Positions 1 to 64,000 of a DNA stretch of 64,000 nucleotides are shown here, piece after piece. Numbering within the stretch: the first letter of the stretch is position 1; the number at the start of each line of letters is the position of its first letter. Source of the DNA: Desulfurobacterium atlanticum (GTDB lineage Bacteria > Aquificota > Aquificia > Desulfurobacteriales > Desulfurobacteriaceae). Location of the stretch: the NCBI RefSeq assembly GCF_900188395.1, contig NZ_FZOB01000005.1, forward strand, positions 1-64,000, read 5' to 3'. The notes beneath the pieces are model-generated. The model made no database searches and was not told the origin of the DNA. It saw only the letters and a program-made list of their open reading frames with translations. Both the position numbers and the translations under genes were made by a program.

Positions 1-80
1 CCTTCCTCTCGACTTTGTCAAGGGCAAGCCGCTATTTTCTCCTGACTTCTCTCAGGAAAACGCGGCTCCGCTTTCCGCGA
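1..80 (-). ncRNA. 5' part of an unidentified structured RNA, cut by window edge
   Basis: Reading leftward from about position 80 there is no convincing ORF but strong pairing potential: GCCGC (minus strand) can pair with GCGGC around a hairpin of TTTTCCTGA with TCAGG-AG-AAAA, and a second small hairpin CTTGAC/GTCGAG follows. It sits directly behind a promoter nearly identical to that of the adjacent tRNA-Gly, which suggests a stable RNA or an rRNA/tRNA leader. Only about 80 nt are visible, so the identity (RNase P RNA, rRNA leader or other) cannot be decided. Confidence 0.4.
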
Positions 81-86
81 GGGGTA

Positions 87-114
87 AATATAGGCGTCTT
101 CAAGAAAGTGTCAA
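87..114 (-). promoter_or_regulatory. Sigma70-type promoter for the left-edge RNA
   Basis: On the minus strand TTGACA (109-114) is followed after 16 nt by TATATT (87-92). The same -35, spacing and -10 occur ahead of tRNA-Gly at 277-304, and a 17-nt-spaced version precedes tRNA-Glu, so this looks like the stable-RNA promoter type of this organism. Confidence 0.65.
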
Positions 115-167
115 CCGTTGTGTTGATATTTTTGCTTCTTAACTTCAACTTATTAAACGCAAAAATA

Positions 168-243
168 TGGAGCGGGCGACGGGACTTGAACCCGCGACCT
201 AAACCTTGGCAAGGTTTCGCTCTACCAACTGAGCTACGCCCGC
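168..243 (-). tRNA. tRNA-Gly (GCC)
   Basis: Minus-strand cloverleaf: acceptor GCGGGCG/CGCCCGC, anticodon stem AAACC/GGTTT with loop TTGCCAA giving anticodon GCC, T-arm GCGGGTTCAAGTCCCGT, and encoded CCA at 168-170. An identical 76-nt copy is at 31333-31408. It has its own promoter, unlike the second copy, which lies inside a multi-tRNA transcript. Confidence 0.97.
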
Positions 244-276
244 TTATTTATCTGTTATCTCAAAGAGCAAACAACT

Positions 277-304
277 AATATAGGCATAGCACAAAAAGTG
301 TCAA
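277..304 (-). promoter_or_regulatory. Promoter of tRNA-Gly
   Basis: Minus strand TTGACA (299-304), 16-nt spacer, TATATT (277-282). Initiation would fall near 270, about 27 nt upstream of the mature tRNA 5' end. It overlaps back to back with the mqnC promoter region. Confidence 0.7.
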
Positions 305-314
305 GTATTTAGGG

Positions 315-320
315 TATAAT
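315..320 (+). promoter_or_regulatory. -10 element for the mqnC operon
   Basis: A perfect TATAAT lies 33 nt before the mqnC start codon, giving a short 5' leader. No good TTGACA is seen at the expected distance, so only the -10 is supported. Confidence 0.5.
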
Positions 321-353
321 TGCTAAATTAAAATTTGAAACCGGAGAAGTTGA

Positions 354-1427
354 ATGCTTGCAAGAATAAAAGAGAAAATAATAAATAACGAAAGGATTTC
401 TGATGAAGAAGCTATCTATTTATTGGAAATAGAAAATCTTTTAGAATTGGGAATACTTGCAAACTTCGTTAGGAATAAACTTCATCCTGACAAAGCTGTA
501 ACATTTGTCATAGACAGAAACATCAATTACACCAATATATGTATCTGTAAATGTAAATTTTGTGCATTTTATAAAGAAAAAGAGGATAAAGGAAGCTATA
601 TCCTCTCCAAGGAGGAATTGAAAAGAAAAATAGAGGAAACCATTGAGCTTGGTGGAACAGCTATTTTAATTCAAGGTGGACTACATCCAGACTTAAAAAT
701 TGAATTTTTTGAAGAGATGCTTCTTTTTATTAAAAAACATTTTCCGGAAATCCACATACATGGATTCTCTGCTCCAGAAATTTTACATATAGCAATAAAC
801 TCCAATATTTCAGTGAAGGAAACTATTTTAAGGCTAAAAAAAGCAGGGCTTGGTTCAATTCCAGGAGGAGGAGCAGAAATACTGGTAGACAGAGTAAGGG
901 AAAAGATAGCTCCCTTAAAAGCAAAAACAAAAGAGTGGCTTAATGTCCATAAAACAGCGCACAAATTAGGACTTAGAACAACGGCTACAATGATGTTTGG
1001 AAGTGTTGATACTGATGAAGATATAGTTTCTCATCTTAAAGTTATAAGGAAGCTTCAGGATGAAACCGGCGGATTTACCGCTTTTATTCCCTGGAGTTAT
1101 CAACCAGATTTTACAGAACTTGGAAGAGAAGTTAAAGAGAAAGCTTCAGGGATAAGATATCTAAAAGTTCTTGCAGTTTCCAGAATATACCTTGATAACA
1201 TAGAAAACATTCAAGCTTCATGGGTTACTCAGGGTGGAAAAATAGCGCAGGTTGCACTTAAATTTGGAGCCAACGACTTCGGTTCATTGATGATAGAGGA
1301 AAATGTGGTTGCCGCAGCTGGAGTAAAATATCGGTTACCTCTTTCAGAAATTATCAGATTGATAAAGGACGCAGGTTATAAACCGGTTCAAAGAACAACC
1401 CTTTATGAAAAGATAAAGGAATTTTGA
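354..1427 (+). CDS. mqnC: Cyclic dehypoxanthinyl futalosine synthase MqnC
   Basis: Radical SAM enzyme that cyclises dehypoxanthine futalosine in the futalosine route to menaquinone. The SAM [4Fe-4S] motif CxxxCxxC is at Cys63, Cys67 and Cys70. The family blocks ILIQGGLHPDL, SIPGGGAEI and the TTATMMFG/QDETGGF region are all present, distinguishing it from MqnE and CofH. The length of 357 aa is normal. It is the first gene of an operon whose next start is 9 nt after its stop. It implies menaquinone-based respiration; the other mqn genes are not in the window. Confidence 0.9.
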   Translation: MLARIKEKIINNERISDEEAIYLLEIENLLELGILANFVRNKLHPDKAVTFVIDRNINYTNICICKCKFCAFYKEKEDKGSYILSKEELKRKIEETIELGGTAILIQGGLHPDLKIEFFEEMLLFIKKHFPEIHIHGFSAPEILHIAINSNISVKETILRLKKAGLGSIPGGGAEILVDRVREKIAPLKAKTKEWLNVHKTAHKLGLRTTATMMFGSVDTDEDIVSHLKVIRKLQDETGGFTAFIPWSYQPDFTELGREVKEKASGIRYLKVLAVSRIYLDNIENIQASWVTQGGKIAQVALKFGANDFGSLMIEENVVAAAGVKYRLPLSEIIRLIKDAGYKPVQRTTLYEKIKEF

Positions 1428-1436
1428 GGTTTAAAA

Positions 1437-2468
1437 ATGAAGGTATCCCTTTTTGATTATGAGCTTCCTGAAGAACTTATAGCAAAAGAACCGGCAGAGC
1501 CAAGAGACAGTGCCAGACTGCTTGTTCTAAACAGAAAAACCGGAGAGATAGAACACAGAATTTTCAGAGATATTATTCATTATATGAACAAAGGAGATGT
1601 TCTTGTTATAAACAATACGAAAGTTATACCTGCAAGATTGATCGGAAAATTCCCCACCGGCGGCAGTGCAGAAATATTTTTAGTAAGACAGATAAAGGAA
1701 AATGTCTGGGAAGTTATTGGAAAGCCGGGAAGGAAACTTAAACCCGGAAAAAAGGTTATTTTTGACGAAAATTTTTACTGTGAAATCGTTGAGCGGAAAG
1801 AAGAAGGCAAAAGAATCGTTGAATTTTTCACAACTGATGGAGAGGCAACCTTAAATAAAATTTATAAAATTGGAAAAATGCCCCTTCCACCTTATATAAA
1901 CAGAGAGGAAACAGAAAAAGATAAAGAGGAATATCAAACTGTCTTTGCAAAAGAGGAAGGAGCAGTAGCAGCACCAACAGCAGGACTCCACTTTACAGCA
2001 GAACTTCTTGAAAAGCTTAAAGAAAAAGGTGTAATAATAAAGGAAATAACTCTTCACGTCGGACTTGGAACATTTAAACCTGTAAAAGTTGAAGAAGTTG
2101 AAGAACATAAAATGCACTATGAAAGTTATAAAGTACCAAAAGATACAGCTATTGAAATAGAAAAAGCAAAAAAAGAGGGAAGAAGGGTAATAGCTGTTGG
2201 CACAACAGTTGTAAGAACTCTTGAAACCTGCTTTAACGAAAAAGGAATAGCTACATCACTTGAAGGTTCAACAAATCTTTTTATATATCCGGGATATAAT
2301 TTTAAAGTAATTGATGGATTGATTACAAATTTTCATCTTCCAAAATCAACTTTACTTATGCTTGTGTCAGCTTTTGCAGGCAGAGAGAGGATACTAAATG
2401 CGTATGAAGAGGCTGTTAAGAAAAGGTATCGTTTTTTTAGCTATGGCGATGCTATGTTTATCTATTAA
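1437..2468 (+). CDS. queA: S-adenosylmethionine:tRNA ribosyltransferase-isomerase QueA
   Basis: Transfers and isomerises the ribosyl moiety of SAM onto 7-aminomethyl-7-deazaguanine in tRNA to make epoxyqueuosine. Seen: N-terminal FDYELPEELIA, LVINNTKVIPARL, the central GAVAAPTAGLHFT signature, THVGLGTFKPV-like segment and C-terminal [12 protein letters not shown]. The 343-aa length is typical. The start follows mqnC by 9 nt. The last 71 nt also encode the signal peptide of the next gene in another frame, an unusually long overlap. Confidence 0.96.
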   Translation: MKVSLFDYELPEELIAKEPAEPRDSARLLVLNRKTGEIEHRIFRDIIHYMNKGDVLVINNTKVIPARLIGKFPTGGSAEIFLVRQIKENVWEVIGKPGRKLKPGKKVIFDENFYCEIVERKEEGKRIVEFFTTDGEATLNKIYKIGKMPLPPYINREETEKDKEEYQTVFAKEEGAVAAPTAGLHFTAELLEKLKEKGVIIKEITLHVGLGTFKPVKVEEVEEHKMHYESYKVPKDTAIEIEKAKKEGRRVIAVGTTVVRTLETCFNEKGIATSLEGSTNLFIYPGYNFKVIDGLITNFHLPKSTLLMLVSAFAGRERILNAYEEAVKKRYRFFSYGDAMFIY

Positions 2469-3234
2469 AGCTTTCGGTAAAGAACAGACAAAGGAGTTTT
2501 ACCCGATGCACAACTACAATGTTGAAGGAACAGATTACGATTTTAACGGGGAAGAACTTAAATACAGCTTACACTGGTGGATTTTCCACATAGCTGATGC
2601 AAAAAGCTGGATTACAAAAGAGAATAAAAACGGAATTCTCTATTACAAATTCCAGTCAAAAGTTAAAACCGCAGGTGTTGTAGCTTTTTTTAAAGGCGTT
2701 GAAGATGAAGGATACAGCTTATGGGATACAAGATTCCTCTCACCAAGAAAAACTTTCCTTTCCCAAAGAGAGAAAAGGTACATAAGAGACAAACTTTTCA
2801 GTTATGACCTTGAAAACATGACTCTTACAGTTGTATCAAAAAAGCCGGGAGAGAAAGAGAAAATTAAAACTTACGAGATACCGGCAATCCCTGTAGAAGA
2901 TATAATGACAGGAATCTATTTCTTCAGAAAATACGGAATTTTTGAAATCGGAGCAGAAACAGTATTCCCGGTATTTACAGGAAGCAGATTTATAAATACA
3001 AAAGTGAAAGTTTTAAAAAAAGAGAAGGTAAAAGTGCCTGCAGGAACCTTTGAAACCTTCAAGTGTGCCCTATCAGGAGAAGTAACTCCGAAAGGTGTGT
3101 TTAAAATGGATAAAGATGTCTATATGTGGCTTACAACAGATGAAAGGCACCTTCCTGTTAAAATTGAAGGGGAAGTTCTCATAGGTTCTGTCGTTGCAGA
3201 ACTTATAAGGTATAAAAAAGGAGTGAAAAAGTGA
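2398..3234 (+). CDS. DUF3108 domain secreted protein
   Basis: Predicted exported protein of 278 aa resembling DUF3108 proteins, whose function is unknown. A basic N-terminus ([10 protein letters not shown]) and hydrophobic segment ending near AFG at about residue 27 form a signal peptide. The body contains [13 protein letters not shown] and [18 protein letters not shown] segments typical of beta-rich DUF3108 proteins. The start is either of two ATGs (2398 or 2404), both inside queA, so the whole signal peptide is dual-coded with the QueA C-terminus. It overlaps the following Nudix gene by 4 nt. Translational coupling is likely; function is not inferred. Confidence 0.8.
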
Positions 3235-3671
3235 AACCTGTAGTAAACATAAAAACACCGTTTCTAACCGTAGATGGAATAATAAATATTCAGGATGATA
3301 AAGGAAATTTTACAGGGGTTGTTCTCATTGAAAGAAAATATCCTCCCATCGGTCTCGCTCTTCCCGGCGGATTTGTTGACTACGGCGAAACTGTGGAAGA
3401 GGCTGTTATAAGAGAAATGAAAGAAGAAACAGGACTTGACGTCATCATATTAAGACAGTTCCATGTATATTCAGATCCAGCAAGAGACCCAAGACAACAT
3501 ACCGTATCTGTTGTATTTGAATGTGTGGCACGGGGAACACCACAGGGGCAGGATGACGCAAAAAAAGCAATAGTTGTTCCATACAAAGAAATTCCTTTTG
3601 AAAAGCTTGTGTTTGATCACAAAAAAATACTGATAGATTACCTACATAACAAAAATGCAATATTTAAGTAG
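3231..3671 (+). CDS. Nudix hydrolase
   Basis: 146-aa Nudix hydrolase. The Nudix box Gx5Ex7REuxEExGu spans residues 47-69 (GGFVDYGE..., REMKEETG), with all metal-binding glutamates present. The substrate is not determinable; ADP-ribose or oxidised nucleotide hydrolysis is typical of this size class. Start is GTG, overlapping the DUF3108 stop codon (GTGA), with AAGGAG just upstream. It sits 8 nt before glmU in the same operon. Confidence 0.85.
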
Positions 3672-3679
3672 GAGAGAGC

Positions 3680-5080
3680 ATGGGATTTAGAATAATTATT
3701 CTTGCAGCAGGTAAAGGAACAAGATTTAAATCTGACCTTCCAAAGGTTTTACATAAAATTTTAGGAAAACCGATGCTGTGGTATGTTATAAAAGCTGCTG
3801 AAAAAGCAGAAGCGGAAGAGATAGTTGTGGTTGTTGGACATAAAAAAGAGATGGTTGAAGAATTTATAAAAAAAGAAGGTTTTAAAAATGTAAAAACTGT
3901 TGTACAGGAAAAGCAGCTTGGAACCGGCCACGCAGTCAGCTGTGCAGAACACCTATTTGAGAATTACGATGGGAAAATTATAGTATTAAACGGAGACTCC
4001 CCTTTAATAAAGAGTGAAGATATAAAAAAGCTTTCAGAAATCGATAGCGATATGGTGGTTCTCACAGGAGAAACAGACAATCCGACAGGATATGGAAGAG
4101 TTGTAAGGGATGGAGATGAGGTCTTAAAAATTGTGGAAGAGAAAGATGCAACAGAAGAGGAGAAAAAGATAAAAGAGGTAAACTCTGGAATCTATGCTTT
4201 TTCATCAGAACTACTTTTTGAAGCTCTAAAAGAGATAGACAACAACAACGCTCAGAAAGAGTACTATCTTCCTGATGTTTTAAAGATATTTAAGAGTAAA
4301 GGATTAAAAGTAAAAGCGGTAAAAACAAATGATTTTGATTCAATAATGGGTGTAAACAACAGATACGAACTGTCCAAAGCTGAAGAGCTACTAAAAAGGA
4401 AACTTATAAAAGAGCTTCAGCTAAGCGGCGTTACCGTTCACAATCCAGAAAGCTGTTATATTGAGCCGGAAGTAACTATCGGAAAAGATACAGAAATCTT
4501 TGCCCCGGTTTACATAAAAGGAAAAACAGTAATAGGTGAGAACTGCACAATCGGAGCTTTTACCGAAATAGTTGACTCTGTTATAGAATCTGGTGCAACC
4601 ATCAAATCCCATTCTCACATTGAGAAAGCACACATAAAGGGAGCGGCAGGTCCATTCTCAAGAATAAGAGAAGGCACAGTAATAGAAGAAAACTCCAGAG
4701 TCGGAAGCTTTGTTGAAACAAAAAAGGCAATACTTAAAAAAGGAGCCAAGGCAAACCATCTCACATACCTTGGAGACTGCATAGTTGGAGAAAACACAAA
4801 CGTAGGTGCAGGAACAATAACCTGCAACTACGACGGTTTCAATAAATGGAGAACAGAAATAGGAAAAAATGTTTTTGTTGGAAGTAATACTCTATTCATA
4901 GCTCCTGTAAAGGTGGGGAACAACGCAATCACAGCAGCCGGCTCTGTTATCACAAAAAATGTGCCAGAAAATGCCCTTGCTATAGCAAGATCAAAACAGA
5001 TAAATCTTGAAGGAAAAGCAGAAACTATCAGAGAGAAAAATAAGAGGTTAAAGGATGAACATTTTAAAAAAGATAGTTGA
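3680..5080 (+). CDS. glmU: Bifunctional GlmU: GlcN-1-P acetyltransferase / GlcNAc-1-P uridylyltransferase
   Basis: Makes UDP-GlcNAc for peptidoglycan and lipopolysaccharide. The N-terminal nucleotidyltransferase domain starts with LAAGKGTRF...PK and has VVLTGETDNPTGYGR. The C-terminal left-handed beta-helix of hexapeptide repeats (about residues 250-440) includes the acetyltransferase signatures AKANHLTYLGD and TCNYDGFNK. The length of 466 aa is standard for the bifunctional form. Start ATG follows AGGAGAG. The 3' end overlaps trpC by 26 nt. Confidence 0.96.
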   Translation: MGFRIIILAAGKGTRFKSDLPKVLHKILGKPMLWYVIKAAEKAEAEEIVVVVGHKKEMVEEFIKKEGFKNVKTVVQEKQLGTGHAVSCAEHLFENYDGKIIVLNGDSPLIKSEDIKKLSEIDSDMVVLTGETDNPTGYGRVVRDGDEVLKIVEEKDATEEEKKIKEVNSGIYAFSSELLFEALKEIDNNNAQKEYYLPDVLKIFKSKGLKVKAVKTNDFDSIMGVNNRYELSKAEELLKRKLIKELQLSGVTVHNPESCYIEPEVTIGKDTEIFAPVYIKGKTVIGENCTIGAFTEIVDSVIESGATIKSHSHIEKAHIKGAAGPFSRIREGTVIEENSRVGSFVETKKAILKKGAKANHLTYLGDCIVGENTNVGAGTITCNYDGFNKWRTEIGKNVFVGSNTLFIAPVKVGNNAITAAGSVITKNVPENALAIARSKQINLEGKAETIREKNKRLKDEHFKKDS

Positions 5081-5834
5081 ATTTAAAAAAGCAGAAGTTG
5101 AAAAGCGAAAGAAGGAGATAAAGTTTGAAGCGGTAAAGAAGATAGCAGAAACATCAGAAACTCCGTTCAATTTTAAGAAAGTTTTTCCAAACGACAGAAT
5201 TAATATAATAGCTGAAGTTAAAAAAGCATCTCCTTCTAAAGGTGTAATCTGTAAAAATTTCAACTATATAGAGATAGCAAAAGCTTACGAAAAAGGCGGA
5301 GCTGCCGCTATTTCTGTTCTAACGGATGTAGAGTTTTTTAAAGGTTCGCCACTCTACCTTAAAGAAATTGCCGAAACCGTAAAACTTCCAGTATTAAGGA
5401 AAGATTTTATAATAGACCCGTTCCAGATATATGCAGCAAAAGCCCTGGGAGCTTCATCGTTCCTTCTTATAGCAGCCATTCTTGATAAGCAGACACTTGC
5501 AGATTTTATCTCTCTTGGAAGAGACCTTGGGATGGAACCGCTTGTTGAAACACACACAGAAGAGGAAATACGAAAAAGTCTTGATGCTGGAGCCGCAATA
5601 GTGGGAATAAACAACAGGAATCTTGAAAATTTCACCGTTTCCCTATCAACTTCTATTAAATTAGCACCGATAATAAAAGATGCCGGTAAAATATGTATTT
5701 CCGAAAGCGGAATTAAAAGTAAAGAGGATATAGTGAAATTAAAAACAGCGGGAGTGGACGGATTTCTTATAGGTGAAACCCTTATGAGAAGCTCTAACCC
5801 TGAGGAGATGTTAAGAAAATGGATAGAAAACTGA
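5055..5834 (+). CDS. trpC: Indole-3-glycerol phosphate synthase TrpC
   Basis: Ring-closing step of tryptophan synthesis, TIM barrel of 259 aa. Visible signatures: AEVKKASPSKG near residue 55, LRKDFIIDPFQIYAAKALGA, GINNRNL and SESGIKS. It is monofunctional, with no TrpF domain. The start codon lies inside glmU with AGAGG/AAAGG ahead of it. Its 3' end overlaps the thioredoxin-fold gene by 16 nt. No other trp genes are nearby, so the trp pathway is dispersed. Confidence 0.95.
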   Translation: MNILKKIVEFKKAEVEKRKKEIKFEAVKKIAETSETPFNFKKVFPNDRINIIAEVKKASPSKGVICKNFNYIEIAKAYEKGGAAAISVLTDVEFFKGSPLYLKEIAETVKLPVLRKDFIIDPFQIYAAKALGASSFLLIAAILDKQTLADFISLGRDLGMEPLVETHTEEEIRKSLDAGAAIVGINNRNLENFTVSLSTSIKLAPIIKDAGKICISESGIKSKEDIVKLKTAGVDGFLIGETLMRSSNPEEMLRKWIEN

Positions 5835-6424
5835 TACATTTACTCACTTTTATACTATTTATATCCCTTTCACCGAAAACAGTCTTCGCAGACTGGTATA
5901 TCCTTCTACCACCTGATAAAAGGCCTGGAGGAGCACAAACAGAGGAGAAAAAAATTGAGCAGAAACTAAACAAACAACCGTACAAAACTGAAAAAAGCAA
6001 AATTCCAGCACCAGATTTTAAATTCAGAACCATAAACAAAATTTTCACTCCAGAATCCCTTAAAGGTAAAAAGGTTATACTCTTCTTTTTTGAAAATCCC
6101 TATTCACCAGAAACAGAGGAACTTATAAAAACCCTTGACAGAATAGCCTCACAAAAAGACGTAGTTATACTCTGCGTGGACACAAACGATGCAGATTTTT
6201 CAATCCTTGAAAAATACAAAAAAGATATGAATTTAAAAAATCTATTTTTAACGGCAGATTCCTTCCTGCTCAAAAAATTCAAAGAACAGGTAAAAATCAA
6301 AAAACTTCCAGCGTCTATTTTCATAGATAAAAACGGATTTATACGATTCTATGCAGACAGGATAAACAGCAAAGATATAAAGGAATTTGAAACCAATATT
6401 GTGAAAATTTTGAAAAAATTATAA
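5819..6424 (+). CDS. Secreted thioredoxin-fold protein without CxxC
   Basis: 201-aa exported protein with a signal peptide (about 1-24) and a TlpA/AhpC-like thioredoxin fold. Where redox-active members have WCxxC, this one reads FFFENPYSPE, with no cysteine pair. The cis-proline region KLPASIFIDKNGF is intact. The only evident cysteine is in VVILCVD. It is therefore unlikely to be a disulfide reductase and may be a structural or chaperone-like derivative. It is the last gene of the mqnC operon, overlapping trpC by 16 nt. Confidence 0.75.
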   Translation: MDRKLIHLLTFILFISLSPKTVFADWYILLPPDKRPGGAQTEEKKIEQKLNKQPYKTEKSKIPAPDFKFRTINKIFTPESLKGKKVILFFFENPYSPETEELIKTLDRIASQKDVVILCVDTNDADFSILEKYKKDMNLKNLFLTADSFLLKKFKEQVKIKKLPASIFIDKNGFIRFYADRINSKDIKEFETNIVKILKKL

Positions 6425-6432
6425 AAGTGAAA

Positions 6433-6446
6433 GCGGCCGAAGCCGC
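6433..6446 (-). terminator. Hairpin between convergent genes
   Basis: GCGGC-TTCG-GCCGC on the minus strand with a UUCG tetraloop, followed by TTTCACTTTT. It lies 10 nt after the rpmB stop and 9 nt after the thioredoxin-fold gene stop, so it could serve either strand. A flanking GTGAAAGC/GCTTTCAC pair could extend it. Confidence 0.65.
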
Positions 6447-6455
6447 AAGCTTAAA

Positions 6456-6644
6456 TCAATTAGCTTTCACTATCTTTCCAGCCTTAAGACACTTTGTGCA
6501 AACCCAGATTCTCTTCTTTTCACCGTTCACAACCGCTCTAACCTTTTGAAGGTTTGGTTTTTGCCTTTTACTTGACACTCTGTGAGAGTGACTTACCTTA
6601 TTAATAAAGATTGTTTCCTTACCACATACAGCGCATTTAGCCAT
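6456..6644 (-). CDS. rpmB: 50S ribosomal protein L28
   Basis: 62-aa large-subunit ribosomal protein. The sequence has the L28 pattern CAVCGKET...SHSHRVSSKRQKPN and ends IWVCTKCLKAGKIVK. The two CxxC pairs indicate the zinc-binding form. Strong ribosome binding site GGAGGTGAG ahead of ATG. Monocistronic by appearance, with a terminator hairpin directly downstream. Confidence 0.96.
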   Translation of the reverse strand: MAKCAVCGKETIFINKVSHSHRVSSKRQKPNLQKVRAVVNGEKKRIWVCTKCLKAGKIVKAN

Positions 6645-6736
6645 AATCTCACCTCCTTATCTAATTGCAAGGTGCAAATTTATCATCAAATATTATTATT
6701 GTAAAGGGGATAAACTCTTTTTAAATACTGGCAAAA

Positions 6737-7570
6737 TTAAATATCTCCGAAAAGCTCATCCATAACACTTTTCACAGGAGACTCTTTGGTAAGAAGGTCA
6801 ATTCCACACCTTAAGTTTGCAAGAAATCCAAATGCTTCCTCCACATACTCCTTCGGAATAATGGAACCGTGCTGTGGAACAATAGCATCTATAGGGAAAG
6901 GTTTAACCTTATCCACAAAATACTTTAAAGCTTTCTGAGAAGCCATATAATAAACATGAAAATACATCATATCTTTCTTATGCCTTTCCATATCTGTAAC
7001 AACAAGCTGCCACTTAGGCTGTATAGCTGCAAAAATATCACTTGAAAATAGAACTTTAGCACCTATATCATACGTAACAAAAGCATCAGGAAAGTGAAGA
7101 AAAGGAGATGTTAAAAATAGAAGACCGTTTCCGTTGCCAAGGTCAAGTATAGTATCATCAAGAGGACTTACATCAAGCCATTTAACTTTTTCCCTATCAA
7201 ACCCAAAGTAGGGTAGCAAAACCTTGGTTCGCGGCGTAGTAATAAGCGTTACATCAGGATTTATCTTAAACCACATAGGAATGGAACTTGAAACATCAGG
7301 ATCTTGATGATGAGAAACTATATGGGTAACTTTTGAAGGATCACCTAAAACTTCAGTAACTCTCTTCTTAACCTGATTAAAATGTAGCACTCCGCCAGGA
7401 TCAATAAGAACATTACCTTTTTCAGATACAACAAGATAAGCATTACACCTGAATATATGATTTTCAGAACTTCCTACCCAAAAAATCTTATGATTTTCAC
7501 TATCATAAAGCAAAACAGGTTTATCTATATCAAAATTACCAGACTTTAGTTCTCCTATTTTAAGTCCCAT
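6737..7570 (-). CDS. MBL-fold diiron protein, flavodiiron/ODP-like, no flavodoxin domain
   Basis: 277-aa stand-alone metallo-beta-lactamase domain of the flavodiiron core type. Likely metal ligands: HHQDPD (first His/Asp group, replacing HxExDH and lacking its final His), FLHFPDAF, SSDIFAA and PQHGS. No FMN-binding flavodoxin domain follows, as in the oxygen-binding diiron proteins. The start is ATG at 7570 with AAAGGAG 5 nt upstream; a longer TTG start at 7588 has no such site. It is 10 nt after the roadblock gene, so the two are co-translated. Role inferred: O2 or redox sensing or detoxification in an anaerobe. Confidence 0.75.
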   Translation of the reverse strand: MGLKIGELKSGNFDIDKPVLLYDSENHKIFWVGSSENHIFRCNAYLVVSEKGNVLIDPGGVLHFNQVKKRVTEVLGDPSKVTHIVSHHQDPDVSSSIPMWFKINPDVTLITTPRTKVLLPYFGFDREKVKWLDVSPLDDTILDLGNGNGLLFLTSPFLHFPDAFVTYDIGAKVLFSSDIFAAIQPKWQLVVTDMERHKKDMMYFHVYYMASQKALKYFVDKVKPFPIDAIVPQHGSIIPKEYVEEAFGFLANLRCGIDLLTKESPVKSVMDELFGDI

Positions 7571-7580
7571 AGCTTCTCCT

Positions 7581-7919
7581 TTAGACAAGTTCTTTTAAAT
7601 ACTGCTGAAGCATAAATCTTGTATAGCCAAGATTTGCATCACTTTTTAAAACAGCCACCTGAAAAACTTCTTCGTTGTAGTAAACCCTTACAAGAATGAA
7701 AAGTTCGGTGGTGCTCATCAAAATCTCTTTCGGAATACCCACAGAATACTCTCCAAGAATCCTATACATCTTTAAATATTCTTCCACAACCTTCTGAACA
7801 CTCCCTATAATTTCAGAAACCGATTCACCTGCTGAATCTATAACTTCACCGCTAAACCTAACAGCTGCATAACCTGAAATAAAAGGAATTTCATCCATCG
7901 CTTTTTGTGCAATACCCAT
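7581..7919 (-). CDS. Roadblock/LC7-like small protein
   Basis: 112-aa protein (IPFISGYAAVRFSGEVIDS..., ending LQQYLKELV) with the alternating pattern of Roadblock/LC7 dimerisation domains, which partner small GTPases or signalling proteins. Two adjacent ATGs (7922, 7919) follow GGAGGG; 7919 gives the better spacing. A longer ORF to 7982 lacks a ribosome binding site. Paired with the diiron MBL gene, but no MglA-type GTPase is nearby. Assignment rests on pattern only. Confidence 0.6.
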   Translation of the reverse strand: MGIAQKAMDEIPFISGYAAVRFSGEVIDSAGESVSEIIGSVQKVVEEYLKMYRILGEYSVGIPKEILMSTTELFILVRVYYNEEVFQVAVLKSDANLGYTRFMLQQYLKELV

Positions 7920-8004
7920 CATCCCTCCTGAAGTTAAAATCTGATTATTAATATTAACCCTTATTTGTGAATTAACAAACAAAATAGTGTCTCGCTTACT
8001 TTAG

Positions 8005-8010
8005 TATAAT
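8005..8010 (+). promoter_or_regulatory. -10 element for valS
   Basis: TATAAT 30 nt before the valS ATG; the -35 is weak. The site lies in the divergent intergenic region between the roadblock gene and valS. Confidence 0.45.
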
Positions 8011-8040
8011 CTTTCCACTAAACTTAAAGGAGGAAAAGCA

Positions 8041-10668
8041 ATGGAGATGGAAAAAACTTATAATCCTGCACTGTTTGAAGATAAATGGTACTCCTACTGG
8101 CTTGAAAAAAAATATTTCCACGCCGACGAAAAAAAAGTTTTAAAAGGTGAAAAAGAAAAATTTAGCGTTGTTCTTCCTCCTCCAAACGTTACAGGTGTAC
8201 TTCATATAGGCCATGCTCTGAACTCAACACTTCAGGACATCGTATGCAGATGGAAAAGAATGAAAGGTTATGAAGTGTGCTGGATACCAGGAACAGACCA
8301 TGCAGGTATAGCAACCCAATGGGTTGTGGAGAAACAGCTGGCACAGGAAGGCTTAACACGTCACGACATCGGAAGAGAAAACTTCCTTAAAAGAGTATGG
8401 GAATGGAAAGAATCCTGCGGTGGAAGAATAATCAATCAGCTAAAAAAACTCGGAACTTCCTGTGACTGGGATAGAGAAAGATTTACAATGGACGAAGGTT
8501 TTTCAAAAGCTGTAAGAAAAGCTTTTGTTGAACTTTATAAGGAAGGGCTTATATACAGGGGAAAAAGGCTAATAAATTGGTGTCCCAGATGTCACACAGC
8601 CCTTTCAGACCTTGAAGTTGAACATGAAGAGGAGAAGGGATACCTATGGTACATAAAATATCCTGTGGTGGGAGAAAAAGACAGATACATTGTAGTAGCA
8701 ACCACAAGACCTGAAACTATGCTTGGTGATGTTGCCGTAGCCGTAAATCCAGAAGATGAAAGATACAAAGACTTGATAGGTAAAAAACTGCTTCTTCCAA
8801 TCGTAAACAGAGAAATACCTGTAATAGCTGATGAATATGTTGACATGGATTTTGGAACAGGAGCTGTGAAAATAACACCGGCTCATGACTTTAACGACTT
8901 TGAAATAGGAAACAGACACAATCTTACACCTATCCAGATAATGGATGATTGGGCAAAAATTACAGTAGAACCGTTTAAAGGAATGGACAGATATGAAGCA
9001 AGAGAAGCCATAGTAAAAATGCTTAAAGATGAAGGACTGCTTGAAAAGGTTGAAGAGCATACCCATGCAGTAGGACACTGTTACAGATGTAAAACTGTAG
9101 TGGAACCTTACCTTTCAGACCAGTGGTTTGTTAAAACAAAACCCCTTGCAGAAAAAGCGATAGAATCTGTAAAAACAGGAGAGATAAAATTTATCCCGAA
9201 GCAGTGGGAAAACACATTCTTTGACTGGATGTACAACATAAGAGATTGGTGCATATCAAGACAGATATGGTGGGGACACCGAATTCCTGTCTGGTACTGT
9301 AACGATTGCGGACACCTTACAGTGACAGAAGAAACACCTGAGAAATGTGAAAAATGCGCAAGTAAAAACATAGTTCAGGATGAAGACGTACTTGATACAT
9401 GGTTTAGCTCGGCGCTCTGGCCATTTGGCACTCTCGGATGGCCTGAAGAAACAGATGACCTTAAAGCGTTTTATCCCACAGACCTTCTTGTTACAGGCTT
9501 TGACATTATCTTCTTCTGGGTTTCCAGAATGATGATGATGGGTTACCACTTCATGAAAGAGAAGCCGTTTTCAGATGTTTATGTTCACGCCCTTGTAAGA
9601 GATGAAAAAGGGCAAAAAATGAGTAAAACAAAAGGAAACGTTATTGACCCTCTTGATATGATTCAAAAATACGGTGCTGATACCTTAAGATTCACCCTTT
9701 CCTCCCTCGCAGCACAGGGAAGAGATATAAGATTATCAGAAAAAATAATTGAAGGATATAGACACTTTGCAAACAAAATATGGAACATAGCCCGCTTTAT
9801 CCTCACAGCCACAGAAGGAATAGATATTGAAGGGGAAAGAAAATTAGCCCCTGAAGACAGATGGATATTATCCAAGCTCTCCGAAACAGCAAAAGCTGTT
9901 GATAAAGAACTTACAAATTACCGGTTTAACGACGCATCAAAAGCACTTTACCAGTTTATATGGGGAGAATTTGCCGACTGGTACATTGAATTCTCAAAAA
10001 ACAGAATTTATAAAGGAACAGAAATAGAAAAAAGAACAGCTGCATACATTCTATTTACCATCTTAAGAGATTCTTTAAAGCTTCTCCACCCGTTTATGCC
10101 GTTTATCAGCGAAGAGATATACCAGAAACTTCCAAATAAAGATGCTGAATCTATAGTTATAGCCCCATGGCCTGAAGAAGATTACAACTTTGAAGAGAAA
10201 GAAACTGTGGAAAAAGTAAAAGAGATAATCCGCGGAATAAGAAACGTTAAAGCTGAACTAAACATTCCGCCTTCAACAGCCGTAGAAATAGCAATAAATT
10301 CAAAAGATACAAAATTATTAAAGGTTATAGAAAACATGGACGCTGCTATCAAGCAACTTGCAAGAGTTAAAGAGATAAGCATTACACCAGAAAAACCGGA
10401 AGGAAGCATCTCATTTTTCCTCCCCAGAACAGAAGTGTATGTAAAAATTGGAGAACTTATAGATGTAGCAGCAGAAATTGAAAAGATAGAAAAGAAACTT
10501 AAAGCCCTTTCCAAAGAGATTGAAAAGCTTGAAAGGAAACTCTCCAACGAAAATTTCCTCTCCCGTGCACCTAAAGAAGTTATAGAAAAGGACCGCAATA
10601 AACTCGAAGAAACAAAAGAACTGTTTAATAAACTTAATACAACCCTAACCCAGCTTAAAAACTTTTAA
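8041..10668 (+). CDS. valS: Valyl-tRNA synthetase
   Basis: Class I aminoacyl-tRNA synthetase of 875 aa. HIGH motif within PPPNVTGVLHIGHALN (about 46-61), KMSKS-type motif KMSKTKGN (about 524-531, Thr for the last Ser), editing domain TTRPETMLGDVAVAVNP, ETDDL/DWCISRQIWWGHRIP segment, and the C-terminal coiled coil rich in Lys/Glu that is typical of ValRS. Strong AAAGGAGG ribosome binding site. Monocistronic with a hairpin immediately after the stop. Confidence 0.97.
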   Translation: MEMEKTYNPALFEDKWYSYWLEKKYFHADEKKVLKGEKEKFSVVLPPPNVTGVLHIGHALNSTLQDIVCRWKRMKGYEVCWIPGTDHAGIATQWVVEKQLAQEGLTRHDIGRENFLKRVWEWKESCGGRIINQLKKLGTSCDWDRERFTMDEGFSKAVRKAFVELYKEGLIYRGKRLINWCPRCHTALSDLEVEHEEEKGYLWYIKYPVVGEKDRYIVVATTRPETMLGDVAVAVNPEDERYKDLIGKKLLLPIVNREIPVIADEYVDMDFGTGAVKITPAHDFNDFEIGNRHNLTPIQIMDDWAKITVEPFKGMDRYEAREAIVKMLKDEGLLEKVEEHTHAVGHCYRCKTVVEPYLSDQWFVKTKPLAEKAIESVKTGEIKFIPKQWENTFFDWMYNIRDWCISRQIWWGHRIPVWYCNDCGHLTVTEETPEKCEKCASKNIVQDEDVLDTWFSSALWPFGTLGWPEETDDLKAFYPTDLLVTGFDIIFFWVSRMMMMGYHFMKEKPFSDVYVHALVRDEKGQKMSKTKGNVIDPLDMIQKYGADTLRFTLSSLAAQGRDIRLSEKIIEGYRHFANKIWNIARFILTATEGIDIEGERKLAPEDRWILSKLSETAKAVDKELTNYRFNDASKALYQFIWGEFADWYIEFSKNRIYKGTEIEKRTAAYILFTILRDSLKLLHPFMPFISEEIYQKLPNKDAESIVIAPWPEEDYNFEEKETVEKVKEIIRGIRNVKAELNIPPSTAVEIAINSKDTKLLKVIENMDAAIKQLARVKEISITPEKPEGSISFFLPRTEVYVKIGELIDVAAEIEKIEKKLKALSKEIEKLERKLSNENFLSRAPKEVIEKDRNKLEETKELFNKLNTTLTQLKNF

Positions 10669-10691
10669 GAAGCCCCAAAAATTGGGGCTTC
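10669..10691 (+). terminator. Hairpin after valS
   Basis: GAAGCCCC and GGGGCTTC pair around a 7-nt A/T loop directly after the valS stop codon. The following bases (GCCCTTCT) are a poor U tract, so termination may be partial. Confidence 0.55.
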
Positions 10692-10764
10692 GCCCTTCTA
10701 TTGATTTATCAAGATTAAAGGATAAATTTTCCCTATCTGAAAGTTAACCTGTTTCGAGGTAAAT

Positions 10765-11589
10765 ATGAAAAAAAGCTGTTTCTTTCTGTTTTTCTTTGTG
10801 ATTTTATTTACAATCTCAGGATGTGAAACGAAGCAGGAAAACTTTTCAGAAAAAAGGTATGAAAGTTCCGTAAAAACCAAACCTGCCCAACTTGAGAAAA
10901 AGGTAGAAAGTGAAACCTTCTGTGAAGAAATCTCAGCAACACCAAACTTTAACAAAGAAAGACTCCTTAAACTTCCTCCACCTAAAAGAAAAAAACTTTT
11001 TATATCCATAATAACACCTGCTGTTCTTAAAGCAAACTGCATAATAGAAAAAGAACGAAAAGTTTTTCTTAAAATCAAAGGAAAAATAGAATCAGGAAAA
11101 CAGCTAACAGAAAAGGAAAAACAACTCCTTGAAAAACTTAAAAAGAACTACGAAAGCAATGACCTAAACGAACTTTACTACAGAATAAACACCCTGCCTC
11201 CAAGTATAGTTATAGCTCAAGCTGCCATAGAAAGTGGCTGGGGAACATCTCGTTTCTTTATAGAGGGAAATAATCTCTTTGGCATATGGACATTTTCAAA
11301 CAGCACAGAACACATCAAAGCAAAATACGGAAAAGCAAAAGTTAAGAAGTATAAATCCCCTCTCTACTCTATAGAAGATTATTACCATAACATCAATACT
11401 GGATGGGCGTATGAAGAACTGAGAAAAGCACGGTTAAAGACAAAAGACCCATTAATACTTGCAGACTATCTAAAAAATTACTCTATATTAAGAGAAGAGT
11501 ACGTAAGGAGGATAAAACGTGTTATCACAAAAAACAATCTTCAAAAGTTTGATAAATGCACTTATACTAACTGCACTATTGACCTTTAA
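10765..11589 (+). CDS. Bax-like glucosaminidase lipoprotein
   Basis: 274-aa predicted lipoprotein: hydrophobic N-terminus ending in the lipobox ISGC (about residue 20). The C-terminal half is a glucosaminidase domain of the E. coli Bax type, with PPSIVIAQAAIESGWGTSRF (catalytic Glu in AAIESGWG) followed by EGNNLFGIW, YYHNINTGWAYEELR and LADYLKNYS. Expected to cleave peptidoglycan glycan strands at the envelope. Its last 71 nt overlap the start of the downstream deacetylase gene. Confidence 0.85.
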   Translation: MKKSCFFLFFFVILFTISGCETKQENFSEKRYESSVKTKPAQLEKKVESETFCEEISATPNFNKERLLKLPPPKRKKLFISIITPAVLKANCIIEKERKVFLKIKGKIESGKQLTEKEKQLLEKLKKNYESNDLNELYYRINTLPPSIVIAQAAIESGWGTSRFFIEGNNLFGIWTFSNSTEHIKAKYGKAKVKKYKSPLYSIEDYYHNINTGWAYEELRKARLKTKDPLILADYLKNYSILREEYVRRIKRVITKNNLQKFDKCTYTNCTIDL

Positions 11590-12559
11590 AGCATACAGTT
11601 CAAGTGCAAATATACTCATCTATCACAAATTTGACGAAAAAAACAGCCCATCCACTTCTGTATCAATGAAAGACTTCAAAATGCAGATGGAATACTTAAA
11701 AAACAACAATTACAACGTCGTTTCCCTGAAAGAAATCATTGACTACCTGAAAACAGGAAAACCCATTCCTCCTAAAACAGTTGCCATAACCATAGATGAC
11801 GGCTACCGCTCCACAATGAAAGCTTTTAAAATACTAAAAAAATATAACTTCCCCTTTACTTTATTCCTATATGCAGAAGGAATCAGCAGACATTATCCGG
11901 CATATCTCACACCTAAAGAACTAACAGAGATAGCTAATTATCCAAAAGTTTCCTTTGGCAACCACTCATACAGCCACAAACGATTTGCCAAACTCATTAA
12001 AACAATGGATAAAAAAAAGTATAAACAACTTATAAAACAAGATACACTAAAAGCTCAGGAAATCATAAAAAAATTAACAGGAAAAAATACATCTTTCTAC
12101 GCCTTTCCCTACGGTGAATACAATAAAACCTACATAGAAGCACTAAAAGAACTGAACCTTTTCAAGGGAATATTCTCTCAAGACAGTGCCGCAGTTTCAA
12201 ATCTAACCCCCGTATATCTCATTCCGAGAAAACCGGTAGTTGGAAGCTGGAGCACAATGAGAAAATTCAGAAAAATGCTTGAAAAGGAAGCCCTACCTGT
12301 TATAAAACACAATCCACCGGCAGATTACATAAAAGAAAACTTAATAAATATCTACGCCGAAATAGAAAACCCGGAAAACTACAAAAACTGCCACATCTAC
12401 ATATCAGAAAAAGGCTGGATAAAAGCAAGAAAAATCGGCAACAGAATAGAAAGCACAAAACCTTTAAAAATTACAAGATGGAAAAACAGAATCTCCATTG
12501 AATGCTACAACAGAAAAACCGGAAATTTTGCCAATTATATCTGGATGATAATCCACTGA
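11519..12559 (+). CDS. Secreted polysaccharide deacetylase (NodB family)
   Basis: 346-aa exported enzyme: signal peptide at 1-28, then a NodB fold. Metal and catalytic motifs TIDDGYRST (Asp-Asp) and GNHSYSHKRF (HxxxH) are intact, followed by FYAFPYGEYN. Likely removes acetyl groups from peptidoglycan or an exopolysaccharide GlcNAc. Start is GTG at 11519, with AAGGAGG 7 nt upstream inside the preceding glucosaminidase gene, so the signal peptide is dual-coded. Pairing with a glucosaminidase suggests coordinated wall remodelling. Confidence 0.85.
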   Translation: MLSQKTIFKSLINALILTALLTFKAYSSSANILIYHKFDEKNSPSTSVSMKDFKMQMEYLKNNNYNVVSLKEIIDYLKTGKPIPPKTVAITIDDGYRSTMKAFKILKKYNFPFTLFLYAEGISRHYPAYLTPKELTEIANYPKVSFGNHSYSHKRFAKLIKTMDKKKYKQLIKQDTLKAQEIIKKLTGKNTSFYAFPYGEYNKTYIEALKELNLFKGIFSQDSAAVSNLTPVYLIPRKPVVGSWSTMRKFRKMLEKEALPVIKHNPPADYIKENLINIYAEIENPENYKNCHIYISEKGWIKARKIGNRIESTKPLKITRWKNRISIECYNRKTGNFANYIWMIIH

Positions 12560-12569
12560 AAAAAAGAAT

Positions 12570-12590
12570 CCCGTCCATAAAAAGGACGGG
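12570..12590. terminator. Bidirectional terminator hairpin
   Basis: CCCGTCC (12570-12576) pairs with GGACGGG (12584-12590), with A/T-rich flanks on both sides. It lies between the convergent deacetylase and hydrogenase hydA genes. Confidence 0.7.
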
Positions 12591-12596
12591 AACAGT

Positions 12597-14330
12597 TTAT
12601 TTCTTCAAAAACACAGCTTCCCAGCAGGGTCTTCTGCTGTAAGTGGTATGAAGAAGCTTATGAGCCTTCTCTCCGCCAATTTCACCTAAAAACATCTCAT
12701 ACGCAGCTTTTATATAAGGATTTTCATGAGATTTTCTGAGAATTCTTTTCTCATCATCACTGTAAAGACCTTCAGCCCTTTTTCTCAAAATATCTTTTGT
12801 CGTCGGAATAGGCTGACCGCCGCCGCCGATACATCCGCCGGGGCAGGCCATAACTTCAAAGAAATGGATATCAACTTCCTTATTTTTTATCATCTCAAGA
12901 AGACGAACCGCCGCAGACAGAGTGTGCGCTACTGCAACCTTTATTTTTTTATCTCCGACCTCAACATCGGCAAATTTTAAATCCTCAAATCCCCTTACAG
13001 ATTCAAACTCTATCTTATCAAAAGAACCGCCTGACAGCCAATCGGCAGCCGTTCTCAAAGCTGCTTCCATAACACCACCTGTTACACCGAAAATCGTTCC
13101 TGCACCTGTATATTCACCAAACGGTTTATCAGCTTCATCTTCCGGTAAATCTCTGATATCTATATTAAACATCTTTAAAAGTCTTCCCAGTTCTCTTGTG
13201 GTTAAAACAATATCGGTATCCCCTGCAAGCTCATCTCTTGCAGCTTCATACTTTTTAGCTGTACACGGCATAACAGTAACATGAACAATGTTTTCTTTTG
13301 AAATACCCTCTTTTTCAACCATATAAGCCTTCACAAGAGCACCAAGCATCGCCTGAGGAGATTTACAGGTTGAAAGATAAGGAATAAACTCCGGATAAAA
13401 TCTTTCAACAAAATTCACCCATCCCGGACAGCAGGAAGTTGCCATAGGTAAAGGCTTATCCCCTTTTATCCTTTCTATAAGTTCATTTGCTTCCTCAACG
13501 ATTGTAAGGTCAGCACCAAAGTTAACATCATAAACCCTGTCAAATCCAAGCTTTCTTAAAGCTGAAACAAGCTTACCTACAACAACCGTTCCAGGCTCCA
13601 TTCCAAAAGCTTCCCCTATTGCCACCCTTACAGAAGGCGCAAAAGAAACAAATACTGTTTTCTTTTCATCTGCTAAAACTTCAAGAACCTTATCTATATC
13701 ATCTCTCTCTGTTAAAGCTCCTACGGGACACCTAACAACACACTGACCACAAACTATACAGGGTGTTTCATCCATAGAAACAGATTCCGGCGGCTCAACC
13801 GTAGCTTCATGCCCTTTACCGACAAATCCGTAAATCCCTATTCCGGGAATAAGCTGACAGGTTGATATACATCTTTTACACTTAATACACTTTGCAGGTT
13901 CACGGCTGATTATGGAGTTATCCTTAAACTCAATTTCACAGAGCTCTGGAAAGTCAAACTCAGGAAGCCCCATATACTTTGCAACTTTCTTTATCTCACA
14001 TGTTTCGTCCCTTTTACATACAGGACATTCTACTTTATGGTCAGCAAGAATCATCTCAAAAACAGTCTTCCTCACATCTCTTACGAACGGAGAATCTGTT
14101 ATTACTTCCATCCCTTCAAAAACTTCAGTAATACAGGCCCTTAAAAGTGTCCTCGCTCCTTTAACCTCAACAACACACAGGCCACAATGTCCACCTTCAC
14201 TAATCCCTTTCATAAAACAGAGAGTTGGAATGTAAATGCCAAGCTTATTGCACACATCAAGAATAGTCTGCCCGGATTCCACAACATAATTTTTCCCGTT
14301 TATTTTTAAATTCACGGTTTTAGCCATCAT
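12597..14330 (-). CDS. hydA: [FeFe] hydrogenase catalytic subunit, HndD/HydA type
   Basis: 577-aa modular [FeFe] hydrogenase. N-terminal [2Fe-2S] domain (Cys38, 49, 52, 66), the His-Cys3 cluster (DHKVECPVCKRDETC), two [4Fe-4S] clusters (CIKCKRCISTC, CIVCGQCVVRC), then the H-domain with L1 TSCCPGW (ligand Cys301), L2 VMPCTAKKYE (Cys356) and L3 FEVMACPGGCIGGGGQP (Cys496, Cys500). Proton-path residues, including the Cys300 equivalent and KSPQ Ser, are present, so an active enzyme is expected. It lacks the extra C-terminal [2Fe-2S] domain of Thermotoga HydA. ATG at 14330 or 14327. Overlaps hydB. The maturases HydE, HydF and HydG are not in the window. Confidence 0.93.
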   Translation of the reverse strand: MMAKTVNLKINGKNYVVESGQTILDVCNKLGIYIPTLCFMKGISEGGHCGLCVVEVKGARTLLRACITEVFEGMEVITDSPFVRDVRKTVFEMILADHKVECPVCKRDETCEIKKVAKYMGLPEFDFPELCEIEFKDNSIISREPAKCIKCKRCISTCQLIPGIGIYGFVGKGHEATVEPPESVSMDETPCIVCGQCVVRCPVGALTERDDIDKVLEVLADEKKTVFVSFAPSVRVAIGEAFGMEPGTVVVGKLVSALRKLGFDRVYDVNFGADLTIVEEANELIERIKGDKPLPMATSCCPGWVNFVERFYPEFIPYLSTCKSPQAMLGALVKAYMVEKEGISKENIVHVTVMPCTAKKYEAARDELAGDTDIVLTTRELGRLLKMFNIDIRDLPEDEADKPFGEYTGAGTIFGVTGGVMEAALRTAADWLSGGSFDKIEFESVRGFEDLKFADVEVGDKKIKVAVAHTLSAAVRLLEMIKNKEVDIHFFEVMACPGGCIGGGGQPIPTTKDILRKRAEGLYSDDEKRILRKSHENPYIKAAYEMFLGEIGGEKAHKLLHTTYSRRPCWEAVFLKK

Positions 14331-15594
14331 TACCCCCTTTTATATGGGCAAGCCACTCCTCTTTAAACTTTTGAATAGATTGATAAACTATATTGGGTGC
14401 CGTCTGTCCAAGACCACAGAAGGATGCCTTTCTCATTCCTATTGAAACCTTTTCTATCTTCTCAAGATCTTCAACTGTCCCTTCACCTGTCTTGATTTTG
14501 TGAATCAGCTTACATAAAGTAACCGTTCCAAGACTACAAGGCCTACATTTTCCGCAGGATTCTGTTTTAAAAAATTCCATAATATTCTCTGCAACATCAA
14601 CAATATCTCTTGTCTCATCAAGAACAATAACCGTCCCACACCCAGGTCCTGCTTCAATAATACCAAGAGACTTATAATCAACAGGAATATCCACCTCATC
14701 ACTTCTAACAAGCGTTCCTGAAACACCACCTAAAATAACAGCTTTAAGTCTTCTGTTATGTCTTATTCCACCTGCAAGATTGATGATTTCCCGTAATGTT
14801 GCTCCGAAAGGAATCTCTATCAATCCTCTCCAGTTTATATCCCCGGAAAGAGAAAAAAGTTTCGTTCCATGAGAACCTTCCACTCCAAACTCTAAAAACC
14901 TATCAGCACCTTCATTTATTATAAAAGGTAAATTTGCAAGGGTTTCAACATTATTTACTACTGTAGGTTTTCCATAAAGTCCTTTTTGGGGAGGAAACGG
15001 AGGTTTCTTTCTCGGCTCTCCTCTCTTTCCCTCTATCATCTCAAGAAGTGCTGTTTCCTCACCGCAAATATACGCACCGGCACCCCTTTCTATAACCATA
15101 TCAAAGGAGAAATCGGTACCAAAAATATTTTCTCCAAGAAAACCTTTCTCATAAGCATCTTTTATAGCTTTCTCCATCCTTTTAATTGCATGAACATAAT
15201 CACATCTTATACACACTATAGCTTTTTTTGCACCAACAGCATATCCGGCCAGAATTGTTCCTTCTATTAAAAGATGGGGAGAATCCTCCATTATGATCCT
15301 ATCTTTAAAAGTTCCAGGTTCTCCCTCTTCACCGTTAACAACTATATATTTAACATCTGAGCTCTCTTTAGCAGCAAGTTCAAGCTTTAATCCTGTTGGG
15401 AAACCTGCTCCACCTCTTCCCCTTAACTGAGACTTTTTAACCTCCTCTATAACCTGCAAGGGAGTCATCTGCGTAAGGGCTTTTTTTAAAGCACTGTATC
15501 TTCCTGCTTCTATACATTTTTCTATATTTTCAGGACATATTTTCCGTGCATTCTTAAGAATTATAGGTTCACCAATAACTTTAAAATCAATCAT
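14320..15594 (-). CDS. hydB: NuoF-like NAD(H)/FMN hydrogenase subunit
   Basis: 424-aa flavoprotein subunit passing electrons between NAD(H) and the hydrogenase. FMN/NAD-binding RGRGGAGFPTGLKLE (about 58-72), NGEEGEPGTFKDR, GAGAYICGEETALLE, and the N3-type [4Fe-4S] motif ESCGKCRPCSLGT with a distal Cys. It has the E. coli NuoF size and lacks both the N-terminal thioredoxin-like domain and the C-terminal 2x[4Fe-4S] ferredoxin domain of electron-bifurcating Thermotoga HydB. Overlaps both neighbours by 8-11 nt. Function as an NADH-linked partner of HydA is inferred from operon structure. Confidence 0.9.
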   Translation of the reverse strand: MIDFKVIGEPIILKNARKICPENIEKCIEAGRYSALKKALTQMTPLQVIEEVKKSQLRGRGGAGFPTGLKLELAAKESSDVKYIVVNGEEGEPGTFKDRIIMEDSPHLLIEGTILAGYAVGAKKAIVCIRCDYVHAIKRMEKAIKDAYEKGFLGENIFGTDFSFDMVIERGAGAYICGEETALLEMIEGKRGEPRKKPPFPPQKGLYGKPTVVNNVETLANLPFIINEGADRFLEFGVEGSHGTKLFSLSGDINWRGLIEIPFGATLREIINLAGGIRHNRRLKAVILGGVSGTLVRSDEVDIPVDYKSLGIIEAGPGCGTVIVLDETRDIVDVAENIMEFFKTESCGKCRPCSLGTVTLCKLIHKIKTGEGTVEDLEKIEKVSIGMRKASFCGLGQTAPNIVYQSIQKFKEEWLAHIKGGNDG

Positions 15595-16024
15595 TCCTCT
15601 CCTCCATATAGCCCCTTAAAACCTCCTTCACCTTTGCAGGGGTAAGATGACCGTAAGGCTTATTATTGATAAGAATAACAGGAGCAATGGCACACAACCC
15701 AAGACACGATGTTTTTTCAAGATAAAACTTACCGTCAGGAGTTGCTTCTCCAAAATCTATTCCAAGATACTCCTTTATAGCCTCCACAACCTCCTCAGCT
15801 CCTTCTATATGACACGGAAGGTTTTCACAAACCCTTATAAGATACTTTCCACGAGGTTTATTTGAAAGTCTCGGATAAAAAGAGATGATAGAATATATTT
15901 CTGAAGGACTTTTAGAAAACTTTTTTGCCACATCAAGAACCTTCTCAGACGGAATATAATGGAACCCAGATTCTTCCTGAATCTTCAAAAGTTCCTCAAT
16001 TAAAAAAAGATTATCCTCTTTCAT
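15587..16024 (-). CDS. hydC: NuoE-like [2Fe-2S] hydrogenase subunit
   Basis: 145-aa thioredoxin-like ferredoxin subunit. The four cluster ligands appear as RVCENLPC (C-x4-C) and TSCLGLC (C-x3-C), the NuoE pattern. The start is ATG at 16024 after GAGGG; a GTG one codon upstream is less well placed. It is the first gene of the hydCBA operon and overlaps hydB by 8 nt. Confidence 0.9.
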   Translation of the reverse strand: MKEDNLFLIEELLKIQEESGFHYIPSEKVLDVAKKFSKSPSEIYSIISFYPRLSNKPRGKYLIRVCENLPCHIEGAEEVVEAIKEYLGIDFGEATPDGKFYLEKTSCLGLCAIAPVILINNKPYGHLTPAKVKEVLRGYMEERND

Positions 16025-16051
16025 CACACCCTCACAGGAAGTTTTCCCCCA

Positions 16052-16080
16052 TTTTTACAAAATTTTTACAAGATAGTCAA
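16052..16080 (-). promoter_or_regulatory. Candidate hydCBA promoter
   Basis: Minus strand TTGACT (16075-16080), 17-nt spacer, TAAAAA (16052-16057), 28 nt before the hydC start. The -35 is good and the -10 is weak. Confidence 0.35.
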
Positions 16081-16115
16081 ATTTTGCTACAATAGAATTG
16101 GTATATACAGCCTTT

Positions 16116-17039
16116 TTAGCCCAACATTTTGACAGCAAGATCAACAGCTGAAATGAAACTTTTTACACTGGCTATCCCCTTTCCAGCAATATCATAAGCA
16201 GTGCCATGACCTACAGAGGTCCTAACAAAAGGCAGTCCAAGAGTAACATTAACAGTTTCTTCAAAGCCTGTTAATTTCACGGGGATCAATCCCTGATCAT
16301 GATACATGCAAAGAACAGTACCAAATTCACCAGAAACTGCCCTGTTAAAAACAGTATCCGAAGGGAAAGGACCGTAAACTTTCAGCCCTAAATCTCTGGC
16401 TTTCTTTATGGCAGGTTTAATCACTCTTTCCTCTTCATCACCGAATAAACCACTCTCCCCAGCATGAGGATTTAAACCCGCAACAGCAATCTTCTCTCCA
16501 GGAAAATATCTATCTATAAGAAGAAGCTTTTTAAAAATAGAGTCAGACGAAATCCTGTTTGCAACTTTATTCAGAGGGATATGAGTTGTTTCAAGAACAA
16601 CTTTCAACTTACTATTTGCAAGCATCATGGCAAAATCTTTAATCTTAAACTCAGATGCGAAGTATTCTGTATGTCCAGGAAAGTTGAAACCAGCAGACTT
16701 TATAGACTCTTTATTTATAGGAAGAGTAACAATAGCATCTATACCGCCGCTTTTAACTGCAGATACCGCAGATTTAAGATACTCAAACTGAGCTTTTCCA
16801 GCTTCTACTGAAACTTTCCCGGGTATAAAATCAGAAACGGAACAAACATCTTCAAAAAAAACATTTCCCGGGAAACTTTCCAGCGATATCCCCAGCAGTC
16901 TTGAGTAAAAGTCTAAGACCGCTTTTGAACCATAAACTTTAAAAGAAACATCATATTCTTCTAAATAGGTAAGACTTTTTATAAAAATCTCTGGCCCAAC
17001 TCCGGCCGGATCTCCAAGAGTTATCCCAACTTTTTTTAT
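16116..17039 (-). CDS. pdxA: 4-hydroxythreonine-4-phosphate dehydrogenase PdxA, with ATA start
   Basis: Pyridoxal-phosphate biosynthesis enzyme of 307 aa. The reading frame gives KKVGITLGDPAGVGPE at the N-terminus, then PINKESIKSAGF, PGHTEYFA, AVAGLNPHAGESGLFG, GPFPSDTVF, MYHDQGLIPVK and TSVGHGTAYDIAGKG, all classic PdxA. No ATG, GTG or TTG exists between the upstream in-frame TAA and this conserved N-terminus. The best start is ATA at 17039, 6 nt after GGAGG and overlapping the upstream stop as ATAA. A G-to-A change from an ancestral ATGA would explain both. The first in-frame ATG is about 137 codons in and cannot be the start. Confidence 0.9.
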   Translation of the reverse strand: MKKVGITLGDPAGVGPEIFIKSLTYLEEYDVSFKVYGSKAVLDFYSRLLGISLESFPGNVFFEDVCSVSDFIPGKVSVEAGKAQFEYLKSAVSAVKSGGIDAIVTLPINKESIKSAGFNFPGHTEYFASEFKIKDFAMMLANSKLKVVLETTHIPLNKVANRISSDSIFKKLLLIDRYFPGEKIAVAGLNPHAGESGLFGDEEERVIKPAIKKARDLGLKVYGPFPSDTVFNRAVSGEFGTVLCMYHDQGLIPVKLTGFEETVNVTLGLPFVRTSVGHGTAYDIAGKGIASVKSFISAVDLAVKMLG

Positions 17040-17362
17040 AGAACTCCTCCATTGTTATTTTCGTCATCACCAAAATCTGAGTCAGGAATTGACGTCCTTC
17101 TTATAACCTCCGAAACTATCCTTTCACCTAATGTTTTAAGCTCCTCAGAAAGCTGTTTCAGTTTATACTTAAGTTCAACATTTTCCTGCTCAAGAGCCTC
17201 ACATTTTTCCGTTAATTCCTGAATTTTCTCCTCATAATCTGTTTCCATCTTTTCAAAAAGTTTGAAAAGTGAAACTGAAATGTTCTCAAGCTCAGCTTTA
17301 TAGCTATTTTCATTTACGCTTTCACTGTTATTTAAATTTTCTTTATTTTCCATATATTCCAT
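17036..17362 (-). CDS. Coiled-coil protein of unknown function
   Basis: 108-aa acidic protein, not recognised. Residues about 20-90 form a continuous heptad-rich coiled coil (EKMETDYEEKIQELTEKC... to LSEELKTLGERIV), resembling small division or scaffolding proteins only in style. The C-terminus is acidic and Asn-rich. Start ATG after TAGGAGG. Its stop codon overlaps the ATA start of pdxA, so the two are probably translationally coupled. Confidence 0.7.
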   Translation of the reverse strand: MEYMENKENLNNSESVNENSYKAELENISVSLFKLFEKMETDYEEKIQELTEKCEALEQENVELKYKLKQLSEELKTLGERIVSEVIRRTSIPDSDFGDDENNNGGVL

Positions 17363-17444
17363 GATTTTCCTCCTAAAAGTAACTTATGATTTTAAATTAA
17401 TCTATTCCTGCAAAGTATATTCTACCATCAAAAACACCATTTAT

Positions 17445-17450
17445 TATAAT
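17445..17450 (+). promoter_or_regulatory. -10 element for purT
   Basis: TATAAT 28 nt before the purT ATG; no clear -35. It sits in a 116-nt divergent intergenic region. Confidence 0.45.
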
Positions 17451-17478
17451 AGTTTTCAAATTTAACAAGGAGGGAAGG

Positions 17479-18657
17479 ATGATAGGAACTCCTCTTTTTG
17501 AAAGTGCAGACAAAATTTTACTTCTTGGAGCTGGAGAACTCGGAAAGGAACTAACTATTGAAGCTCAAAGGCTCGGAATAGAAGTTATTGCTGTTGATAG
17601 ATACCAAAACGCTCCAGCAATGCAGGTTGCCCATAAAAGTTATGTAATTGATATGCTTGATGGTGAAGCCATTAGAGCGATTGTGGAAAGAGAAAGACCA
17701 GAACTTATAGTCCCTGAAATAGAAGCTATACATACCCCTACTCTTGAAGAACTTGAAAAAGAAAACTATATGGTAATACCAACAGCAAAAGCAACACGTT
17801 TAACAATGGATAGAGAAGGAATAAGAAAACTTGCTGCTGAAAAACTTGGACTAAAAACTGCAAAATATACATTTGCAGACTCTCTTGAAGAACTTGCAAA
17901 AGCAGTAGAGTATGTAGGCTTGCCTGCCGTCATAAAGCCGATAATGTCTTCCTCAGGGAAAGGACAAAGTATTATAAAAAGAAAAGATGAGATAGAAGAA
18001 GCGTGGGAATACGCTCAAACTGCAAAAAGAGGGCTTGGAACAAGGGTAATAGTTGAAGAGTTTATAGAATTTGACACAGAAATCACTCTTTTAACAATAA
18101 AAGCTGTAAATGGAACATTTTTCTGCGAACCAATAGGACATCTTCAGGTAAAAGGAGATTACAACGAAAGCTGGCAGCCTGCAGGAATAAGCGAAGAAGC
18201 AAAAGAAAAGGCTAAAGAGATGGCTAAAAAGATAACCGATGAACTTGGTGGACTTGGAGTGTTTGGTGTAGAACTTTTTATAAAAGGAGATAACGTTATC
18301 TTCAGCGAAGTTTCACCCCGTCCCCACGATACAGGTATGGTAACAATGATAACCCAAGATATGAGTGAATTTGAACTGCATCTGAGAGCTATTTTAGGGT
18401 TCAATCTCAATCCACCAAAACTTCTTTATCCTGCCGGAGCTTCAAAAGTTATACTTTCATCTGTTGAAGGATGGAATCCAAAATATAAAGGAGTAGCAGA
18501 AGCGATGGCAATGGAAAATGTTAAAGTAAGACTCTTTGGAAAACCGAAAGCAACACCCGGTAGAAGAATGGGAGTTGTATTAGCATCGGGAAGCAATGTA
18601 GAAGAAGCAAGAGAACTGGCTAGAAAAGCAGCAGAAAAGATAGAGGTAGTTTTGTGA
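17479..18657 (+). CDS. purT: Formate-dependent GAR transformylase PurT
   Basis: ATP-grasp enzyme using formate and ATP to make formylglycinamide ribonucleotide in purine synthesis, 392 aa. Seen: [21 protein letters not shown] at the N-terminus, [25 protein letters not shown] (ATP-grasp loop), [27 protein letters not shown], and [18 protein letters not shown] formate-using step fits an anaerobe with formate metabolism, though this is inference. Strong AAGGAGGG site; its stop overlaps the next GTG start. Confidence 0.96.
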
Positions 18658-19292
18658 AAATAGACATAATTTCGGATCTGCATCTTAAAGAAAAAGGGGA
18701 AATAGAAGCAGTAAAAGGTGCGGGAGAAATAATAGTAGTAGCTGGTGACATAAGCAATAACATAGAGATTGTCGCCAGCTACCTGAATTTTCTATCTAAA
18801 AACTACAAAGCGGTTCTCTTTACACTTGGGAACATAGAGCTCTGGCATAAAAACCCTGCAAACCAAATTGAAACACTTAAAAACTCTGTTAACAAAAATG
18901 TTTATCTCCTTAACTTTTTAAGATGCATCAAAATAAACGGCAAAAGGATAGTCGGAGGGCTATATTTCTCAAGAAACTTTTTAACACCTAACGATAAAGA
19001 AAAAATAGCCAACGGAGACAACTCTTTTCTAACAAAACTTGAAAATACATCAAGAATAAACCTTCACAAAAAAATAAAAACCTTTAACCCGCAGATAGTT
19101 ATAACCCATTATCCACCAGTTTCCACAAGAAACATAAAAAAACTAAATACAACCAAAATTGACAACTTTAACCGTATATGGATTTTCGGTCATTACCACC
19201 AATTTACAAATTTCTTTGGCAAAGATGAATTTAACAAAGATACACTTTATATCTGTAACTGCAGTAAAAAGCCTTTAAGTATAGAATTTTAA
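18654..19292 (+). CDS. Calcineurin-like metallophosphoesterase with altered GNHE motif
   Basis: 212-aa metallophosphoesterase. Motifs in order: SDLHL, GDIS, GNIE (normally GNH[DE]), THYPP and FGHYHQF. The His of the third motif, a catalytic proton donor in the family, is replaced by Ile; the metal-ligand Asn is retained. Activity may be altered. Start GTG overlaps the purT stop (GTGA). Substrate unknown. Confidence 0.8.
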
Positions 19293-19356
19293 TTGGCCTT
19301 TTACTTAAATAATTAGTATAATTTAAAAATCAAACAGAACTTCAGAGATAATTAGT

Positions 19357-21045
19357 ATGAGGCTAAAAGAGATACTGCTTAATCTTAACATAACCGAAGA
19401 CAAACTTAATAACCTTCAAAGTTTAAAAAAATATATAAAACCAGAAGACAAAGAGAAGATTATCAACACACTTTTAGAAAAAATTAAACTTCTATATCAC
19501 AAAGGGACAAACCATTATTACAGCAAAAGCTATACCGATACATTTAAAAAATTACTCTCAGAATTTATAGACTCCATTTTAACGGGAAACATTAAATTGA
19601 TTGAACTCCAGATAAAAAATATAACCAACATACACCACAACAGAAAAACAGAAAAGTTTTTAGAAGGGTATCTTCAACTCATAAAACTTATTCTTGATGA
19701 AATTCACCCCCCTAAAAAAGAGGAAGAAAACTTTAAACTCTTTGTGATGATACTTATCATAATACTCTTTAACTTCGTAATTGAAAAGTTCAAATATGAA
19801 AACTCGCAAGAGATAGACAATATTACAAAACTACACTCCAAAAGTTTATTTTTTAATAAGTTCCACGAAATTATAGAAAAAACTAATACAATAGCTTTAA
19901 TTGACATTAAAGAATTTAAAAATATAAACATTTTTTACGGATTCCAGACCGGAAACACCGTACTTTCCATCTTTTCAAACTTACTACAATCATACTTTCC
20001 AAATGCATTTATAACAAGAATCCAGAATGATGAATTTCTTTTATTATCAGAAAAAGACTGTAATACTGTATATTTAAATTTAAGAAATCTGCAAAATGAA
20101 CTTACAAAACACCCACCGGCCATTCCAATAGGAAAAACATCTGAAAACATCCTTTTAACATTTTCAGCCTCTGTTATTGATGAAAGTTTCTGTCCTACAG
20201 GCGATCCGGATTATCTTTTGTGGGTACTCTACGAAGGAATGAAAAAAGCGAAAAAAAATAAAAATGGCATAAGCATACTATACCCGAAAGAGATAACCAA
20301 ATCTATTTTAGACAGAAAACTTATGCTAGATGTTATAGACTCTTTAAAAAACGAAAATATAAAAGCAGGACTCCACGGAATTTATCACGTTAAAGATAGC
20401 AATAAAATTCTTTTTAAAGAAGCTCTTGCAAGAATCAAAGTAAAAGACACCATAATTGACGCAGAGAAATTCATAAAAGTAATATCAAAAACCGACATAG
20501 AAGAGAAACTTGATAGACTTATGGTAAAAAAAATACTGGAATATATAAAAGAGAAACGGCCAGATTTCAAAATTTCCATAAACTTATCCTCAAACTTCAT
20601 GCAGGATAGTTTCAGCTGGTTTCTGGATACATTAAAATTCTTTAACATAGATGAAACCCAAATAGTCGTTGAATTAACCGAAAGAGATGATATTACAGAA
20701 ATTCCCCGTATAAAGGATAAACTTTCTATTCTCAAGAGAAGGGGAATATCTATCTTTATAGATGATTTTGGAATAAAATACGCAAACTATGAACTTTTAA
20801 GAGCCTTACCTGTATCAGGTATCAAACTTGAAGGAAGCATCGTTAAAAACATAGGAAACAGCACTCTTGATAAACACTTTATAACATATACAATAAAGCT
20901 TGCAAAAGAGAAAAAATTAACTCTTGTTGCCGAATTTGTGGAAAATGAAGGAATCAAAAAAACATTAGAAAAAATAGCAGAAGAAGAAAACTTTGAAAAT
21001 TTATACTGTCAGGGATTCCTGTTTGAGAAAGTAAATCTTATTTGA
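19357..21045 (+). CDS. Degenerate GGDEF plus EAL domain protein
   Basis: 562 aa. The first about 160 residues are helical with a hydrophobic stretch at 129-141 ([13 protein letters not shown]). A GGDEF-like domain follows whose signature is RIQNDEF, so cyclase activity is unlikely. The EAL domain starts at KEALARI (about 354) and keeps INLS, ELTE, IDDFG, the Lys in IKLE, VAEFVE and YCQGF, i.e. the residues normally needed for c-di-GMP hydrolysis. Best call is a c-di-GMP phosphodiesterase or sensor, with the GGDEF part regulatory. ATG at 19357 has a weak ribosome binding site. Confidence 0.82.
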
Positions 21046-21100
21046 AAAAGGAGCAACTTTTCTTAATTTACACTATATAAATTACAAAAAGGAGGCATTG

Positions 21101-21703
21101 ATGGAAAAAACAGTTAATCAGCTGATTCCGATGGTCATAGAACAAACAGGAAGAGGAGAAAGAGCTTACGATATATACTCAAGACTTTTAAAAGACAGAA
21201 TAATATTTTTAGGAACACCTATAGATGACAACATAGCAAATCTTATAATAGCACAGCTTCTCTTCCTTGAGGCTGAAGACCCAGAAAAAGACATCTATCT
21301 TTACATAAACAGCCCAGGTGGAGTTGTAACATCAGGGCTTGCCATATACGATACGATGCAGTACATTAAACCTGATGTGTGTACAATCTGCCTCGGACAA
21401 GCTGCAAGTATGGGAGCAGTTCTTCTTGCTGCCGGAGCGCCGGGAAAAAGATTTGCCCTTCCCCATTCAAGAATCATGATTCACCAACCTCTTGGTGGTT
21501 TTCAGGGACAAGCAAAAGACATTGAAATCCATGCAAAAGAGATACTGAAACTAAAGAAAATGCTTAACGAAATCCTTTCACAACATACAGGTCAATCTGT
21601 AAGAAAAATAGAAAAAGACACAGACAGAGACTTCTTTATGAGTGCCGAGGAAGCCAGAGAGTACGGCCTTATAGACAAAGTTCTTTACAAAAGAGGAGAA
21701 TAG
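21101..21703 (+). CDS. clpP: ATP-dependent Clp protease proteolytic subunit
   Basis: 200-aa serine protease barrel subunit working with a Clp ATPase. Nucleophile Ser103 in [14 protein letters not shown], His in [10 protein letters not shown] and Asp in [13 protein letters not shown]. Start ATG at 21101, 5 nt after GGAGG. ribBA begins at the next base after the stop. No clpX is adjacent. Confidence 0.97.
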
Positions 21704-22939
21704 ATGGTTGAAGGCAGATTTAAACTTAATACTGTAGAAGAAGCCATTGAAGATATAAAAAGCGGAAAAATGGTTATAGTTGTTGATGACCCGAACAGAG
21801 AAAACGAAGGTGACCTTGTTATGGCAGCAGAAAAGGTTACCCCAGAAGCTATAAACTTTATGGCAAAACACGGTAGAGGTTTAATCTGCCTTGCACTGAC
21901 AGAGGAAAGATTTGAAGAACTCGGTATAGAAATGATGACACCAAAACCGACCGATCCAAAAGGCACAGCTTTTGGTATATCCATAGATGCCCATCCCAAA
22001 TTTGGCACCACAACCGGCATTTCGGCTTACGACAGAGCAATAACCATAAAAAGAGCAATATCTAAAGATGCTAAACCTGAAGATTTTGTTAAACCGGGCC
22101 ACATATTTCCCCTTCGTGCAAGAAATGGAGGAGTTTTAAAGCGCTCAGGACACACAGAAGCTGCCGTTGACCTTGCAAAGCTTGCAGGACTTTATCCGGC
22201 CGGTGTTATATGCGAAATTATGGATGAAGATGGAACGATGATGAGATTACCATCTCTTATGGAATATGCAAAAAAGCATAATCTTAAAATAATAAGCATT
22301 GCCGACCTTATTGAATACCGTATGAAAACAGACCGCCTTATAAAAAGGGAAGCAGAAGCTACCTTGCCAACAAAATACGGAACATGGAAAATTTACGCCT
22401 ACACCAGCACCGTTGACAACAAAGAACATGTTGCCCTTGTAATGGGAGAAATTAACGAAAATGAACCGGTACTTGTAAGAGTTCATTCTGAATGTTTAAC
22501 AGGAGATGTGTTTGGCTCTCTTAAGTGTGACTGCCAGTCACAACTTCACAAAGCTATGGAAATGATAGGAAAAGAAGGTAAAGGGGTAATCGTATATCTC
22601 AGGCAGGAAGGAAGGGGAATAGGACTTGTAAACAAAATAAAAGCGTATAATCTTCAGGATCACGGATTTGACACGGTAGAAGCAAATCTCAAGTTAGGAT
22701 TTCCGCCAGATATGAGAAATTTTGGAATAGGAGCACAGATTTTAAGGGATTTAGGCGTTAAGAAAATGCGACTTTTAACAAACAACCCTAAAAAGCTTAT
22801 AGGACTTGAAGGATATGGGCTTGAAATAGTTGAAAGGGTTCCTATAGAAGTCGGTATCTGTGAGCACAACATAAACTACATAAAAACAAAGAAAGAGAAA
22901 CTTGGACATCTTATAAAGCACATTAAAAATAACCAGTAG
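21704..22939 (+). CDS. ribBA: Bifunctional RibBA: DHBP synthase / GTP cyclohydrolase II
   Basis: 411-aa fusion supplying both riboflavin precursors. N-terminal RibB domain: [52 protein letters not shown]-terminal RibA domain: [20 protein letters not shown] (zinc Cys), [19 protein letters not shown]. Both halves are complete. The start codon directly abuts the clpP stop. Convergent with the DUF2207 gene, 1 nt away, with no obvious terminator between. Confidence 0.97.
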
Positions 22940-22940
22940 C

Positions 22941-24740
22941 TTATCTTCCTCCAGCACCGCCACCGCCAAATCCGCCACCAGCTCCGAAACTGCCTCCTCC
23001 ACCTGAAGAATTAGCAGAAAGGGAAGATATTCCCCTGCCTATTCCATAGTATAGACCTCCAAAGCCTGTCCGAAGTATCCGCTCTTCCCTGATTTCAGGT
23101 ATAGAAACCTTAAGCTCTTCCATCACCTTTTCAACCTTATCAGCAACACCAAGGGCAGTAGCGTAAACAAGCCACTCTTTCCAGATTGAAATATCTGAAG
23201 GAGCATACTTTTTCATCATTACAAAATTTGAAAGAAAGTTTTTAAAACCTTCCCACAAAAGTTTCTCCCTATACCTATCTTCTTTCCATCTTCCAAGAAC
23301 CTGCGGAGGTAAAATCAGAAAAATCAGAAGCTGAAAAAACAAAATTCCACAGTGAACCAGAACTTTATAAATATCAATCAACGGATTTGCCAAAATCAGG
23401 TTAATGACAACAAAAAAGAGTAAAAAAGCCATCACAAAAACTGCAACAGTTTTAAAAACGGTATAACCTTTCAAATCAAGATAGTTATAAATCAGCAGAC
23501 CATCTTTCCATCCTAAAATAGCATCAAACCGACTTTTAATCTTTCTAAGAGTGGAAATATCCTTTTTATCAATTAAATCTTGGATTTTTTTGTTCAGGTT
23601 TTCAAAGTCAAGAATTCTGCTATCATTTATTTTTTCTGAAAAATCTGTCAAGAAAGAGAGAACAGCTTTTTCATAAGGATCTTCTGTCCTGCCAGATAAC
23701 ACTTTTACCACAACTTTTCCGTCTTTCTCAGCCAAATCAATAAATCCTCTTCTTTTTAAATCAAGTAACGTTGCATAAAAACCGTTTTCATCACATGATG
23801 TAGCATCACCTGAAAAAAGAAGATTAACAAGATAGGGCTTTTTACCTTTATCGGGAATAAAGCTTACAAATTCAGGAATTGTTGTAGAAAACTCTCTTCC
23901 AAAATACCAGTAGTAAACAACCATCCCGAAAGGAAAAAGTAACGAAAATAGAAACAGAAGTTTATCCATTCCTTTCAAAAAAAGAAGAGAAAAATTCCTG
24001 TTGGAACTTTCAGCTAAAGAAACAACATCTGAAACTTTTCTGTAAAAGCCGGCTACACGATTCTTTAAAATCATCTCCACTTCTACAAGAGAGTTATCCG
24101 GTGAAGTTCCCGAGATAAAATATCCATCTGCAGTTTCTTCTATCGTATAATCAACCATGTGAACATATAACTTTTTAATAAAACTCTCAGGATCCTTAAT
24201 AAAGATTTTCACTTTCGGATAGAAAATATGAGAATCAGCAAGTTTTAAATTGATGTGAGTATATTTTCCATCACTTTCAACAGGAGGGAAAATGCTATAA
24301 AAAGCAGATAAAGAATAATTCCCTTTACTAAATTTCTTTAAGTCGGTATTTACAATACCTATCTCATTATCAAAAGCCCTATTTTTACAATAGTCTGCAA
24401 CAGTTTTATCAGAAATTTTTAAGTAAACTCTGTGTTTATAATCAACAACATACCACAAGCCCTCACTTTTAAGAGACTGAAGCGAAATAAACGGAAACTC
24501 AACCTCTTCTTTCAGGAAAACAAGAGGAACCTTCCAGTTCCTGAACAACATTGAATATTTTCCGCCTTTCCTTACATTAAAATCAAAAGTTTCTTGAAGA
24601 GAAACTGTTTTATTAATGGTTAAAACTGCAGTGTAATCTGCGGTTAAAGGTGAAAACAAAAGCCTTAAATCAATAAAATTCAGAAAAATAAGGAAAAAAG
24701 AGATAACAACTGAAATAAAAAATCTTTTCTTCTCCTCCAT
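22941..24740 (-). CDS. DUF2207 membrane protein
   Basis: 599-aa predicted membrane protein of the DUF2207 family: an N-terminal membrane segment (about 8-27), a large extracytoplasmic beta domain, a second membrane segment near 265-285 (LFLFSLLFPFGMVVYYW), a cytoplasmic part with YGRE-like WYFGREFST, two more helices near 430-490, and a Gly-rich tail (GGGGSFGAGGGFGGGGAGGR). Function unknown. Tandem with lemA, a combination seen in many bacteria. ATG at 24740 preferred over an upstream GTG. Confidence 0.82.
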   Translation of the reverse strand: MEEKKRFFISVVISFFLIFLNFIDLRLLFSPLTADYTAVLTINKTVSLQETFDFNVRKGGKYSMLFRNWKVPLVFLKEEVEFPFISLQSLKSEGLWYVVDYKHRVYLKISDKTVADYCKNRAFDNEIGIVNTDLKKFSKGNYSLSAFYSIFPPVESDGKYTHINLKLADSHIFYPKVKIFIKDPESFIKKLYVHMVDYTIEETADGYFISGTSPDNSLVEVEMILKNRVAGFYRKVSDVVSLAESSNRNFSLLFLKGMDKLLFLFSLLFPFGMVVYYWYFGREFSTTIPEFVSFIPDKGKKPYLVNLLFSGDATSCDENGFYATLLDLKRRGFIDLAEKDGKVVVKVLSGRTEDPYEKAVLSFLTDFSEKINDSRILDFENLNKKIQDLIDKKDISTLRKIKSRFDAILGWKDGLLIYNYLDLKGYTVFKTVAVFVMAFLLFFVVINLILANPLIDIYKVLVHCGILFFQLLIFLILPPQVLGRWKEDRYREKLLWEGFKNFLSNFVMMKKYAPSDISIWKEWLVYATALGVADKVEKVMEELKVSIPEIREERILRTGFGGLYYGIGRGISSLSANSSGGGGSFGAGGGFGGGGAGGR

Positions 24741-24758
24741 CACTCTCCAGAAAACAAT

Positions 24759-25310
24759 TTACCAGGAAGTTTTTGGGCGCTTTTCTATCTCTTCTTCAAA
24801 TTCAAGATAGGAAAGCTTTCTAAAACCAAAAATAGATGCTACAAGATTTGAAGGAAACATATCAATTTTTGTGTTCATCTCTTGAACGATATTGTTATAT
24901 GTATATCTATGGCGGGATATTTCATTCTCAATATCCTGAATAGCCTGAGTTAACTCAAGAACAACCGTTGATGTTTTAAGTTCTGGATAGTTCTCAACAG
25001 CAACATTAATGGCTCCCATAAGCCCTCTTGCTTCCTTTTCTATCCGAGAAATCTCCTCCGGAGTTTTTGCCCCTACTATGCCGCTCCTTAACGCTGCGAT
25101 TTTCTCAAAGGTCTCTTTTTCAAACTTAGCATGACTTTTAACAGTATCCACAAGCTGAGAAATCATATCAAGGCGCTTTTTAAGAGCAACCTTTATCTGA
25201 CCCAGTGTAGCTTCAGCCCCGTTTTTCAACTGCTGAAATCTGTTATAGGTTGAAATAAGATAAAGAAAAACAAAAGCGATAATGACCAAAACGGCAATTC
25301 TTATCATCAT
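24759..25310 (-). CDS. lemA: LemA family protein
   Basis: 183 aa with one N-terminal membrane anchor ([15 protein letters not shown]) and an otherwise helical LemA domain: [55 protein letters not shown], and a C-terminal [12 protein letters not shown] near the end. Cellular role not established; some members affect signalling or envelope functions. 18 nt before the DUF2207 gene, probably one operon. Confidence 0.88.
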
Positions 25311-25322
25311 AACCTCACAAAT

Positions 25323-25345
25323 GTGTTATATTGAAAGTATAACAC
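25323..25345. promoter_or_regulatory. Inverted repeat between lemA and pncC
   Basis: Perfect arms GTGTTATA and TATAACAC separated by 7 nt, centred in the 57-nt gap between divergent lemA and pncC. It overlaps where both promoters must lie and looks like an operator for a dimeric repressor. Confidence 0.45.
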
Positions 25346-25367
25346 CAAAACAATAAAGGAGATAGAA

Positions 25368-25871
25368 ATGGGTGTTGAATTTGAACTTAAAGAACTTTTA
25401 ACAGAAAAGAAACTTACACTTGCAACTGCAGAAAGCTGCACAGGAGGACTTGTTGCAGCAAGGATAGTAAATGTTCCAGGAAGCTCTGAATACTTTATGG
25501 GAGGAATTGTTGCCTACGATAACAGCATAAAGATGAAAGTCCTTAATGTATCAGCAGAAACCCTTCTAAAGTATGGAGCAGTAAGTGAACAAACAGCGAA
25601 AGAGATGGTTAAAAATGTAAAAAAACTGCTTAATACAAACTGCGGAATTTCCACTACAGGAATAGCAGGACCAGCAGGAGGAAGTAACGAAAAACCTGTT
25701 GGACTGGTCTATATAGGTGTATCTGTAAACGAAAAAACAGAAATTTACAGGTTTATTTTTAAAGATAAACACTCAGACCCGGTTAAAAGAAGAAACAGAA
25801 TAAGAAAAAAAGCAGCAAAAAAAGCGATAAAACTTTTAGTATCAATGCTTAAGGAAGAGAAAAATGGCTAA
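25368..25871 (+). CDS. pncC: Nicotinamide-nucleotide amidohydrolase (CinA C-terminal domain)
   Basis: 167-aa stand-alone CinA C-terminal domain that deamidates nicotinamide mononucleotide in NAD recycling. Signatures LATAESCTGGLVAARI, VPGSSEYFMGGIVAYDN, VSEQTAKEM, GIAGPAGGSNEKPVGLVYIG. Ribosome binding site AAGGAG. It overlaps folK by 8 nt. Confidence 0.93.
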   Translation: MGVEFELKELLTEKKLTLATAESCTGGLVAARIVNVPGSSEYFMGGIVAYDNSIKMKVLNVSAETLLKYGAVSEQTAKEMVKNVKKLLNTNCGISTTGIAGPAGGSNEKPVGLVYIGVSVNEKTEIYRFIFKDKHSDPVKRRNRIRKKAAKKAIKLLVSMLKEEKNG

Positions 25872-26271
25872 GGTTATACTTGCCCTTGGAACAAACTTAG
25901 GAAATAGAAAAGAAAACTTAAAAAAAGCAATAATCTCAATAAGCAGATTTGCAGGGAAAGTTTTAAAAGAAACAGAGATCCTTGAAACAAAACCGTTTGG
26001 AATAACCAACCAGCCATATTTTTTAAATCAGGGCATTCTAATAGAAACATATCATCCACCACTCCTGCTTTTAAAAATTTTAAAAGAGATAGAAAAGAGA
26101 AACGGCAGATTTAAAACATTCAGATGGGGACCAAGAACTATAGATATAGATATTTTAATTTACGATGATTTAGCTATAAAAACCACCCAATTACAAATCC
26201 CACACCCAGGAATAGAAAACAGAGATTTCTTCCAGAGAATTATTAATGATTTTAAGAGCACGGGGGAATGA
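25864..26271 (+). CDS. folK: 6-hydroxymethyl-7,8-dihydropterin pyrophosphokinase FolK
   Basis: Folate-pathway enzyme of 135 aa. ALGTNLGNRKENL at the N-terminus, LETKPFG, PYFLNQ, and the signature RWGPRTIDIDILIYDD. Short but complete. Overlaps pncC; a terminator hairpin overlaps its stop. Confidence 0.94.
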   Translation: MAKVILALGTNLGNRKENLKKAIISISRFAGKVLKETEILETKPFGITNQPYFLNQGILIETYHPPLLLLKILKEIEKRNGRFKTFRWGPRTIDIDILIYDDLAIKTTQLQIPHPGIENRDFFQRIINDFKSTGE

Positions 26272-26282
26272 TTCTTCCCCCG
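26261..26282. terminator. Bidirectional terminator between folK and hup
   Basis: CGGGGGAA (26261-26268) pairs with TTCCCCCG (26275-26282) around a 6-nt loop between convergent folK and HU genes. U-rich tracts on either side are modest. Confidence 0.6.
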
Positions 26283-26294
26283 CAACATCCTCAG

Positions 26295-26600
26295 TTATTT
26301 TTTCTTACACTTGCTTGCTTTTAAAACCTTTTCAGTAGCTTCTTTTAAATCCTTACCAGGCTTGAAGTCTGGTACCAGTTTTGGTGGAACTTTAACTTCT
26401 TTCCCTGTTTTTGGATTTCTTGCCACTCTGGCAGCTCTTTCTTTCATAAGGAAAGTTCCGAAACCTCTGATTTCAACTTTATCACCCTTTTTAAGGGTTT
26501 CTGTTACAACTTCAAGAAACGCATTAAGAGCTGCCTCTGCGTCCTTCTTCCTTAAACTTGCCTTCTCGGCAATTGCGCTGATAAGTTCACTTTTTGTCAT
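26295..26600 (-). CDS. hup: HU family DNA-binding protein
   Basis: 101-aa nucleoid protein: MTKSELISAIAEKASLRKKD, GDKVEIRGFGTF, and the beta-arm region RVARNPKTGKEVKVPPK with the intercalating Pro. The C-terminal Lys-rich tail (KASKCKKK) is slightly longer than usual. GGAGGGAG ribosome binding site and a strong own promoter. Confidence 0.96.
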   Translation of the reverse strand: MTKSELISAIAEKASLRKKDAEAALNAFLEVVTETLKKGDKVEIRGFGTFLMKERAARVARNPKTGKEVKVPPKLVPDFKPGKDLKEATEKVLKASKCKKK

Positions 26601-26647
26601 ACCGCTCCCTCCATACTAAGTATTTGTCCCACTGTCCTTTAAGAGTG

Positions 26648-26676
26648 AAAATACTATTTCTATTTTTTTATGTCAA
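26648..26676 (-). promoter_or_regulatory. Promoter of hup
   Basis: Minus strand TTGACA (26671-26676), 17-nt A-rich spacer, TATTTT (26648-26653). Close to consensus, fitting an abundant protein. Confidence 0.65.
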
Positions 26677-26691
26677 GAGATAAAGACCAGA

Positions 26692-26997
26692 TTATGTAAG
26701 TTTTTTTAATAAATTCTGCAATTTTTTCTCAACTTCATCAATTTTTTCACTTTTTATAAGAATAACCTTCTCTCTGTTTAATAATCCCTTAATCACTTCA
26801 AAAGATGACTTTGAAATTTTAAGCTCTTTTGACAAAAGATTAATTACACTATCATTGGCTTTTCCATTTTCAGGAGGAGCAGTAACTTTAACTTTCAGTT
26901 TGCCGTTTTCCACTTTAACTATTCTATTCATTTTCGCTTTTGGCTGAACCTTCAATTCCAGTGTCAGACAATTCTGACTTCTGTTTATCTTTATCAT
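26692..26997 (-). CDS. DUF167 / YggU family protein
   Basis: 101-aa protein of the conserved DUF167 family, function unknown. Seen: KVQPKAKMNRIV, LKVKVTAPPENGKAND and NREKVILIK, the family core. Its start lies within the end of the DivIVA gene, overlapping by 74 nt. Confidence 0.87.
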   Translation of the reverse strand: MIKINRSQNCLTLELKVQPKAKMNRIVKVENGKLKVKVTAPPENGKANDSVINLLSKELKISKSSFEVIKGLLNREKVILIKSEKIDEVEKKLQNLLKKLT

Positions 26998-27376
26998 CAG
27001 GCTTTATCTCCTCAAATATTCTGGTTAACTCAATAATCGTTAACTTAAGTTTATTTGCAAACCTTTTCTGAATATTTTTCAAATTCTCTATCTCTAACTG
27101 AAGCTGCTTTTTTTCATCTTCAAGCCTTTTCTTTTCAAGTTTAACTTCTTCAAGCTTTTTATCAATCTCCTGTTTCAACTCTCTTAAAATCTTTTCCTTT
27201 TTTGCCTCTGCAGTAGAATTCTTTAAAAGTTCTATTTTATTAAGGAGATTTTGAAATTCATTTGCCACTTCTATTAAAAACGCATCCACCTCATCAGGAT
27301 TGTAGCCAAAAACTTTTTTTGAAAATTCCTTTGTTCTTATATCTCGCGGTTTAATTTTTAATTCTTCATTTTTCAT
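26924..27376 (-). CDS. DivIVA domain coiled-coil protein
   Basis: 150 aa. The N-terminal DivIVA membrane-binding motif is clear: KPRDIRTKEFSKKVFGYN followed by DEVDAFL. A long charged coiled coil (about 45-115) and an acidic disordered tail follow. DivIVA proteins mark curved membrane and recruit growth or division factors. It lies 3 nt after the YggT gene, an association also common in Gram-positive division clusters. Confidence 0.85.
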   Translation of the reverse strand: MKNEELKIKPRDIRTKEFSKKVFGYNPDEVDAFLIEVANEFQNLLNKIELLKNSTAEAKKEKILRELKQEIDKKLEEVKLEKKRLEDEKKQLQLEIENLKNIQKRFANKLKLTIIELTRIFEEIKPDDKDKQKSELSDTGIEGSAKSENE

Positions 27377-27379
27377 GAT

Positions 27380-27625
27380 TTAAAACCCTCTTCTAATAAA
27401 ATTATCTATCAACTGCAAAATTATTATAGCAATTAAGGGACTTATATCTATGCCGCCTATCGGAGGAATAATATTTCTAATAGGTTCAAGAAAATTATCC
27501 GTAATCTCTATTATTTTATCAGCAAATTTCGATCTATTAGCCGGAGGAATCCATGTAAATACAGCACCTATTATTATAAACCATATAAGAAACTGAATAA
27601 TATAATGCAAAAATTCTCTTACCAT
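27380..27625 (-). CDS. YggT family membrane protein
   Basis: 81 aa with two hydrophobic helices flanking the family segment FLEPIRNIIPPIGGIDISPLIA. YggT-family proteins are linked to osmotic tolerance and FtsZ placement in some organisms; here the role is inferred only. The start codon overlaps the rdgB stop by one base. Confidence 0.87.
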   Translation of the reverse strand: MVREFLHYIIQFLIWFIIIGAVFTWIPPANRSKFADKIIEITDNFLEPIRNIIPPIGGIDISPLIAIIILQLIDNFIRRGF

Positions 27626-28215
27626 TACAGTTTCTCCTTTAAAAGATTAACTATCTTTTCAAGTGCTTTTCCTCTATGGCTTATTTTGTTTTTTTCATAA
27701 ATATCATACTCAGCAAGGGTTCTTGTATCTCCATCAGGAATAAACACAGGATCATAGCCAAAGCCTTTCTCTCCACGTGGTTCAACAATAACTTTCCCTT
27801 TAAGCTCCCCTTCACTCCAGAATCCCTTTAAATCAGGAAAAGTTATCATCATAAAACATTTAAACGCCGCCGGTGACTCTTTTAAACCTTTCTTTTTTAA
27901 AAGTGCAATAAGCTTTTGAAGATTCTGCTCATCCGTTGCATTTTCGCCGGCAAACCTTGAAGAGTGAACCCCCGGTAATCCTCCGAGGGCTTCCACCTCA
28001 AGCCCGGAATCATCAGAAAGAACAGGAAGATTTAAATAAGTAGCATAAAAGGAAGATTTTTGATAAACATTTTCTATAAATGTATTGCCCGTCTCTGGAG
28101 CTTCTGGAACATCAAAGTCAGCTATAGATAAGACTTCCAACCCTAATTCACTGAGCCTGGCTTTTATCTCTTTTACTTTACCTTTATTTTTACTTGCTAT
28201 AACAAGCTTTTCCAT
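27625..28215 (-). CDS. rdgB: dITP/XTP pyrophosphatase RdgB
   Basis: House-cleaning nucleotide pyrophosphatase, 196 aa from ATG 28215, preceded by AAGGGTGG. Signatures IASKNKGKVKEIKA, LSDDSGLEVEALGG, PGVHSSRFAG, GEKGFGYDPVF and ISHRGKAL. A nine-codon longer ORF lacks a ribosome binding site. Part of the murI-rdgB-yggT-divIVA-yggU run. Confidence 0.95.
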   Translation of the reverse strand: MEKLVIASKNKGKVKEIKARLSELGLEVLSIADFDVPEAPETGNTFIENVYQKSSFYATYLNLPVLSDDSGLEVEALGGLPGVHSSRFAGENATDEQNLQKLIALLKKKGLKESPAAFKCFMMITFPDLKGFWSEGELKGKVIVEPRGEKGFGYDPVFIPDGDTRTLAEYDIYEKNKISHRGKALEKIVNLLKEKL

Positions 28216-28234
28216 CTTACCACCCTTTAATTTA

Positions 28235-29023
28235 TTATTCAATTGAAATCTCTTCTATCTGAAAAGTATCTCCCATTATCATTTCTGCTATTTTTTCAAA
28301 TCTGCTATTTAAATCACTAACAAGTATTTTAACCTTTCCCTCTCCATCCTTTTTTAAATTTCCGTTCATAACTTTAGCTGTCATTTTAACAGTTTCTTCA
28401 GCAGAATCCACAAGAGAAACCCCTTCCAGAACCTTTTGAATCAAATCTTTTATCAACGGATAATGTGTACACCCAAGAACAAGCGTATCAATATTTTTAT
28501 CTTTAAGGTAAGAAAGATACCTCTTTGCCACTTCAAAAGTGATACTGTCATCTATCCATCCTTCCTCTATAAGAGGGACAAAAAGGGGACAGGATTTTTC
28601 AAAAACATTTACAAAAGGATCTATTGATAGAATCTCTCTCCTATAAGAACCACTATTTATCGTTGCTTCAGTTCCTATAATTCCAATATTTTTAGAACGT
28701 GTTGCTTTAACAGCTGCAACAGCCCCAGGCTTTACAACTCCTACAACAGGTACATCAAACTCTCTATTTAAAATATCAAGAGCAACAGAGGAAGAAGTGT
28801 TACATGCTACAACTATAAGCTTCACATTAAATCTTTCTAAAAGCCTTGAATTTTCAATGCTGTATCTTATAACGGTTCTTTCAGACTTTGTCCCATAAGG
28901 AACCCTTGCAGTATCACCAAAATAGATATAGTTTTCGCCAGGATACATATCTCTAAAAGCCTTTAATACAGTTAAACCACCAACTCCAGAATCAAATATC
29001 CCTATAGGACGATTTTTACTCAT
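28235..29023 (-). CDS. murI: Glutamate racemase
   Basis: Supplies D-glutamate for peptidoglycan, 262 aa. The two catalytic Cys are in VVACNTSSS and LGCTHYPLI; IGIFDSGVGGLTVLK and YFGDTARVPYG are also present. First gene of a five-gene minus-strand group; the rel gene is divergent. Confidence 0.96.
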   Translation of the reverse strand: MSKNRPIGIFDSGVGGLTVLKAFRDMYPGENYIYFGDTARVPYGTKSERTVIRYSIENSRLLERFNVKLIVVACNTSSSVALDILNREFDVPVVGVVKPGAVAAVKATRSKNIGIIGTEATINSGSYRREILSIDPFVNVFEKSCPLFVPLIEEGWIDDSITFEVAKRYLSYLKDKNIDTLVLGCTHYPLIKDLIQKVLEGVSLVDSAEETVKMTAKVMNGNLKKDGEGKVKILVSDLNSRFEKIAEMIMGDTFQIEEISIE

Positions 29024-29106
29024 CTATTAAGTTCCCTTTACAATATAATAATTATGAGTTACTTTTAAATGTAAGACTCTATTAAAACTGTTAATTAGGA
29101 GTAAAA

Positions 29107-31251
29107 TTGAGAAGTTGTAATGAAATTATAGAAAAGATTAAAGAATACAGAAACAATTTTGATGAAAAAATCATTGAAAAAGCGTACAACTACGCAAAAG
29201 AGAAACATGAAGGACAGTTTAGAAAGTCTGGAGAACCATACTTCTCTCATCCAGCAGAAGTAGCATACATACTTGCAGAACTTAAAATGGACATCCAGAC
29301 GATAGTAGCCGGATTACTTCACGATGTTGTTGAAGATACAGACGCAACAATTGAAGAGATAGAAAAACTTTTTGGAAAAGAGATTGCATTCATAGTTGCC
29401 GGAGTAACAAAACTTGAACAGTATCAATTTTCAAGTAAAGAAGAAAGAAATGCAGAAAGTTTCAGAAAACTGCTCATATCTCTCTCTGAAGACATAAGAG
29501 TATTGATAGTTAAGCTTGCTGATAGACTTCACAACATGAGAACACTGGATGGAAGAAGTCCTAACGGACAGAAAAGAACCGCTAATGAAACTTTAACAAT
29601 ATATGCTCCTCTTGCAAACCGACTCGGTCTTTACAAAATAAAAAACGAACTTGAAGACTTATCCCTTAAATACCTTGAACCTGAAATTTACAAAGAGATA
29701 GAGGAAAAGCTTAAGAAAAAGAAAAAGGTTATAAGCACATACCTTTCTGAAATAATAGAAACTGTTAAAAAGAAATTGAAAGAAAATGGAATAGAAGGCA
29801 CAGTTCAATGGCGTTTTAAGCACATTTACGGCATTTACAACAAAATGGTAAAAAAAGGAATTCCTTTTGAAGAGATATACGACATTGCAGGTATAAGAAT
29901 TATCACAGACACAGTTCCCAACTGTTATGTAATTGCCGGGATAATCCACAGTCTATGGATGCCTGTCCCAGGAAGGTTAAAAGATTATATAGCAGTTCCA
30001 AAACCAAATATGTACCAATCTTTACATACAACAGTTGTTGGTCCAAGAGGACAGTTTATAGAGTTTCAAATAAGAACATGGAAAATGCATCAGGTAGCAG
30101 AAATGGGAATAGCAGCTCACTGGAAGTATAAAGAGGGAGGAGGAAAACTTTCTGAATCAGAAAGAGAAAGATTTTTGTGGCTCAGAAATCTTCTTGAATG
30201 GGTTAAAGAGGAAAAAGATACAAAAGAGTTTATGGAAAATGTTAAAAGCGACCTTTATGAAGAAGATATATACGTTTTCACACCTAAAGGAGACCTTAAA
30301 ACCCTTCCCAAAGGAGCAACCCCTGTAGATTTTGCATACTCAATTCACACAAGCATAGGACACAGATGTATAGGAGCTAAAGTTAACGGTAAACTTGTTT
30401 CCTTAAACCACATTTTAAAAAGTGGTGACAAGGTAGAAATAATAACAGGAAATAATGAAAATCCTAAAAGAGACTGGCTTACATTTGTCAAAACCTCAAA
30501 AGCAAGAACGGCAATAAAATCTTTTATTAAAAAACAGGAAAACGAACGGGCTAAAAAATTAGGTGAAAGCATATTAGAAAAGTATCTGCGTAAATATATA
30601 GGAAAAGGAATTAACTACCTTTACGAAAACGATTTTTCTGCTCAACTTAAATCTTTAGGATACAGCAATATTGAGTATGCCATTGTAGATGTAGGATTCG
30701 GAAAGCTTGACGGAGAAAAACTTGTAAGAAGACTTTTAAACATACAGGAAGAACAGGAGAAAAAAAGAAAAACTTCTGTAAAAAAAGAGGACGCCGATAT
30801 AATTATTGACGGTATTGAAAACATACTTGTTAATCTTGGTAAATGCTGCAATCCACTACCTGGAGATGAAGTTATAGGTGTTGTTACAAAAGGAAGAGGT
30901 ATTGTTGTTCATACGATAAACTGCGTAGTAGCACAGCAGATAATGGAAAGTTCTCCAGGAAGAATACTTACAGTAAACTTTAAACCATCAGACAAACTGT
31001 ATCAGGCAAAAATAAGAGTATTTATAGAAGACAGGCCGGGAATGCTTGCAGCTGTTTCATCAAAAATAGGAGACACAAAAACAAACATAATCGGAGCATA
31101 CACAAGAACGATTGGAGGAAGGGCTATACTTGACTTTACAGTTCAAGTTAAAGACAAAACTCAACTTGAAAAGGTCATGAACGCAATAAAAATGACAAAA
31201 GGTGTCCTTAACGTAAAAAGAATACGGAGAGAAAAAGTTAAGATAAGATAG
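29107..31251 (+). CDS. rel: (p)ppGpp synthetase/hydrolase Rel
   Basis: 714-aa bifunctional alarmone enzyme. The HD hydrolase domain is intact (HPAEVAYIL, LLHDVVEDT, LADRLHNMRTL), then the synthetase (WRFKHIYGIYNKM, YIAVPKPNMYQSLHTTV), TGS (VFTPKGDLKTLPKGATPVDFAY), a CC segment (GKCCNPLPGDEVIG) and a C-terminal ACT domain. Start is TTG with TTAGGAGT upstream. Its stop codon directly abuts the 3' CCA end of tRNA-Cys on the opposite strand. Confidence 0.96.
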   Translation: MRSCNEIIEKIKEYRNNFDEKIIEKAYNYAKEKHEGQFRKSGEPYFSHPAEVAYILAELKMDIQTIVAGLLHDVVEDTDATIEEIEKLFGKEIAFIVAGVTKLEQYQFSSKEERNAESFRKLLISLSEDIRVLIVKLADRLHNMRTLDGRSPNGQKRTANETLTIYAPLANRLGLYKIKNELEDLSLKYLEPEIYKEIEEKLKKKKKVISTYLSEIIETVKKKLKENGIEGTVQWRFKHIYGIYNKMVKKGIPFEEIYDIAGIRIITDTVPNCYVIAGIIHSLWMPVPGRLKDYIAVPKPNMYQSLHTTVVGPRGQFIEFQIRTWKMHQVAEMGIAAHWKYKEGGGKLSESERERFLWLRNLLEWVKEEKDTKEFMENVKSDLYEEDIYVFTPKGDLKTLPKGATPVDFAYSIHTSIGHRCIGAKVNGKLVSLNHILKSGDKVEIITGNNENPKRDWLTFVKTSKARTAIKSFIKKQENERAKKLGESILEKYLRKYIGKGINYLYENDFSAQLKSLGYSNIEYAIVDVGFGKLDGEKLVRRLLNIQEEQEKKRKTSVKKEDADIIIDGIENILVNLGKCCNPLPGDEVIGVVTKGRGIVVHTINCVVAQQIMESSPGRILTVNFKPSDKLYQAKIRVFIEDRPGMLAAVSSKIGDTKTNIIGAYTRTIGGRAILDFTVQVKDKTQLEKVMNAIKMTKGVLNVKRIRREKVKIR

Positions 31252-31326
31252 TGGAGGCGGCGGGCGGATTTGAACCGCCGAATAAGGGATTTGCAGTCCC
31301 CTGCCTTGCCACTTGGCTACGCCGCC
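31252..31326 (-). tRNA. tRNA-Cys (GCA)
   Basis: Acceptor GGCGGCG/CGCCGCC, anticodon loop CTGCAAA, anticodon GCA, encoded CCA at 31252-31254. Last of five tRNAs downstream of ispE. Its CCA is immediately adjacent to the convergent rel stop codon, leaving no room for a separate terminator. Confidence 0.97.
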
Positions 31327-31332
31327 ATACTC

Positions 31333-31408
31333 TGGAGCGGGCGACGGGACTTGAACCCGCGACCTAAACCTTGGCAAGGTTTCGCTCTACCAACTGAGCT
31401 ACGCCCGC
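31333..31408 (-). tRNA. tRNA-Gly (GCC), second copy
   Basis: Identical over 76 nt to the copy at 168-243, with anticodon loop TTGCCAA and encoded CCA. Only 6 nt separate it from tRNA-Cys, so both are processed from one transcript. Confidence 0.97.
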
Positions 31409-31440
31409 ATCAACAAATTATATTATACAAAAATCCCCTA

Positions 31441-31526
31441 TGGTGCGGGAGGAGGGAGTCGAACCCTCACGCCACAAGGACACTGGATCCTAAGTCCAGC
31501 GCGTCTGCCAGTTCCGCCACTCCCGC
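31441..31526 (-). tRNA. tRNA-Leu (TAG)
   Basis: 86-nt class II tRNA with acceptor GCGGGAG/CTCCCGC, anticodon stem CTGGA/TCCAG, loop CTTAGGA (anticodon TAG), a long variable arm and encoded CCA. Confidence 0.96.
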
Positions 31527-31531
31527 TTAAG

Positions 31532-31608
31532 TGGGGTGGGAGACGGGACTTGAACCCGCGACCGCCGGGGCCACAACCCGGCGCTCCACCGACTGAGCTA
31601 CTCCCACC
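31532..31608 (-). tRNA. tRNA-His (GTG)
   Basis: Anticodon stem CCGGG/CCCGG with loop TTGTGGC gives GTG. The His-specific extra G-1 (31608) opposite discriminator C73 is encoded. CCA at 31532-31534. Confidence 0.96.
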
Positions 31609-31628
31609 ATAAAACTGAAAAATAAAAA

Positions 31629-31703
31629 TGGCTGGGGCGGCAGGATTCGAACCTGCGAATGGCGGATCCAAAGTCCGCTGCCTTACCGCTTGGCTACGCC
31701 CCA
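31629..31703 (-). tRNA. tRNA-Gln (TTG)
   Basis: Acceptor TGGGGCG/CGCCCCA with the U1-A72 pair typical of Gln, anticodon loop CTTTGGA (anticodon TTG), encoded CCA. Its 5' end is one base after the ispE stop codon, so it is almost certainly cut from the ispE transcript. Confidence 0.96.
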
Positions 31704-31704
31704 A

Positions 31705-32556
31705 CTAAATTGCAGAAAGAAATTTAACCCACCAGCCTTTTCTTTGCAAGGGGGTAATATCTATTTTTTCTTTTTTACCTTTATCTAAAACCGCAAACAA
31801 ACTTGAACCACTACCGCTCATAATAACTCTTGTTTCAACTGAATCTTCTATTGTTTTTTTAACTTCCATAACTTTTCTCACACAATCAGCCTGTGAAAGT
31901 TCAAGATCGTTCCACATATTTTTTCTCAAAGTTTTATAATCTCTTTTCATGAGAGGAATAAGAATCAATCTCTCAGCATCCTCTATTTCCATATTTCTAT
32001 TTAAAGGTGGAAGATTTTTATAAACTTCTGCTGTAGAGCAGAATATATTAGGAAATACAAGCAAAATATCAAAATTCTGACTTCCATAAAATGTAAGTTT
32101 TTCCCCTCTCTGGCAACCTATGGCAAGCCCACCTTTTATAAAAAACGCAACATCAGAACCTATTTCAGAAGCCATCTCTACAAGCTTTTCATCATCAACA
32201 GGAAAATCGTAAAGTTGATTCAAACCTTTAAGAACAACAGCAGCATTTGAACTTCCACCACCAAGACCTGCACCTACAGGAATTTTCTTATCAAGTGTAA
32301 TACTCACTTTAGGTTTTATCCCTGTATGTTTATAAAAGACATCACACGCCTTTATAATAAGATTATCTCCACCAGCCGGAACAGAAGTTGAACCTGCAAC
32401 ATTAAGCTCAAGATGTCCAGAACGCTGAATTGATATATAATCAAAAAGATTTATAGTATGAAAAACTGTTAATATATTATGGTAGCCGTCTTCTCTTTTT
32501 CCGTTAACCCATAGGGATAGATTAATTTTAGCTGGAGATGGTAGTATTATTTTCAT
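31705..32556 (-). CDS. ispE: 4-diphosphocytidyl-2-C-methyl-D-erythritol kinase
   Basis: GHMP kinase of the MEP isoprenoid pathway, 283 aa. SPAKINLSLWVNGKREDGYH at the N-terminus, ATP loop PVGAGLGGGSSNAA (about 92-105), and MSGSGSSLFAV near the C-terminus. No ribosome binding site precedes the ATG; instead TATAAT lies 7 nt upstream, so the mRNA is probably leaderless. Head of a transcript continuing into five tRNAs. Works in the same pathway as dxs at 39.5 kb. Confidence 0.95.
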   Translation of the reverse strand: MKIILPSPAKINLSLWVNGKREDGYHNILTVFHTINLFDYISIQRSGHLELNVAGSTSVPAGGDNLIIKACDVFYKHTGIKPKVSITLDKKIPVGAGLGGGSSNAAVVLKGLNQLYDFPVDDEKLVEMASEIGSDVAFFIKGGLAIGCQRGEKLTFYGSQNFDILLVFPNIFCSTAEVYKNLPPLNRNMEIEDAERLILIPLMKRDYKTLRKNMWNDLELSQADCVRKVMEVKKTIEDSVETRVIMSGSGSSLFAVLDKGKKEKIDITPLQRKGWWVKFLSAI

Positions 32557-32563
32557 AATATAG

Positions 32564-32569
32564 ATTATA
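32564..32569 (-). promoter_or_regulatory. -10 box placing the ispE start at the +1 position
   Basis: Minus strand TATAAT ends 7 nt before the A of the ispE ATG, the usual distance to a transcription start. The -35 region is not recognisable. Confidence 0.5.
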
Positions 32570-32597
32570 ACACTTTAGAACTTAACAGGAGAAAAGA

Positions 32598-32747
32598 ATG
32601 ATACCTGTAATTTTCAAATGGTTTGTGATACTCATGGTTATCTTTGCCACATTTCTTCTTGTTCTTATGGCGGTAGGGACAACAGTAAGAGGTATGCGGG
32701 AAAGAAAAAAGACGAAAGAGAGGAAAAATAGTTGTACGCAGAAGTAG
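32598..32747 (+). CDS. 49-aa single-pass membrane protein
   Basis: Short ORF starting ATG 32598 with AGGAGAAA upstream. One hydrophobic helix (about 4-28, including VILMVIFATFLLVLMAVG) followed by a strongly basic tail (RGMRERKKTKERK). It overlaps the priA start by 16 nt in another frame, so it is likely coupled. No family recognised. Membrane-anchored microprotein is the only supported description. Confidence 0.6.
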   Translation: MIPVIFKWFVILMVIFATFLLVLMAVGTTVRGMRERKKTKERKNSCTQK

Positions 32748-35083
32748 CCCTTAACATACCAATTGATAAAACATTTGTTTACAGGGTACCGGAAAATCTT
32801 GTTGAAAAGCTTGAGAAAGGGAAAAGGGTTATTGTTCCGTTTGGAAGGAAAGACTTTTTAAAAACAGGAATAATCACAGATATTAAAGAAAAAACCGAAG
32901 TTAATCCCTCCTTCATTAAAGAAATCTTTGATATTCCTGATTCCTTTCCGCTTTTTACAGAAAACACATTGAAACTTGCAGAAGAAATAGCTAAAAGATA
33001 TGCTTCAGGAATTGGAGAAACCCTTTTTTTCTTCCTTCCATCAGGTTTTATTATTGATGAATCAACCTACATATACCTGATAAAAGACGAGAAAGTAAAG
33101 GGAAAAACGGAAAGAGATATATTAAACTTCCTGAAAGAGAAAAAAGGGAAAGTAAAGTTAGTTACACTCAACAGAAGAATTAAAGGTTCAGTCTACCAAG
33201 CAGTTAAAAACCTGATACGAAAAGGATTAATCGGAAAAGAGGAGGCTATCACATACCCATCACTTCCATCAAAAAAATTTGTCTCACTTCTAAAAGAAGA
33301 AACTGTAAGAGGAGCAAAAGAGAAACTTCTAATAGAACTCTTAAAAGAAAAAAAAGAGATAAGTGTTGACGAAATAAAAAAATCAGGAATTAAAAGCCAT
33401 ACCATAAAAAGATTACAGGAAAAAGGCATTATAGAAATTTTTGAAAAAGAAATACTTTTAGACATAAAGAAACAGGAACTTGAAGATAAAAGAAAAATAA
33501 CCCTGACATCAGACCAAAAAAAAGCGTTTGAAAAAATAACCAACGGAAAAAATGAAACATTTCTTCTATACGGAGTAACAGGTTCAGGAAAGATGGAAGT
33601 CTATTTAAACGCTGCAAGGGAAATTGTAAACAGAGGTAAAAGTGTTCTCATTCTCGTTCCAGAACTACTTCTTACACCAGAACTGCGAGCAAGAGTTGAA
33701 AGTTATTTTGGAGAAAACATTGCAGTTTTTCACAGTAAGCTAAGCAAAAAAGAACTTACTTCCCAGTGGATAAAGGCTATCAAAGGTACTACAAAAGTTT
33801 TTATAGGAACAAGAATGGCACTTATGCTTCCCATAAAAGATTTAGGACTTATCGTTGTTGATGAAGAACAGGATGTCTCATATAAGGAGCAGCAGAAACC
33901 CCTTTACCACGCAAGAGATATGGCAATTAAACGGGGAAAAATTGAAAACTGTCCTGTAGTGCTTGTTTCTGCTACACCGTCAGTTGAAAGTTACTATAAA
34001 GGAATAACTGGAGAATACATACCCCTTGAACTTAAAAAACGAATTTCAGAGATTCCACTGCCCTACATAAAGGTTGTAAATCTTTCAGAAGAAAAAAAAG
34101 TGGGAATATTTTCCCAACCACTTATAACAGCAATCAAAAATACCATTAAAAAAGGAGAACAGGTTCTCCTTTTTATAAACAGACGGGGTTTTTTCTCATC
34201 CGGTTTTTGTCCTGAATGCGGTTTTGTAGCTGAGTGTAACGACTGTGCAGTTCCTCTTGTTTATCACAAAAGTGTAAAAAAACTTATCTGCCATATATGC
34301 GGCAAAACCTACAAACCTGTTTACAGATGCCCGAAGTGTAAAACAAAACTTGAATTTAAAGGATACGGTACCGAAAGGGTAGAGGAAGAAGCAAAAGTTC
34401 TGTTTCCAGAAGGAAAAATAATAAGACTTGACCAGGACAGCGTAAAAGACCCTATAAGAGGAGCAAAACTTATATCGGACATTAAAAAAGGAAAATACAA
34501 CATAATTATAGGAACGCAAATAGCAAGCAAAGGACACAATTTTCCAAAATTAACCCTTGTGGCCGTTCTACTTGCTGACGTTGGCTACCTTTTACCAGAC
34601 TTTCGTTCCTCCGAAAGAGTATTCCAGACAATAGTTCATACCACAGGAAGGGCTGGAAGATTTAAACCTGGAGCTGCTATTGTTCAAGCATTTGAACCTG
34701 AAAATCCAGCTGTAAAATATGCTAGAGAATACAGGTTTGAGCTGTTTTATAAAGAGGAGATAGAAGCAAGAAAGATATTTAACTATCCACCTTTCTCTTT
34801 TCCGGTTCTCTTAGAATTTCAACTTGAAAGAAGTTCAAAGTTTAAAACTGTAGAATCAAAATTCAATGTTTTAAAAGAAAAATTATCTCCTTACTTCAAC
34901 GTTCCTCCTCTCACACCTGCTCCAATACCAAAAATAGCAGGAAGATACAGATTTACTTCCTTTTTAAGAGCATCTTCAGAAGAAAATCTAATAAAAGGGG
35001 TCAATCTGTTAAAAAATGAAATGCAACTATTATTTAAAGGAATCAGATATAAAATAGACGTTGAACCGGTATATCTTCTTTAA
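32732..35083 (+). CDS. priA: Primosomal protein N' (PriA) with altered helicase motifs
   Basis: 783-aa replication-restart helicase. Complete architecture: N-terminal 3'-DNA-binding domain (YAEVALNIPIDKTFVYRVP), helicase core, eight zinc cysteines (CPECGF, CNDC, CHICG, CPKC), GTQIASKGHNFP and C-terminal domain. Three core positions differ from the family: Walker A reads GVTGSGKM (Met288 for Thr), motif II reads DEEQ (Gln380 for His), and motif VI reads HTTGRAGR (His636 for Gln). Start is TTG 32732 after GAGAGG. The frame is intact, so it is not a decayed gene. Confidence 0.93.
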   Translation: MYAEVALNIPIDKTFVYRVPENLVEKLEKGKRVIVPFGRKDFLKTGIITDIKEKTEVNPSFIKEIFDIPDSFPLFTENTLKLAEEIAKRYASGIGETLFFFLPSGFIIDESTYIYLIKDEKVKGKTERDILNFLKEKKGKVKLVTLNRRIKGSVYQAVKNLIRKGLIGKEEAITYPSLPSKKFVSLLKEETVRGAKEKLLIELLKEKKEISVDEIKKSGIKSHTIKRLQEKGIIEIFEKEILLDIKKQELEDKRKITLTSDQKKAFEKITNGKNETFLLYGVTGSGKMEVYLNAAREIVNRGKSVLILVPELLLTPELRARVESYFGENIAVFHSKLSKKELTSQWIKAIKGTTKVFIGTRMALMLPIKDLGLIVVDEEQDVSYKEQQKPLYHARDMAIKRGKIENCPVVLVSATPSVESYYKGITGEYIPLELKKRISEIPLPYIKVVNLSEEKKVGIFSQPLITAIKNTIKKGEQVLLFINRRGFFSSGFCPECGFVAECNDCAVPLVYHKSVKKLICHICGKTYKPVYRCPKCKTKLEFKGYGTERVEEEAKVLFPEGKIIRLDQDSVKDPIRGAKLISDIKKGKYNIIIGTQIASKGHNFPKLTLVAVLLADVGYLLPDFRSSERVFQTIVHTTGRAGRFKPGAAIVQAFEPENPAVKYAREYRFELFYKEEIEARKIFNYPPFSFPVLLEFQLERSSKFKTVESKFNVLKEKLSPYFNVPPLTPAPIPKIAGRYRFTSFLRASSEENLIKGVNLLKNEMQLLFKGIRYKIDVEPVYLL

Positions 35084-35147
35084 AACTTGAAGTTTACACA
35101 AAATAAAAATAGTTTTAAAACTGAATAGGAAAAATCAAGGAGATAAG

Positions 35148-35825
35148 ATGACCTGCAGATACTGTTCAGGTACAGGATGGGTTATAGTAGAAAGTGACAA
35201 TATAAAACAGGCAAGAAGATGTAAATGTCAGTTTGAAACACTAAAAAAGGAATTCTTAAAAACTTCCGGCATTCCGCGCAGGTTTAGAAAGTGTAAATTT
35301 TCAAATTTTAAACCTGAAACAGTTTCTCAAAAGGTTGCATTAAAGGAGTGCAAAGAATTTTTCAAACTCTATCCATTTACCGACAGGGGAATAGTCCTTT
35401 ACGGAGAACCAGGTGTGGGTAAAACCCACCTTGTGGTAGCACTGTTAAGAAATATTATTGAATATAAAGGTTTAAAAGGAAAATTTGTAGATTTTAGAAA
35501 TCTCCTGATAGATATAAAAACAACCTTTGATACCAGAGAATCATCTCAAAAACTCCTTTCAGATATTATGGATATACCGCTACTTATCCTTGATGATGTT
35601 GGTGCTGAAAGAACCACAGACTGGGCAAAAGATATACTATCAACAATCATAAATTATAGATACACAAAAAATTTGCCTACAATAATCACAACAAATCTTA
35701 TGTTTGATTCTCCCCTTGACAACAGCTTTGCATCACGGTTTGACGATAGAACTGAGTCAAGAATATATGAAATGTGCAAAATAGTGAGGGTAGAGGGTGA
35801 TGACTACAGAAAAAAGAAAGCTTAA
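35148..35825 (+). CDS. DnaC/DnaI/IstB-like AAA+ ATPase, probable helicase loader
   Basis: 225 aa. An N-terminal zinc motif (CRYC...RRCKC) precedes an AAA+ domain with Walker A GEPGVGKTH, Walker B LLILDDVG, sensor I TIITTNL, and SRFDDR with the arginine finger. This is the arrangement of DnaC/DnaI helicase loaders; transposon IstB is the alternative, but no transposase is nearby. Located just after priA, which supports a replication role. AAGGAG ribosome binding site; overlaps nadK by 26 nt. Confidence 0.82.
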   Translation: MTCRYCSGTGWVIVESDNIKQARRCKCQFETLKKEFLKTSGIPRRFRKCKFSNFKPETVSQKVALKECKEFFKLYPFTDRGIVLYGEPGVGKTHLVVALLRNIIEYKGLKGKFVDFRNLLIDIKTTFDTRESSQKLLSDIMDIPLLILDDVGAERTTDWAKDILSTIINYRYTKNLPTIITTNLMFDSPLDNSFASRFDDRTESRIYEMCKIVRVEGDDYRKKKA

Positions 35826-36690
35826 GTATAAAAATATAGGAGTAATCTCAAATCCTACCAAGAAAGATGCACACAAAGGAGTTGAAAAGGTCATTTCCAT
35901 TTTAATTAAAAATGGAGTAACTGTCTGGACCGAAGAGGAAACTGCCGTTCTTCTTCCTGAAAATTTAAGAAAAAAGGTAAAAGTTATAGACAGAACATGT
36001 CTTCCTGATAAAATTGAAATTATGATAGTGTTAGGGGGAGATGGAACTTTCCTTAACGTTGCAAGACTCATAGATAAAAAACCCGTCCCCCTTCTTGGAG
36101 TAAACTTTGGCACCCTGGGCTTTTTAACAGAACTTTCCATGGATGAAATTGAAAAAAGCATTGAAAAACTTCTCACAGGAAAATTTATAGTTGAAAACAG
36201 ACCTGTAATCAGGGTAAAATTAACCAGAAAAAATGGCCACATAGCAATCTATAGATGTGTCAACGAAGTTGTTATTAAAAGGGATACACTGGCAAGGATA
36301 ATAGAAGTAGAACTAAAAGCAAACGGAAAGTTTGTCAGTGTTTTCAGAGGAGATGGACTAATAGTTGCAACTCCAACAGGTTCAACTGCTTACTCTCTGT
36401 CAGCTGGAGGACCTATAATAATGCCAACACTGAGCGCAATGCTCATCACCCCTATCTGTCCCCATACTCTTACAATGAGGCCACTTGTGATAGATGGAAA
36501 TATCGTTTTAACTGCACAGCTTAAAACAACAAGTGAAACGGTTATGGTTATTTTTGACGGACAGGAAGGAATAGAGCTTAGAAAAGGAGACAGACTTGAC
36601 ATAGCAAAATCTCCCTATGACCTTCTAATTTTAAGAGACCCTGATAAATCTTACTACCAAACACTCAGAGAAAAGCTTAACTGGGGATAA
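35800..36690 (+). CDS. nadK: NAD kinase
   Basis: Phosphorylates NAD to NADP, 296 aa. Signature VLGGDGTFLNVARL, NFGTLGFLTE, NEVVIKR and the TPTGSTAYSLSAGGPI loop. ATG at 35800 follows GAGGGTG; a GTG one codon upstream is less likely. Starts inside the loader gene. Confidence 0.95.
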   Translation: MTTEKRKLKYKNIGVISNPTKKDAHKGVEKVISILIKNGVTVWTEEETAVLLPENLRKKVKVIDRTCLPDKIEIMIVLGGDGTFLNVARLIDKKPVPLLGVNFGTLGFLTELSMDEIEKSIEKLLTGKFIVENRPVIRVKLTRKNGHIAIYRCVNEVVIKRDTLARIIEVELKANGKFVSVFRGDGLIVATPTGSTAYSLSAGGPIIMPTLSAMLITPICPHTLTMRPLVIDGNIVLTAQLKTTSETVMVIFDGQEGIELRKGDRLDIAKSPYDLLILRDPDKSYYQTLREKLNWG

Positions 36691-36692
36691 AA

Positions 36693-37475
36693 ATGGGAAA
36701 ATTTTTCTTTCTTCTGCTGGCCATTCTGATACCATTTAAAAGCTTTGCAGGTGAAATTAAAACACCTGAAAGTGCTCAGTTTTACAAAAATAAAATATAC
36801 GTTTCAAACATCGGCAATCTGCCACCAAATAAAAAAGACGGAGACGGTTTTATAGCTGTACTAAACAGTAAAGGAAAGTTTAAAAAAATTCTAACAAAAG
36901 GTTTGAATGCACCTAAAGGAATAACATTTGTTAAGGATAAACTGTATGTTACAGATATAGATACAGTAGTTGTTATAGATATAAATAGTGGGAAAATAAT
37001 AAAAAAGATACCTATAGAAGGAGCCAGATTTTTAAACGATATAACAGCAAACAGGGAAGCACTGTTTGTTTCTGATACCCAGATAAACACAATCTTTAAA
37101 ATACCACTATCAACCTTAAAACCTGAAATCTTTGTAAAATCATACAAACTTAAAGGCCCTAACGGTTTAGCTTTTAACCAAAATGGTGAACTTATCTGTG
37201 TTTCATGGAACAGCGGTGATATTTTAAAAGTTTCAAAAGAAAAAATAGAAAAGATAGGGCACATCAAAGGTAATCTTGATGGTTTAGTTATTGAAGAAAA
37301 TGGAAACTTAATAGTTTCCGATTTTAAAAACGGGAAAATTTATGAGATAAGAAATGGAAAAACAAAACTGTTAATAGAAAACCTAATAACTCCCGCAGAT
37401 ATAGGTTATAATAAAGGAAAACTTGCAATTCCAGAATTTTTTGCAAATAAGATTATTATCAAAAAGGTAAATTAA
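36693..37475 (+). CDS. Secreted beta-propeller protein, SMP-30/NHL-like
   Basis: 260 aa with a signal peptide (about 1-19, ending SFAG) and repeated propeller blades with periodic LYVTDID, LFVSDTQ, LICVSWN and LIVSDFKNG segments. It resembles SMP-30/gluconolactonase or NHL propellers, but catalytic metal ligands cannot be assigned with confidence. 2 nt after nadK and 3 nt before rapZ. Confidence 0.72.
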   Translation: MGKFFFLLLAILIPFKSFAGEIKTPESAQFYKNKIYVSNIGNLPPNKKDGDGFIAVLNSKGKFKKILTKGLNAPKGITFVKDKLYVTDIDTVVVIDINSGKIIKKIPIEGARFLNDITANREALFVSDTQINTIFKIPLSTLKPEIFVKSYKLKGPNGLAFNQNGELICVSWNSGDILKVSKEKIEKIGHIKGNLDGLVIEENGNLIVSDFKNGKIYEIRNGKTKLLIENLITPADIGYNKGKLAIPEFFANKIIIKKVN

Positions 37476-37478
37476 GCC

Positions 37479-38372
37479 ATGTGTGATGAAAAAAAGATAA
37501 TAGTACTTACAGGACTTTCCGGCGGCGGAAAATCAACTGCTGCAAAATACCTTGAAGACCTTGAGTTTTACTGTATAGATAATATTCCTCCTGACCTGAT
37601 TCCAAATCTTTTTCATCTCATAAATGAAAATCCTGAAATCCAAAAAGCTGCTCTTGTACTTGACATAAGAAACCCAAAGTTTAGACATGCAATTGAAAAC
37701 ATACTTAACAACCTTAAAAATAGAAACGTTGAAATATGGTTTCTTAAAGCTGATGAAAATACCCTTATAAAAAGGTTCAGCGAAACAAGAAGACCACATC
37801 CACTTCAACGATATGAGAAAGATAAAAGTTTACAGGAACTGATAGAAAAAGAAATAGAATATCTTAAACCTGTAGAAGAAAAAGCTTCTGTTGTAATAGA
37901 CACATCAAAATTGACCCCACACCAGCTAAAACAGTACATAAGAGAGCTAATCAGCGGTGGAAAAATAACATTTACAATCACATTTCTCTCTTTCGGATTC
38001 AAATACGGCATACCTCAAACAGCAGACAATGTATTTGACGTAAGATTCCTTCCCAATCCCCATTTTATTCCAGAACTTAGACCAAAAACAGGTATGGATA
38101 AAGAAGTAAAAGAGTTCATTTTAAAATTTCCAGAAACAGTCTCGTTTATTGAAAAGTTAAAAGACATTGTCCTTTTCACAATACCTCATTACGAAAAGGA
38201 AGGAAAAAGTTATCTTACATTTGCCATCGGATGCACCGGTGGTCAGCACCGTTCCGTTGCAATTGCAGAACTTTTAGCAGAATCAGCAGCAGATGAATAT
38301 CCCGAACACGAAATTTATATAGAACATAGAGAACAAAAGATAAGAAAAAAAGTAAATAAATCACTTAACTGA
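37479..38372 (+). CDS. rapZ: RapZ/YvcJ family nucleotide-binding adapter
   Basis: 297 aa. N-terminal P-loop TGLSGGGKSTAAKYLED, FYCIDNIPPDLIP, SETRRPHPL; C-terminal domain with SFGFKYGIP, DVRFLPNPHF, GCTGGQHRSVAIAE. In E. coli RapZ guides RNase E to the GlmZ sRNA controlling GlmS; whether that applies here is unknown. It is interesting alongside glmU in this window, but no sRNA target is seen. Confidence 0.92.
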   Translation: MCDEKKIIVLTGLSGGGKSTAAKYLEDLEFYCIDNIPPDLIPNLFHLINENPEIQKAALVLDIRNPKFRHAIENILNNLKNRNVEIWFLKADENTLIKRFSETRRPHPLQRYEKDKSLQELIEKEIEYLKPVEEKASVVIDTSKLTPHQLKQYIRELISGGKITFTITFLSFGFKYGIPQTADNVFDVRFLPNPHFIPELRPKTGMDKEVKEFILKFPETVSFIEKLKDIVLFTIPHYEKEGKSYLTFAIGCTGGQHRSVAIAELLAESAADEYPEHEIYIEHREQKIRKKVNKSLN

Positions 38373-38381
38373 GGTAATTAT

Positions 38382-39488
38382 TTACTTTACCACAAATCTT
38401 ATATAACAATAATCATCATATCTTTTTTTACTAACATTTAAATACTTGACTTTAAAATTGATAAAGTTTCTGAAAAAGTAATTTTTTTTATAGTTCATTT
38501 CGCTTCTTGGTACAATAAAATATCCAATATCATTTATCTCAACTTCAGGTATAAAAATTTCACTATCCTTTTTCACAGGGACTATAAGTTTTCCTCTATA
38601 TTCACAATCATACGTGTAATACTTTCCGTCTATTAAAAATTTAAGTTTCACTTTCCTTTTTTTAATAGATTTAAGAAATTTATCTATTTGTCGCTTATTT
38701 AAAACAGTATCTAAGTTTTCTATTTTAAAACCGTAAAACTTTAAAAATTCCGCTACTGCAAAGGATGTATTATATATCTGTCTCCATAAATCAAGCTGTT
38801 TTGAACTTTCAATCGTATATACGGGAAAACCGCTTTTTAATACCCAGGCACTGAAATCGTTCATCTCAGATTTCACATTTTTTGAAAATGTATTAAGGAC
38901 TTTAATTGAATAATCTCTATATCTGTATTTATTATTAGAATTGATAGATTGAAGAACCTTTTTTGCAACTGGATATAAAATTAGATTTTTATATCTCTTT
39001 TCATCTATAACAATGCTATTTCCCCATCTTTTTTTATTAATTACTGAATAACCCCAGGCTACATGCAAAGATAAAACAACATCAGGTTTAAAATCTCTTA
39101 TTTCCTTTCTAATAAATTCTATCTTTCTAAACACATTGTCAGGCAGGTTTAAAACATTCTGCTTTGAAAAACTAAATTTATCATTTATATCTCCAACTCC
39201 GTCAAGATATCTGTAAGTCTTAACCACTGATTTAATGTTCAAAAAAGGTAAAAATTTAATATCTCCATTTTTAACTTTTAAAGTTTTATAAAGGTAAACA
39301 GCACTTAAATAACCACCAATTTCATCACCATGAGCCCCCGAAATCACAAATGCTTTAGGAGAATTTGTTATCTTTTTTTCATAAGTTTTAGGAACATAAG
39401 ATGGTAAATGCAGCGTAGCAGAAAAAAGTAGAGGAACTACAAAGAAAAAAACTACTTTAATAAGTTTTCCTAACTTTATGTCCTTCAT
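38382..39488 (-). CDS. M14/M99-like zinc carboxypeptidase, exported
   Basis: 368 aa with an N-terminal hydrophobic signal (VVFFFVVPLLFSATLHLP). Zinc-site candidates are ISGAHGDEIGGY (His and Glu) and LSLHVAWGY; the likely catalytic Glu is in YTIESSKQ. The HGDExGG pattern resembles M99 peptidases such as Helicobacter Csd4, which trim peptidoglycan peptides and set cell shape. Distal beta-rich part (about 280-368). Its start overlaps the dxs stop by 4 nt (ATGA). Substrate is inferred. Confidence 0.7.
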   Translation of the reverse strand: MKDIKLGKLIKVVFFFVVPLLFSATLHLPSYVPKTYEKKITNSPKAFVISGAHGDEIGGYLSAVYLYKTLKVKNGDIKFLPFLNIKSVVKTYRYLDGVGDINDKFSFSKQNVLNLPDNVFRKIEFIRKEIRDFKPDVVLSLHVAWGYSVINKKRWGNSIVIDEKRYKNLILYPVAKKVLQSINSNNKYRYRDYSIKVLNTFSKNVKSEMNDFSAWVLKSGFPVYTIESSKQLDLWRQIYNTSFAVAEFLKFYGFKIENLDTVLNKRQIDKFLKSIKKRKVKLKFLIDGKYYTYDCEYRGKLIVPVKKDSEIFIPEVEINDIGYFIVPRSEMNYKKNYFFRNFINFKVKYLNVSKKRYDDYCYIRFVVK

Positions 39489-41359
39489 CTTAAATCAGAT
39501 AAAAGATTAAAATTATTACATATCTTTAAAATTCTACCCGCCAGTTCTTTTCCTGTTAATCCCAACTTTTCCCTTAAAAGACTCTGCTCACCGTGCTCTA
39601 TAAACATATCAGGAACACCTATATTAAAAATCCTGCCATCATACCAGCTGGCCAGAAACTCATTTACTGCACTACCTAACCCGCCTTTTACCGTATTTTC
39701 CTCCACAGTAACTATAATTTTATGTCCCTTTGCAAGCTCAGTTAACATTACTTCATCTATAGGCTTAATAAACCTTGCATTCACTATAGTGGGTTCTATT
39801 CCCGTTTCTTTTAAAAGTTTTTCAGCTTCAAGAACCTGATAAACCTCCCATCCTGTAGCAATAATTAAAATTTCCCCTCCCTTCTTTAAAATTTCCCATG
39901 TTCCTATAGGTATCTCTTTAAATTCTCTTTCTATATCAACCCCAACAGCAGCTCCCCGTGGATACCTTATAGCAAAAGGTAAATCTGATTTTATCGCCGT
40001 ATATAAAAGATTTCTAAGCTCATTTTCATCTTTTGGTGCTGAAACAACCACATTTGGAACAATTCTCATATAAGAAAGGTCAAAGACACCATGGTGAGTC
40101 GGCCCATCCTCACCAACTATTCCTCCCCTATCAATTGCAAAAACAACAGGGAGCTCTTGCAGTGCAACATCGTGAATAATCTGGTCATAAGCTCTCTGTA
40201 AAAATGTTGAATATATTGCAACCACTGGTTTTAATCCTTTCTTTGCAAGACCAGCTGCAAACGTTACTGCATGCTGCTCGGCTATCCCAACATCAAAATA
40301 ACGCTCCGGAAATTTCTCTCTAAACTTATCAAGACCTGTACCAGTTGGCATTGCAGCTGTAATAGCCACTATATTTTCTTCTTTTTCTGCAAGCTCTATA
40401 AGCACCTCAGAAAATATCGATGTCCATTTAGGTATCTTTTTTTCTACTAATACAGTTTTCTTCTTCCCTGATACACCGTGAAACTTTTCAGGATTCTCTT
40501 CAGCCGGTTTATAACCCTTCCCCTTTTTGGTTATAACATGAACAAGAGTTGGCCCCTTCATTTTTGAAACATTCTCTAACACAGGAATAAGAGTATCAAG
40601 ATTATGGCCATCAACAGGACCTATATATCTGAATCCAAGCTCTTCAAAAAGCATACCGGGAGGGAAAAGACCCTTAACTATTAAATCTTCAAATCTTTTA
40701 AACTTCTTATAAACCCTTTCACCAAATATCTTTTTTGAAACGTATTCAAAATGGCCCTTTGCCTTTCTAAGCCACTCATCTGTTGTAACCTTTATAAGAT
40801 AGTTTGCCATAGCTCCTATATTGGGAGAAATAGACATTCTATTATCATTAAGAATAACTATCAAATCCTCTCCAAGCTGGCCTGCATTGTTCAAGCCCTC
40901 ATAAGCTTCACCAGCTGTTAAAGCTCCATCACCTATAACAGCAACAACCTTTCCATCTTCTCCCTTTAAACGTTTTGCAACCTTAATCCCAAGAGCAGCC
41001 GATATAGAAATACTGCTATGACCTGCTCCAAAAGCGTCATAAACACTCTCTTTAATGGAAGGAAAACCGGAAATACCTTTATACTGCCTTAAAGTTGGAA
41101 ATTTATCTTTTCTTCCTGTCAATATTTTGTAAGGATAAGCCTGATGGCCTACATCCCACACTATCTCATCTTCAGGAGGTGAAAAAACCTTCAGTAAAGC
41201 TAAAGTAAGTTCAACAACACCAAGAGAAGATGCAAGATGCCCACCGGTCTTAGTTACAACATCAACTATAAAGGTTCGTAGCTCATCGGCTAACTGCTTA
41301 AGTTCATTAACCGAAAGCTTTTTTAAATCATCAGGAGAGTTTATTCTATCAAGTAACAA
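39485..41359 (-). CDS. dxs: 1-deoxy-D-xylulose-5-phosphate synthase
   Basis: First enzyme of the MEP pathway, thiamine diphosphate dependent, 624 aa. GHQAYPYKILTGRKD, AFGAGHSSISISAALG, VIGDGALTAGEAYEGLNNAG, PVDGHNLDTL, DVGIAEQHAVTFAAGLA and DRGGIVGEDGPTHHGVFD are intact. Start is TTG at 41359 after GGAGGAATT. 48 nt downstream of a prenyl synthase, whose substrates it ultimately supplies. Confidence 0.96.
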   Translation of the reverse strand: MLLDRINSPDDLKKLSVNELKQLADELRTFIVDVVTKTGGHLASSLGVVELTLALLKVFSPPEDEIVWDVGHQAYPYKILTGRKDKFPTLRQYKGISGFPSIKESVYDAFGAGHSSISISAALGIKVAKRLKGEDGKVVAVIGDGALTAGEAYEGLNNAGQLGEDLIVILNDNRMSISPNIGAMANYLIKVTTDEWLRKAKGHFEYVSKKIFGERVYKKFKRFEDLIVKGLFPPGMLFEELGFRYIGPVDGHNLDTLIPVLENVSKMKGPTLVHVITKKGKGYKPAEENPEKFHGVSGKKKTVLVEKKIPKWTSIFSEVLIELAEKEENIVAITAAMPTGTGLDKFREKFPERYFDVGIAEQHAVTFAAGLAKKGLKPVVAIYSTFLQRAYDQIIHDVALQELPVVFAIDRGGIVGEDGPTHHGVFDLSYMRIVPNVVVSAPKDENELRNLLYTAIKSDLPFAIRYPRGAAVGVDIEREFKEIPIGTWEILKKGGEILIIATGWEVYQVLEAEKLLKETGIEPTIVNARFIKPIDEVMLTELAKGHKIIVTVEENTVKGGLGSAVNEFLASWYDGRIFNIGVPDMFIEHGEQSLLREKLGLTGKELAGRILKICNNFNLLSDLR

Positions 41360-41407
41360 TAAAATTCCTCCAAAACAGACAAATCTTAAATTATTATAAC
41401 TTATATT

Positions 41408-42292
41408 TTAGAACTCTCTTTCAACTATGAAACGGGCAATTTTCTCAAGCGGCTCTCTTTTTTCTTTTTTAAACAGTTTTAAAGATTCAATAGCTTCATC
41501 TATAGCTTTAACAGCTTCTTTTTTTGCACCTTCAACTCCAAAAATTGTAACAAACGTAACCTTATTATTCTCTAAATCGGAACCAACTTTCTTACCAAGC
41601 TTACTCTCATCTCCTACAACATCAAGAACATCGTCAACTATCTGAAAAGCGTAACCTATAAGCTCACCGTATCTTCTCAAAGCTTTTAGACTCTCTTTAT
41701 TCGCACCGCCTACAACAGCACCAGAGACAACAGAAGCTGTAATAAGCGCTCCTGTTTTATGTTTATGAATATACTTTAGTTCATCAAGTGAAACATCACT
41801 TCTTCCTTCAGCTTCCATATCACACTGCTGTCCTAAAACCATACCTCTCATCCCGGCAGCTTTTCCTATCTCTTTCATAACTTCAATTTTTATCTCTGGA
41901 GAGAAATCCCACTCAGCTAAAATTTCAAAAGCCCTGTTAAGTAAAGCATCGCCGGCAAGAATGGCTGTAGCTTCATCAAACTTTTTCCACGTTGTGGGAT
42001 GTCCTCTCCTTAATTCATCATTATCCATTGCCGGAAGGTCATCATGAATAAGAGAATAGGTATGAATCATCTCCAGAGCAACTGCAACAGGAACAGCATC
42101 GTCAAGCTTTCCACCTGCAATTTCACACCCTGCAAGGCAAAGAATAGGACGAAGTCTCTTACCACCAACAGTTAAAGAGTATTCAACAGCCTCATATAGT
42201 TTAGTCCCATAAGCAGGTTTATCAGGTAAAAAGTTGTAAATTATTCCATCTATAAATTCTTTACGCTCTTTAAGATACTGTTTTAACTCCAT
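41408..42292 (-). CDS. ispA: Polyprenyl (farnesyl/geranylgeranyl) diphosphate synthase
   Basis: 294 aa from ATG 42292, preceded by GAGGAG. First Asp-rich motif SLIHDDLPAMDNDELRRG, second FQIVDDVLDVVGD, and GGKRLRP at the N-terminal side. IspA/GGPP-type chain length cannot be fixed from sequence alone. The start overlaps the end of plsY by 23 nt. Confidence 0.92.
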   Translation of the reverse strand: MELKQYLKERKEFIDGIIYNFLPDKPAYGTKLYEAVEYSLTVGGKRLRPILCLAGCEIAGGKLDDAVPVAVALEMIHTYSLIHDDLPAMDNDELRRGHPTTWKKFDEATAILAGDALLNRAFEILAEWDFSPEIKIEVMKEIGKAAGMRGMVLGQQCDMEAEGRSDVSLDELKYIHKHKTGALITASVVSGAVVGGANKESLKALRRYGELIGYAFQIVDDVLDVVGDESKLGKKVGSDLENNKVTFVTIFGVEGAKKEAVKAIDEAIESLKLFKKEKREPLEKIARFIVEREF

Positions 42293-42875
42293 ACTTTTTC
42301 TCCTCACCTCTAATCAGCCTGATTATATTCTTATAGTGTTTCACTATTATTACAAATCCAGCAAGAGCAACATAAATATAAATATCGGAGGAAGAAACCA
42401 GAAATTTAAAAGCTATAACATAAGAAGCAACAGCAGTAATGGAACTTAAAGAAACATATCTTGTGATGAAAAAAACCAACATAAAAACCGCAACGGCTAT
42501 TCCTGCACAAACTGGAGAAATTACAGCAAAAGCTCCTATTCCGGTTGCAACACCTTTACCGCCTTTAAACCCAAGAAAAGGGGAAAAGCAGTGGCCAAGA
42601 ACAGCAAAAAGTGCTGCCATAAGCTGAAACTTTAATGGTAATCCTGCATACTTTACAGTAAGTACAGGAATAGCTCCTTTTAAAGCATCAAGAATTAAAA
42701 CGATAAGACCGATTTTCTTACCAAGAACTCTTGAAACATTTGTTGCTCCTATGTTTCCACTTCCGTACTTCCTAACATCAACACCTTTTAATTTACCTAT
42801 AACATATCCAAAAGGAATTGAACCAGAAAGAAATGAAAAAACAACTATAAGAACAGTTAAAAGAGATTTATCCAT
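42270..42875 (-). CDS. plsY: Acyl-phosphate glycerol-3-phosphate acyltransferase PlsY
   Basis: 201-aa polytopic membrane enzyme starting phospholipid synthesis. Conserved loops: SGSIPFGYVIGKLKGVDVRKYGSGNIGATNVSR, VLGHCFSPFLGFKGGKGVATGIG. GAGGAG ribosome binding site. Adjacent to pgsA, so two phospholipid genes are together. Confidence 0.95.
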   Translation of the reverse strand: MDKSLLTVLIVVFSFLSGSIPFGYVIGKLKGVDVRKYGSGNIGATNVSRVLGKKIGLIVLILDALKGAIPVLTVKYAGLPLKFQLMAALFAVLGHCFSPFLGFKGGKGVATGIGAFAVISPVCAGIAVAVFMLVFFITRYVSLSSITAVASYVIAFKFLVSSSDIYIYVALAGFVIIVKHYKNIIRLIRGEEKKYGVKTVS

Positions 42876-42880
42876 AATTT

Positions 42881-43390
42881 CTACTCCTCTACAGATTTAA
42901 AAAAATGATAAAAATAAAGAACACCAGAATAAACAGCAACAGCTGCAGAAAAAAGCAGAAGATATCCTCCAAGCTTTAAAAAACCTGAAAGAAGAGTAAT
43001 TATAGATACCATTAGAAGAACCGTTTTAATCTTTCCAAGGTTTCCAGCAGGTAATACAATACCTTTTGATGCAGCAATAGCTCTTAATCCTGTTACCGCT
43101 TCTTCCCTTGCAACTATTGCAGTAACAGAATAAGGATCACACAGATGTTTATAGGAAAGAGCTATTAGAACAGAAGACGTGAGAATTTTATCCGCTACCG
43201 GGTCAAAAAGTTTTCCAAAGTTTGAAACACTTCTCATCTTTCTTGCAAGATAACCATCAAGAAAATCCGTAAAAGCGGAAATAACGAAAAGAATAATCGA
43301 TATAAAATACATCCCTTCTATTATAAAAAACACTATAAAAGGTATGAAAATAATCCTTAAAATAGTTAGAATATTCGGAATAGCGCTCAT
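42881..43390 (-). CDS. pgsA: CDP-diacylglycerol-glycerol-3-phosphate 3-phosphatidyltransferase
   Basis: 169-aa CDP-alcohol phosphatidyltransferase with the motif DGx2ARx8Gx3Dx3D, seen as DFLDGYLARKMRSVSNFGKL followed by FDPVADK. N-terminal IPNILTILRI is typical of PgsA. Several membrane helices. 4 nt after dnaN. Confidence 0.93.
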   Translation of the reverse strand: MSAIPNILTILRIIFIPFIVFFIIEGMYFISIILFVISAFTDFLDGYLARKMRSVSNFGKLFDPVADKILTSSVLIALSYKHLCDPYSVTAIVAREEAVTGLRAIAASKGIVLPAGNLGKIKTVLLMVSIITLLSGFLKLGGYLLLFSAAVAVYSGVLYFYHFFKSVEE

Positions 43391-43394
43391 AATC

Positions 43395-44492
43395 TTAAAT
43401 CTTCATCGGCATTATTACACATTTTAATTGAATTTCTTCTGGCGAAGAGATAAGAACCTGAGTCATAGGTCCATCCATCATTATCTCAACAGTTTCTCCA
43501 TCAAAACTTGCTACAGCCTCTATCATATGTCTAATATTGAAAGCTATCTCAAACTCCTCACCTGTATACTCACAGGGTATTTCAACTTCAGCTTCCTCTC
43601 CAGCATCTATAGAATCAAACTTTTTAGCTATAAGCTTTACATTATCAGGATTAAATTTCATAACTACAGGTTGTGCATCTTCCTTATCATAAATTACAGA
43701 AACCTCTTTCAGAGCTGTTAAAATCTCATCTCTGTTTACAATTGCTTTTAACGGATTATCTTCAGGAATAACGGCCATATAATCTGGATATTCACCCTCT
43801 ATAACAGAACTAAAAAGATAAGTATCATCAAACTCAAAAAATATCTGATTACCTTCAGTTGAGATTTTCACCTCTTGAGAACCTCTCATAAGCCTTTTAA
43901 GCTCTGAAAGTGTCCTTCTTGGAACAATTACGTTAAATTCAGGCACATTAGCTTCTATAGTGTATAGAGCTAATCTGTGACCATCTGTTGCAACAGCATC
44001 AATTTTGTTACCAGAAGAGTTTAAATAAACACCCATAAGATTATATCTTACCTCATCTTTACTTGCTGCATAAGCTACTTTTCTAATTGCTTTGTCAAGT
44101 TCATCTACAAGGATAGAAACTTCATTACCACCTTTAAGTTTTATCTGGGGAAACTCATCAGATGGCAAAGTTGCCAGCGCAAATTTCGATTTCATCGTCC
44201 TTATAATAAACATATTTTCTTCAACTTCACACTCTATCTCTTCCACAGAAAGGCTTGAAACAAGTTTCTGCAGTTTTTGAGCATTTACAGTTATACTTCC
44301 CTCTTCCACCGCATCACAGCTTACAACTGTAGCAACACCCAAATCAAGATCTGTTGCTGCAAGAGTAAGGGTATTATCAGAAACATTGAGTAAAACATTT
44401 GACAATATTGGAATGGCTCCTTTTTTGTCCGCAGCTGGCGCTACTTTTTTTACTCCTTCTTTTATTACCTCTTTGTTTATTTTAAATTTCAT
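43395..44492 (-). CDS. dnaN: DNA polymerase III beta clamp
   Basis: 365-aa sliding clamp. N-terminal VKKVAPAADKKGAIPILSNVLL, ATDLDLGV, the central VATDGHRLALY, and C-terminal VLISSPEEIQLKCVIMPMKI. AAGGAGGAAG ribosome binding site within the origin region. Directly downstream of oriC, transcribed away from dnaA's 3' end. Confidence 0.97.
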   Translation of the reverse strand: MKFKINKEVIKEGVKKVAPAADKKGAIPILSNVLLNVSDNTLTLAATDLDLGVATVVSCDAVEEGSITVNAQKLQKLVSSLSVEEIECEVEENMFIIRTMKSKFALATLPSDEFPQIKLKGGNEVSILVDELDKAIRKVAYAASKDEVRYNLMGVYLNSSGNKIDAVATDGHRLALYTIEANVPEFNVIVPRRTLSELKRLMRGSQEVKISTEGNQIFFEFDDTYLFSSVIEGEYPDYMAVIPEDNPLKAIVNRDEILTALKEVSVIYDKEDAQPVVMKFNPDNVKLIAKKFDSIDAGEEAEVEIPCEYTGEEFEIAFNIRHMIEAVASFDGETVEIMMDGPMTQVLISSPEEIQLKCVIMPMKI

Positions 44493-44744
44493 TCTTCCTC
44501 CTTACATTCATAGTAGTAGTAGAATGACTATATTATGTGCAAAATTCCTGTAGGCTTTCCTATTGTATAAAAATTTTTGTGTAGATGTGAATAAATTTGT
44601 GGATAACCATGTGGATAAGTAGAAAGTTATCCACAGATTTAAAGATAAACTGTGGATAAGTGGAAAGTTTTTCGCTTTATCCACAGGTCTAAGATTATCC
44701 ACAGTAGTTATCCACAGTAGTTATCCACAATATATGTGGATAAG
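44493..44744. other. oriC: Chromosomal replication origin oriC
   Basis: 252-nt spacer between dnaA and dnaN. Nine exact TTATCCACA boxes: plus strand at 44627, 44677, 44695, 44708 and 44721; minus strand at 44598, 44610, 44651 and 44735 (left ends). A near match TTATTCACA lies at 44586-44594 on minus. AT-rich sequence and a TAG-repeat lie between the boxes and dnaN. Strand base composition changes here, as expected for an origin. Confidence 0.93.
44511..44522 (-). promoter_or_regulatory. DnaA-trio candidate in oriC
   Basis: Four tandem TAG on the plus strand, i.e. CTACTACTACTA on the minus strand, in the same orientation as the flanking minus-strand DnaA boxes. DnaA-trios of this form direct DnaA onto single-stranded DNA in other bacteria. 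The distance from the nearest box (about 64 nt) is longer than usual. Confidence 0.4.
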
Positions 44745-46100
44745 TTACAGGGCACTATCAACTGAGCGTGTTAACACTCCTTCAATCTCATATAAGAGGG
44801 ATTGAATTTGAGCATCTTTTTCTCTTAGCTCTTTTATTCTGTTGTAAGCGTGCATTGCTGTTGTGTGGTCGCTTCTGTTAAATGCTGCGGCTATCTTTGG
44901 ATAGGAGTAATTCCCAAGTTTTTTACACAGATACATAGCTATCTGCCTTGCCAGTGCTATCTGCTTTTTCCTTGAATTTCCGTCAAGGTCCTCTATTTTC
45001 ACGTTCATTATCTGTGATACTGCTTTTTTGATTTCATCTACAGGAAGGGTTTCTGAAAATGATTCAGAAACTGATGTAGAATTTCCAGGTTCTATACTTA
45101 GAGTTGTTCTGACAAGTTCTGCGTCAAGCGGTTTTCCTTCAAGCTGTGCCTTTGCTTTAAGTTTAAGCAATGTTCCTTCAAGCTGTCTTATGTTTGACTT
45201 TATACGGCTTGCTATGAGCTTTAGAACTTCGTCAGACACTTCTATTCCTTCGTCTTCAGCTTTTCTTCTCAGTATGGCTATTCTTGTTTCAAAATCTGGC
45301 GGCTGAATGTCGGCTATAAGTCCCCACTCAAATCTGCTTCTCAGTCTTTCTGTTAACATTGGAATGTCTTTTGGTGGCCTGTCGCTTGTTAGGACAACCT
45401 GTTTTCCTGAATCGTAAAGAGCGTTAAATGTGTGGAAAAATTCTATCTGTGTTCTATCTTTTCCGCTTATAAATTGGATATCGTCTATAAGAAGAATATC
45501 AACCGTTCTATATTTTTCTCTAAACTGTGTCATTCTGTCGTTTCTTAAAGAATCTATAAGGTCGTTCATAAAGCTTTCTGTTGTTACATAAACTACCGTT
45601 TTTGATGGAAAATGCTCTTTAACAAAGTTTCCAATTGCCTGCATAAGGTGGGTTTTTCCAAGCCCAACTCCCCCGTAGATAAACAAAGGGTTGTAAGCTT
45701 TCCCTGGATTTTCGGCAACAGCTATTGCGGCAGCATGGGCAAACTGGTTACTTGAACCGACTATGAAGTTTTCAAAGGTGTATTTTGGATTAAGGTTTGA
45801 TTCTATTTTTGGTGCTTTTTTTGTGCTTAAGTTAAGTTCAAGCATAACACCTTTTGATGCTTTTTCCTGTAAAACTATTGATATTTTTAGGGGTTTGCCG
45901 AAATTTTTTCCAACCACGTTTTGAATTAGGGGGAGGTATCTTTTTTCTACAAACTCTTTGGTTATATTGTCTTTTGCTTTTAAAGTTAATCTATTTCCTG
46001 ATACAGATATAAATTCAAGGTCCTTTATCCAGGTTTTGTATTCGTGTGGTTTTATGCTTTTTTTAAGCTCGTTTAAGCATTTGTCCCATACTGCCTTCAC
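44745..46100 (-). CDS. dnaA: Chromosomal replication initiator DnaA
   Basis: 451 aa. Domain I starts VKAVWDKCLNELKKSI; domain III has Walker A GGVGLGKTHLMQAIGN, Walker B ILLIDDIQF and the sensor region SDRPPKDI; domain IV ends with the box-recognition segment FNRSDHTTAMHAYNRI. The start is GTG at 46100 with GGGGAGGT upstream; a 16-codon longer ATG form has no ribosome binding site and extends past the normal N-terminus. oriC begins at the base after its stop. Confidence 0.97.
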   Translation of the reverse strand: MKAVWDKCLNELKKSIKPHEYKTWIKDLEFISVSGNRLTLKAKDNITKEFVEKRYLPLIQNVVGKNFGKPLKISIVLQEKASKGVMLELNLSTKKAPKIESNLNPKYTFENFIVGSSNQFAHAAAIAVAENPGKAYNPLFIYGGVGLGKTHLMQAIGNFVKEHFPSKTVVYVTTESFMNDLIDSLRNDRMTQFREKYRTVDILLIDDIQFISGKDRTQIEFFHTFNALYDSGKQVVLTSDRPPKDIPMLTERLRSRFEWGLIADIQPPDFETRIAILRRKAEDEGIEVSDEVLKLIASRIKSNIRQLEGTLLKLKAKAQLEGKPLDAELVRTTLSIEPGNSTSVSESFSETLPVDEIKKAVSQIMNVKIEDLDGNSRKKQIALARQIAMYLCKKLGNYSYPKIAAAFNRSDHTTAMHAYNRIKELREKDAQIQSLLYEIEGVLTRSVDSAL

Positions 46101-46161
46101 TTTGATACCTCCCCACGAATTCATAATGTGTATCCACCATTCTATCAATTTGGAGATTTGG

Positions 46162-46170
46162 TGTGGATAA
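46162..46170 (-). promoter_or_regulatory. DnaA box upstream of dnaA
   Basis: Exact TTATCCACA on the minus strand, 62 nt before the dnaA GTG. Its place upstream of dnaA suggests autoregulation or a second origin module. Confidence 0.6.
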
Positions 46171-46568
46171 ATTGCAGGGTGTAAATATATAATTTTTTGT
46201 GAAGGTTTGTCACTTGTTTAAAACTGTAGTGAGCTACTTTAGTATCCTGTCTGATTGGCTTTTGTTGACAATAAAATGTGCTTATTCAATGTAGTGTTGC
46301 AAGGTTTTAAAGAATTTTATTAAAAACTATGCAATATTCTATTAGTTGGCGGACAGTTGTTACAACAACTGAGTTTGAGATTTTTTTTAAAAGTAAACTT
46401 TTGCGCTTAAAATTTTTTTAAAATGCGACTAAAAAAATGGAAGATATTTAAAATGTTTTTCGTTTTTCTTTCTATATTTAGATATTTTTAAATTAAACAT
46501 ACTTTTTTATTAAAAATAAGATAAAAGTTTAATGTTAATTTAACATCTTTTTTTTAAAAAAAACCGGG
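46171..46568. other. AT-rich divergent intergenic region dnaA-proS
   Basis: About 400 nt without a supported gene. It holds long A/T runs (notably 46380-46560), several possible promoters including TTGACA at 46268-46273, an 18-bp palindrome and the dnaA leader. It could act as an unwinding element or bipartite-origin partner of the boxes at 44.6 kb. No RNA gene is recognised. Confidence 0.6.
46354..46371. promoter_or_regulatory. Palindrome in dnaA-proS region
   Basis: CAGTTGTT-AC-AACAACTG, perfect arms with a 2-nt centre, in otherwise A/T-run sequence. Operator-like; ligand unknown. Confidence 0.4.
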
Positions 46569-46574
46569 TATAAT
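46569..46574 (+). promoter_or_regulatory. -10 element for proS
   Basis: TATAAT 38 nt before the proS ATG at the right edge of the AT-rich region; -35 weak. Confidence 0.45.
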
Positions 46575-46612
46575 TATAGTCCTAATATAAAGCAGTTTCA
46601 GGAGGTTGTTTA

Positions 46613-48313
46613 ATGAGATTTTCTAAACTTTTTGCTCCAACACTTAAAGAGTCACCTTCAGACGCTGAAATTCCAAGTCATAAACTTTTGATAAGAGCTG
46701 GATTTATCAGGAAGAAGGCAGCCGGCCTTTATGATATTTTGCCTCTTGGTGTGAAAACTCTTATGAAAATAGAGAAAATAATAAGAGAGGAGATGGAAAG
46801 AGCAGGAGCTCTGGAGGTTATTCTCCCAATTATGCATCCTGCAGAATTGTGGATTGAAAGCGGAAGGTGGGATGTTTACGGTAAGGAGATGATAAAGTTT
46901 AAAGATAGACATGAAAGGGATTATGCTCTTGGACCAACAGCCGAAGAGATGATAACAGACCTTGTGAGAAAGGAGATTCGTTCATATAAGCAGTTACCTA
47001 TCAATCTTTTCCAGATAGGTAGGAAGTTCAGGGATGAGATACGACCAAGGTTTGGATTGATGAGATGTAGAGAATTTATTATGAAAGATGCTTACTCTTT
47101 TCATGTTTCTGATGAGGATGCTGAAAGGGAATACTGGAATATGTATGAAACCTATTCAAGGATTTTTCAAAGAATGGGTCTTGAGTTTAAAGCTGTTGAA
47201 GCTGATACTGGAGAGATTGGCGGGAAATTTTCCCATGAATTTATGGTTATTGCTGATACAGGAGAAGGAAAGCTTGTTTACTGTGAATCCTGCGGATACG
47301 CTGCAAGTACTGAGAAGGCTGAACAGGCAGAATCAGAAGTGGATACTGATAGAGAATCTAAGTTTTCATCTGTTGAAGAGATACATACACCTGATGTTAA
47401 AAGTATAGATGATGTTGCTGAATTTATAGGAATTGATAAAAGTGAAATTGCAAAGCTTATAGTTGTTATTGCAGATGAAAAACCTTATGCTGTTCTTTTA
47501 AGAGGTGACAGGGAGATTAATGAACTAAAGTTATCAAGGCTTTTAGGTGTTAAAGATTTTAGGTTTGCCACAGATGAAGAAGTTAGAGAGTTTACAGGTC
47601 AGGAGCCGGGCTTTCTATCTCCTTTAGATGTTAAGATTCCACTTGTTGTTGATGTATCTATAGCTTCCATGGTTAATTTTACTGCTGGTAGTGGTAAAAA
47701 AGATTACCATCTAAAAAATGTAAACTGGGGAAGGGATTTTGATGTTGAGAAGTTTGTTGATATTTCTGAGGTAAAAGGTGGAGATAGATGTCCAAAGTGT
47801 GGTGCTTCTCTTATAGAGAAGAGAGGAATAGAGGTCGGTCACATATTTAAACTGGGAACAAAATACAGTGAAGCTATGAACTGTGTTTTTGTTGATGAGG
47901 ATGGGAAGGAAAAGCCGATGGTAATGGGGTGTTACGGAATTGGTGTGACAAGAGTAATGGCTGCTGCTGTTGAGCAAAATTTTGATGAGTCGGGAATTAT
48001 CTGGCCTGTTCCAATAGCTCCTTTTGAGGTTGAGGTAATTCCTGTAAATGTGAAAAACAGTCAGCAGATGGAAATGGCTGAGAAGATTTATGAGGAGTTA
48101 AAGAGAAAAGGTATTGACGTTCTTCTTGATGATAGAAATGAAAGAGCTGGTTTCAAATTTAAAGATGCTGACCTTATAGGTATTCCTTTTCAGATTGTTG
48201 TTGGTAAGAAAGTTTCTGATGGAGTTGTGGAGTTGAAGATTAGAAAAACAGGAGAGAAAGTGGAGGTTAGTGTGGCAGAAATTACTGAAAAGGTTTTATC
48301 TTTCTTGAGTTAA
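46613..48313 (+). CDS. proS: Prolyl-tRNA synthetase, bacterial type
   Basis: 566-aa class II synthetase. Motif 1 region VILPIMHPAELWIESGRW, motif 2 KFRDEIRPRFGLMRCREF, the bacterial editing insertion (about 220-400, with VVIADEKPYAVLLRGDREINE), motif 3 MGCYGIGVTRVMAA, and the anticodon-binding domain. First plus-strand gene right of the origin, codirectional with replication. AGGAGG ribosome binding site. Confidence 0.97.
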   Translation: MRFSKLFAPTLKESPSDAEIPSHKLLIRAGFIRKKAAGLYDILPLGVKTLMKIEKIIREEMERAGALEVILPIMHPAELWIESGRWDVYGKEMIKFKDRHERDYALGPTAEEMITDLVRKEIRSYKQLPINLFQIGRKFRDEIRPRFGLMRCREFIMKDAYSFHVSDEDAEREYWNMYETYSRIFQRMGLEFKAVEADTGEIGGKFSHEFMVIADTGEGKLVYCESCGYAASTEKAEQAESEVDTDRESKFSSVEEIHTPDVKSIDDVAEFIGIDKSEIAKLIVVIADEKPYAVLLRGDREINELKLSRLLGVKDFRFATDEEVREFTGQEPGFLSPLDVKIPLVVDVSIASMVNFTAGSGKKDYHLKNVNWGRDFDVEKFVDISEVKGGDRCPKCGASLIEKRGIEVGHIFKLGTKYSEAMNCVFVDEDGKEKPMVMGCYGIGVTRVMAAAVEQNFDESGIIWPVPIAPFEVEVIPVNVKNSQQMEMAEKIYEELKRKGIDVLLDDRNERAGFKFKDADLIGIPFQIVVGKKVSDGVVELKIRKTGEKVEVSVAEITEKVLSFLS

Positions 48314-48328
48314 ACTTTAAGGTATTTT

Positions 48329-49087
48329 TTAGTGTTGTTTGTTTTTTTCAAGTTCCCATAGAAATATGTATTTAGCAAATTTGTAATAAGATGTAGTAAT
48401 TGCTACTGTTAGTCCCCTTATGCCGTCCAAAAATCCCATGTGTATGAAATATTCTCTTATAAAAGCCCATGTTGGGTTAAGTAAAAGTTTATGTATTTTA
48501 AATTTCTTGCCACTTTTATACATCTCTTCAGCAGATAGTTTTGCATATTTGATAGATTTCTGATAGTGCTCATAGATGTTTTTATATGTGTAGTGGAATA
48601 GATAACCGTTTAACTTTTCTACTTTTCCGTCAATTGCAAGGTATTCGTGAACGTTGCCGCCTTCCCATCTGGGATTACTTTCCTTTTTTACAAGTCTTAA
48701 AACCCGGTCTGGCTGCCATACATGGTTTAGAAATTTACCTGCGTAGAAAGTTTTTCTATTAAGTATAAATCCATCTGCTTTGTTCTTTTTTATAGCTTCA
48801 ATTATCTCTTTTTTAAGTTCTTTAGAAACAACTTCGTCAGCATCAAGAAATAGAATCCATTTCTGTGTGCATTTTTCTATTAAAGAGTTTTTCTGTTCTC
48901 TAAAGCCTTTCCAATCTTCAATAAAAACTCTTGCCCCATAGTTTTTAGCTATTTCTACAGTTTTATCTTTTGAGTGACTGTCAATTATTACAATCTCTGA
49001 AGCTATATCTTTAATGGCTTCAAGGGTTTTGGGCAGATTTTCTTCTTCATTGTAGGTTATCATTGCAACTGTCAGTGGAAGTTTCAT
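48329..49087 (-). CDS. Family 2 glycosyltransferase, WaaE/KdtX-like
   Basis: 252 aa. GT2 fold: VAMITYNEEENLPKTLEAI, IVIIDSHSKDKT, KWILFLDADEVVS (DxD-type) and RNRKTFYAGKFL-like segment with WQPDRVLRLV. The pattern matches the WaaE/KdtX group that glycosylates the lipopolysaccharide core; the donor is unknown. Convergent with proS, 15 nt away. Confidence 0.85.
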   Translation of the reverse strand: MKLPLTVAMITYNEEENLPKTLEAIKDIASEIVIIDSHSKDKTVEIAKNYGARVFIEDWKGFREQKNSLIEKCTQKWILFLDADEVVSKELKKEIIEAIKKNKADGFILNRKTFYAGKFLNHVWQPDRVLRLVKKESNPRWEGGNVHEYLAIDGKVEKLNGYLFHYTYKNIYEHYQKSIKYAKLSAEEMYKSGKKFKIHKLLLNPTWAFIREYFIHMGFLDGIRGLTVAITTSYYKFAKYIFLWELEKNKQH

Positions 49088-49187
49088 AAGTTCCCTTTTA
49101 ATAAAGTGTTTATAGGGATTATATTAAATTGTTATAAGAATTAAGCGTTGCAAGGTAAATTTTTTGTAAAAATTTCCTTTTTAAGGG

Positions 49188-49216
49188 TTGACACTTACGC
49201 TTACTTCTCCTATATT
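49188..49216 (+). promoter_or_regulatory. Promoter of tRNA-Glu
   Basis: TTGACA (49188-49193), 17-nt spacer, TATATT (49211-49216); initiation near 49223, 9 nt before the tRNA. Same elements as the tRNA-Gly promoter. Confidence 0.7.
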
Positions 49217-49231
49217 TCCTCCTACGCTGTT

Positions 49232-49309
<78 letters not shown>

Positions 49310-49313
49310 CTTG

Positions 49314-49342
49314 TTGACATTTGTGCGGGAGCGGAGTAAATT
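49314..49342 (+). promoter_or_regulatory. Candidate promoter for a small RNA
   Basis: TTGACA (49314-49319), 17-nt spacer, TAAATT (49337-49342), 5 nt after the tRNA-Glu CCA end. No ORF follows; a terminator lies about 70 nt downstream. Confidence 0.5.
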
Positions 49343-49348
49343 TGTCTT

Positions 49349-49422
49349 CATCATACCCCCCTTTTCCCCCTCCCTCCCCATATATGGAGAAAGCTGGCAC
49401 CTGCAGGTGCCAGCCTCTTTTT
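49349..49422 (+). ncRNA. Candidate C-rich small RNA
   Basis: About 74 nt between a TTGACA/TAAATT promoter and an intrinsic terminator. The 5' half has C tracts, including CCCTCCCTCCCC (contains CCTCC, the anti-Shine-Dalgarno core), with little self-structure before the terminator stem. C-rich single-stranded regions are a feature of trans-acting sRNAs that pair with ribosome binding sites. It could instead be only a tRNA trailer. Confidence 0.4.
49393..49422 (+). terminator. Intrinsic terminator
   Basis: Nearly perfect stem GCTGGCACCT/AGGTGCCAGC followed by CTCTTTTT. Strong on the plus strand. It may also stop the minus-strand phosphorylase transcript, although the U tract is poor there. Confidence 0.8.
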
Positions 49423-49470
49423 ATAAACGTACATAAATATAACATTTTTCCTTCAATTAAACAATCTTTA

Positions 49471-50742
49471 TCAATAGATAATTTTTTTGATCAGTTCAGG
49501 TTTTTCACGTTTTTCCTTTTCTATTTTAAATGCTGATAGAAATTTCTTAACAAAAGCTGTTTCATCTCCGGAGTTGAAAATTATTTCTCCGATTGTTTCT
49601 CCCTTTTTAACGTAGCTTCCAATTTTTTTGAAAAATCTAAGTCCTACAGTGTAGTCTATTTTATCCTCTTTTTTCTTTCTTCCTCCCCCCATTTCTACAA
49701 TAAGAAATCCAAGGGTTTCTCCATCAATTTTTGTTATGTAACCTTCATTTTTACTTTTAACGCAAATTTTGTTCTTTCCTTTAGGCAGTTTTGTTGTGCC
49801 GCCAAGATATTCTATCCATTCACAAAAGCGGGGTAGTGCTTTTCCCGAGAGAATTATGTTTTCTGCTTTCTCTTTTCCTTCTTTGAAAGTTCCTTTTTTT
49901 GTAATTTTGAAAATTATTCCCACCAATGTGGTTACTACTTCAAGAAGATCGTTTGCTATATCTCCCGATAGGGCGTTAAGAGATTCTTCTATCTCAATGG
50001 CATTCCCGGCAGTTCTTCCAAGTGGTTGATTCATCTCTGTAATTGCGGCTCCCGCCTTTTTACCATAAAGTTTTGATACGTTCACCAGTCCTTCTGCTAA
50101 CTTTTCTGCATCTTCCATCTTTTTCATAAATGCTCCAGATCCAACTTTTACATCAAACACTATTCCGTCTGTATTAATACACAGCTTTTTACTTAAAATA
50201 CTTGAGACTATTAAAGGGATACTTTCAACTGTTGATGTTGCATCTCTTAAAGCGTAAATTTTTCTGTCAGCAGGGGCTATTTCCCGGGTCTGGCAGGATA
50301 TTGAGAATCCAAACTTTTTCACCACATCTTCTATCTCTTTTTTGTTTAGGGTGACTTTCATTCCGGTACTTTCCATTTTATCTGCTGTTCCGCCGGTAAA
50401 TCCAAGGGCTCTACCTGATAAAAGCACAGCAGGCAGTCCAAGTTCTGCAAGAACAGGCGCTATAACAAATGAAACTTTATCTCCTATTCCTCCTGTGCTG
50501 TGCTTGTCAACGATTGTTCCGTCAATGTTTATATTTACCGTTTCACCACTTTTAAGCATTGCATCTGTAAGAAAAAGTGTTTCTCTATCGGTCATTCCCT
50601 TAAAGTAAATTGCCATTAAAAGTGCAGCCATTTGATAATCCGGAATCTCTTCACTTACATATTTTTTAACAGTTTCTCTTATCTCTTCTTCTGATAACTC
50701 AAATCCGTCCCTTTTCTTTTTTATTATCTCTTTAAACAACAT
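49471..50742 (-). CDS. Pyrimidine-nucleoside (thymidine) phosphorylase
   Basis: 423-aa phosphorylase of the DeoA/Pdp family cleaving pyrimidine nucleosides to base and ribose-1-phosphate. Signature VDKHSTGGIGDKVSFVIAP, SGRALGFTGGTADKMES, and DGIVFDVKVGSGAFMKK. C-terminal domain present with GLRFFKKIGSYVKKGETIGEI. Substrate (thymidine or uridine) not determined. First gene of the run is the upstream M50 protease, 12 nt away. Confidence 0.92.
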   Translation of the reverse strand: MLFKEIIKKKRDGFELSEEEIRETVKKYVSEEIPDYQMAALLMAIYFKGMTDRETLFLTDAMLKSGETVNINIDGTIVDKHSTGGIGDKVSFVIAPVLAELGLPAVLLSGRALGFTGGTADKMESTGMKVTLNKKEIEDVVKKFGFSISCQTREIAPADRKIYALRDATSTVESIPLIVSSILSKKLCINTDGIVFDVKVGSGAFMKKMEDAEKLAEGLVNVSKLYGKKAGAAITEMNQPLGRTAGNAIEIEESLNALSGDIANDLLEVVTTLVGIIFKITKKGTFKEGKEKAENIILSGKALPRFCEWIEYLGGTTKLPKGKNKICVKSKNEGYITKIDGETLGFLIVEMGGGRKKKEDKIDYTVGLRFFKKIGSYVKKGETIGEIIFNSGDETAFVKKFLSAFKIEKEKREKPELIKKIIY

Positions 50743-50754
50743 CTTAACTTCCCT

Positions 50755-51390
50755 TTAAAAAAGGTTTACTCCGACAACTTTTGCCATGAGAAAGCTTATA
50801 CTGTTTATTGTGTTCATTAGTATGGAGGTAAACGGCGGAAGCATTATTATTGCTATGAGAATAAACATTCCATAAGGCTCATACTTTCTGATTTTTAAAA
50901 GTGTTTCAGCCGGTAAGAAATATTCAAGAATTCTGTATCCATCAAGAGGTGGTATGGGAAGAAGGTTAAATACTCCAAATGCGATGTTTATAAATGCACC
51001 CCATGTAAAGAATATTGTTAAGGGCAGACCTATAGATGCAGGGATGTATACTGTAGATAATACTTTAAGGAATATAAGGAACAGAAAGGCACTTATAAAG
51101 TTTGATGCCGGGCCTGCAAGAGCTACAAGTAACATTCCAAGCCTTTTATTTTTTATTTTTCTAAATAGAAGTGGATTGACAGGGACCGGTTTTGCCCAGC
51201 CAAAATGAACAAGCAAAAGAGCTATAAATCCAACAATATCTATATGGGCTATTGGATTTAGAGTCAATCTTCCGTAAAGTTTGGGAGTTGGGTCTCCCAA
51301 TCTGTAAGCTACATATCCGTGGGCAAACTCGTGGATTGTTAATGCCCATAGTATTGCAGGGATGCCTATTATCCATTCTGTTGCGTTTAT
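50755..51390 (-). CDS. Site-2 protease family (M50) membrane metalloprotease, with ATA start
   Basis: 211-aa intramembrane zinc protease. From the ATA start: an opening helix, HEFAHG (His20, Glu21, His24), GDPTPKLYGRLTLNP, AHIDIVGF, FGWAKPVPVNP, ALAGPASNF and PIPPLDG (third zinc ligand Asp). This is the complete typical SREBP-like short M50 protein. Upstream in frame there is TGA, then only AAG GAG GAT ATC ATA; no ATG/GTG/TTG occurs before HEFAHG. GGAGG lies exactly 5 nt before ATA. The first in-frame ATG (51300) would delete the active site. Confidence 0.88.
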   Translation of the reverse strand: MNATEWIIGIPAILWALTIHEFAHGYVAYRLGDPTPKLYGRLTLNPIAHIDIVGFIALLLVHFGWAKPVPVNPLLFRKIKNKRLGMLLVALAGPASNFISAFLFLIFLKVLSTVYIPASIGLPLTIFFTWGAFINIAFGVFNLLPIPPLDGYRILEYFLPAETLLKIRKYEPYGMFILIAIIMLPPFTSILMNTINSISFLMAKVVGVNLF

Positions 51391-51414
51391 GATATCCTCC
51401 TTTCATATTTGGTT

Positions 51415-52020
51415 TTAAATTTTTTCTTCAACAATATCTCCGTAAGGTTCCACCTCTTTGAAAATCTGTCCCTGAAAGCGGTAAACCTGACAGTATGGAG
51501 ATTTCCAGCAGTCCGGCGGTAGCCCGGCTTTTAGACAGGTTTGGGATAAAAACTCTTCTTCATTCCATCCCCACTCTACAGGAACCTGAGGAAGGAGGAG
51601 GCCACTTGCAAAACCGCACCGAACTATCAATCCATCTCTTCCGACTTTTATTTCTTCAGGTAGTTTTTCAGGTGGAACATCTAAAAGTTCAGGTGGTGTT
51701 AAAACGGTAACTTCAAATGTTACATTTTCAAGTTCTGATGGGTCCATCGGAGGAAATCTCGGGTCTTTTGTTGCTGCAGAAATTGCAGCGTCTATTGTTG
51801 CTTCTATAAGTGGCATTACAGGTTCTGGAAATCCTATACATCCTCTGAGCTGGTCTGCCGGGAAAGTTTTTATGGTTACAAAAACACCCCTTTTCTCAAA
51901 TAGCTCTGGTGGTGTATCTGGCGGTATAGGAAATTTTCTTCCGTTTATTAGAAGCTCTTCCACTGTTGTCCTTGCAACTTTTACAAGGAATTTTCCGTAT
52001 TCTAAGGGAAGCAGTTCCAT
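51415..52020 (-). CDS. AMMECR1 domain protein (AmmeMemoRadiSam A-like)
   Basis: 201-aa protein of the AMMECR1 family, with the signature LRGCIGF and RFPPMDPSEL, LTPPELLDVPP, VRCGFASGLLLPQVPVEWGW and QTCLKAG. Partner genes (Memo, radical SAM) of the AmmeMemoRadiSam system are not adjacent. Pro-rich and closer in style to archaeal members, so acquisition is possible. 1 nt after the serpin stop region; function unknown. Confidence 0.85.
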   Translation of the reverse strand: MELLPLEYGKFLVKVARTTVEELLINGRKFPIPPDTPPELFEKRGVFVTIKTFPADQLRGCIGFPEPVMPLIEATIDAAISAATKDPRFPPMDPSELENVTFEVTVLTPPELLDVPPEKLPEEIKVGRDGLIVRCGFASGLLLPQVPVEWGWNEEEFLSQTCLKAGLPPDCWKSPYCQVYRFQGQIFKEVEPYGDIVEEKI

Positions 52021-52021
52021 T

Positions 52022-53170
52022 TTACTCCTCCAGAGGATTAGCTATATATCCTGTAAATAAAATAGTTCCTTTTTTATCTGTTATGGTGAAAAAGAATGGT
52101 CTGTCTATTTTAAACAGTTTTTTAGGTCTTGGAAGGATAGATTTTAAACCTATTACAACGGCTGTTGCAGCGGCAGCTTCTGTTCCGTTTTCATCCACAT
52201 TAATAAATGTCTGATGAATCGCTTTCTGAACGTAAAGATTTTTCTTTCCGGTCATTTCAGAAAGGTCTGCTTCCATGTTGAAAACATCTTTTATTCCGAT
52301 TTTTGAAAGTGGTTTTTTAAGATATGTTCTGTTTTTAAGTTTAAATTTTGGCATTTCAAGGTCAACATTTTTAAAATTTAGTTTGTTTAAAACATTGTTG
52401 TAGTTTTCATATGTGAGTTTAAAGTTTTCCGTTTTTGGAACAAATATGTTCATTCTGTAACAATTTTTATAGAAAAGGGAAATCGCTTTCACCGTTTCAT
52501 TTTCAAAAGTTTTAAACCTTCCTGATGTTTTCATCATCGGTACTTTTACAGTTTTACCTAATGTGTAAAAAGGTTTGTTTTCTGTTAGTTCTTTTTTAAA
52601 AGGTATCAGCCAGTTATCTTTAAAATGGATAGCGTTAACTATTATTAAACGGGAAAGGGAGTTTACGTCGGATGGTTTTAAAAGGTTTTTTATTTTACCT
52701 TTAGTTGTTTTTTCCACATCCCTGTTGATAAGGTTAACGGTTTTTATCCTTTCTGTTTTGTTTTTAAAATCAACCTGTTTTATCTCAGGTTGATAAAAAT
52801 TTGTTACAGTTTTTAAAAAATTTCCTTTTAGTTTAAATCCTTTCTGGATATAGATTCCGTTAAAGAGTTTTAAATTTTCATCCGATTTTTTCTCTTCTAT
52901 TTCCTCTTTTATAAGTTTTCTGAGAACAGATTTTTCTGGATATAGAAAGCCTCTTTTAAGCTCTTTTTCTGTATTGTTCTCTGCTCCTTCATACACTGGT
53001 GAAAATGCTATGTAGATACTGTAGGGTGAAATAAGGATATTTTTCTTCTTTTTGTAAGAAGCGTTTAAAAATTTTAAACTGAAGTTGTTTACACTTTCTT
53101 CAAAAGTTCCTGCAACAGCACTTCCTGTTAGAAGAAGTGCTGCTAACAGGCTTAAAAATATTTTCCTCAT
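52022..53170 (-). CDS. Secreted serpin with inhibitory-type hinge
   Basis: 382 aa: signal peptide (about 1-20), then a full serpin fold. NILISPYSIYIAFSPVYEGA, LINRDVEKTTKGKIKNLL, LSRLIIVNAIHFKDNW, breach-region HQTFINVDENGTEAAAAT, and FKIDRPFFFTITD. The reactive-loop hinge GTEAAAAT (residues 329-336) matches inhibitory serpins. Counting P15 as Gly329 places P1-P1' at about Lys343-Ser344, suggesting a trypsin-like target. A periplasmic or extracellular protease inhibitor is inferred. Confidence 0.92.
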   Translation of the reverse strand: MRKIFLSLLAALLLTGSAVAGTFEESVNNFSLKFLNASYKKKKNILISPYSIYIAFSPVYEGAENNTEKELKRGFLYPEKSVLRKLIKEEIEEKKSDENLKLFNGIYIQKGFKLKGNFLKTVTNFYQPEIKQVDFKNKTERIKTVNLINRDVEKTTKGKIKNLLKPSDVNSLSRLIIVNAIHFKDNWLIPFKKELTENKPFYTLGKTVKVPMMKTSGRFKTFENETVKAISLFYKNCYRMNIFVPKTENFKLTYENYNNVLNKLNFKNVDLEMPKFKLKNRTYLKKPLSKIGIKDVFNMEADLSEMTGKKNLYVQKAIHQTFINVDENGTEAAAATAVVIGLKSILPRPKKLFKIDRPFFFTITDKKGTILFTGYIANPLEE

Positions 53171-53188
53171 TGTGTTTTCCTTATAAGG

Positions 53189-54469
53189 TTAGTGGAACAA
53201 TCTCATTATATCGTTATAAAACACCAGAATCATCAGTATTCCAAGAAGAGCAAATCCTATCTGTTGAAATCTCTCCCTAAATTGAGGAGAAAGAGCCCTG
53301 CCTCTTATCCATTCTATCAAGAACATAACGATTAATCCGCCATCAAGAACAGGAAGTGGAAGAAGGTTAAAGTAGCCAAGCTGAAGGCTTATGAATCCCA
53401 TAAAGTATAAGAAGCTTGAAAGTCCGGCTTTTGCAGCTTTACCTGCTACCTGAGCAATCATTATGGGACCGCCGAGACTTTTGACAGATGCGTTTCCTGT
53501 TATCAATTTTTTAAGAAATGTGAAAAATAGAGTTGATTGGGAGATAAACTCTTTTATTCCCATCTTAATAGCTTCTGGGAAGGGATATTTAATAAAGGTC
53601 TGGTCAATTTCAGGGACTATGCCTATTACATACTTTTTATACTCTTTGTTGTATTCAGGTTTAACTTTGATAGTTAGTTTTCTACCTTTTCTTAAAATCT
53701 CAAGGGTAATCTCTTTTCCGTTGCTGTTTTTAATCTCATCAACCACCTGATTCCAGCTTCTAATCTCTTTTCCGTTTATTTTTAAAATCACATCTTTCTT
53801 TTTTAATCCTGCCTTTTCTGCAGGGCTACCTTTGACGATCTGGCCTATTACAGGTTTTAATGCAGGGACAACATTTACAGTTCCAACACCTGTTTGGTTA
53901 TCAAATCCTGTTTTCAGAGAAACATCTATCTCTTTTCCGCCTCTTTCAACAGTGAGGGTTAGTTCCGTGTTAGGATTTAGTGCTACTATTTTTTCAAACT
54001 CTTTCCATGTTTTAATTTTTTTGCCGTTTACTCTTTCTATCACATCTCCCTGTTTTAGTGTGGAGTTTTCAGGAACAAATCCAACCTTTGCCGCTTCAAT
54101 GCTGTAGGTTGGGACGTATCTTCCTATTGAGTAAACAGCACAGAAAAGAAAAATAGCAAGGACCAAATTCATAAAAGGACCTGCAAGAGCTATAATTATT
54201 CTTTGCCACGGTGGTTTGGCATAGAAATCCCTTTCACTTTTGATAGGTTCATCAGGGTCTTCTCCTGACATCTTTACATATCCGCCTAAGGGAATAGCTG
54301 CGATTACGTATTCTGTTTCTCCGTAACGTTTTTTAAATATTGCAGGTCCAAATCCTATTGAGAATGTTTCAACTTTTACGCCGAAAAATTTTGCCGCCAG
54401 AAAGTGGCCTGCCTCGTGGATAGTTATTAAGATTCCAAGGGCAACTATAAAAGCTAAGATTGTTATCAT
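53189..54469 (-). CDS. rseP: RseP-type site-2 intramembrane protease
   Basis: 426-aa M50 metalloprotease. Zinc site HEAGH (His18, Glu19, His22), the GxGP-like SIGFGPAIF, IPLGGYVKM, two PDZ domains (about 110-190 and 200-285) and the C-terminal LPLPVLDGG. In other bacteria it cleaves anti-sigma factors in envelope stress. AGGAGG ribosome binding site. Shares one base with the holA stop. Confidence 0.93.
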   Translation of the reverse strand: MITILAFIVALGILITIHEAGHFLAAKFFGVKVETFSIGFGPAIFKKRYGETEYVIAAIPLGGYVKMSGEDPDEPIKSERDFYAKPPWQRIIIALAGPFMNLVLAIFLFCAVYSIGRYVPTYSIEAAKVGFVPENSTLKQGDVIERVNGKKIKTWKEFEKIVALNPNTELTLTVERGGKEIDVSLKTGFDNQTGVGTVNVVPALKPVIGQIVKGSPAEKAGLKKKDVILKINGKEIRSWNQVVDEIKNSNGKEITLEILRKGRKLTIKVKPEYNKEYKKYVIGIVPEIDQTFIKYPFPEAIKMGIKEFISQSTLFFTFLKKLITGNASVKSLGGPIMIAQVAGKAAKAGLSSFLYFMGFISLQLGYFNLLPLPVLDGGLIVMFLIEWIRGRALSPQFRERFQQIGFALLGILMILVFYNDIMRLFH

Positions 54470-55425
54470 TAAACCTCCTTAAATACTATCTCTTTAAGAG
54501 CTTCTTCAGGTTTTCTGTATCCTGTTTTTATGGCAAATTCTACTTCATGGAGTGTTTTAAGCAGATTGTATAGCTCTTTTAAAGAGATTTTCTGTGTAAG
54601 ATTAATGTATTCCTTTATGACTTTCTGGGGAAGCCTTACTCTTTTCCCCGATTTTATCTCAATTATCTGTCTTAATTGGGTTTGTAAAAGTGCGATAAGG
54701 CTTAACGGTTCAGTTCCTTCAGACAAAAGAATGTTTAAATTTTCAATATAATTTCTTTTTTCTCTTTTAAGTATGTGTGTAATTAAAGAGAATATGTTGG
54801 TTGTTTTTGTGGCGAAGATAAGTTCAGATATCGTTTCTTTTGTTAATTTACCCGGAAAACAAATAAGTTTATCGGTTTCAACTTTAAGGATTTGAAGGTC
54901 TGTTCCGAGAGTGTCAATAATAAAAAGGATTGTTTCATCATCTATCTCTTTTCCTGCTGTTTTGAATTTTTTCTTTAGAATTTGAAATACTTTTTTTCTA
55001 TCAAAATGCCGGGCAACTACTATATGTTTACTATGTTTCAATATCTCTTTAAAGAGTTCTGTATTAAGGGTCTTTTTATCTATTTCTGTTTCAGAAACAA
55101 GAAGGTAAGCAGAAGAGTTTTTAAGAAACCCTATAAATTTTTCTTTATCGGTTTTTTTCCTGATTTTGGAATTTAAAGAGTTTATATTCAGGACTATTAA
55201 AAAAGGTTCTTTTTGTGTAAAAAGGTTCTGAGTTGTTCCTTTAAACAGCTTATTTAAAAAGTCATTGTCATTAACATCCACTTTTTCGGTTTCAAACTTT
55301 TCGGATAAAGCTTTTATAACTTGCTTTATTAAGTAGATTTCATTACCGTGTATGAATATCTTGTTTTTACCGATTTTTCCGGATTTTATCTGTTTTATAA
55401 AATCTCCAGCAGAGACTTCAGCCAT
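54469..55425 (-). CDS. holA: DNA polymerase III delta subunit
   Basis: 318-aa clamp-loader delta subunit. Divergent but recognisable: N-terminal IFIHGNEIYLIKQVIKAL, the central LGTDLQILKVETDKLICF segment, and C-terminal EPLSLIALLQTQLRQIIEIK and GYRKPEEALKEIV. No Walker motifs, as expected. Starts within the end of the ferredoxin gene. Confidence 0.85.
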   Translation of the reverse strand: MAEVSAGDFIKQIKSGKIGKNKIFIHGNEIYLIKQVIKALSEKFETEKVDVNDNDFLNKLFKGTTQNLFTQKEPFLIVLNINSLNSKIRKKTDKEKFIGFLKNSSAYLLVSETEIDKKTLNTELFKEILKHSKHIVVARHFDRKKVFQILKKKFKTAGKEIDDETILFIIDTLGTDLQILKVETDKLICFPGKLTKETISELIFATKTTNIFSLITHILKREKRNYIENLNILLSEGTEPLSLIALLQTQLRQIIEIKSGKRVRLPQKVIKEYINLTQKISLKELYNLLKTLHEVEFAIKTGYRKPEEALKEIVFKEV

Positions 55426-55969
55426 TTTTAACCTTTACCATGATTATGGATTTTGGTTCTGTGGGACAGGCGTTTATACATCTTCCGCATCCCTTACATT
55501 CGCTGCTGTGAAATTCGGGATAACTTCTATTTTTTATCGTTATGGCTTTATCAAGATTCGGGCAGCTCCAGTAGCAGGAAAGGCAGAACATCTCTTTAAA
55601 AGCCACACATTTGTCTTTTAAAAGTTTTGCTACGTATTTGAACTTTTTAAGGTTCTCCCTGCTTAATGCGTTTGATTGACATACCTCTATACAGGTGAAA
55701 CACTGTTCACAGTAGTTGTTGTCAAAGTTCATTACAGGAAGGTCAAGAAGTACTGGGTTTAGTTTACTGTATTTCTCAAGAACACCGCTTTTACACTCAT
55801 CTACGCATTTTCCACATTTTTCACACAGAGCTGTAAATCTATCTTCGTCTCCGCTTCCAGGAGGATATACAACATTGTCTGTTGTCTTTGACACCTCATA
55901 GGCTAATTCTGCTGCTGCTTTTGTTATGGAAGTAAACAGTTCTTTAAAAAAATCTCTTCTGCTACTCAT
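55418..55969 (-). CDS. NapF/polyferredoxin-like iron-sulfur protein
   Basis: 183 aa starting MSSRRDFFKEL, similar in opening to NapF. Cys clusters: CEKCGKCVDEC, CEQCFTCIEVC, CLSCYWSCP and CKGCGRCINACP, enough for up to four [4Fe-4S] clusters, the third irregular. Likely an electron-transfer accessory protein, perhaps for nitrate reductase maturation, but no nap genes are nearby. Start overlaps the DedA-like stop (ATGA-type). Confidence 0.78.
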   Translation of the reverse strand: MSSRRDFFKELFTSITKAAAELAYEVSKTTDNVVYPPGSGDEDRFTALCEKCGKCVDECKSGVLEKYSKLNPVLLDLPVMNFDNNYCEQCFTCIEVCQSNALSRENLKKFKYVAKLLKDKCVAFKEMFCLSCYWSCPNLDKAITIKNRSYPEFHSSECKGCGRCINACPTEPKSIIMVKVKNG

Positions 55970-56547
55970 GGAAGTGTTCCTTTTTTAGCTCTTCTGTAAA
56001 TTATAAATGCAACTATTAGTAAAATTCCAGATATTGTAAATATAAGATTTAAATTGTGTTGCACAAAATCGGTAATCTCCTTTCCGTAGAAATAGAAGAG
56101 AGCAGCCTCTGCGAAAAATCTTAATCCTCTTCCTATTATTGAAAATAGAATAAGTTTTGAAAGGCTTGCATACAGAACACCTGATGTAATTGTAAAAAGC
56201 TTATAGGGGAGTGGAGTAAATCCTGCTGTGAGAATAATCATACTTTCGTAGGCTTCAAACAAACGGTGAACTCTGTTAACCTTTTCTTCTCCAAAAAATT
56301 TAACAGCAAGAGGTTTGCCACCTTTATAACCTATGAAATAACCCACAATTCCGCCAAGTGTTGAGAACAGAGTTGTTACAGCTGCATAAAAGAACGCACT
56401 TTTTGGATTTGCAGCACACAGGGTGATAAGCAAAACGTCTGGAGGTATAGGGAAAAATATCGCTTCTATAAAACTGTTAAATGCAAGTCCCAAAGCGCCA
56501 TATTTTAAGGCAAACTCCTGCCAGAAAGATGGGTTTAAGAAATCCAT
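55966..56547 (-). CDS. DedA/VTT-family membrane protein (YqaA-like)
   Basis: 193 aa, about four to five hydrophobic helices, with the VTT pattern: FNSFIEAIFFPIPPDVLLI, GYFIGYKGGK, and AGFTPLPYKLFTITSGV. Such proteins act in lipid carrier flipping or membrane homeostasis; specificity is unknown. Upstream of the ferredoxin gene with a 4-nt overlap. Confidence 0.85.
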   Translation of the reverse strand: MDFLNPSFWQEFALKYGALGLAFNSFIEAIFFPIPPDVLLITLCAANPKSAFFYAAVTTLFSTLGGIVGYFIGYKGGKPLAVKFFGEEKVNRVHRLFEAYESMIILTAGFTPLPYKLFTITSGVLYASLSKLILFSIIGRGLRFFAEAALFYFYGKEITDFVQHNLNLIFTISGILLIVAFIIYRRAKKGTLP

Positions 56548-56597
56548 AATCTTCTCCGTTGCTTAGCAGTATGGAGATAAATATATGGATTTTTGGT

Positions 56598-57509
56598 TTA
56601 AAAGAGTATTTTGAGTTTTAGGTAAGGTCCAAATAGAGTACTGGTGGCTTTTGCATAGATGTTTAAACTGCTTGTATCTTTCTCAGTTTCAAAAGTGTAT
56701 TTTGTATATCTGTATCCTGAATTTAGATATATGTGCTTTGTTACTTTGTAGTTGATACCTGCTTCTCCTTTATAAAAAAAGGCAGTTTTTCCTTTAAGAT
56801 AGACACCATATCCTGAAGGATCTATAGAGTATTTTCCAGATACATTTACATTCAGCCCGTAGCCGGCGGATATTGATAGGAAAAAGAGATTATTACTATT
56901 TATGTTTGAGAATCCTACTGTTAAAAAACTGGCGTCCCATTCCATAGCAGATTCCACTGCCTGTAATATTATTTGATTGTTGTTCAGTATATAAAAAGTT
57001 TGGGGAAGCTGGTATTTTATGTTCTGAAAACCAATTTTAATGTTGTTGTTTAACAATTTTTCAGAGCTAAATTCAATACTGTAGATGTAAATTGAGGTTG
57101 AGAAATCTATATAGGATCTGTTTTGCGTTTGGGTGTCGTATCCTTCAGCGATTCCATTTGTTGTTCCTTTTATGTAGGTGATTGTGGAAGAAAACTCGTT
57201 AAAATCAATTCCTAATTTTCCAAATAGCTTTTCCGCTTTGGTTGTGTTCTTTACTGTTTCTTCATCTGTTGATAGGTATTTTAAGCTTAATTTTATGAAC
57301 TTCCATTTTCCTGCTAAAGAGATTTCCCGAGCCATTAAGTTATCAATTTTAAATGTGTGGTAAATTGTACTTTTAACTACTTCTGTGTCTGGTTTATCAC
57401 TTTGTTCCCAGGTCATTAGCCAGTATCCAGCAGAAGCTGATATTTCAGAATAAGAGTTTAAAGGGAACATAAGAAAAAATATAATCCAGAACAGTATAGT
57501 TTTTTTCAT
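56598..57509 (-). CDS. Putative outer-membrane beta-barrel protein
   Basis: 303 aa with a signal peptide (about 1-21). The mature part is made of alternating amphipathic strands rich in Tyr/Phe/Asn (e.g. LFFLSISAGYGLNVNVSGKY, IYLNSGYRYTKYTFE) and ends YLKLKILF, a C-terminal Phe as in outer-membrane barrels. No family recognised. Overlaps the large lipoprotein gene by 4 nt, suggesting the two work together at the cell surface. Confidence 0.65.
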   Translation of the reverse strand: MKKTILFWIIFFLMFPLNSYSEISASAGYWLMTWEQSDKPDTEVVKSTIYHTFKIDNLMAREISLAGKWKFIKLSLKYLSTDEETVKNTTKAEKLFGKLGIDFNEFSSTITYIKGTTNGIAEGYDTQTQNRSYIDFSTSIYIYSIEFSSEKLLNNNIKIGFQNIKYQLPQTFYILNNNQIILQAVESAMEWDASFLTVGFSNINSNNLFFLSISAGYGLNVNVSGKYSIDPSGYGVYLKGKTAFFYKGEAGINYKVTKHIYLNSGYRYTKYTFETEKDTSSLNIYAKATSTLFGPYLKLKILF

Positions 57510-60500
57510 TTCTCAACCACCAGGCTATAATAAGTTAACCTATTGTTACCTCTGTAGACTTTAATTTTGTAGTCACCTTGAGTGATTACTTTGAAAGTAA
57601 AGGTCAACGAATCTCCCGGGTCTGGGGAATCATCGTCGGCAACCTTATAGGAATCAACTTTATTACCGAGAGGGTCGTAGAGTTCAACGTAGACATAACC
57701 GTTGTAAGAGTAGGAGGAATCGGTACCTTCAAGGACAGTAACAGTGACGGTATAAGTATCTTCGGTTAGATTTTTAAGAACATAATAGTCAGCTGTGTCG
57801 TAACTTTCAAAATTGACTTTTCCCTGTATAGTTTCACTTAGGTTAATAGGAGTAGCTGTTGGTAATGAATTGTTTGGTTCACCCTCAGCGTCTTGAATCA
57901 ATCCGTTTTCAACAGATGGATAAACCACCAGGCTATAATAAGTTAACCTATTGTTACCTCTGTAGACTTTAATTTTGTAGTCACCTTGAGTGATTACTTT
58001 GAAAGTAAAGGTCAACGAATCTCCCGGGTCTGGGGAATCATCGTCGGCAACCTTATAGGAATCAACTTTATTACCGAGAGGGTCGTAGAGTTCAACGTAG
58101 ACATAACCGTTGTAAGAGTAGGAGGAATCGGTACCTTCAAGGACAGTAACAGTGACGGTATAAGTATCTTCGGTTAGATTTTTAAGAACATAATAGTCAG
58201 CTGTGTCATAACTGAATAAGTTAACATTTGTAACTATGCTTTTTCCAAGTTGCAACGGATAGGCGGTAGCCGGGACATCATTTGGTTCTAAGTTACCGTC
58301 CCATACTGCATAAATCTGCGTTTCTGGAAAGGATGCTGGTATTTCTTCGGATGGGAATATGCCTATCTTAAGAAGTAAGTCGCAGTCTGTCTCATAATTT
58401 GTATTTTTGGGATAAAGTCTTAATTCATAATTGTCAGAAGGATTCACCACTTCAAGTTCTATAGCTCCTTCCGTATTTATCGTTGTCCCTGTTGCTGGTC
58501 CGTTGTTAAGGTAAATTTGCCCTTCCACGTAACTATCATCTATTAAGAGTTTTTTGTCAAACATAAGAATTTCATATTTCCCAGGTGCCGGGAAATGGAG
58601 TTTAATAGGAATATAGTCCTCAACAAAACCATCTCCGTCTATATCAGATAGTTTTGCTGTTTGAACTCTTATTTGCTTTATCTGTCCTGAAGATAAGGTT
58701 TTGTTCTCTTCACTATCAAGGTCTCCTAAAACTCTTGTAACTATCTGGTATTCGTACAAGGGTTTGTTGTTTTCATCGGTTTCCTGGGAGTGTATCTTTA
58801 TTATTGCAGTTCCGCTTTTGTTTGCTGTTATGGTTCCATTATTATTTACTGATGCAATAGTTTCGTTAGGGGATTCAAAAATTAAAGTTTTGTCTGTAGT
58901 TGCTTCTGGAATCTGAAATTTATCATTTAAATAAATTCCATCTGATGTTGTGTAAAGTTTCAGATATGGGATGTCGGGTTCTTTCAACCATACATAATCT
59001 ATAGGATTGACTTTAACGTAAATTTCTTTTTTTGATAATAAACCGTTTGAATCGGTGGCAGAGATTTCTATTCGGTGAATACCCGGAAGTAGCACTTTTT
59101 CAAGAGTTGTTGTGTTGGTTGATAATAAACCTTGTAAGTCGGAAAACCACTGGATACTTAAATTTTCCACAGAATCTTCTAAATCAAAAATAGAGGTTAC
59201 TATTTTAACTTCTTCATTAGCACTGTATGTTTTAGGATTTAATTTTGTAAGTTCTGATTCTGATGGTGAAAGTATATCTATTTCAGGATAATGGTTGACA
59301 TTTAAAGTGTATGTGGCGATATCTTTTCTGGAGTTTGAAGTAGCCTCTATAGTTAAAGTGTATATTCCACCTTCATCTGGTAGTTTCAATATTGCTTTTC
59401 CAGTAGTTGGATTTTTATAGAGCCATACTCCTGCATTTGAATAAAAGTTGTAATTTATTAAATCTCCATCATCATCTGTAGCTGCAACTTCTATATTTAA
59501 GCGATTTTCAGGATTTAAAAAACACGTTTTTGTTGTTTCATTACATACTGAAACTTTCGGGTTATCAAGGTTTAAAAATTTTGTATAGGTAATTTCTGGG
59601 GGATTCGGGTCTATATACTCTATTTCTATTGGGTAAGATACCGTATAAGTTTCTCCGGGGGAAATGGAATTTATAAAAATATTTTCTTCTTTAAGACTAT
59701 TTCCTTCTCCATCTCTTCCTGATATTGACAAAATATATCCATCGTAACCGGCAGGAATGTTGTTTAATATAAAGTTAAAAGGGGTTTGTGGATTGATATC
59801 GTAAAAGTGATACGTTTTTAAAAGTTCATTATTATTTGAGTTATATATGTTTATATCAATAGAAAACAGAGTATCAGAAGAAGGAAGAGTTAAAGTTCCG
59901 CTAATTGACCCCAGTTGCCTTTCAAGTATTATTGGTTCTGTGATAAATGTGGTATCTCCTTTGATAATAGTAAATGTAATTGTTTTCGTTTTAAAATAAT
60001 CTTTAGTGGGAGTGATGTTGAGTTTATATTCTCCTTCAGGGAGGTTCTTTATTAAAAAGAAACCATCCGACTTTGAGGTATATGCTTTAGTTTCTATTTG
60101 ACTGCTATCTCCAACTTTTTCATATCCTATAATTGTTCCTGCATTGGTATCTTCACCTGGAAGAAAAACATACCCCATTACACTTCCTGTAGTAGTTTCC
60201 TTTTTAAGTGTAATATTCCCTATATTTAAATCTGAACCGTATTCAGAGATATTTATCTCTTTTTCTACTGGGACAAATCCTTCTTTTCTGACAGATAATG
60301 TATAAGAACCTATGGCAACATTTTTAAATTCAAACTTTCCTGCACTATCTGATAGATTTAAAAGGAAATTTCCTTTTGAGGGCTGGAGTGTTATTATTGC
60401 TTCACTTATTGGGTTTCCGTCTTCATCTTGAATAGTTCCTTTTATTTTTGAAGAACTAATAAAGTCATCCAGAGTTACTGTTATGTCACTTTCTTCAGGA

Positions 60501-61135
60501 ACTTTAATATATTTAAAGAAAATAACATTTCCATTAATATCTGATATTGCTACTAAATAGCATCCTTCAGGAATGTTTTGAATAGTTTCTGTTGTATTTG
60601 GCAAAATTTTCCTGTTTTTTATAAGAAGTTCCGGAATATTTAGAAGAAGGCTTTCATACTTATTTGTTTGCACTTCTAATGTCATATTGTAAGTTTTGGT
60701 TAGAGAAATTTTCCCAAGGTCTACCGTTTCAGACTCCTTTACAGATATGTTATTTAACTGAAATCCTTCTGTTTTATTTTCTGTCAGAAATGTTATTGAA
60801 ATGTTGGAGGAAGGTGTAACGTTATCAATTATTACCGTACTGTTTTCATAAGTTATTATGTTTGAAAAAGTGTTATTTGTATTTTCTATTGAGTTTTCTA
60901 TTGCATATTTTACTTTGTCCGGGGTTGCGATAAGTGTTCCATTCATATAGTTGATGTTTTCAACCTCAAACTTTATTTTTCCGCTGGATTTTTCTATAGT
61001 GTAAGAGGAACTTTCAGAGGAAACATCAGTTGTCGGTTCAGATTCTTTATTATCTTCAGATGGAAAGCATCCAAGTATGAATGGTATTAAAATTACAAGA
61101 AGTAAAAGTCTTAGAAACGGCTTTACTCCTTTCAT
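57506..61135 (-). CDS. Large multidomain surface lipoprotein with duplicated C-terminal PPC-like domains
   Basis: 1209 aa. Signal with lipobox ILGC (Cys about 23). About 240-410 holds carboxypeptidase-regulatory-like beta domains (IKGTIQDEDGNPISEAIITL; GSVMGYVFLPGEDTNAGTII; GSISGTLTLPSSDTLFS). About 540-720 are Ig/cadherin-like segments, then a Big-type segment (SVNNNGTITANKSGTAIIKI). The C-terminus has two pre-peptidase C-terminal-like domains that are identical over 95 residues. Modular adhesin or surface-display protein is likely; no enzymatic domain is seen. Confidence 0.8.
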   Translation of the reverse strand: MKGVKPFLRLLLLVILIPFILGCFPSEDNKESEPTTDVSSESSSYTIEKSSGKIKFEVENINYMNGTLIATPDKVKYAIENSIENTNNTFSNIITYENSTVIIDNVTPSSNISITFLTENKTEGFQLNNISVKESETVDLGKISLTKTYNMTLEVQTNKYESLLLNIPELLIKNRKILPNTTETIQNIPEGCYLVAISDINGNVIFFKYIKVPEESDITVTLDDFISSSKIKGTIQDEDGNPISEAIITLQPSKGNFLLNLSDSAGKFEFKNVAIGSYTLSVRKEGFVPVEKEINISEYGSDLNIGNITLKKETTTGSVMGYVFLPGEDTNAGTIIGYEKVGDSSQIETKAYTSKSDGFFLIKNLPEGEYKLNITPTKDYFKTKTITFTIIKGDTTFITEPIILERQLGSISGTLTLPSSDTLFSIDINIYNSNNNELLKTYHFYDINPQTPFNFILNNIPAGYDGYILSISGRDGEGNSLKEENIFINSISPGETYTVSYPIEIEYIDPNPPEITYTKFLNLDNPKVSVCNETTKTCFLNPENRLNIEVAATDDDGDLINYNFYSNAGVWLYKNPTTGKAILKLPDEGGIYTLTIEATSNSRKDIATYTLNVNHYPEIDILSPSESELTKLNPKTYSANEEVKIVTSIFDLEDSVENLSIQWFSDLQGLLSTNTTTLEKVLLPGIHRIEISATDSNGLLSKKEIYVKVNPIDYVWLKEPDIPYLKLYTTSDGIYLNDKFQIPEATTDKTLIFESPNETIASVNNNGTITANKSGTAIIKIHSQETDENNKPLYEYQIVTRVLGDLDSEENKTLSSGQIKQIRVQTAKLSDIDGDGFVEDYIPIKLHFPAPGKYEILMFDKKLLIDDSYVEGQIYLNNGPATGTTINTEGAIELEVVNPSDNYELRLYPKNTNYETDCDLLLKIGIFPSEEIPASFPETQIYAVWDGNLEPNDVPATAYPLQLGKSIVTNVNLFSYDTADYYVLKNLTEDTYTVTVTVLEGTDSSYSYNGYVYVELYDPLGNKVDSYKVADDDSPDPGDSLTFTFKVITQGDYKIKVYRGNNRLTYYSLVVYPSVENGLIQDAEGEPNNSLPTATPINLSETIQGKVNFESYDTADYYVLKNLTEDTYTVTVTVLEGTDSSYSYNGYVYVELYDPLGNKVDSYKVADDDSPDPGDSLTFTFKVITQGDYKIKVYRGNNRLTYYSLVVEK
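57515..57799 (-). repeat. 285-bp exact direct repeat, copy 1 (distal)
   Basis: Identical base for base to 57923-58207 with a 408-bp period (136 codons). Encodes residues about 1113-1207 of the surface lipoprotein, the last PPC-like domain. Identity breaks at 57514/57922 and 57800/58208. Confidence 0.95.
57923..58207 (-). repeat. 285-bp exact direct repeat, copy 2 (proximal)
   Basis: Encodes residues about 977-1071. The spacer between copies (linker and start of the next PPC unit) is not identical to flanking sequence, so the repeat is confined to the domain core. Confidence 0.95.
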
Positions 61136-61257
61136 TACTACATACCTCTTTTGCAGGTATTTTTCTTTTGTTATTTTGATAATTTACCATAATTTTCCTT
61201 AGTAATTTTTTACTAGTGAAATTGGTTGTCAAGATGTTTTATAAAGTGTTTTTGCTT

Positions 61258-61271
61258 ATACTTATAAGTAT
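61258..61271. promoter_or_regulatory. Palindrome upstream of mltC
   Basis: Perfect palindrome ATACTTATAAGTAT placed about 20 nt before a TATAAT, covering the expected -35 zone. Operator-like. Confidence 0.35.
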
Positions 61272-61290
61272 TAATTGTTGGAAAAAAATA

Positions 61291-61296
61291 TATAAT
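61291..61296 (+). promoter_or_regulatory. -10 element for mltC
   Basis: TATAAT 57 nt before the mltC ATG, in the 218-nt divergent gap after the lipoprotein gene. No consensus -35. Confidence 0.4.
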
Positions 61297-61353
61297 TAAG
61301 TATTTAAGTTTCGTTTGTGGGTTTTCCAGTTAAATTTGGTTATGGGGGGAAGT

Positions 61354-62547
61354 ATGAAAAGGCTATTAACCTTTACGGTGGCATTTATTCTTTCCATTTC
61401 AACTGTTTATGGAGAGAGCTTCCAGGATTTTCAAAAAAATTTGAGTAATGAATTTTTATCATTCAGAGACAATGGATTTAAAGAGTACAAAAAAAGAATA
61501 GATGAAGAGTTTCGCTTATATAAAAAGATTCTTAATGAGGAGTTTGAAAAGTATAAAAGAGAGATTGGGAAGTACTGGAGTCAACCTGTTTTGCCGTCTC
61601 AAAAGGTTTTTGTTCAATACAGCAAAGATTTTAGAAAGAGGACAATCGTTGATTTCCAGAACAGCACAATTAAAGTGGAAATTCTAAATCCCGGCAATAA
61701 CTACAAAAAGCAGCTAAAAGAAGCCTTAAAAGAGATAGTAGTTGAGGATGTTAAAACAGCTTTTAACAAAAATCCAGTGTTTGTTAATGTTGAAAAAAGA
61801 CTAAAGAAACGGAAACTTAAAAATATAGCACTATCAAAGGTTAAAAAAGAGAAAATAGTTGGAGATGTTCTAACAGGAAAGGAAAACATATCTAACCATG
61901 AGGCGGATAGAATTGCTGAAAACATATTAAAAAAAGGAAAAATAAAAAAACTTAGAGAGAAAAAAGGTAGAAAGAAGATTGTTCTTACATATTCTTTTCC
62001 TAAAAATAGAATAGTGATAAAGGCAAAAAAGTATAGAGATATTGTTCATAGGTATTCTAAGAGATACCGGATAGATGTTCCTTTGATCTTCTCCATTATA
62101 CATACAGAAAGCAGCTTTAACCCTATGGCAGTCTCCCACATTCCAGCTTACGGACTGATGCAGATTGTTCCTCAAACTGCCGGCAGGGATGTCACTAAGA
62201 ATATTTTTGGAAAACCTATGCTTCTTACACCTTCCTACCTTTTCAACAGTGAAAATAATATAAATATAGGAAGTGGTTATCTTTACCTGCTGTATTACAA
62301 ATATTTTGCTGGAGTGAAAAATCCTAAAAGCAGGCTTTTCTGTTCTATCGCTGCTTACAATGGAGGACCAGGAGGGGTTGCAAGAGCGTTTACAGGGACA
62401 ACAAATTTGAGAAGAGCTATAAAGGTTATAAACAGAATGTCACCCGAGCAGGTTTATGAAACTTTACGTAAACGTTTACCTATGAGAGAGACAAGAGAGT
62501 ATCTTAGAAAAGTTTATAGTAAAATATATTTATATAAAAACTTTTAG
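61354..62547 (+). CDS. mltC: MltC-like lytic murein transglycosylase
   Basis: 397 aa from ATG 61354 (GGGGGAAG upstream; a 13-codon longer ORF lacks a site). Signal peptide (about 1-20, YGES), a charged MltC N-terminal-type domain (about 25-115, with FRKRTIVDFQNSTIKVEI), a Lys-rich linker, and a C-terminal SLT domain with the catalytic Glu in IHTESSFNPMAVSH, then YGLMQIVPQTAGRD and CSIAAYNGGPGGV. No lipobox Cys is seen, unlike E. coli MltC. Cleaves peptidoglycan strands. Confidence 0.88.
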   Translation: MKRLLTFTVAFILSISTVYGESFQDFQKNLSNEFLSFRDNGFKEYKKRIDEEFRLYKKILNEEFEKYKREIGKYWSQPVLPSQKVFVQYSKDFRKRTIVDFQNSTIKVEILNPGNNYKKQLKEALKEIVVEDVKTAFNKNPVFVNVEKRLKKRKLKNIALSKVKKEKIVGDVLTGKENISNHEADRIAENILKKGKIKKLREKKGRKKIVLTYSFPKNRIVIKAKKYRDIVHRYSKRYRIDVPLIFSIIHTESSFNPMAVSHIPAYGLMQIVPQTAGRDVTKNIFGKPMLLTPSYLFNSENNINIGSGYLYLLYYKYFAGVKNPKSRLFCSIAAYNGGPGGVARAFTGTTNLRRAIKVINRMSPEQVYETLRKRLPMRETREYLRKVYSKIYLYKNF

Positions 62548-62559
62548 AGGGAGGATATT

Positions 62560-63150
62560 ATGAAAGTAAGAAAGGTTTTAGCTGCTGCTATGGTTGGTCT
62601 TATTGCTGTTGTTGCAGGATGTGGAGGGGGGAAGCCTACTCCTAAAACAACAGTGGAAGTTTCTTTCCCGTGGGATGATTACTGCAATAAGTATTCTAAC
62701 ATTGAAGGAGGACTTGCGGTTTGTAAATGTAACTTTGCCATGGATATAGAAGAAGCACAGATAGCAAGAGAAGAATCTGTAGCTGATGCAAGGAGCGAAC
62801 TTGCAAGGTTACTTGAAGTGAAAGTTATGACTATGGTTAAAAGGTATAAAAACAGAACTGTAGCTGGTAAAAAACGTTATATGGGAAGCACATTTGAAGA
62901 AGTGGCCAAGCAGGTTGCCAAACAGTACTTAAGAGGAACAAGGGTAATCAACTCCAAAACGTTCAGGGCTGATGATGGAAGATATGTTGTTTGTGCGGTT
63001 GTAGCTCTTCAACCTCATACCGTTAAACAGATGATTAAGGAGATGGCTCAGAAAATGGAGCTTTCACCAAGAGATGAGGATATTCTCTATCAGGAGTTTA
63101 AAGCTTATAAGGCTCAGCAGGAGCTTGAAAAGGAGATGCAGAAGTATTAA
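62560..63150 (+). CDS. LPP20-like lipoprotein
   Basis: 196 aa. Lipobox VVAGC (Cys about 21) followed by GGGKP. The middle contains AREESVADARSELARLLEVKV, and DDGRYVVCAVVAL near 145-158, typical of the LPP20/FlgP-like fold. C-terminal charged helix (YQEFKAYKAQQELEKEMQKY). Function unknown; envelope association is expected. 12 nt after mltC and 11 nt before another lipoprotein, so an operon. Confidence 0.78.
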   Translation: MKVRKVLAAAMVGLIAVVAGCGGGKPTPKTTVEVSFPWDDYCNKYSNIEGGLAVCKCNFAMDIEEAQIAREESVADARSELARLLEVKVMTMVKRYKNRTVAGKKRYMGSTFEEVAKQVAKQYLRGTRVINSKTFRADDGRYVVCAVVALQPHTVKQMIKEMAQKMELSPRDEDILYQEFKAYKAQQELEKEMQKY

Positions 63151-63161
63151 GGAAATAGTTA

Positions 63162-64000
63162 ATGGAAAGATTGTGGGTAATGTTTCTGATTGTGGGTTTA
63201 ATTTCAGGGTGTTCGTCTCATAAAAGGGGGGCTGTAGAAGCAGTTCCCCCCTGGTTTTTTGAACCGGCTGATTTAAGAAATAAAGGGGGAGTTGGATTTT
63301 CAAATCCTGCTATAAAAGAGGAGAAGGCTTATCTTATAGCGAAAGAGAGAGCTATGAAAAGCCTGTGTAATATTACTGATGAAGATTGTACAGAGGAGAT
63401 TAAAGAACTTAAACAGGGAAAGGATGTTTATCTGAGAGGCAGAAAGGTTAAATTTCTAACTAAAAAAATAGTTGATGATAGATTTGTTTCAAAGGAAATT
63501 TATGCTGCTTATGCTGGATTTAAAAAACCGTTATCTTTCAAATATTATAAAGACTGTCTTTCTCCTGACCTTTCAAAGTGTAAGCCGGAGTGGGTTTGCG
63601 ATTATTTTGCCGAAGGTGTTGCAGGCGCTGTAGGTATTTCAAATATAGCTCCAAACTTTTTTGACGAGTATATAACTGCTTTAAAAGATGGAGTGGAAAA
63701 GCTTTCTTTGATGTATGGAGTGGATATAAGCGGTTTTGAAATCAGAAAAACGTTTAAAGAGCCTCTTTCAACATTTAAGTTAAAGGTGAGAGAAATTCAT
63801 CTGGGAAAGGTAAAAAGCAGGAGTATTAGAATTGTTGTTAGGTCGTTATTTGTTGATAGGAACGGCAAACTATTTATGTATTTAATTTCTCCTGACTTAA
63901 AAACAAATAGACCTGATATGTTTAAAAATAAAAAGTTAAAGCCCTGCTGGATAGATGATCCTTTCTGTTTAGGTGGAGAGTATGTTTATGTCGGTGTTTG
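63162..64000 (+). CDS. LPP20-like lipoprotein, 3' end beyond window
   Basis: Open from ATG 63162 to the window edge (279 codons, no stop). Lipobox LISGC at about residue 17. PPWFFEPADLRNKGGVGFS then EKAYLIAKERAMKSLCN resemble the preceding LPP20-like protein, suggesting a related function. Many Cys (about 13) is unusual for an exported protein of an anaerobe. No known enzymatic motif. Confidence 0.75.
   Translation, partial: MERLWVMFLIVGLISGCSSHKRGAVEAVPPWFFEPADLRNKGGVGFSNPAIKEEKAYLIAKERAMKSLCNITDEDCTEEIKELKQGKDVYLRGRKVKFLTKKIVDDRFVSKEIYAAYAGFKKPLSFKYYKDCLSPDLSKCKPEWVCDYFAEGVAGAVGISNIAPNFFDEYITALKDGVEKLSLMYGVDISGFEIRKTFKEPLSTFKLKVREIHLGKVKSRSIRIVVRSLFVDRNGKLFMYLISPDLKTNRPDMFKNKKLKPCWIDDPFCLGGEYVYVGV

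Follow-up and report, generated by a model that had tools for sequence, protein, structure and literature searches.

The M50 protease gene of Desulfurobacterium atlanticum raises the question of where, and at which codon, its translation begins. Within the window (the whole stretch of 64,000 nucleotides that was analysed), the gene lies on the minus strand and has no canonical start codon ahead of its active site. The initial annotation had proposed initiation at an ATA, here and at a second conserved gene of the window, and had taken the two cases to suggest that the lineage tolerates AUA starts, perhaps through a modified initiation set-up. The start of the M50 gene and the wider claim are considered in turn below.

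The M50 protease gene and its start codon

The M50 open frame runs from 51402 to 50755 on the minus strand, with its stop codon at 50757-50755. The minus strand at the start reads TGA AAG GAG GAT ATC ATA AAC GCA ACA GAA TGG ATA ATA GGC. An in-frame TGA stop (51403..51405) directly precedes the Shine–Dalgarno (SD) sequence AAGGAGG (51396..51402), which is separated by five bases from the ATA start codon (51388..51390). The coding sequence from this ATA (50755..51390) specifies 211 amino acids plus a stop. The protein scores 61.8 bits against Pfam PF02163 (cut-off 27.2), contains HExxH and a distal DG motif, and is predicted to be a site-2 protease. The HEFAHG zinc-binding motif occupies residues 20-25 (51316..51333, minus), of which H20, E21 and H24 are invariant in 22 orthologs. 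A model built from 22 orthologs was all-helical (pLDDT 86.8), with HEFAHG held in the first helix (residues 3-30).

ATG, GTG and TTG are absent from the frame ahead of codon 31, a TTG (51298..51300, minus) that represents a false start. Because this first canonical codon lies past HEFAHG, a gene call limited to ATG, GTG and TTG yields a 181-aa protein lacking the active site, and dropping the AUA start would, according to the structure model and the sequence, mean the loss of the HEFAHG helix. The initial annotation was thus correct in its reading of the upstream sequence, of the five-base spacing and of the missing canonical start, and in its expectation that automated annotation would truncate such genes. 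On its 5′ side, the M50 gene adjoins an AMMECR1-family gene (51415..52020, minus; PF01871, 193 bits). Between the AMMECR1 gene and a gene for an RseP-type protease lies one for a serpin (52022-53170, minus; PF00079, 316 bits), a kind of protein uncommon among bacteria.

M50 orthologs were present in 40 of the 41 genomes searched, and they fix the start column. Within the genus, this column contains ATA in three of four genomes and ATC in the fourth. The sister genomes read GGAGG-AAGCT-ATA, GGAGG-AAGTC-ATA and GGAGG-AAGCC-ATC, all with the five-base spacing, and AGGAGG is invariant in the genus (n = 4 genomes). In a four-way DNA alignment, the AGGAGG block was kept, the remaining upstream DNA was poorly conserved, and conservation returned at the start codon. 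The in-frame stop 5′ of the gene lies at varying distances from the start among several orthologs.

In the other family genomes, the M50 start is TTG, or CTG in one, with an SD spacing of 5-6. The family genomes read therefore have UUG, CUG, AUA or AUC, and never AUG or GUG; AUN is conserved within the genus only, and the non-AUG state family-wide. A single genome of the order's next family was read, and its start is ATG (L016); the Aquificaceae orthologs have ATG in the same alignment column as the genus AUA. In the protein alignment, Ile1 of the genus stands over the Aquificaceae Met (INLNEWIIGIPAV versus MNLQEMIIAIPAI), as in the aligned N-termini INLNEWIIGIP (AUA) and MNLQEMIIAIP (Aquificaceae ATG). 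This comparison indicates that the M50 protease gene almost certainly starts at AUA. It is the ortholog evidence that raises the case above chance, since the SD-ATA motif alone does not.

pdxA and a putative low setting of expression

The other ATA start claimed for the window, that of pdxA (16116..17039, minus; TIGR00557, 352.6 bits), also held, and infC provides a third case, with ATA throughout the genus (4/4) and ATT or ATC elsewhere in the family. The pdxA start codon (17037..17039, minus) follows a GGAGG (17046..17050, minus) at a spacing of 6, and overlaps the upstream TAA as ATAA (offset +1) in 4/4 genus genomes. All four genus genomes start pdxA with ATA, and AUA, AUU or AUC is found in 14/14 readable family genomes (outside the genus, ATA in G015, G005 and G007; ATT in G014, G006, G009, G011 and G010; ATC in G004 and G008), versus ATG in the Aquificaceae genomes read. 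This non-AUG start across the whole family is the most striking part of our results.

The pdxA start is overlapped by an upstream ORF in 14/14 family genomes; outside the genus, the upstream stop begins 13-25 bases past the first base of the pdxA start codon. At the genus junction, one A-to-G change from ATAA to ATGA would produce an AUG start and convert the upstream TAA to TGA. Because 4/4 genus genomes keep ATA though this single change suffices, AUG appears to be selected against, and the retained ATAA is the strongest sign of such selection. In the window, the overlapping ORF (17036-17365, minus) is a small coiled-coil ORF with only weak Pfam matches; most of the family has ORFs of similar length ahead of pdxA.

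We consider it likely that the M50 gene uses standard fMet initiation at an AUA that is discriminated against by IF3 and supported by a strong SD, with low output kept by selection. Translation would begin at 51390-51388, a position that rests on comparison, where the strong SD would place the ordinary initiator fMet-tRNA (CAU) on the AUA. As CAU mispairs with the third base of AUA, we infer that the protein still begins with fMet and, as IF3 destabilises mispaired complexes, that it is translated at only part of the rate that an AUG would allow, which would keep the protease level low. This setting would be held by selection, as would those of infC, pdxA, comF and a geranylgeranyl-reductase-like gene, whose non-AUG starts are likewise conserved in the genus, here sampled as four genomes that share ancestry.

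Regulation of the M50 start by IF3 is possible by analogy, the IF3 dependence being carried over from E. coli and S. aureus. Since UUG, a codon spared by IF3, predominates in the rest of the family, weak initiation may be what is conserved at M50, not IF3 sensitivity. A further proposal, that infC, pdxA, M50, comF and the reductase make up an IF3-sensitive gene set in Desulfurobacteriaceae that is tuned by the IF3:ribosome balance, is unlikely, and we put it forward tentatively; if true, this balance would jointly set IF3, membrane proteolysis and vitamin B6 synthesis.

The weak start could instead work mainly by coupling, with ribosomes that finish translating AMMECR1, or the ORF ahead of pdxA, reinitiating at the nearby AUN codon and codon strength playing a minor part. 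The overlap at pdxA in 14/14 genomes is consistent with this, as is the position of the AMMECR1 stop 12-16 nt ahead of the M50 start in most family members. However, in the genus the upstream stop lies 27-46 nt from the M50 start, a greater distance than most relatives with UUG show; AUG is the start of many coupled genes, and coupling leaves both infC and the avoidance of AUG unexplained. Coupling as the main cause is therefore somewhat doubtful, and it may add to the effect of a selected weak start, especially at pdxA.

Frequency of AUA starts and the initiation apparatus

The survey of start codons covered a sample of 863 kb (49.6% of the genome, 727 genes), read in stretches. Across the whole genome, every GGAGG-N5-6-ATA and AGGAGG-N5-6-ATH match was inspected in its neighbourhood. 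Credible non-canonical starts among the 727 sampled genes were those of pdxA, M50, the geranylgeranyl-reductase-family gene and comF and, less surely, hflX and dusB. The reductase gene starts with ATA in D. atlanticum (G000:C1:185854, minus; stretch L184 of the joined sample L180-L184), and with ATT in G001 and G002, the latter copy being broken. The comF gene has ATT eight bases past GGAG in 4/4 genus genomes (L313-L316). Both dusB and hflX appear to be CUG-started here, and are weaker cases because their relatives use TTG, GTG, ATA or ATG. In one relative, hflX (G010:C11:35553-36595) appears to be split into two overlapping frames by a frameshift or an assembly error.

A prepilin-like gene (L402:404) has an SD-spaced ATC two codons ahead of an ATG, leaving its start ambiguous. 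A Sir2 gene flagged as non-canonical was dropped because of an ATG eleven codons upstream. Inspection also removed the automatic flags on LpxK, on a protein of outer-membrane type and on sites internal to long frames. When ortholog pairs with aligned N-termini were compared for two relatives (162 pairs and 160 pairs), no further non-canonical starts emerged, and among the GGAGG-N5-6-ATA and AGGAGG-N5-6-ATH matches genome-wide, no clear gene start was found beyond infC, pdxA and M50.

The genome-wide scan for GGAGG-spaced ATA, which the initial annotation had proposed as the test of its own claim, gave values at or below background. GGAGG-N5-6-ATA occurred 88 times, versus 149 for the reversed pattern, a rough control that differs in composition. 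As a better control, ATA made up 1.8% of the triplets at GGAGG+5/6 versus a background of 2.5%, and ATG 5.0% versus 1.4%. AUA starts in this genome are rare and gene-specific, and there is no general tolerance of them. That two of them fall within a window of 64 kb reflects chance clustering.

A whole-genome pattern search revealed only one GGGCTCATAACCC initiator tRNA, the two other matches not being tRNAs. Its anticodon is CAU, and it carries the three G-C pairs along with the C1xA72 mismatch; its counterpart in another genus matches it except at a single D-loop base. The genus encodes a full-length IF3 in which some substitutions are private. A selenocysteine tRNA gene was also present (L192:4048-4142, minus).

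A relaxed apparatus (altered IF3, tRNA or ribosome), under which AUA would be tolerated and drift in anywhere, might account for the AUA starts of several unrelated genus genes, for the AUA of infC in the genus as against AUU or AUC in the rest of the family, and for the private IF3 substitutions. It is nonetheless improbable: AUA-type starts occur in a handful of the 727 sampled genes, GGAGG-spaced ATA is not enriched, the initiator tRNA is normal, and the non-AUG state is conserved gene by gene, for pdxA across genera. Nothing need be special to the lineage, because other genera of the family use AUU, AUC or AUA at infC and pdxA. Thus nothing in the initiator tRNA sequence or in genome-wide AUA use shows the modified set-up that the initial annotation had suggested, nor did its idea of general AUA tolerance hold; changes in rRNA or IF3 activity are possible in the genus.

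Initiation of M50 away from the AUA is very improbable. An ATC stands directly before the ATA in the window, and an out-of-frame ATG (51406-51404, minus) overlaps the SD region and could serve with a frameshift. However, the ATC is not the start, since the sister genomes have GCT, GTC or GCC in its place; the out-of-frame ATG is missing from them, and use of the downstream TTG would cut off HEFAHG. A sequencing error for ATG, favoured only by the rarity of AUA starts, can be practically dismissed, as independent genomes with 79-83% protein identity carry ATA or ATC in the same column.

Comparison with known systems

AUA is among the rarest bacterial starts, and several genes whose AUN starts have long been conserved are now found in a thermophilic phylum. 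AUN starts held by selection are already known (infC, pcnB, ccpN). Within the literature searched, where no paper on Desulfurobacteriaceae start codons was found, M50, pdxA, comF and the reductase are new members of this group, and an AUN pdxA throughout a family is unusual. Deinococcus deserti reportedly also makes unusual use of non-canonical initiation codons, a likeness drawn from the title alone of a 2010 report by Baudet. The conserved AUN starts, among them that of pdxA, which lacks AUG in all family genomes read, support the view of weak starts as a selected expression setting, and M50 shows where start callers limited to ATG, GTG and TTG remove an active site.

IF3 counters initiation at codons outside the set AUG, GUG and UUG and selects against those that lack a final G (PMC4611024), and weaker starts tend to come with stronger SD sequences (PMC5622118). 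For 61,358 reconstructed AUG starts, switches to GUG, UUG, CUG and AUU are listed, and none to AUA (PMC5622118). The infC gene (AUU or AUA, under IF3 autocontrol) resembles M50 in its AUN codon, good SD spacing and conserved non-AUG state, and the infC of this genome itself has AUA. M50 is not a translation factor, and its product is not expected to feed back on its own start.

E. coli pcnB has an AUU start (Binns and Masters 2002, as relayed in PMC4227106 and PMC13009471). It is, like M50, a chromosomal gene, and is reported in those accounts to be limited by its inefficient AUN start; it differs in using AUU where M50 has AUA with UUG in family relatives, and the effect at M50 is putative. 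In S. aureus, infC, ccpN and citZ have AUA starts with an extended SD (PMC13009471). At the latter two sites, output reached ~10-30% of that from AUG, an attenuation that the authors propose to be modulated by IF3 (PMC13009471). As at M50, AUN follows a strong SD in ccpN and citZ (AUA) and in cvfC1 (AUU), and the non-AUG state of ccpN and cvfC1 is conserved among relatives (PMC13009471). The S. aureus starts, in other genes and another phylum, are backed by Ribo-Ret and luciferase assays, and the M50 start by comparison alone.

At the protein level, the M50 product shares the HExxH and PPLDG motifs with the M. jannaschii S2P (3b4r), to which it gave a profile match (E 1.3e-8). The same structure was the top fold match of the M50 model, a weak one (E 0.012, TM 0.45). 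In contrast to M. jannaschii S2P, the M50 protein is a short form that has no PDZ domain and carries its HEFAHG helix at the very N-terminus.
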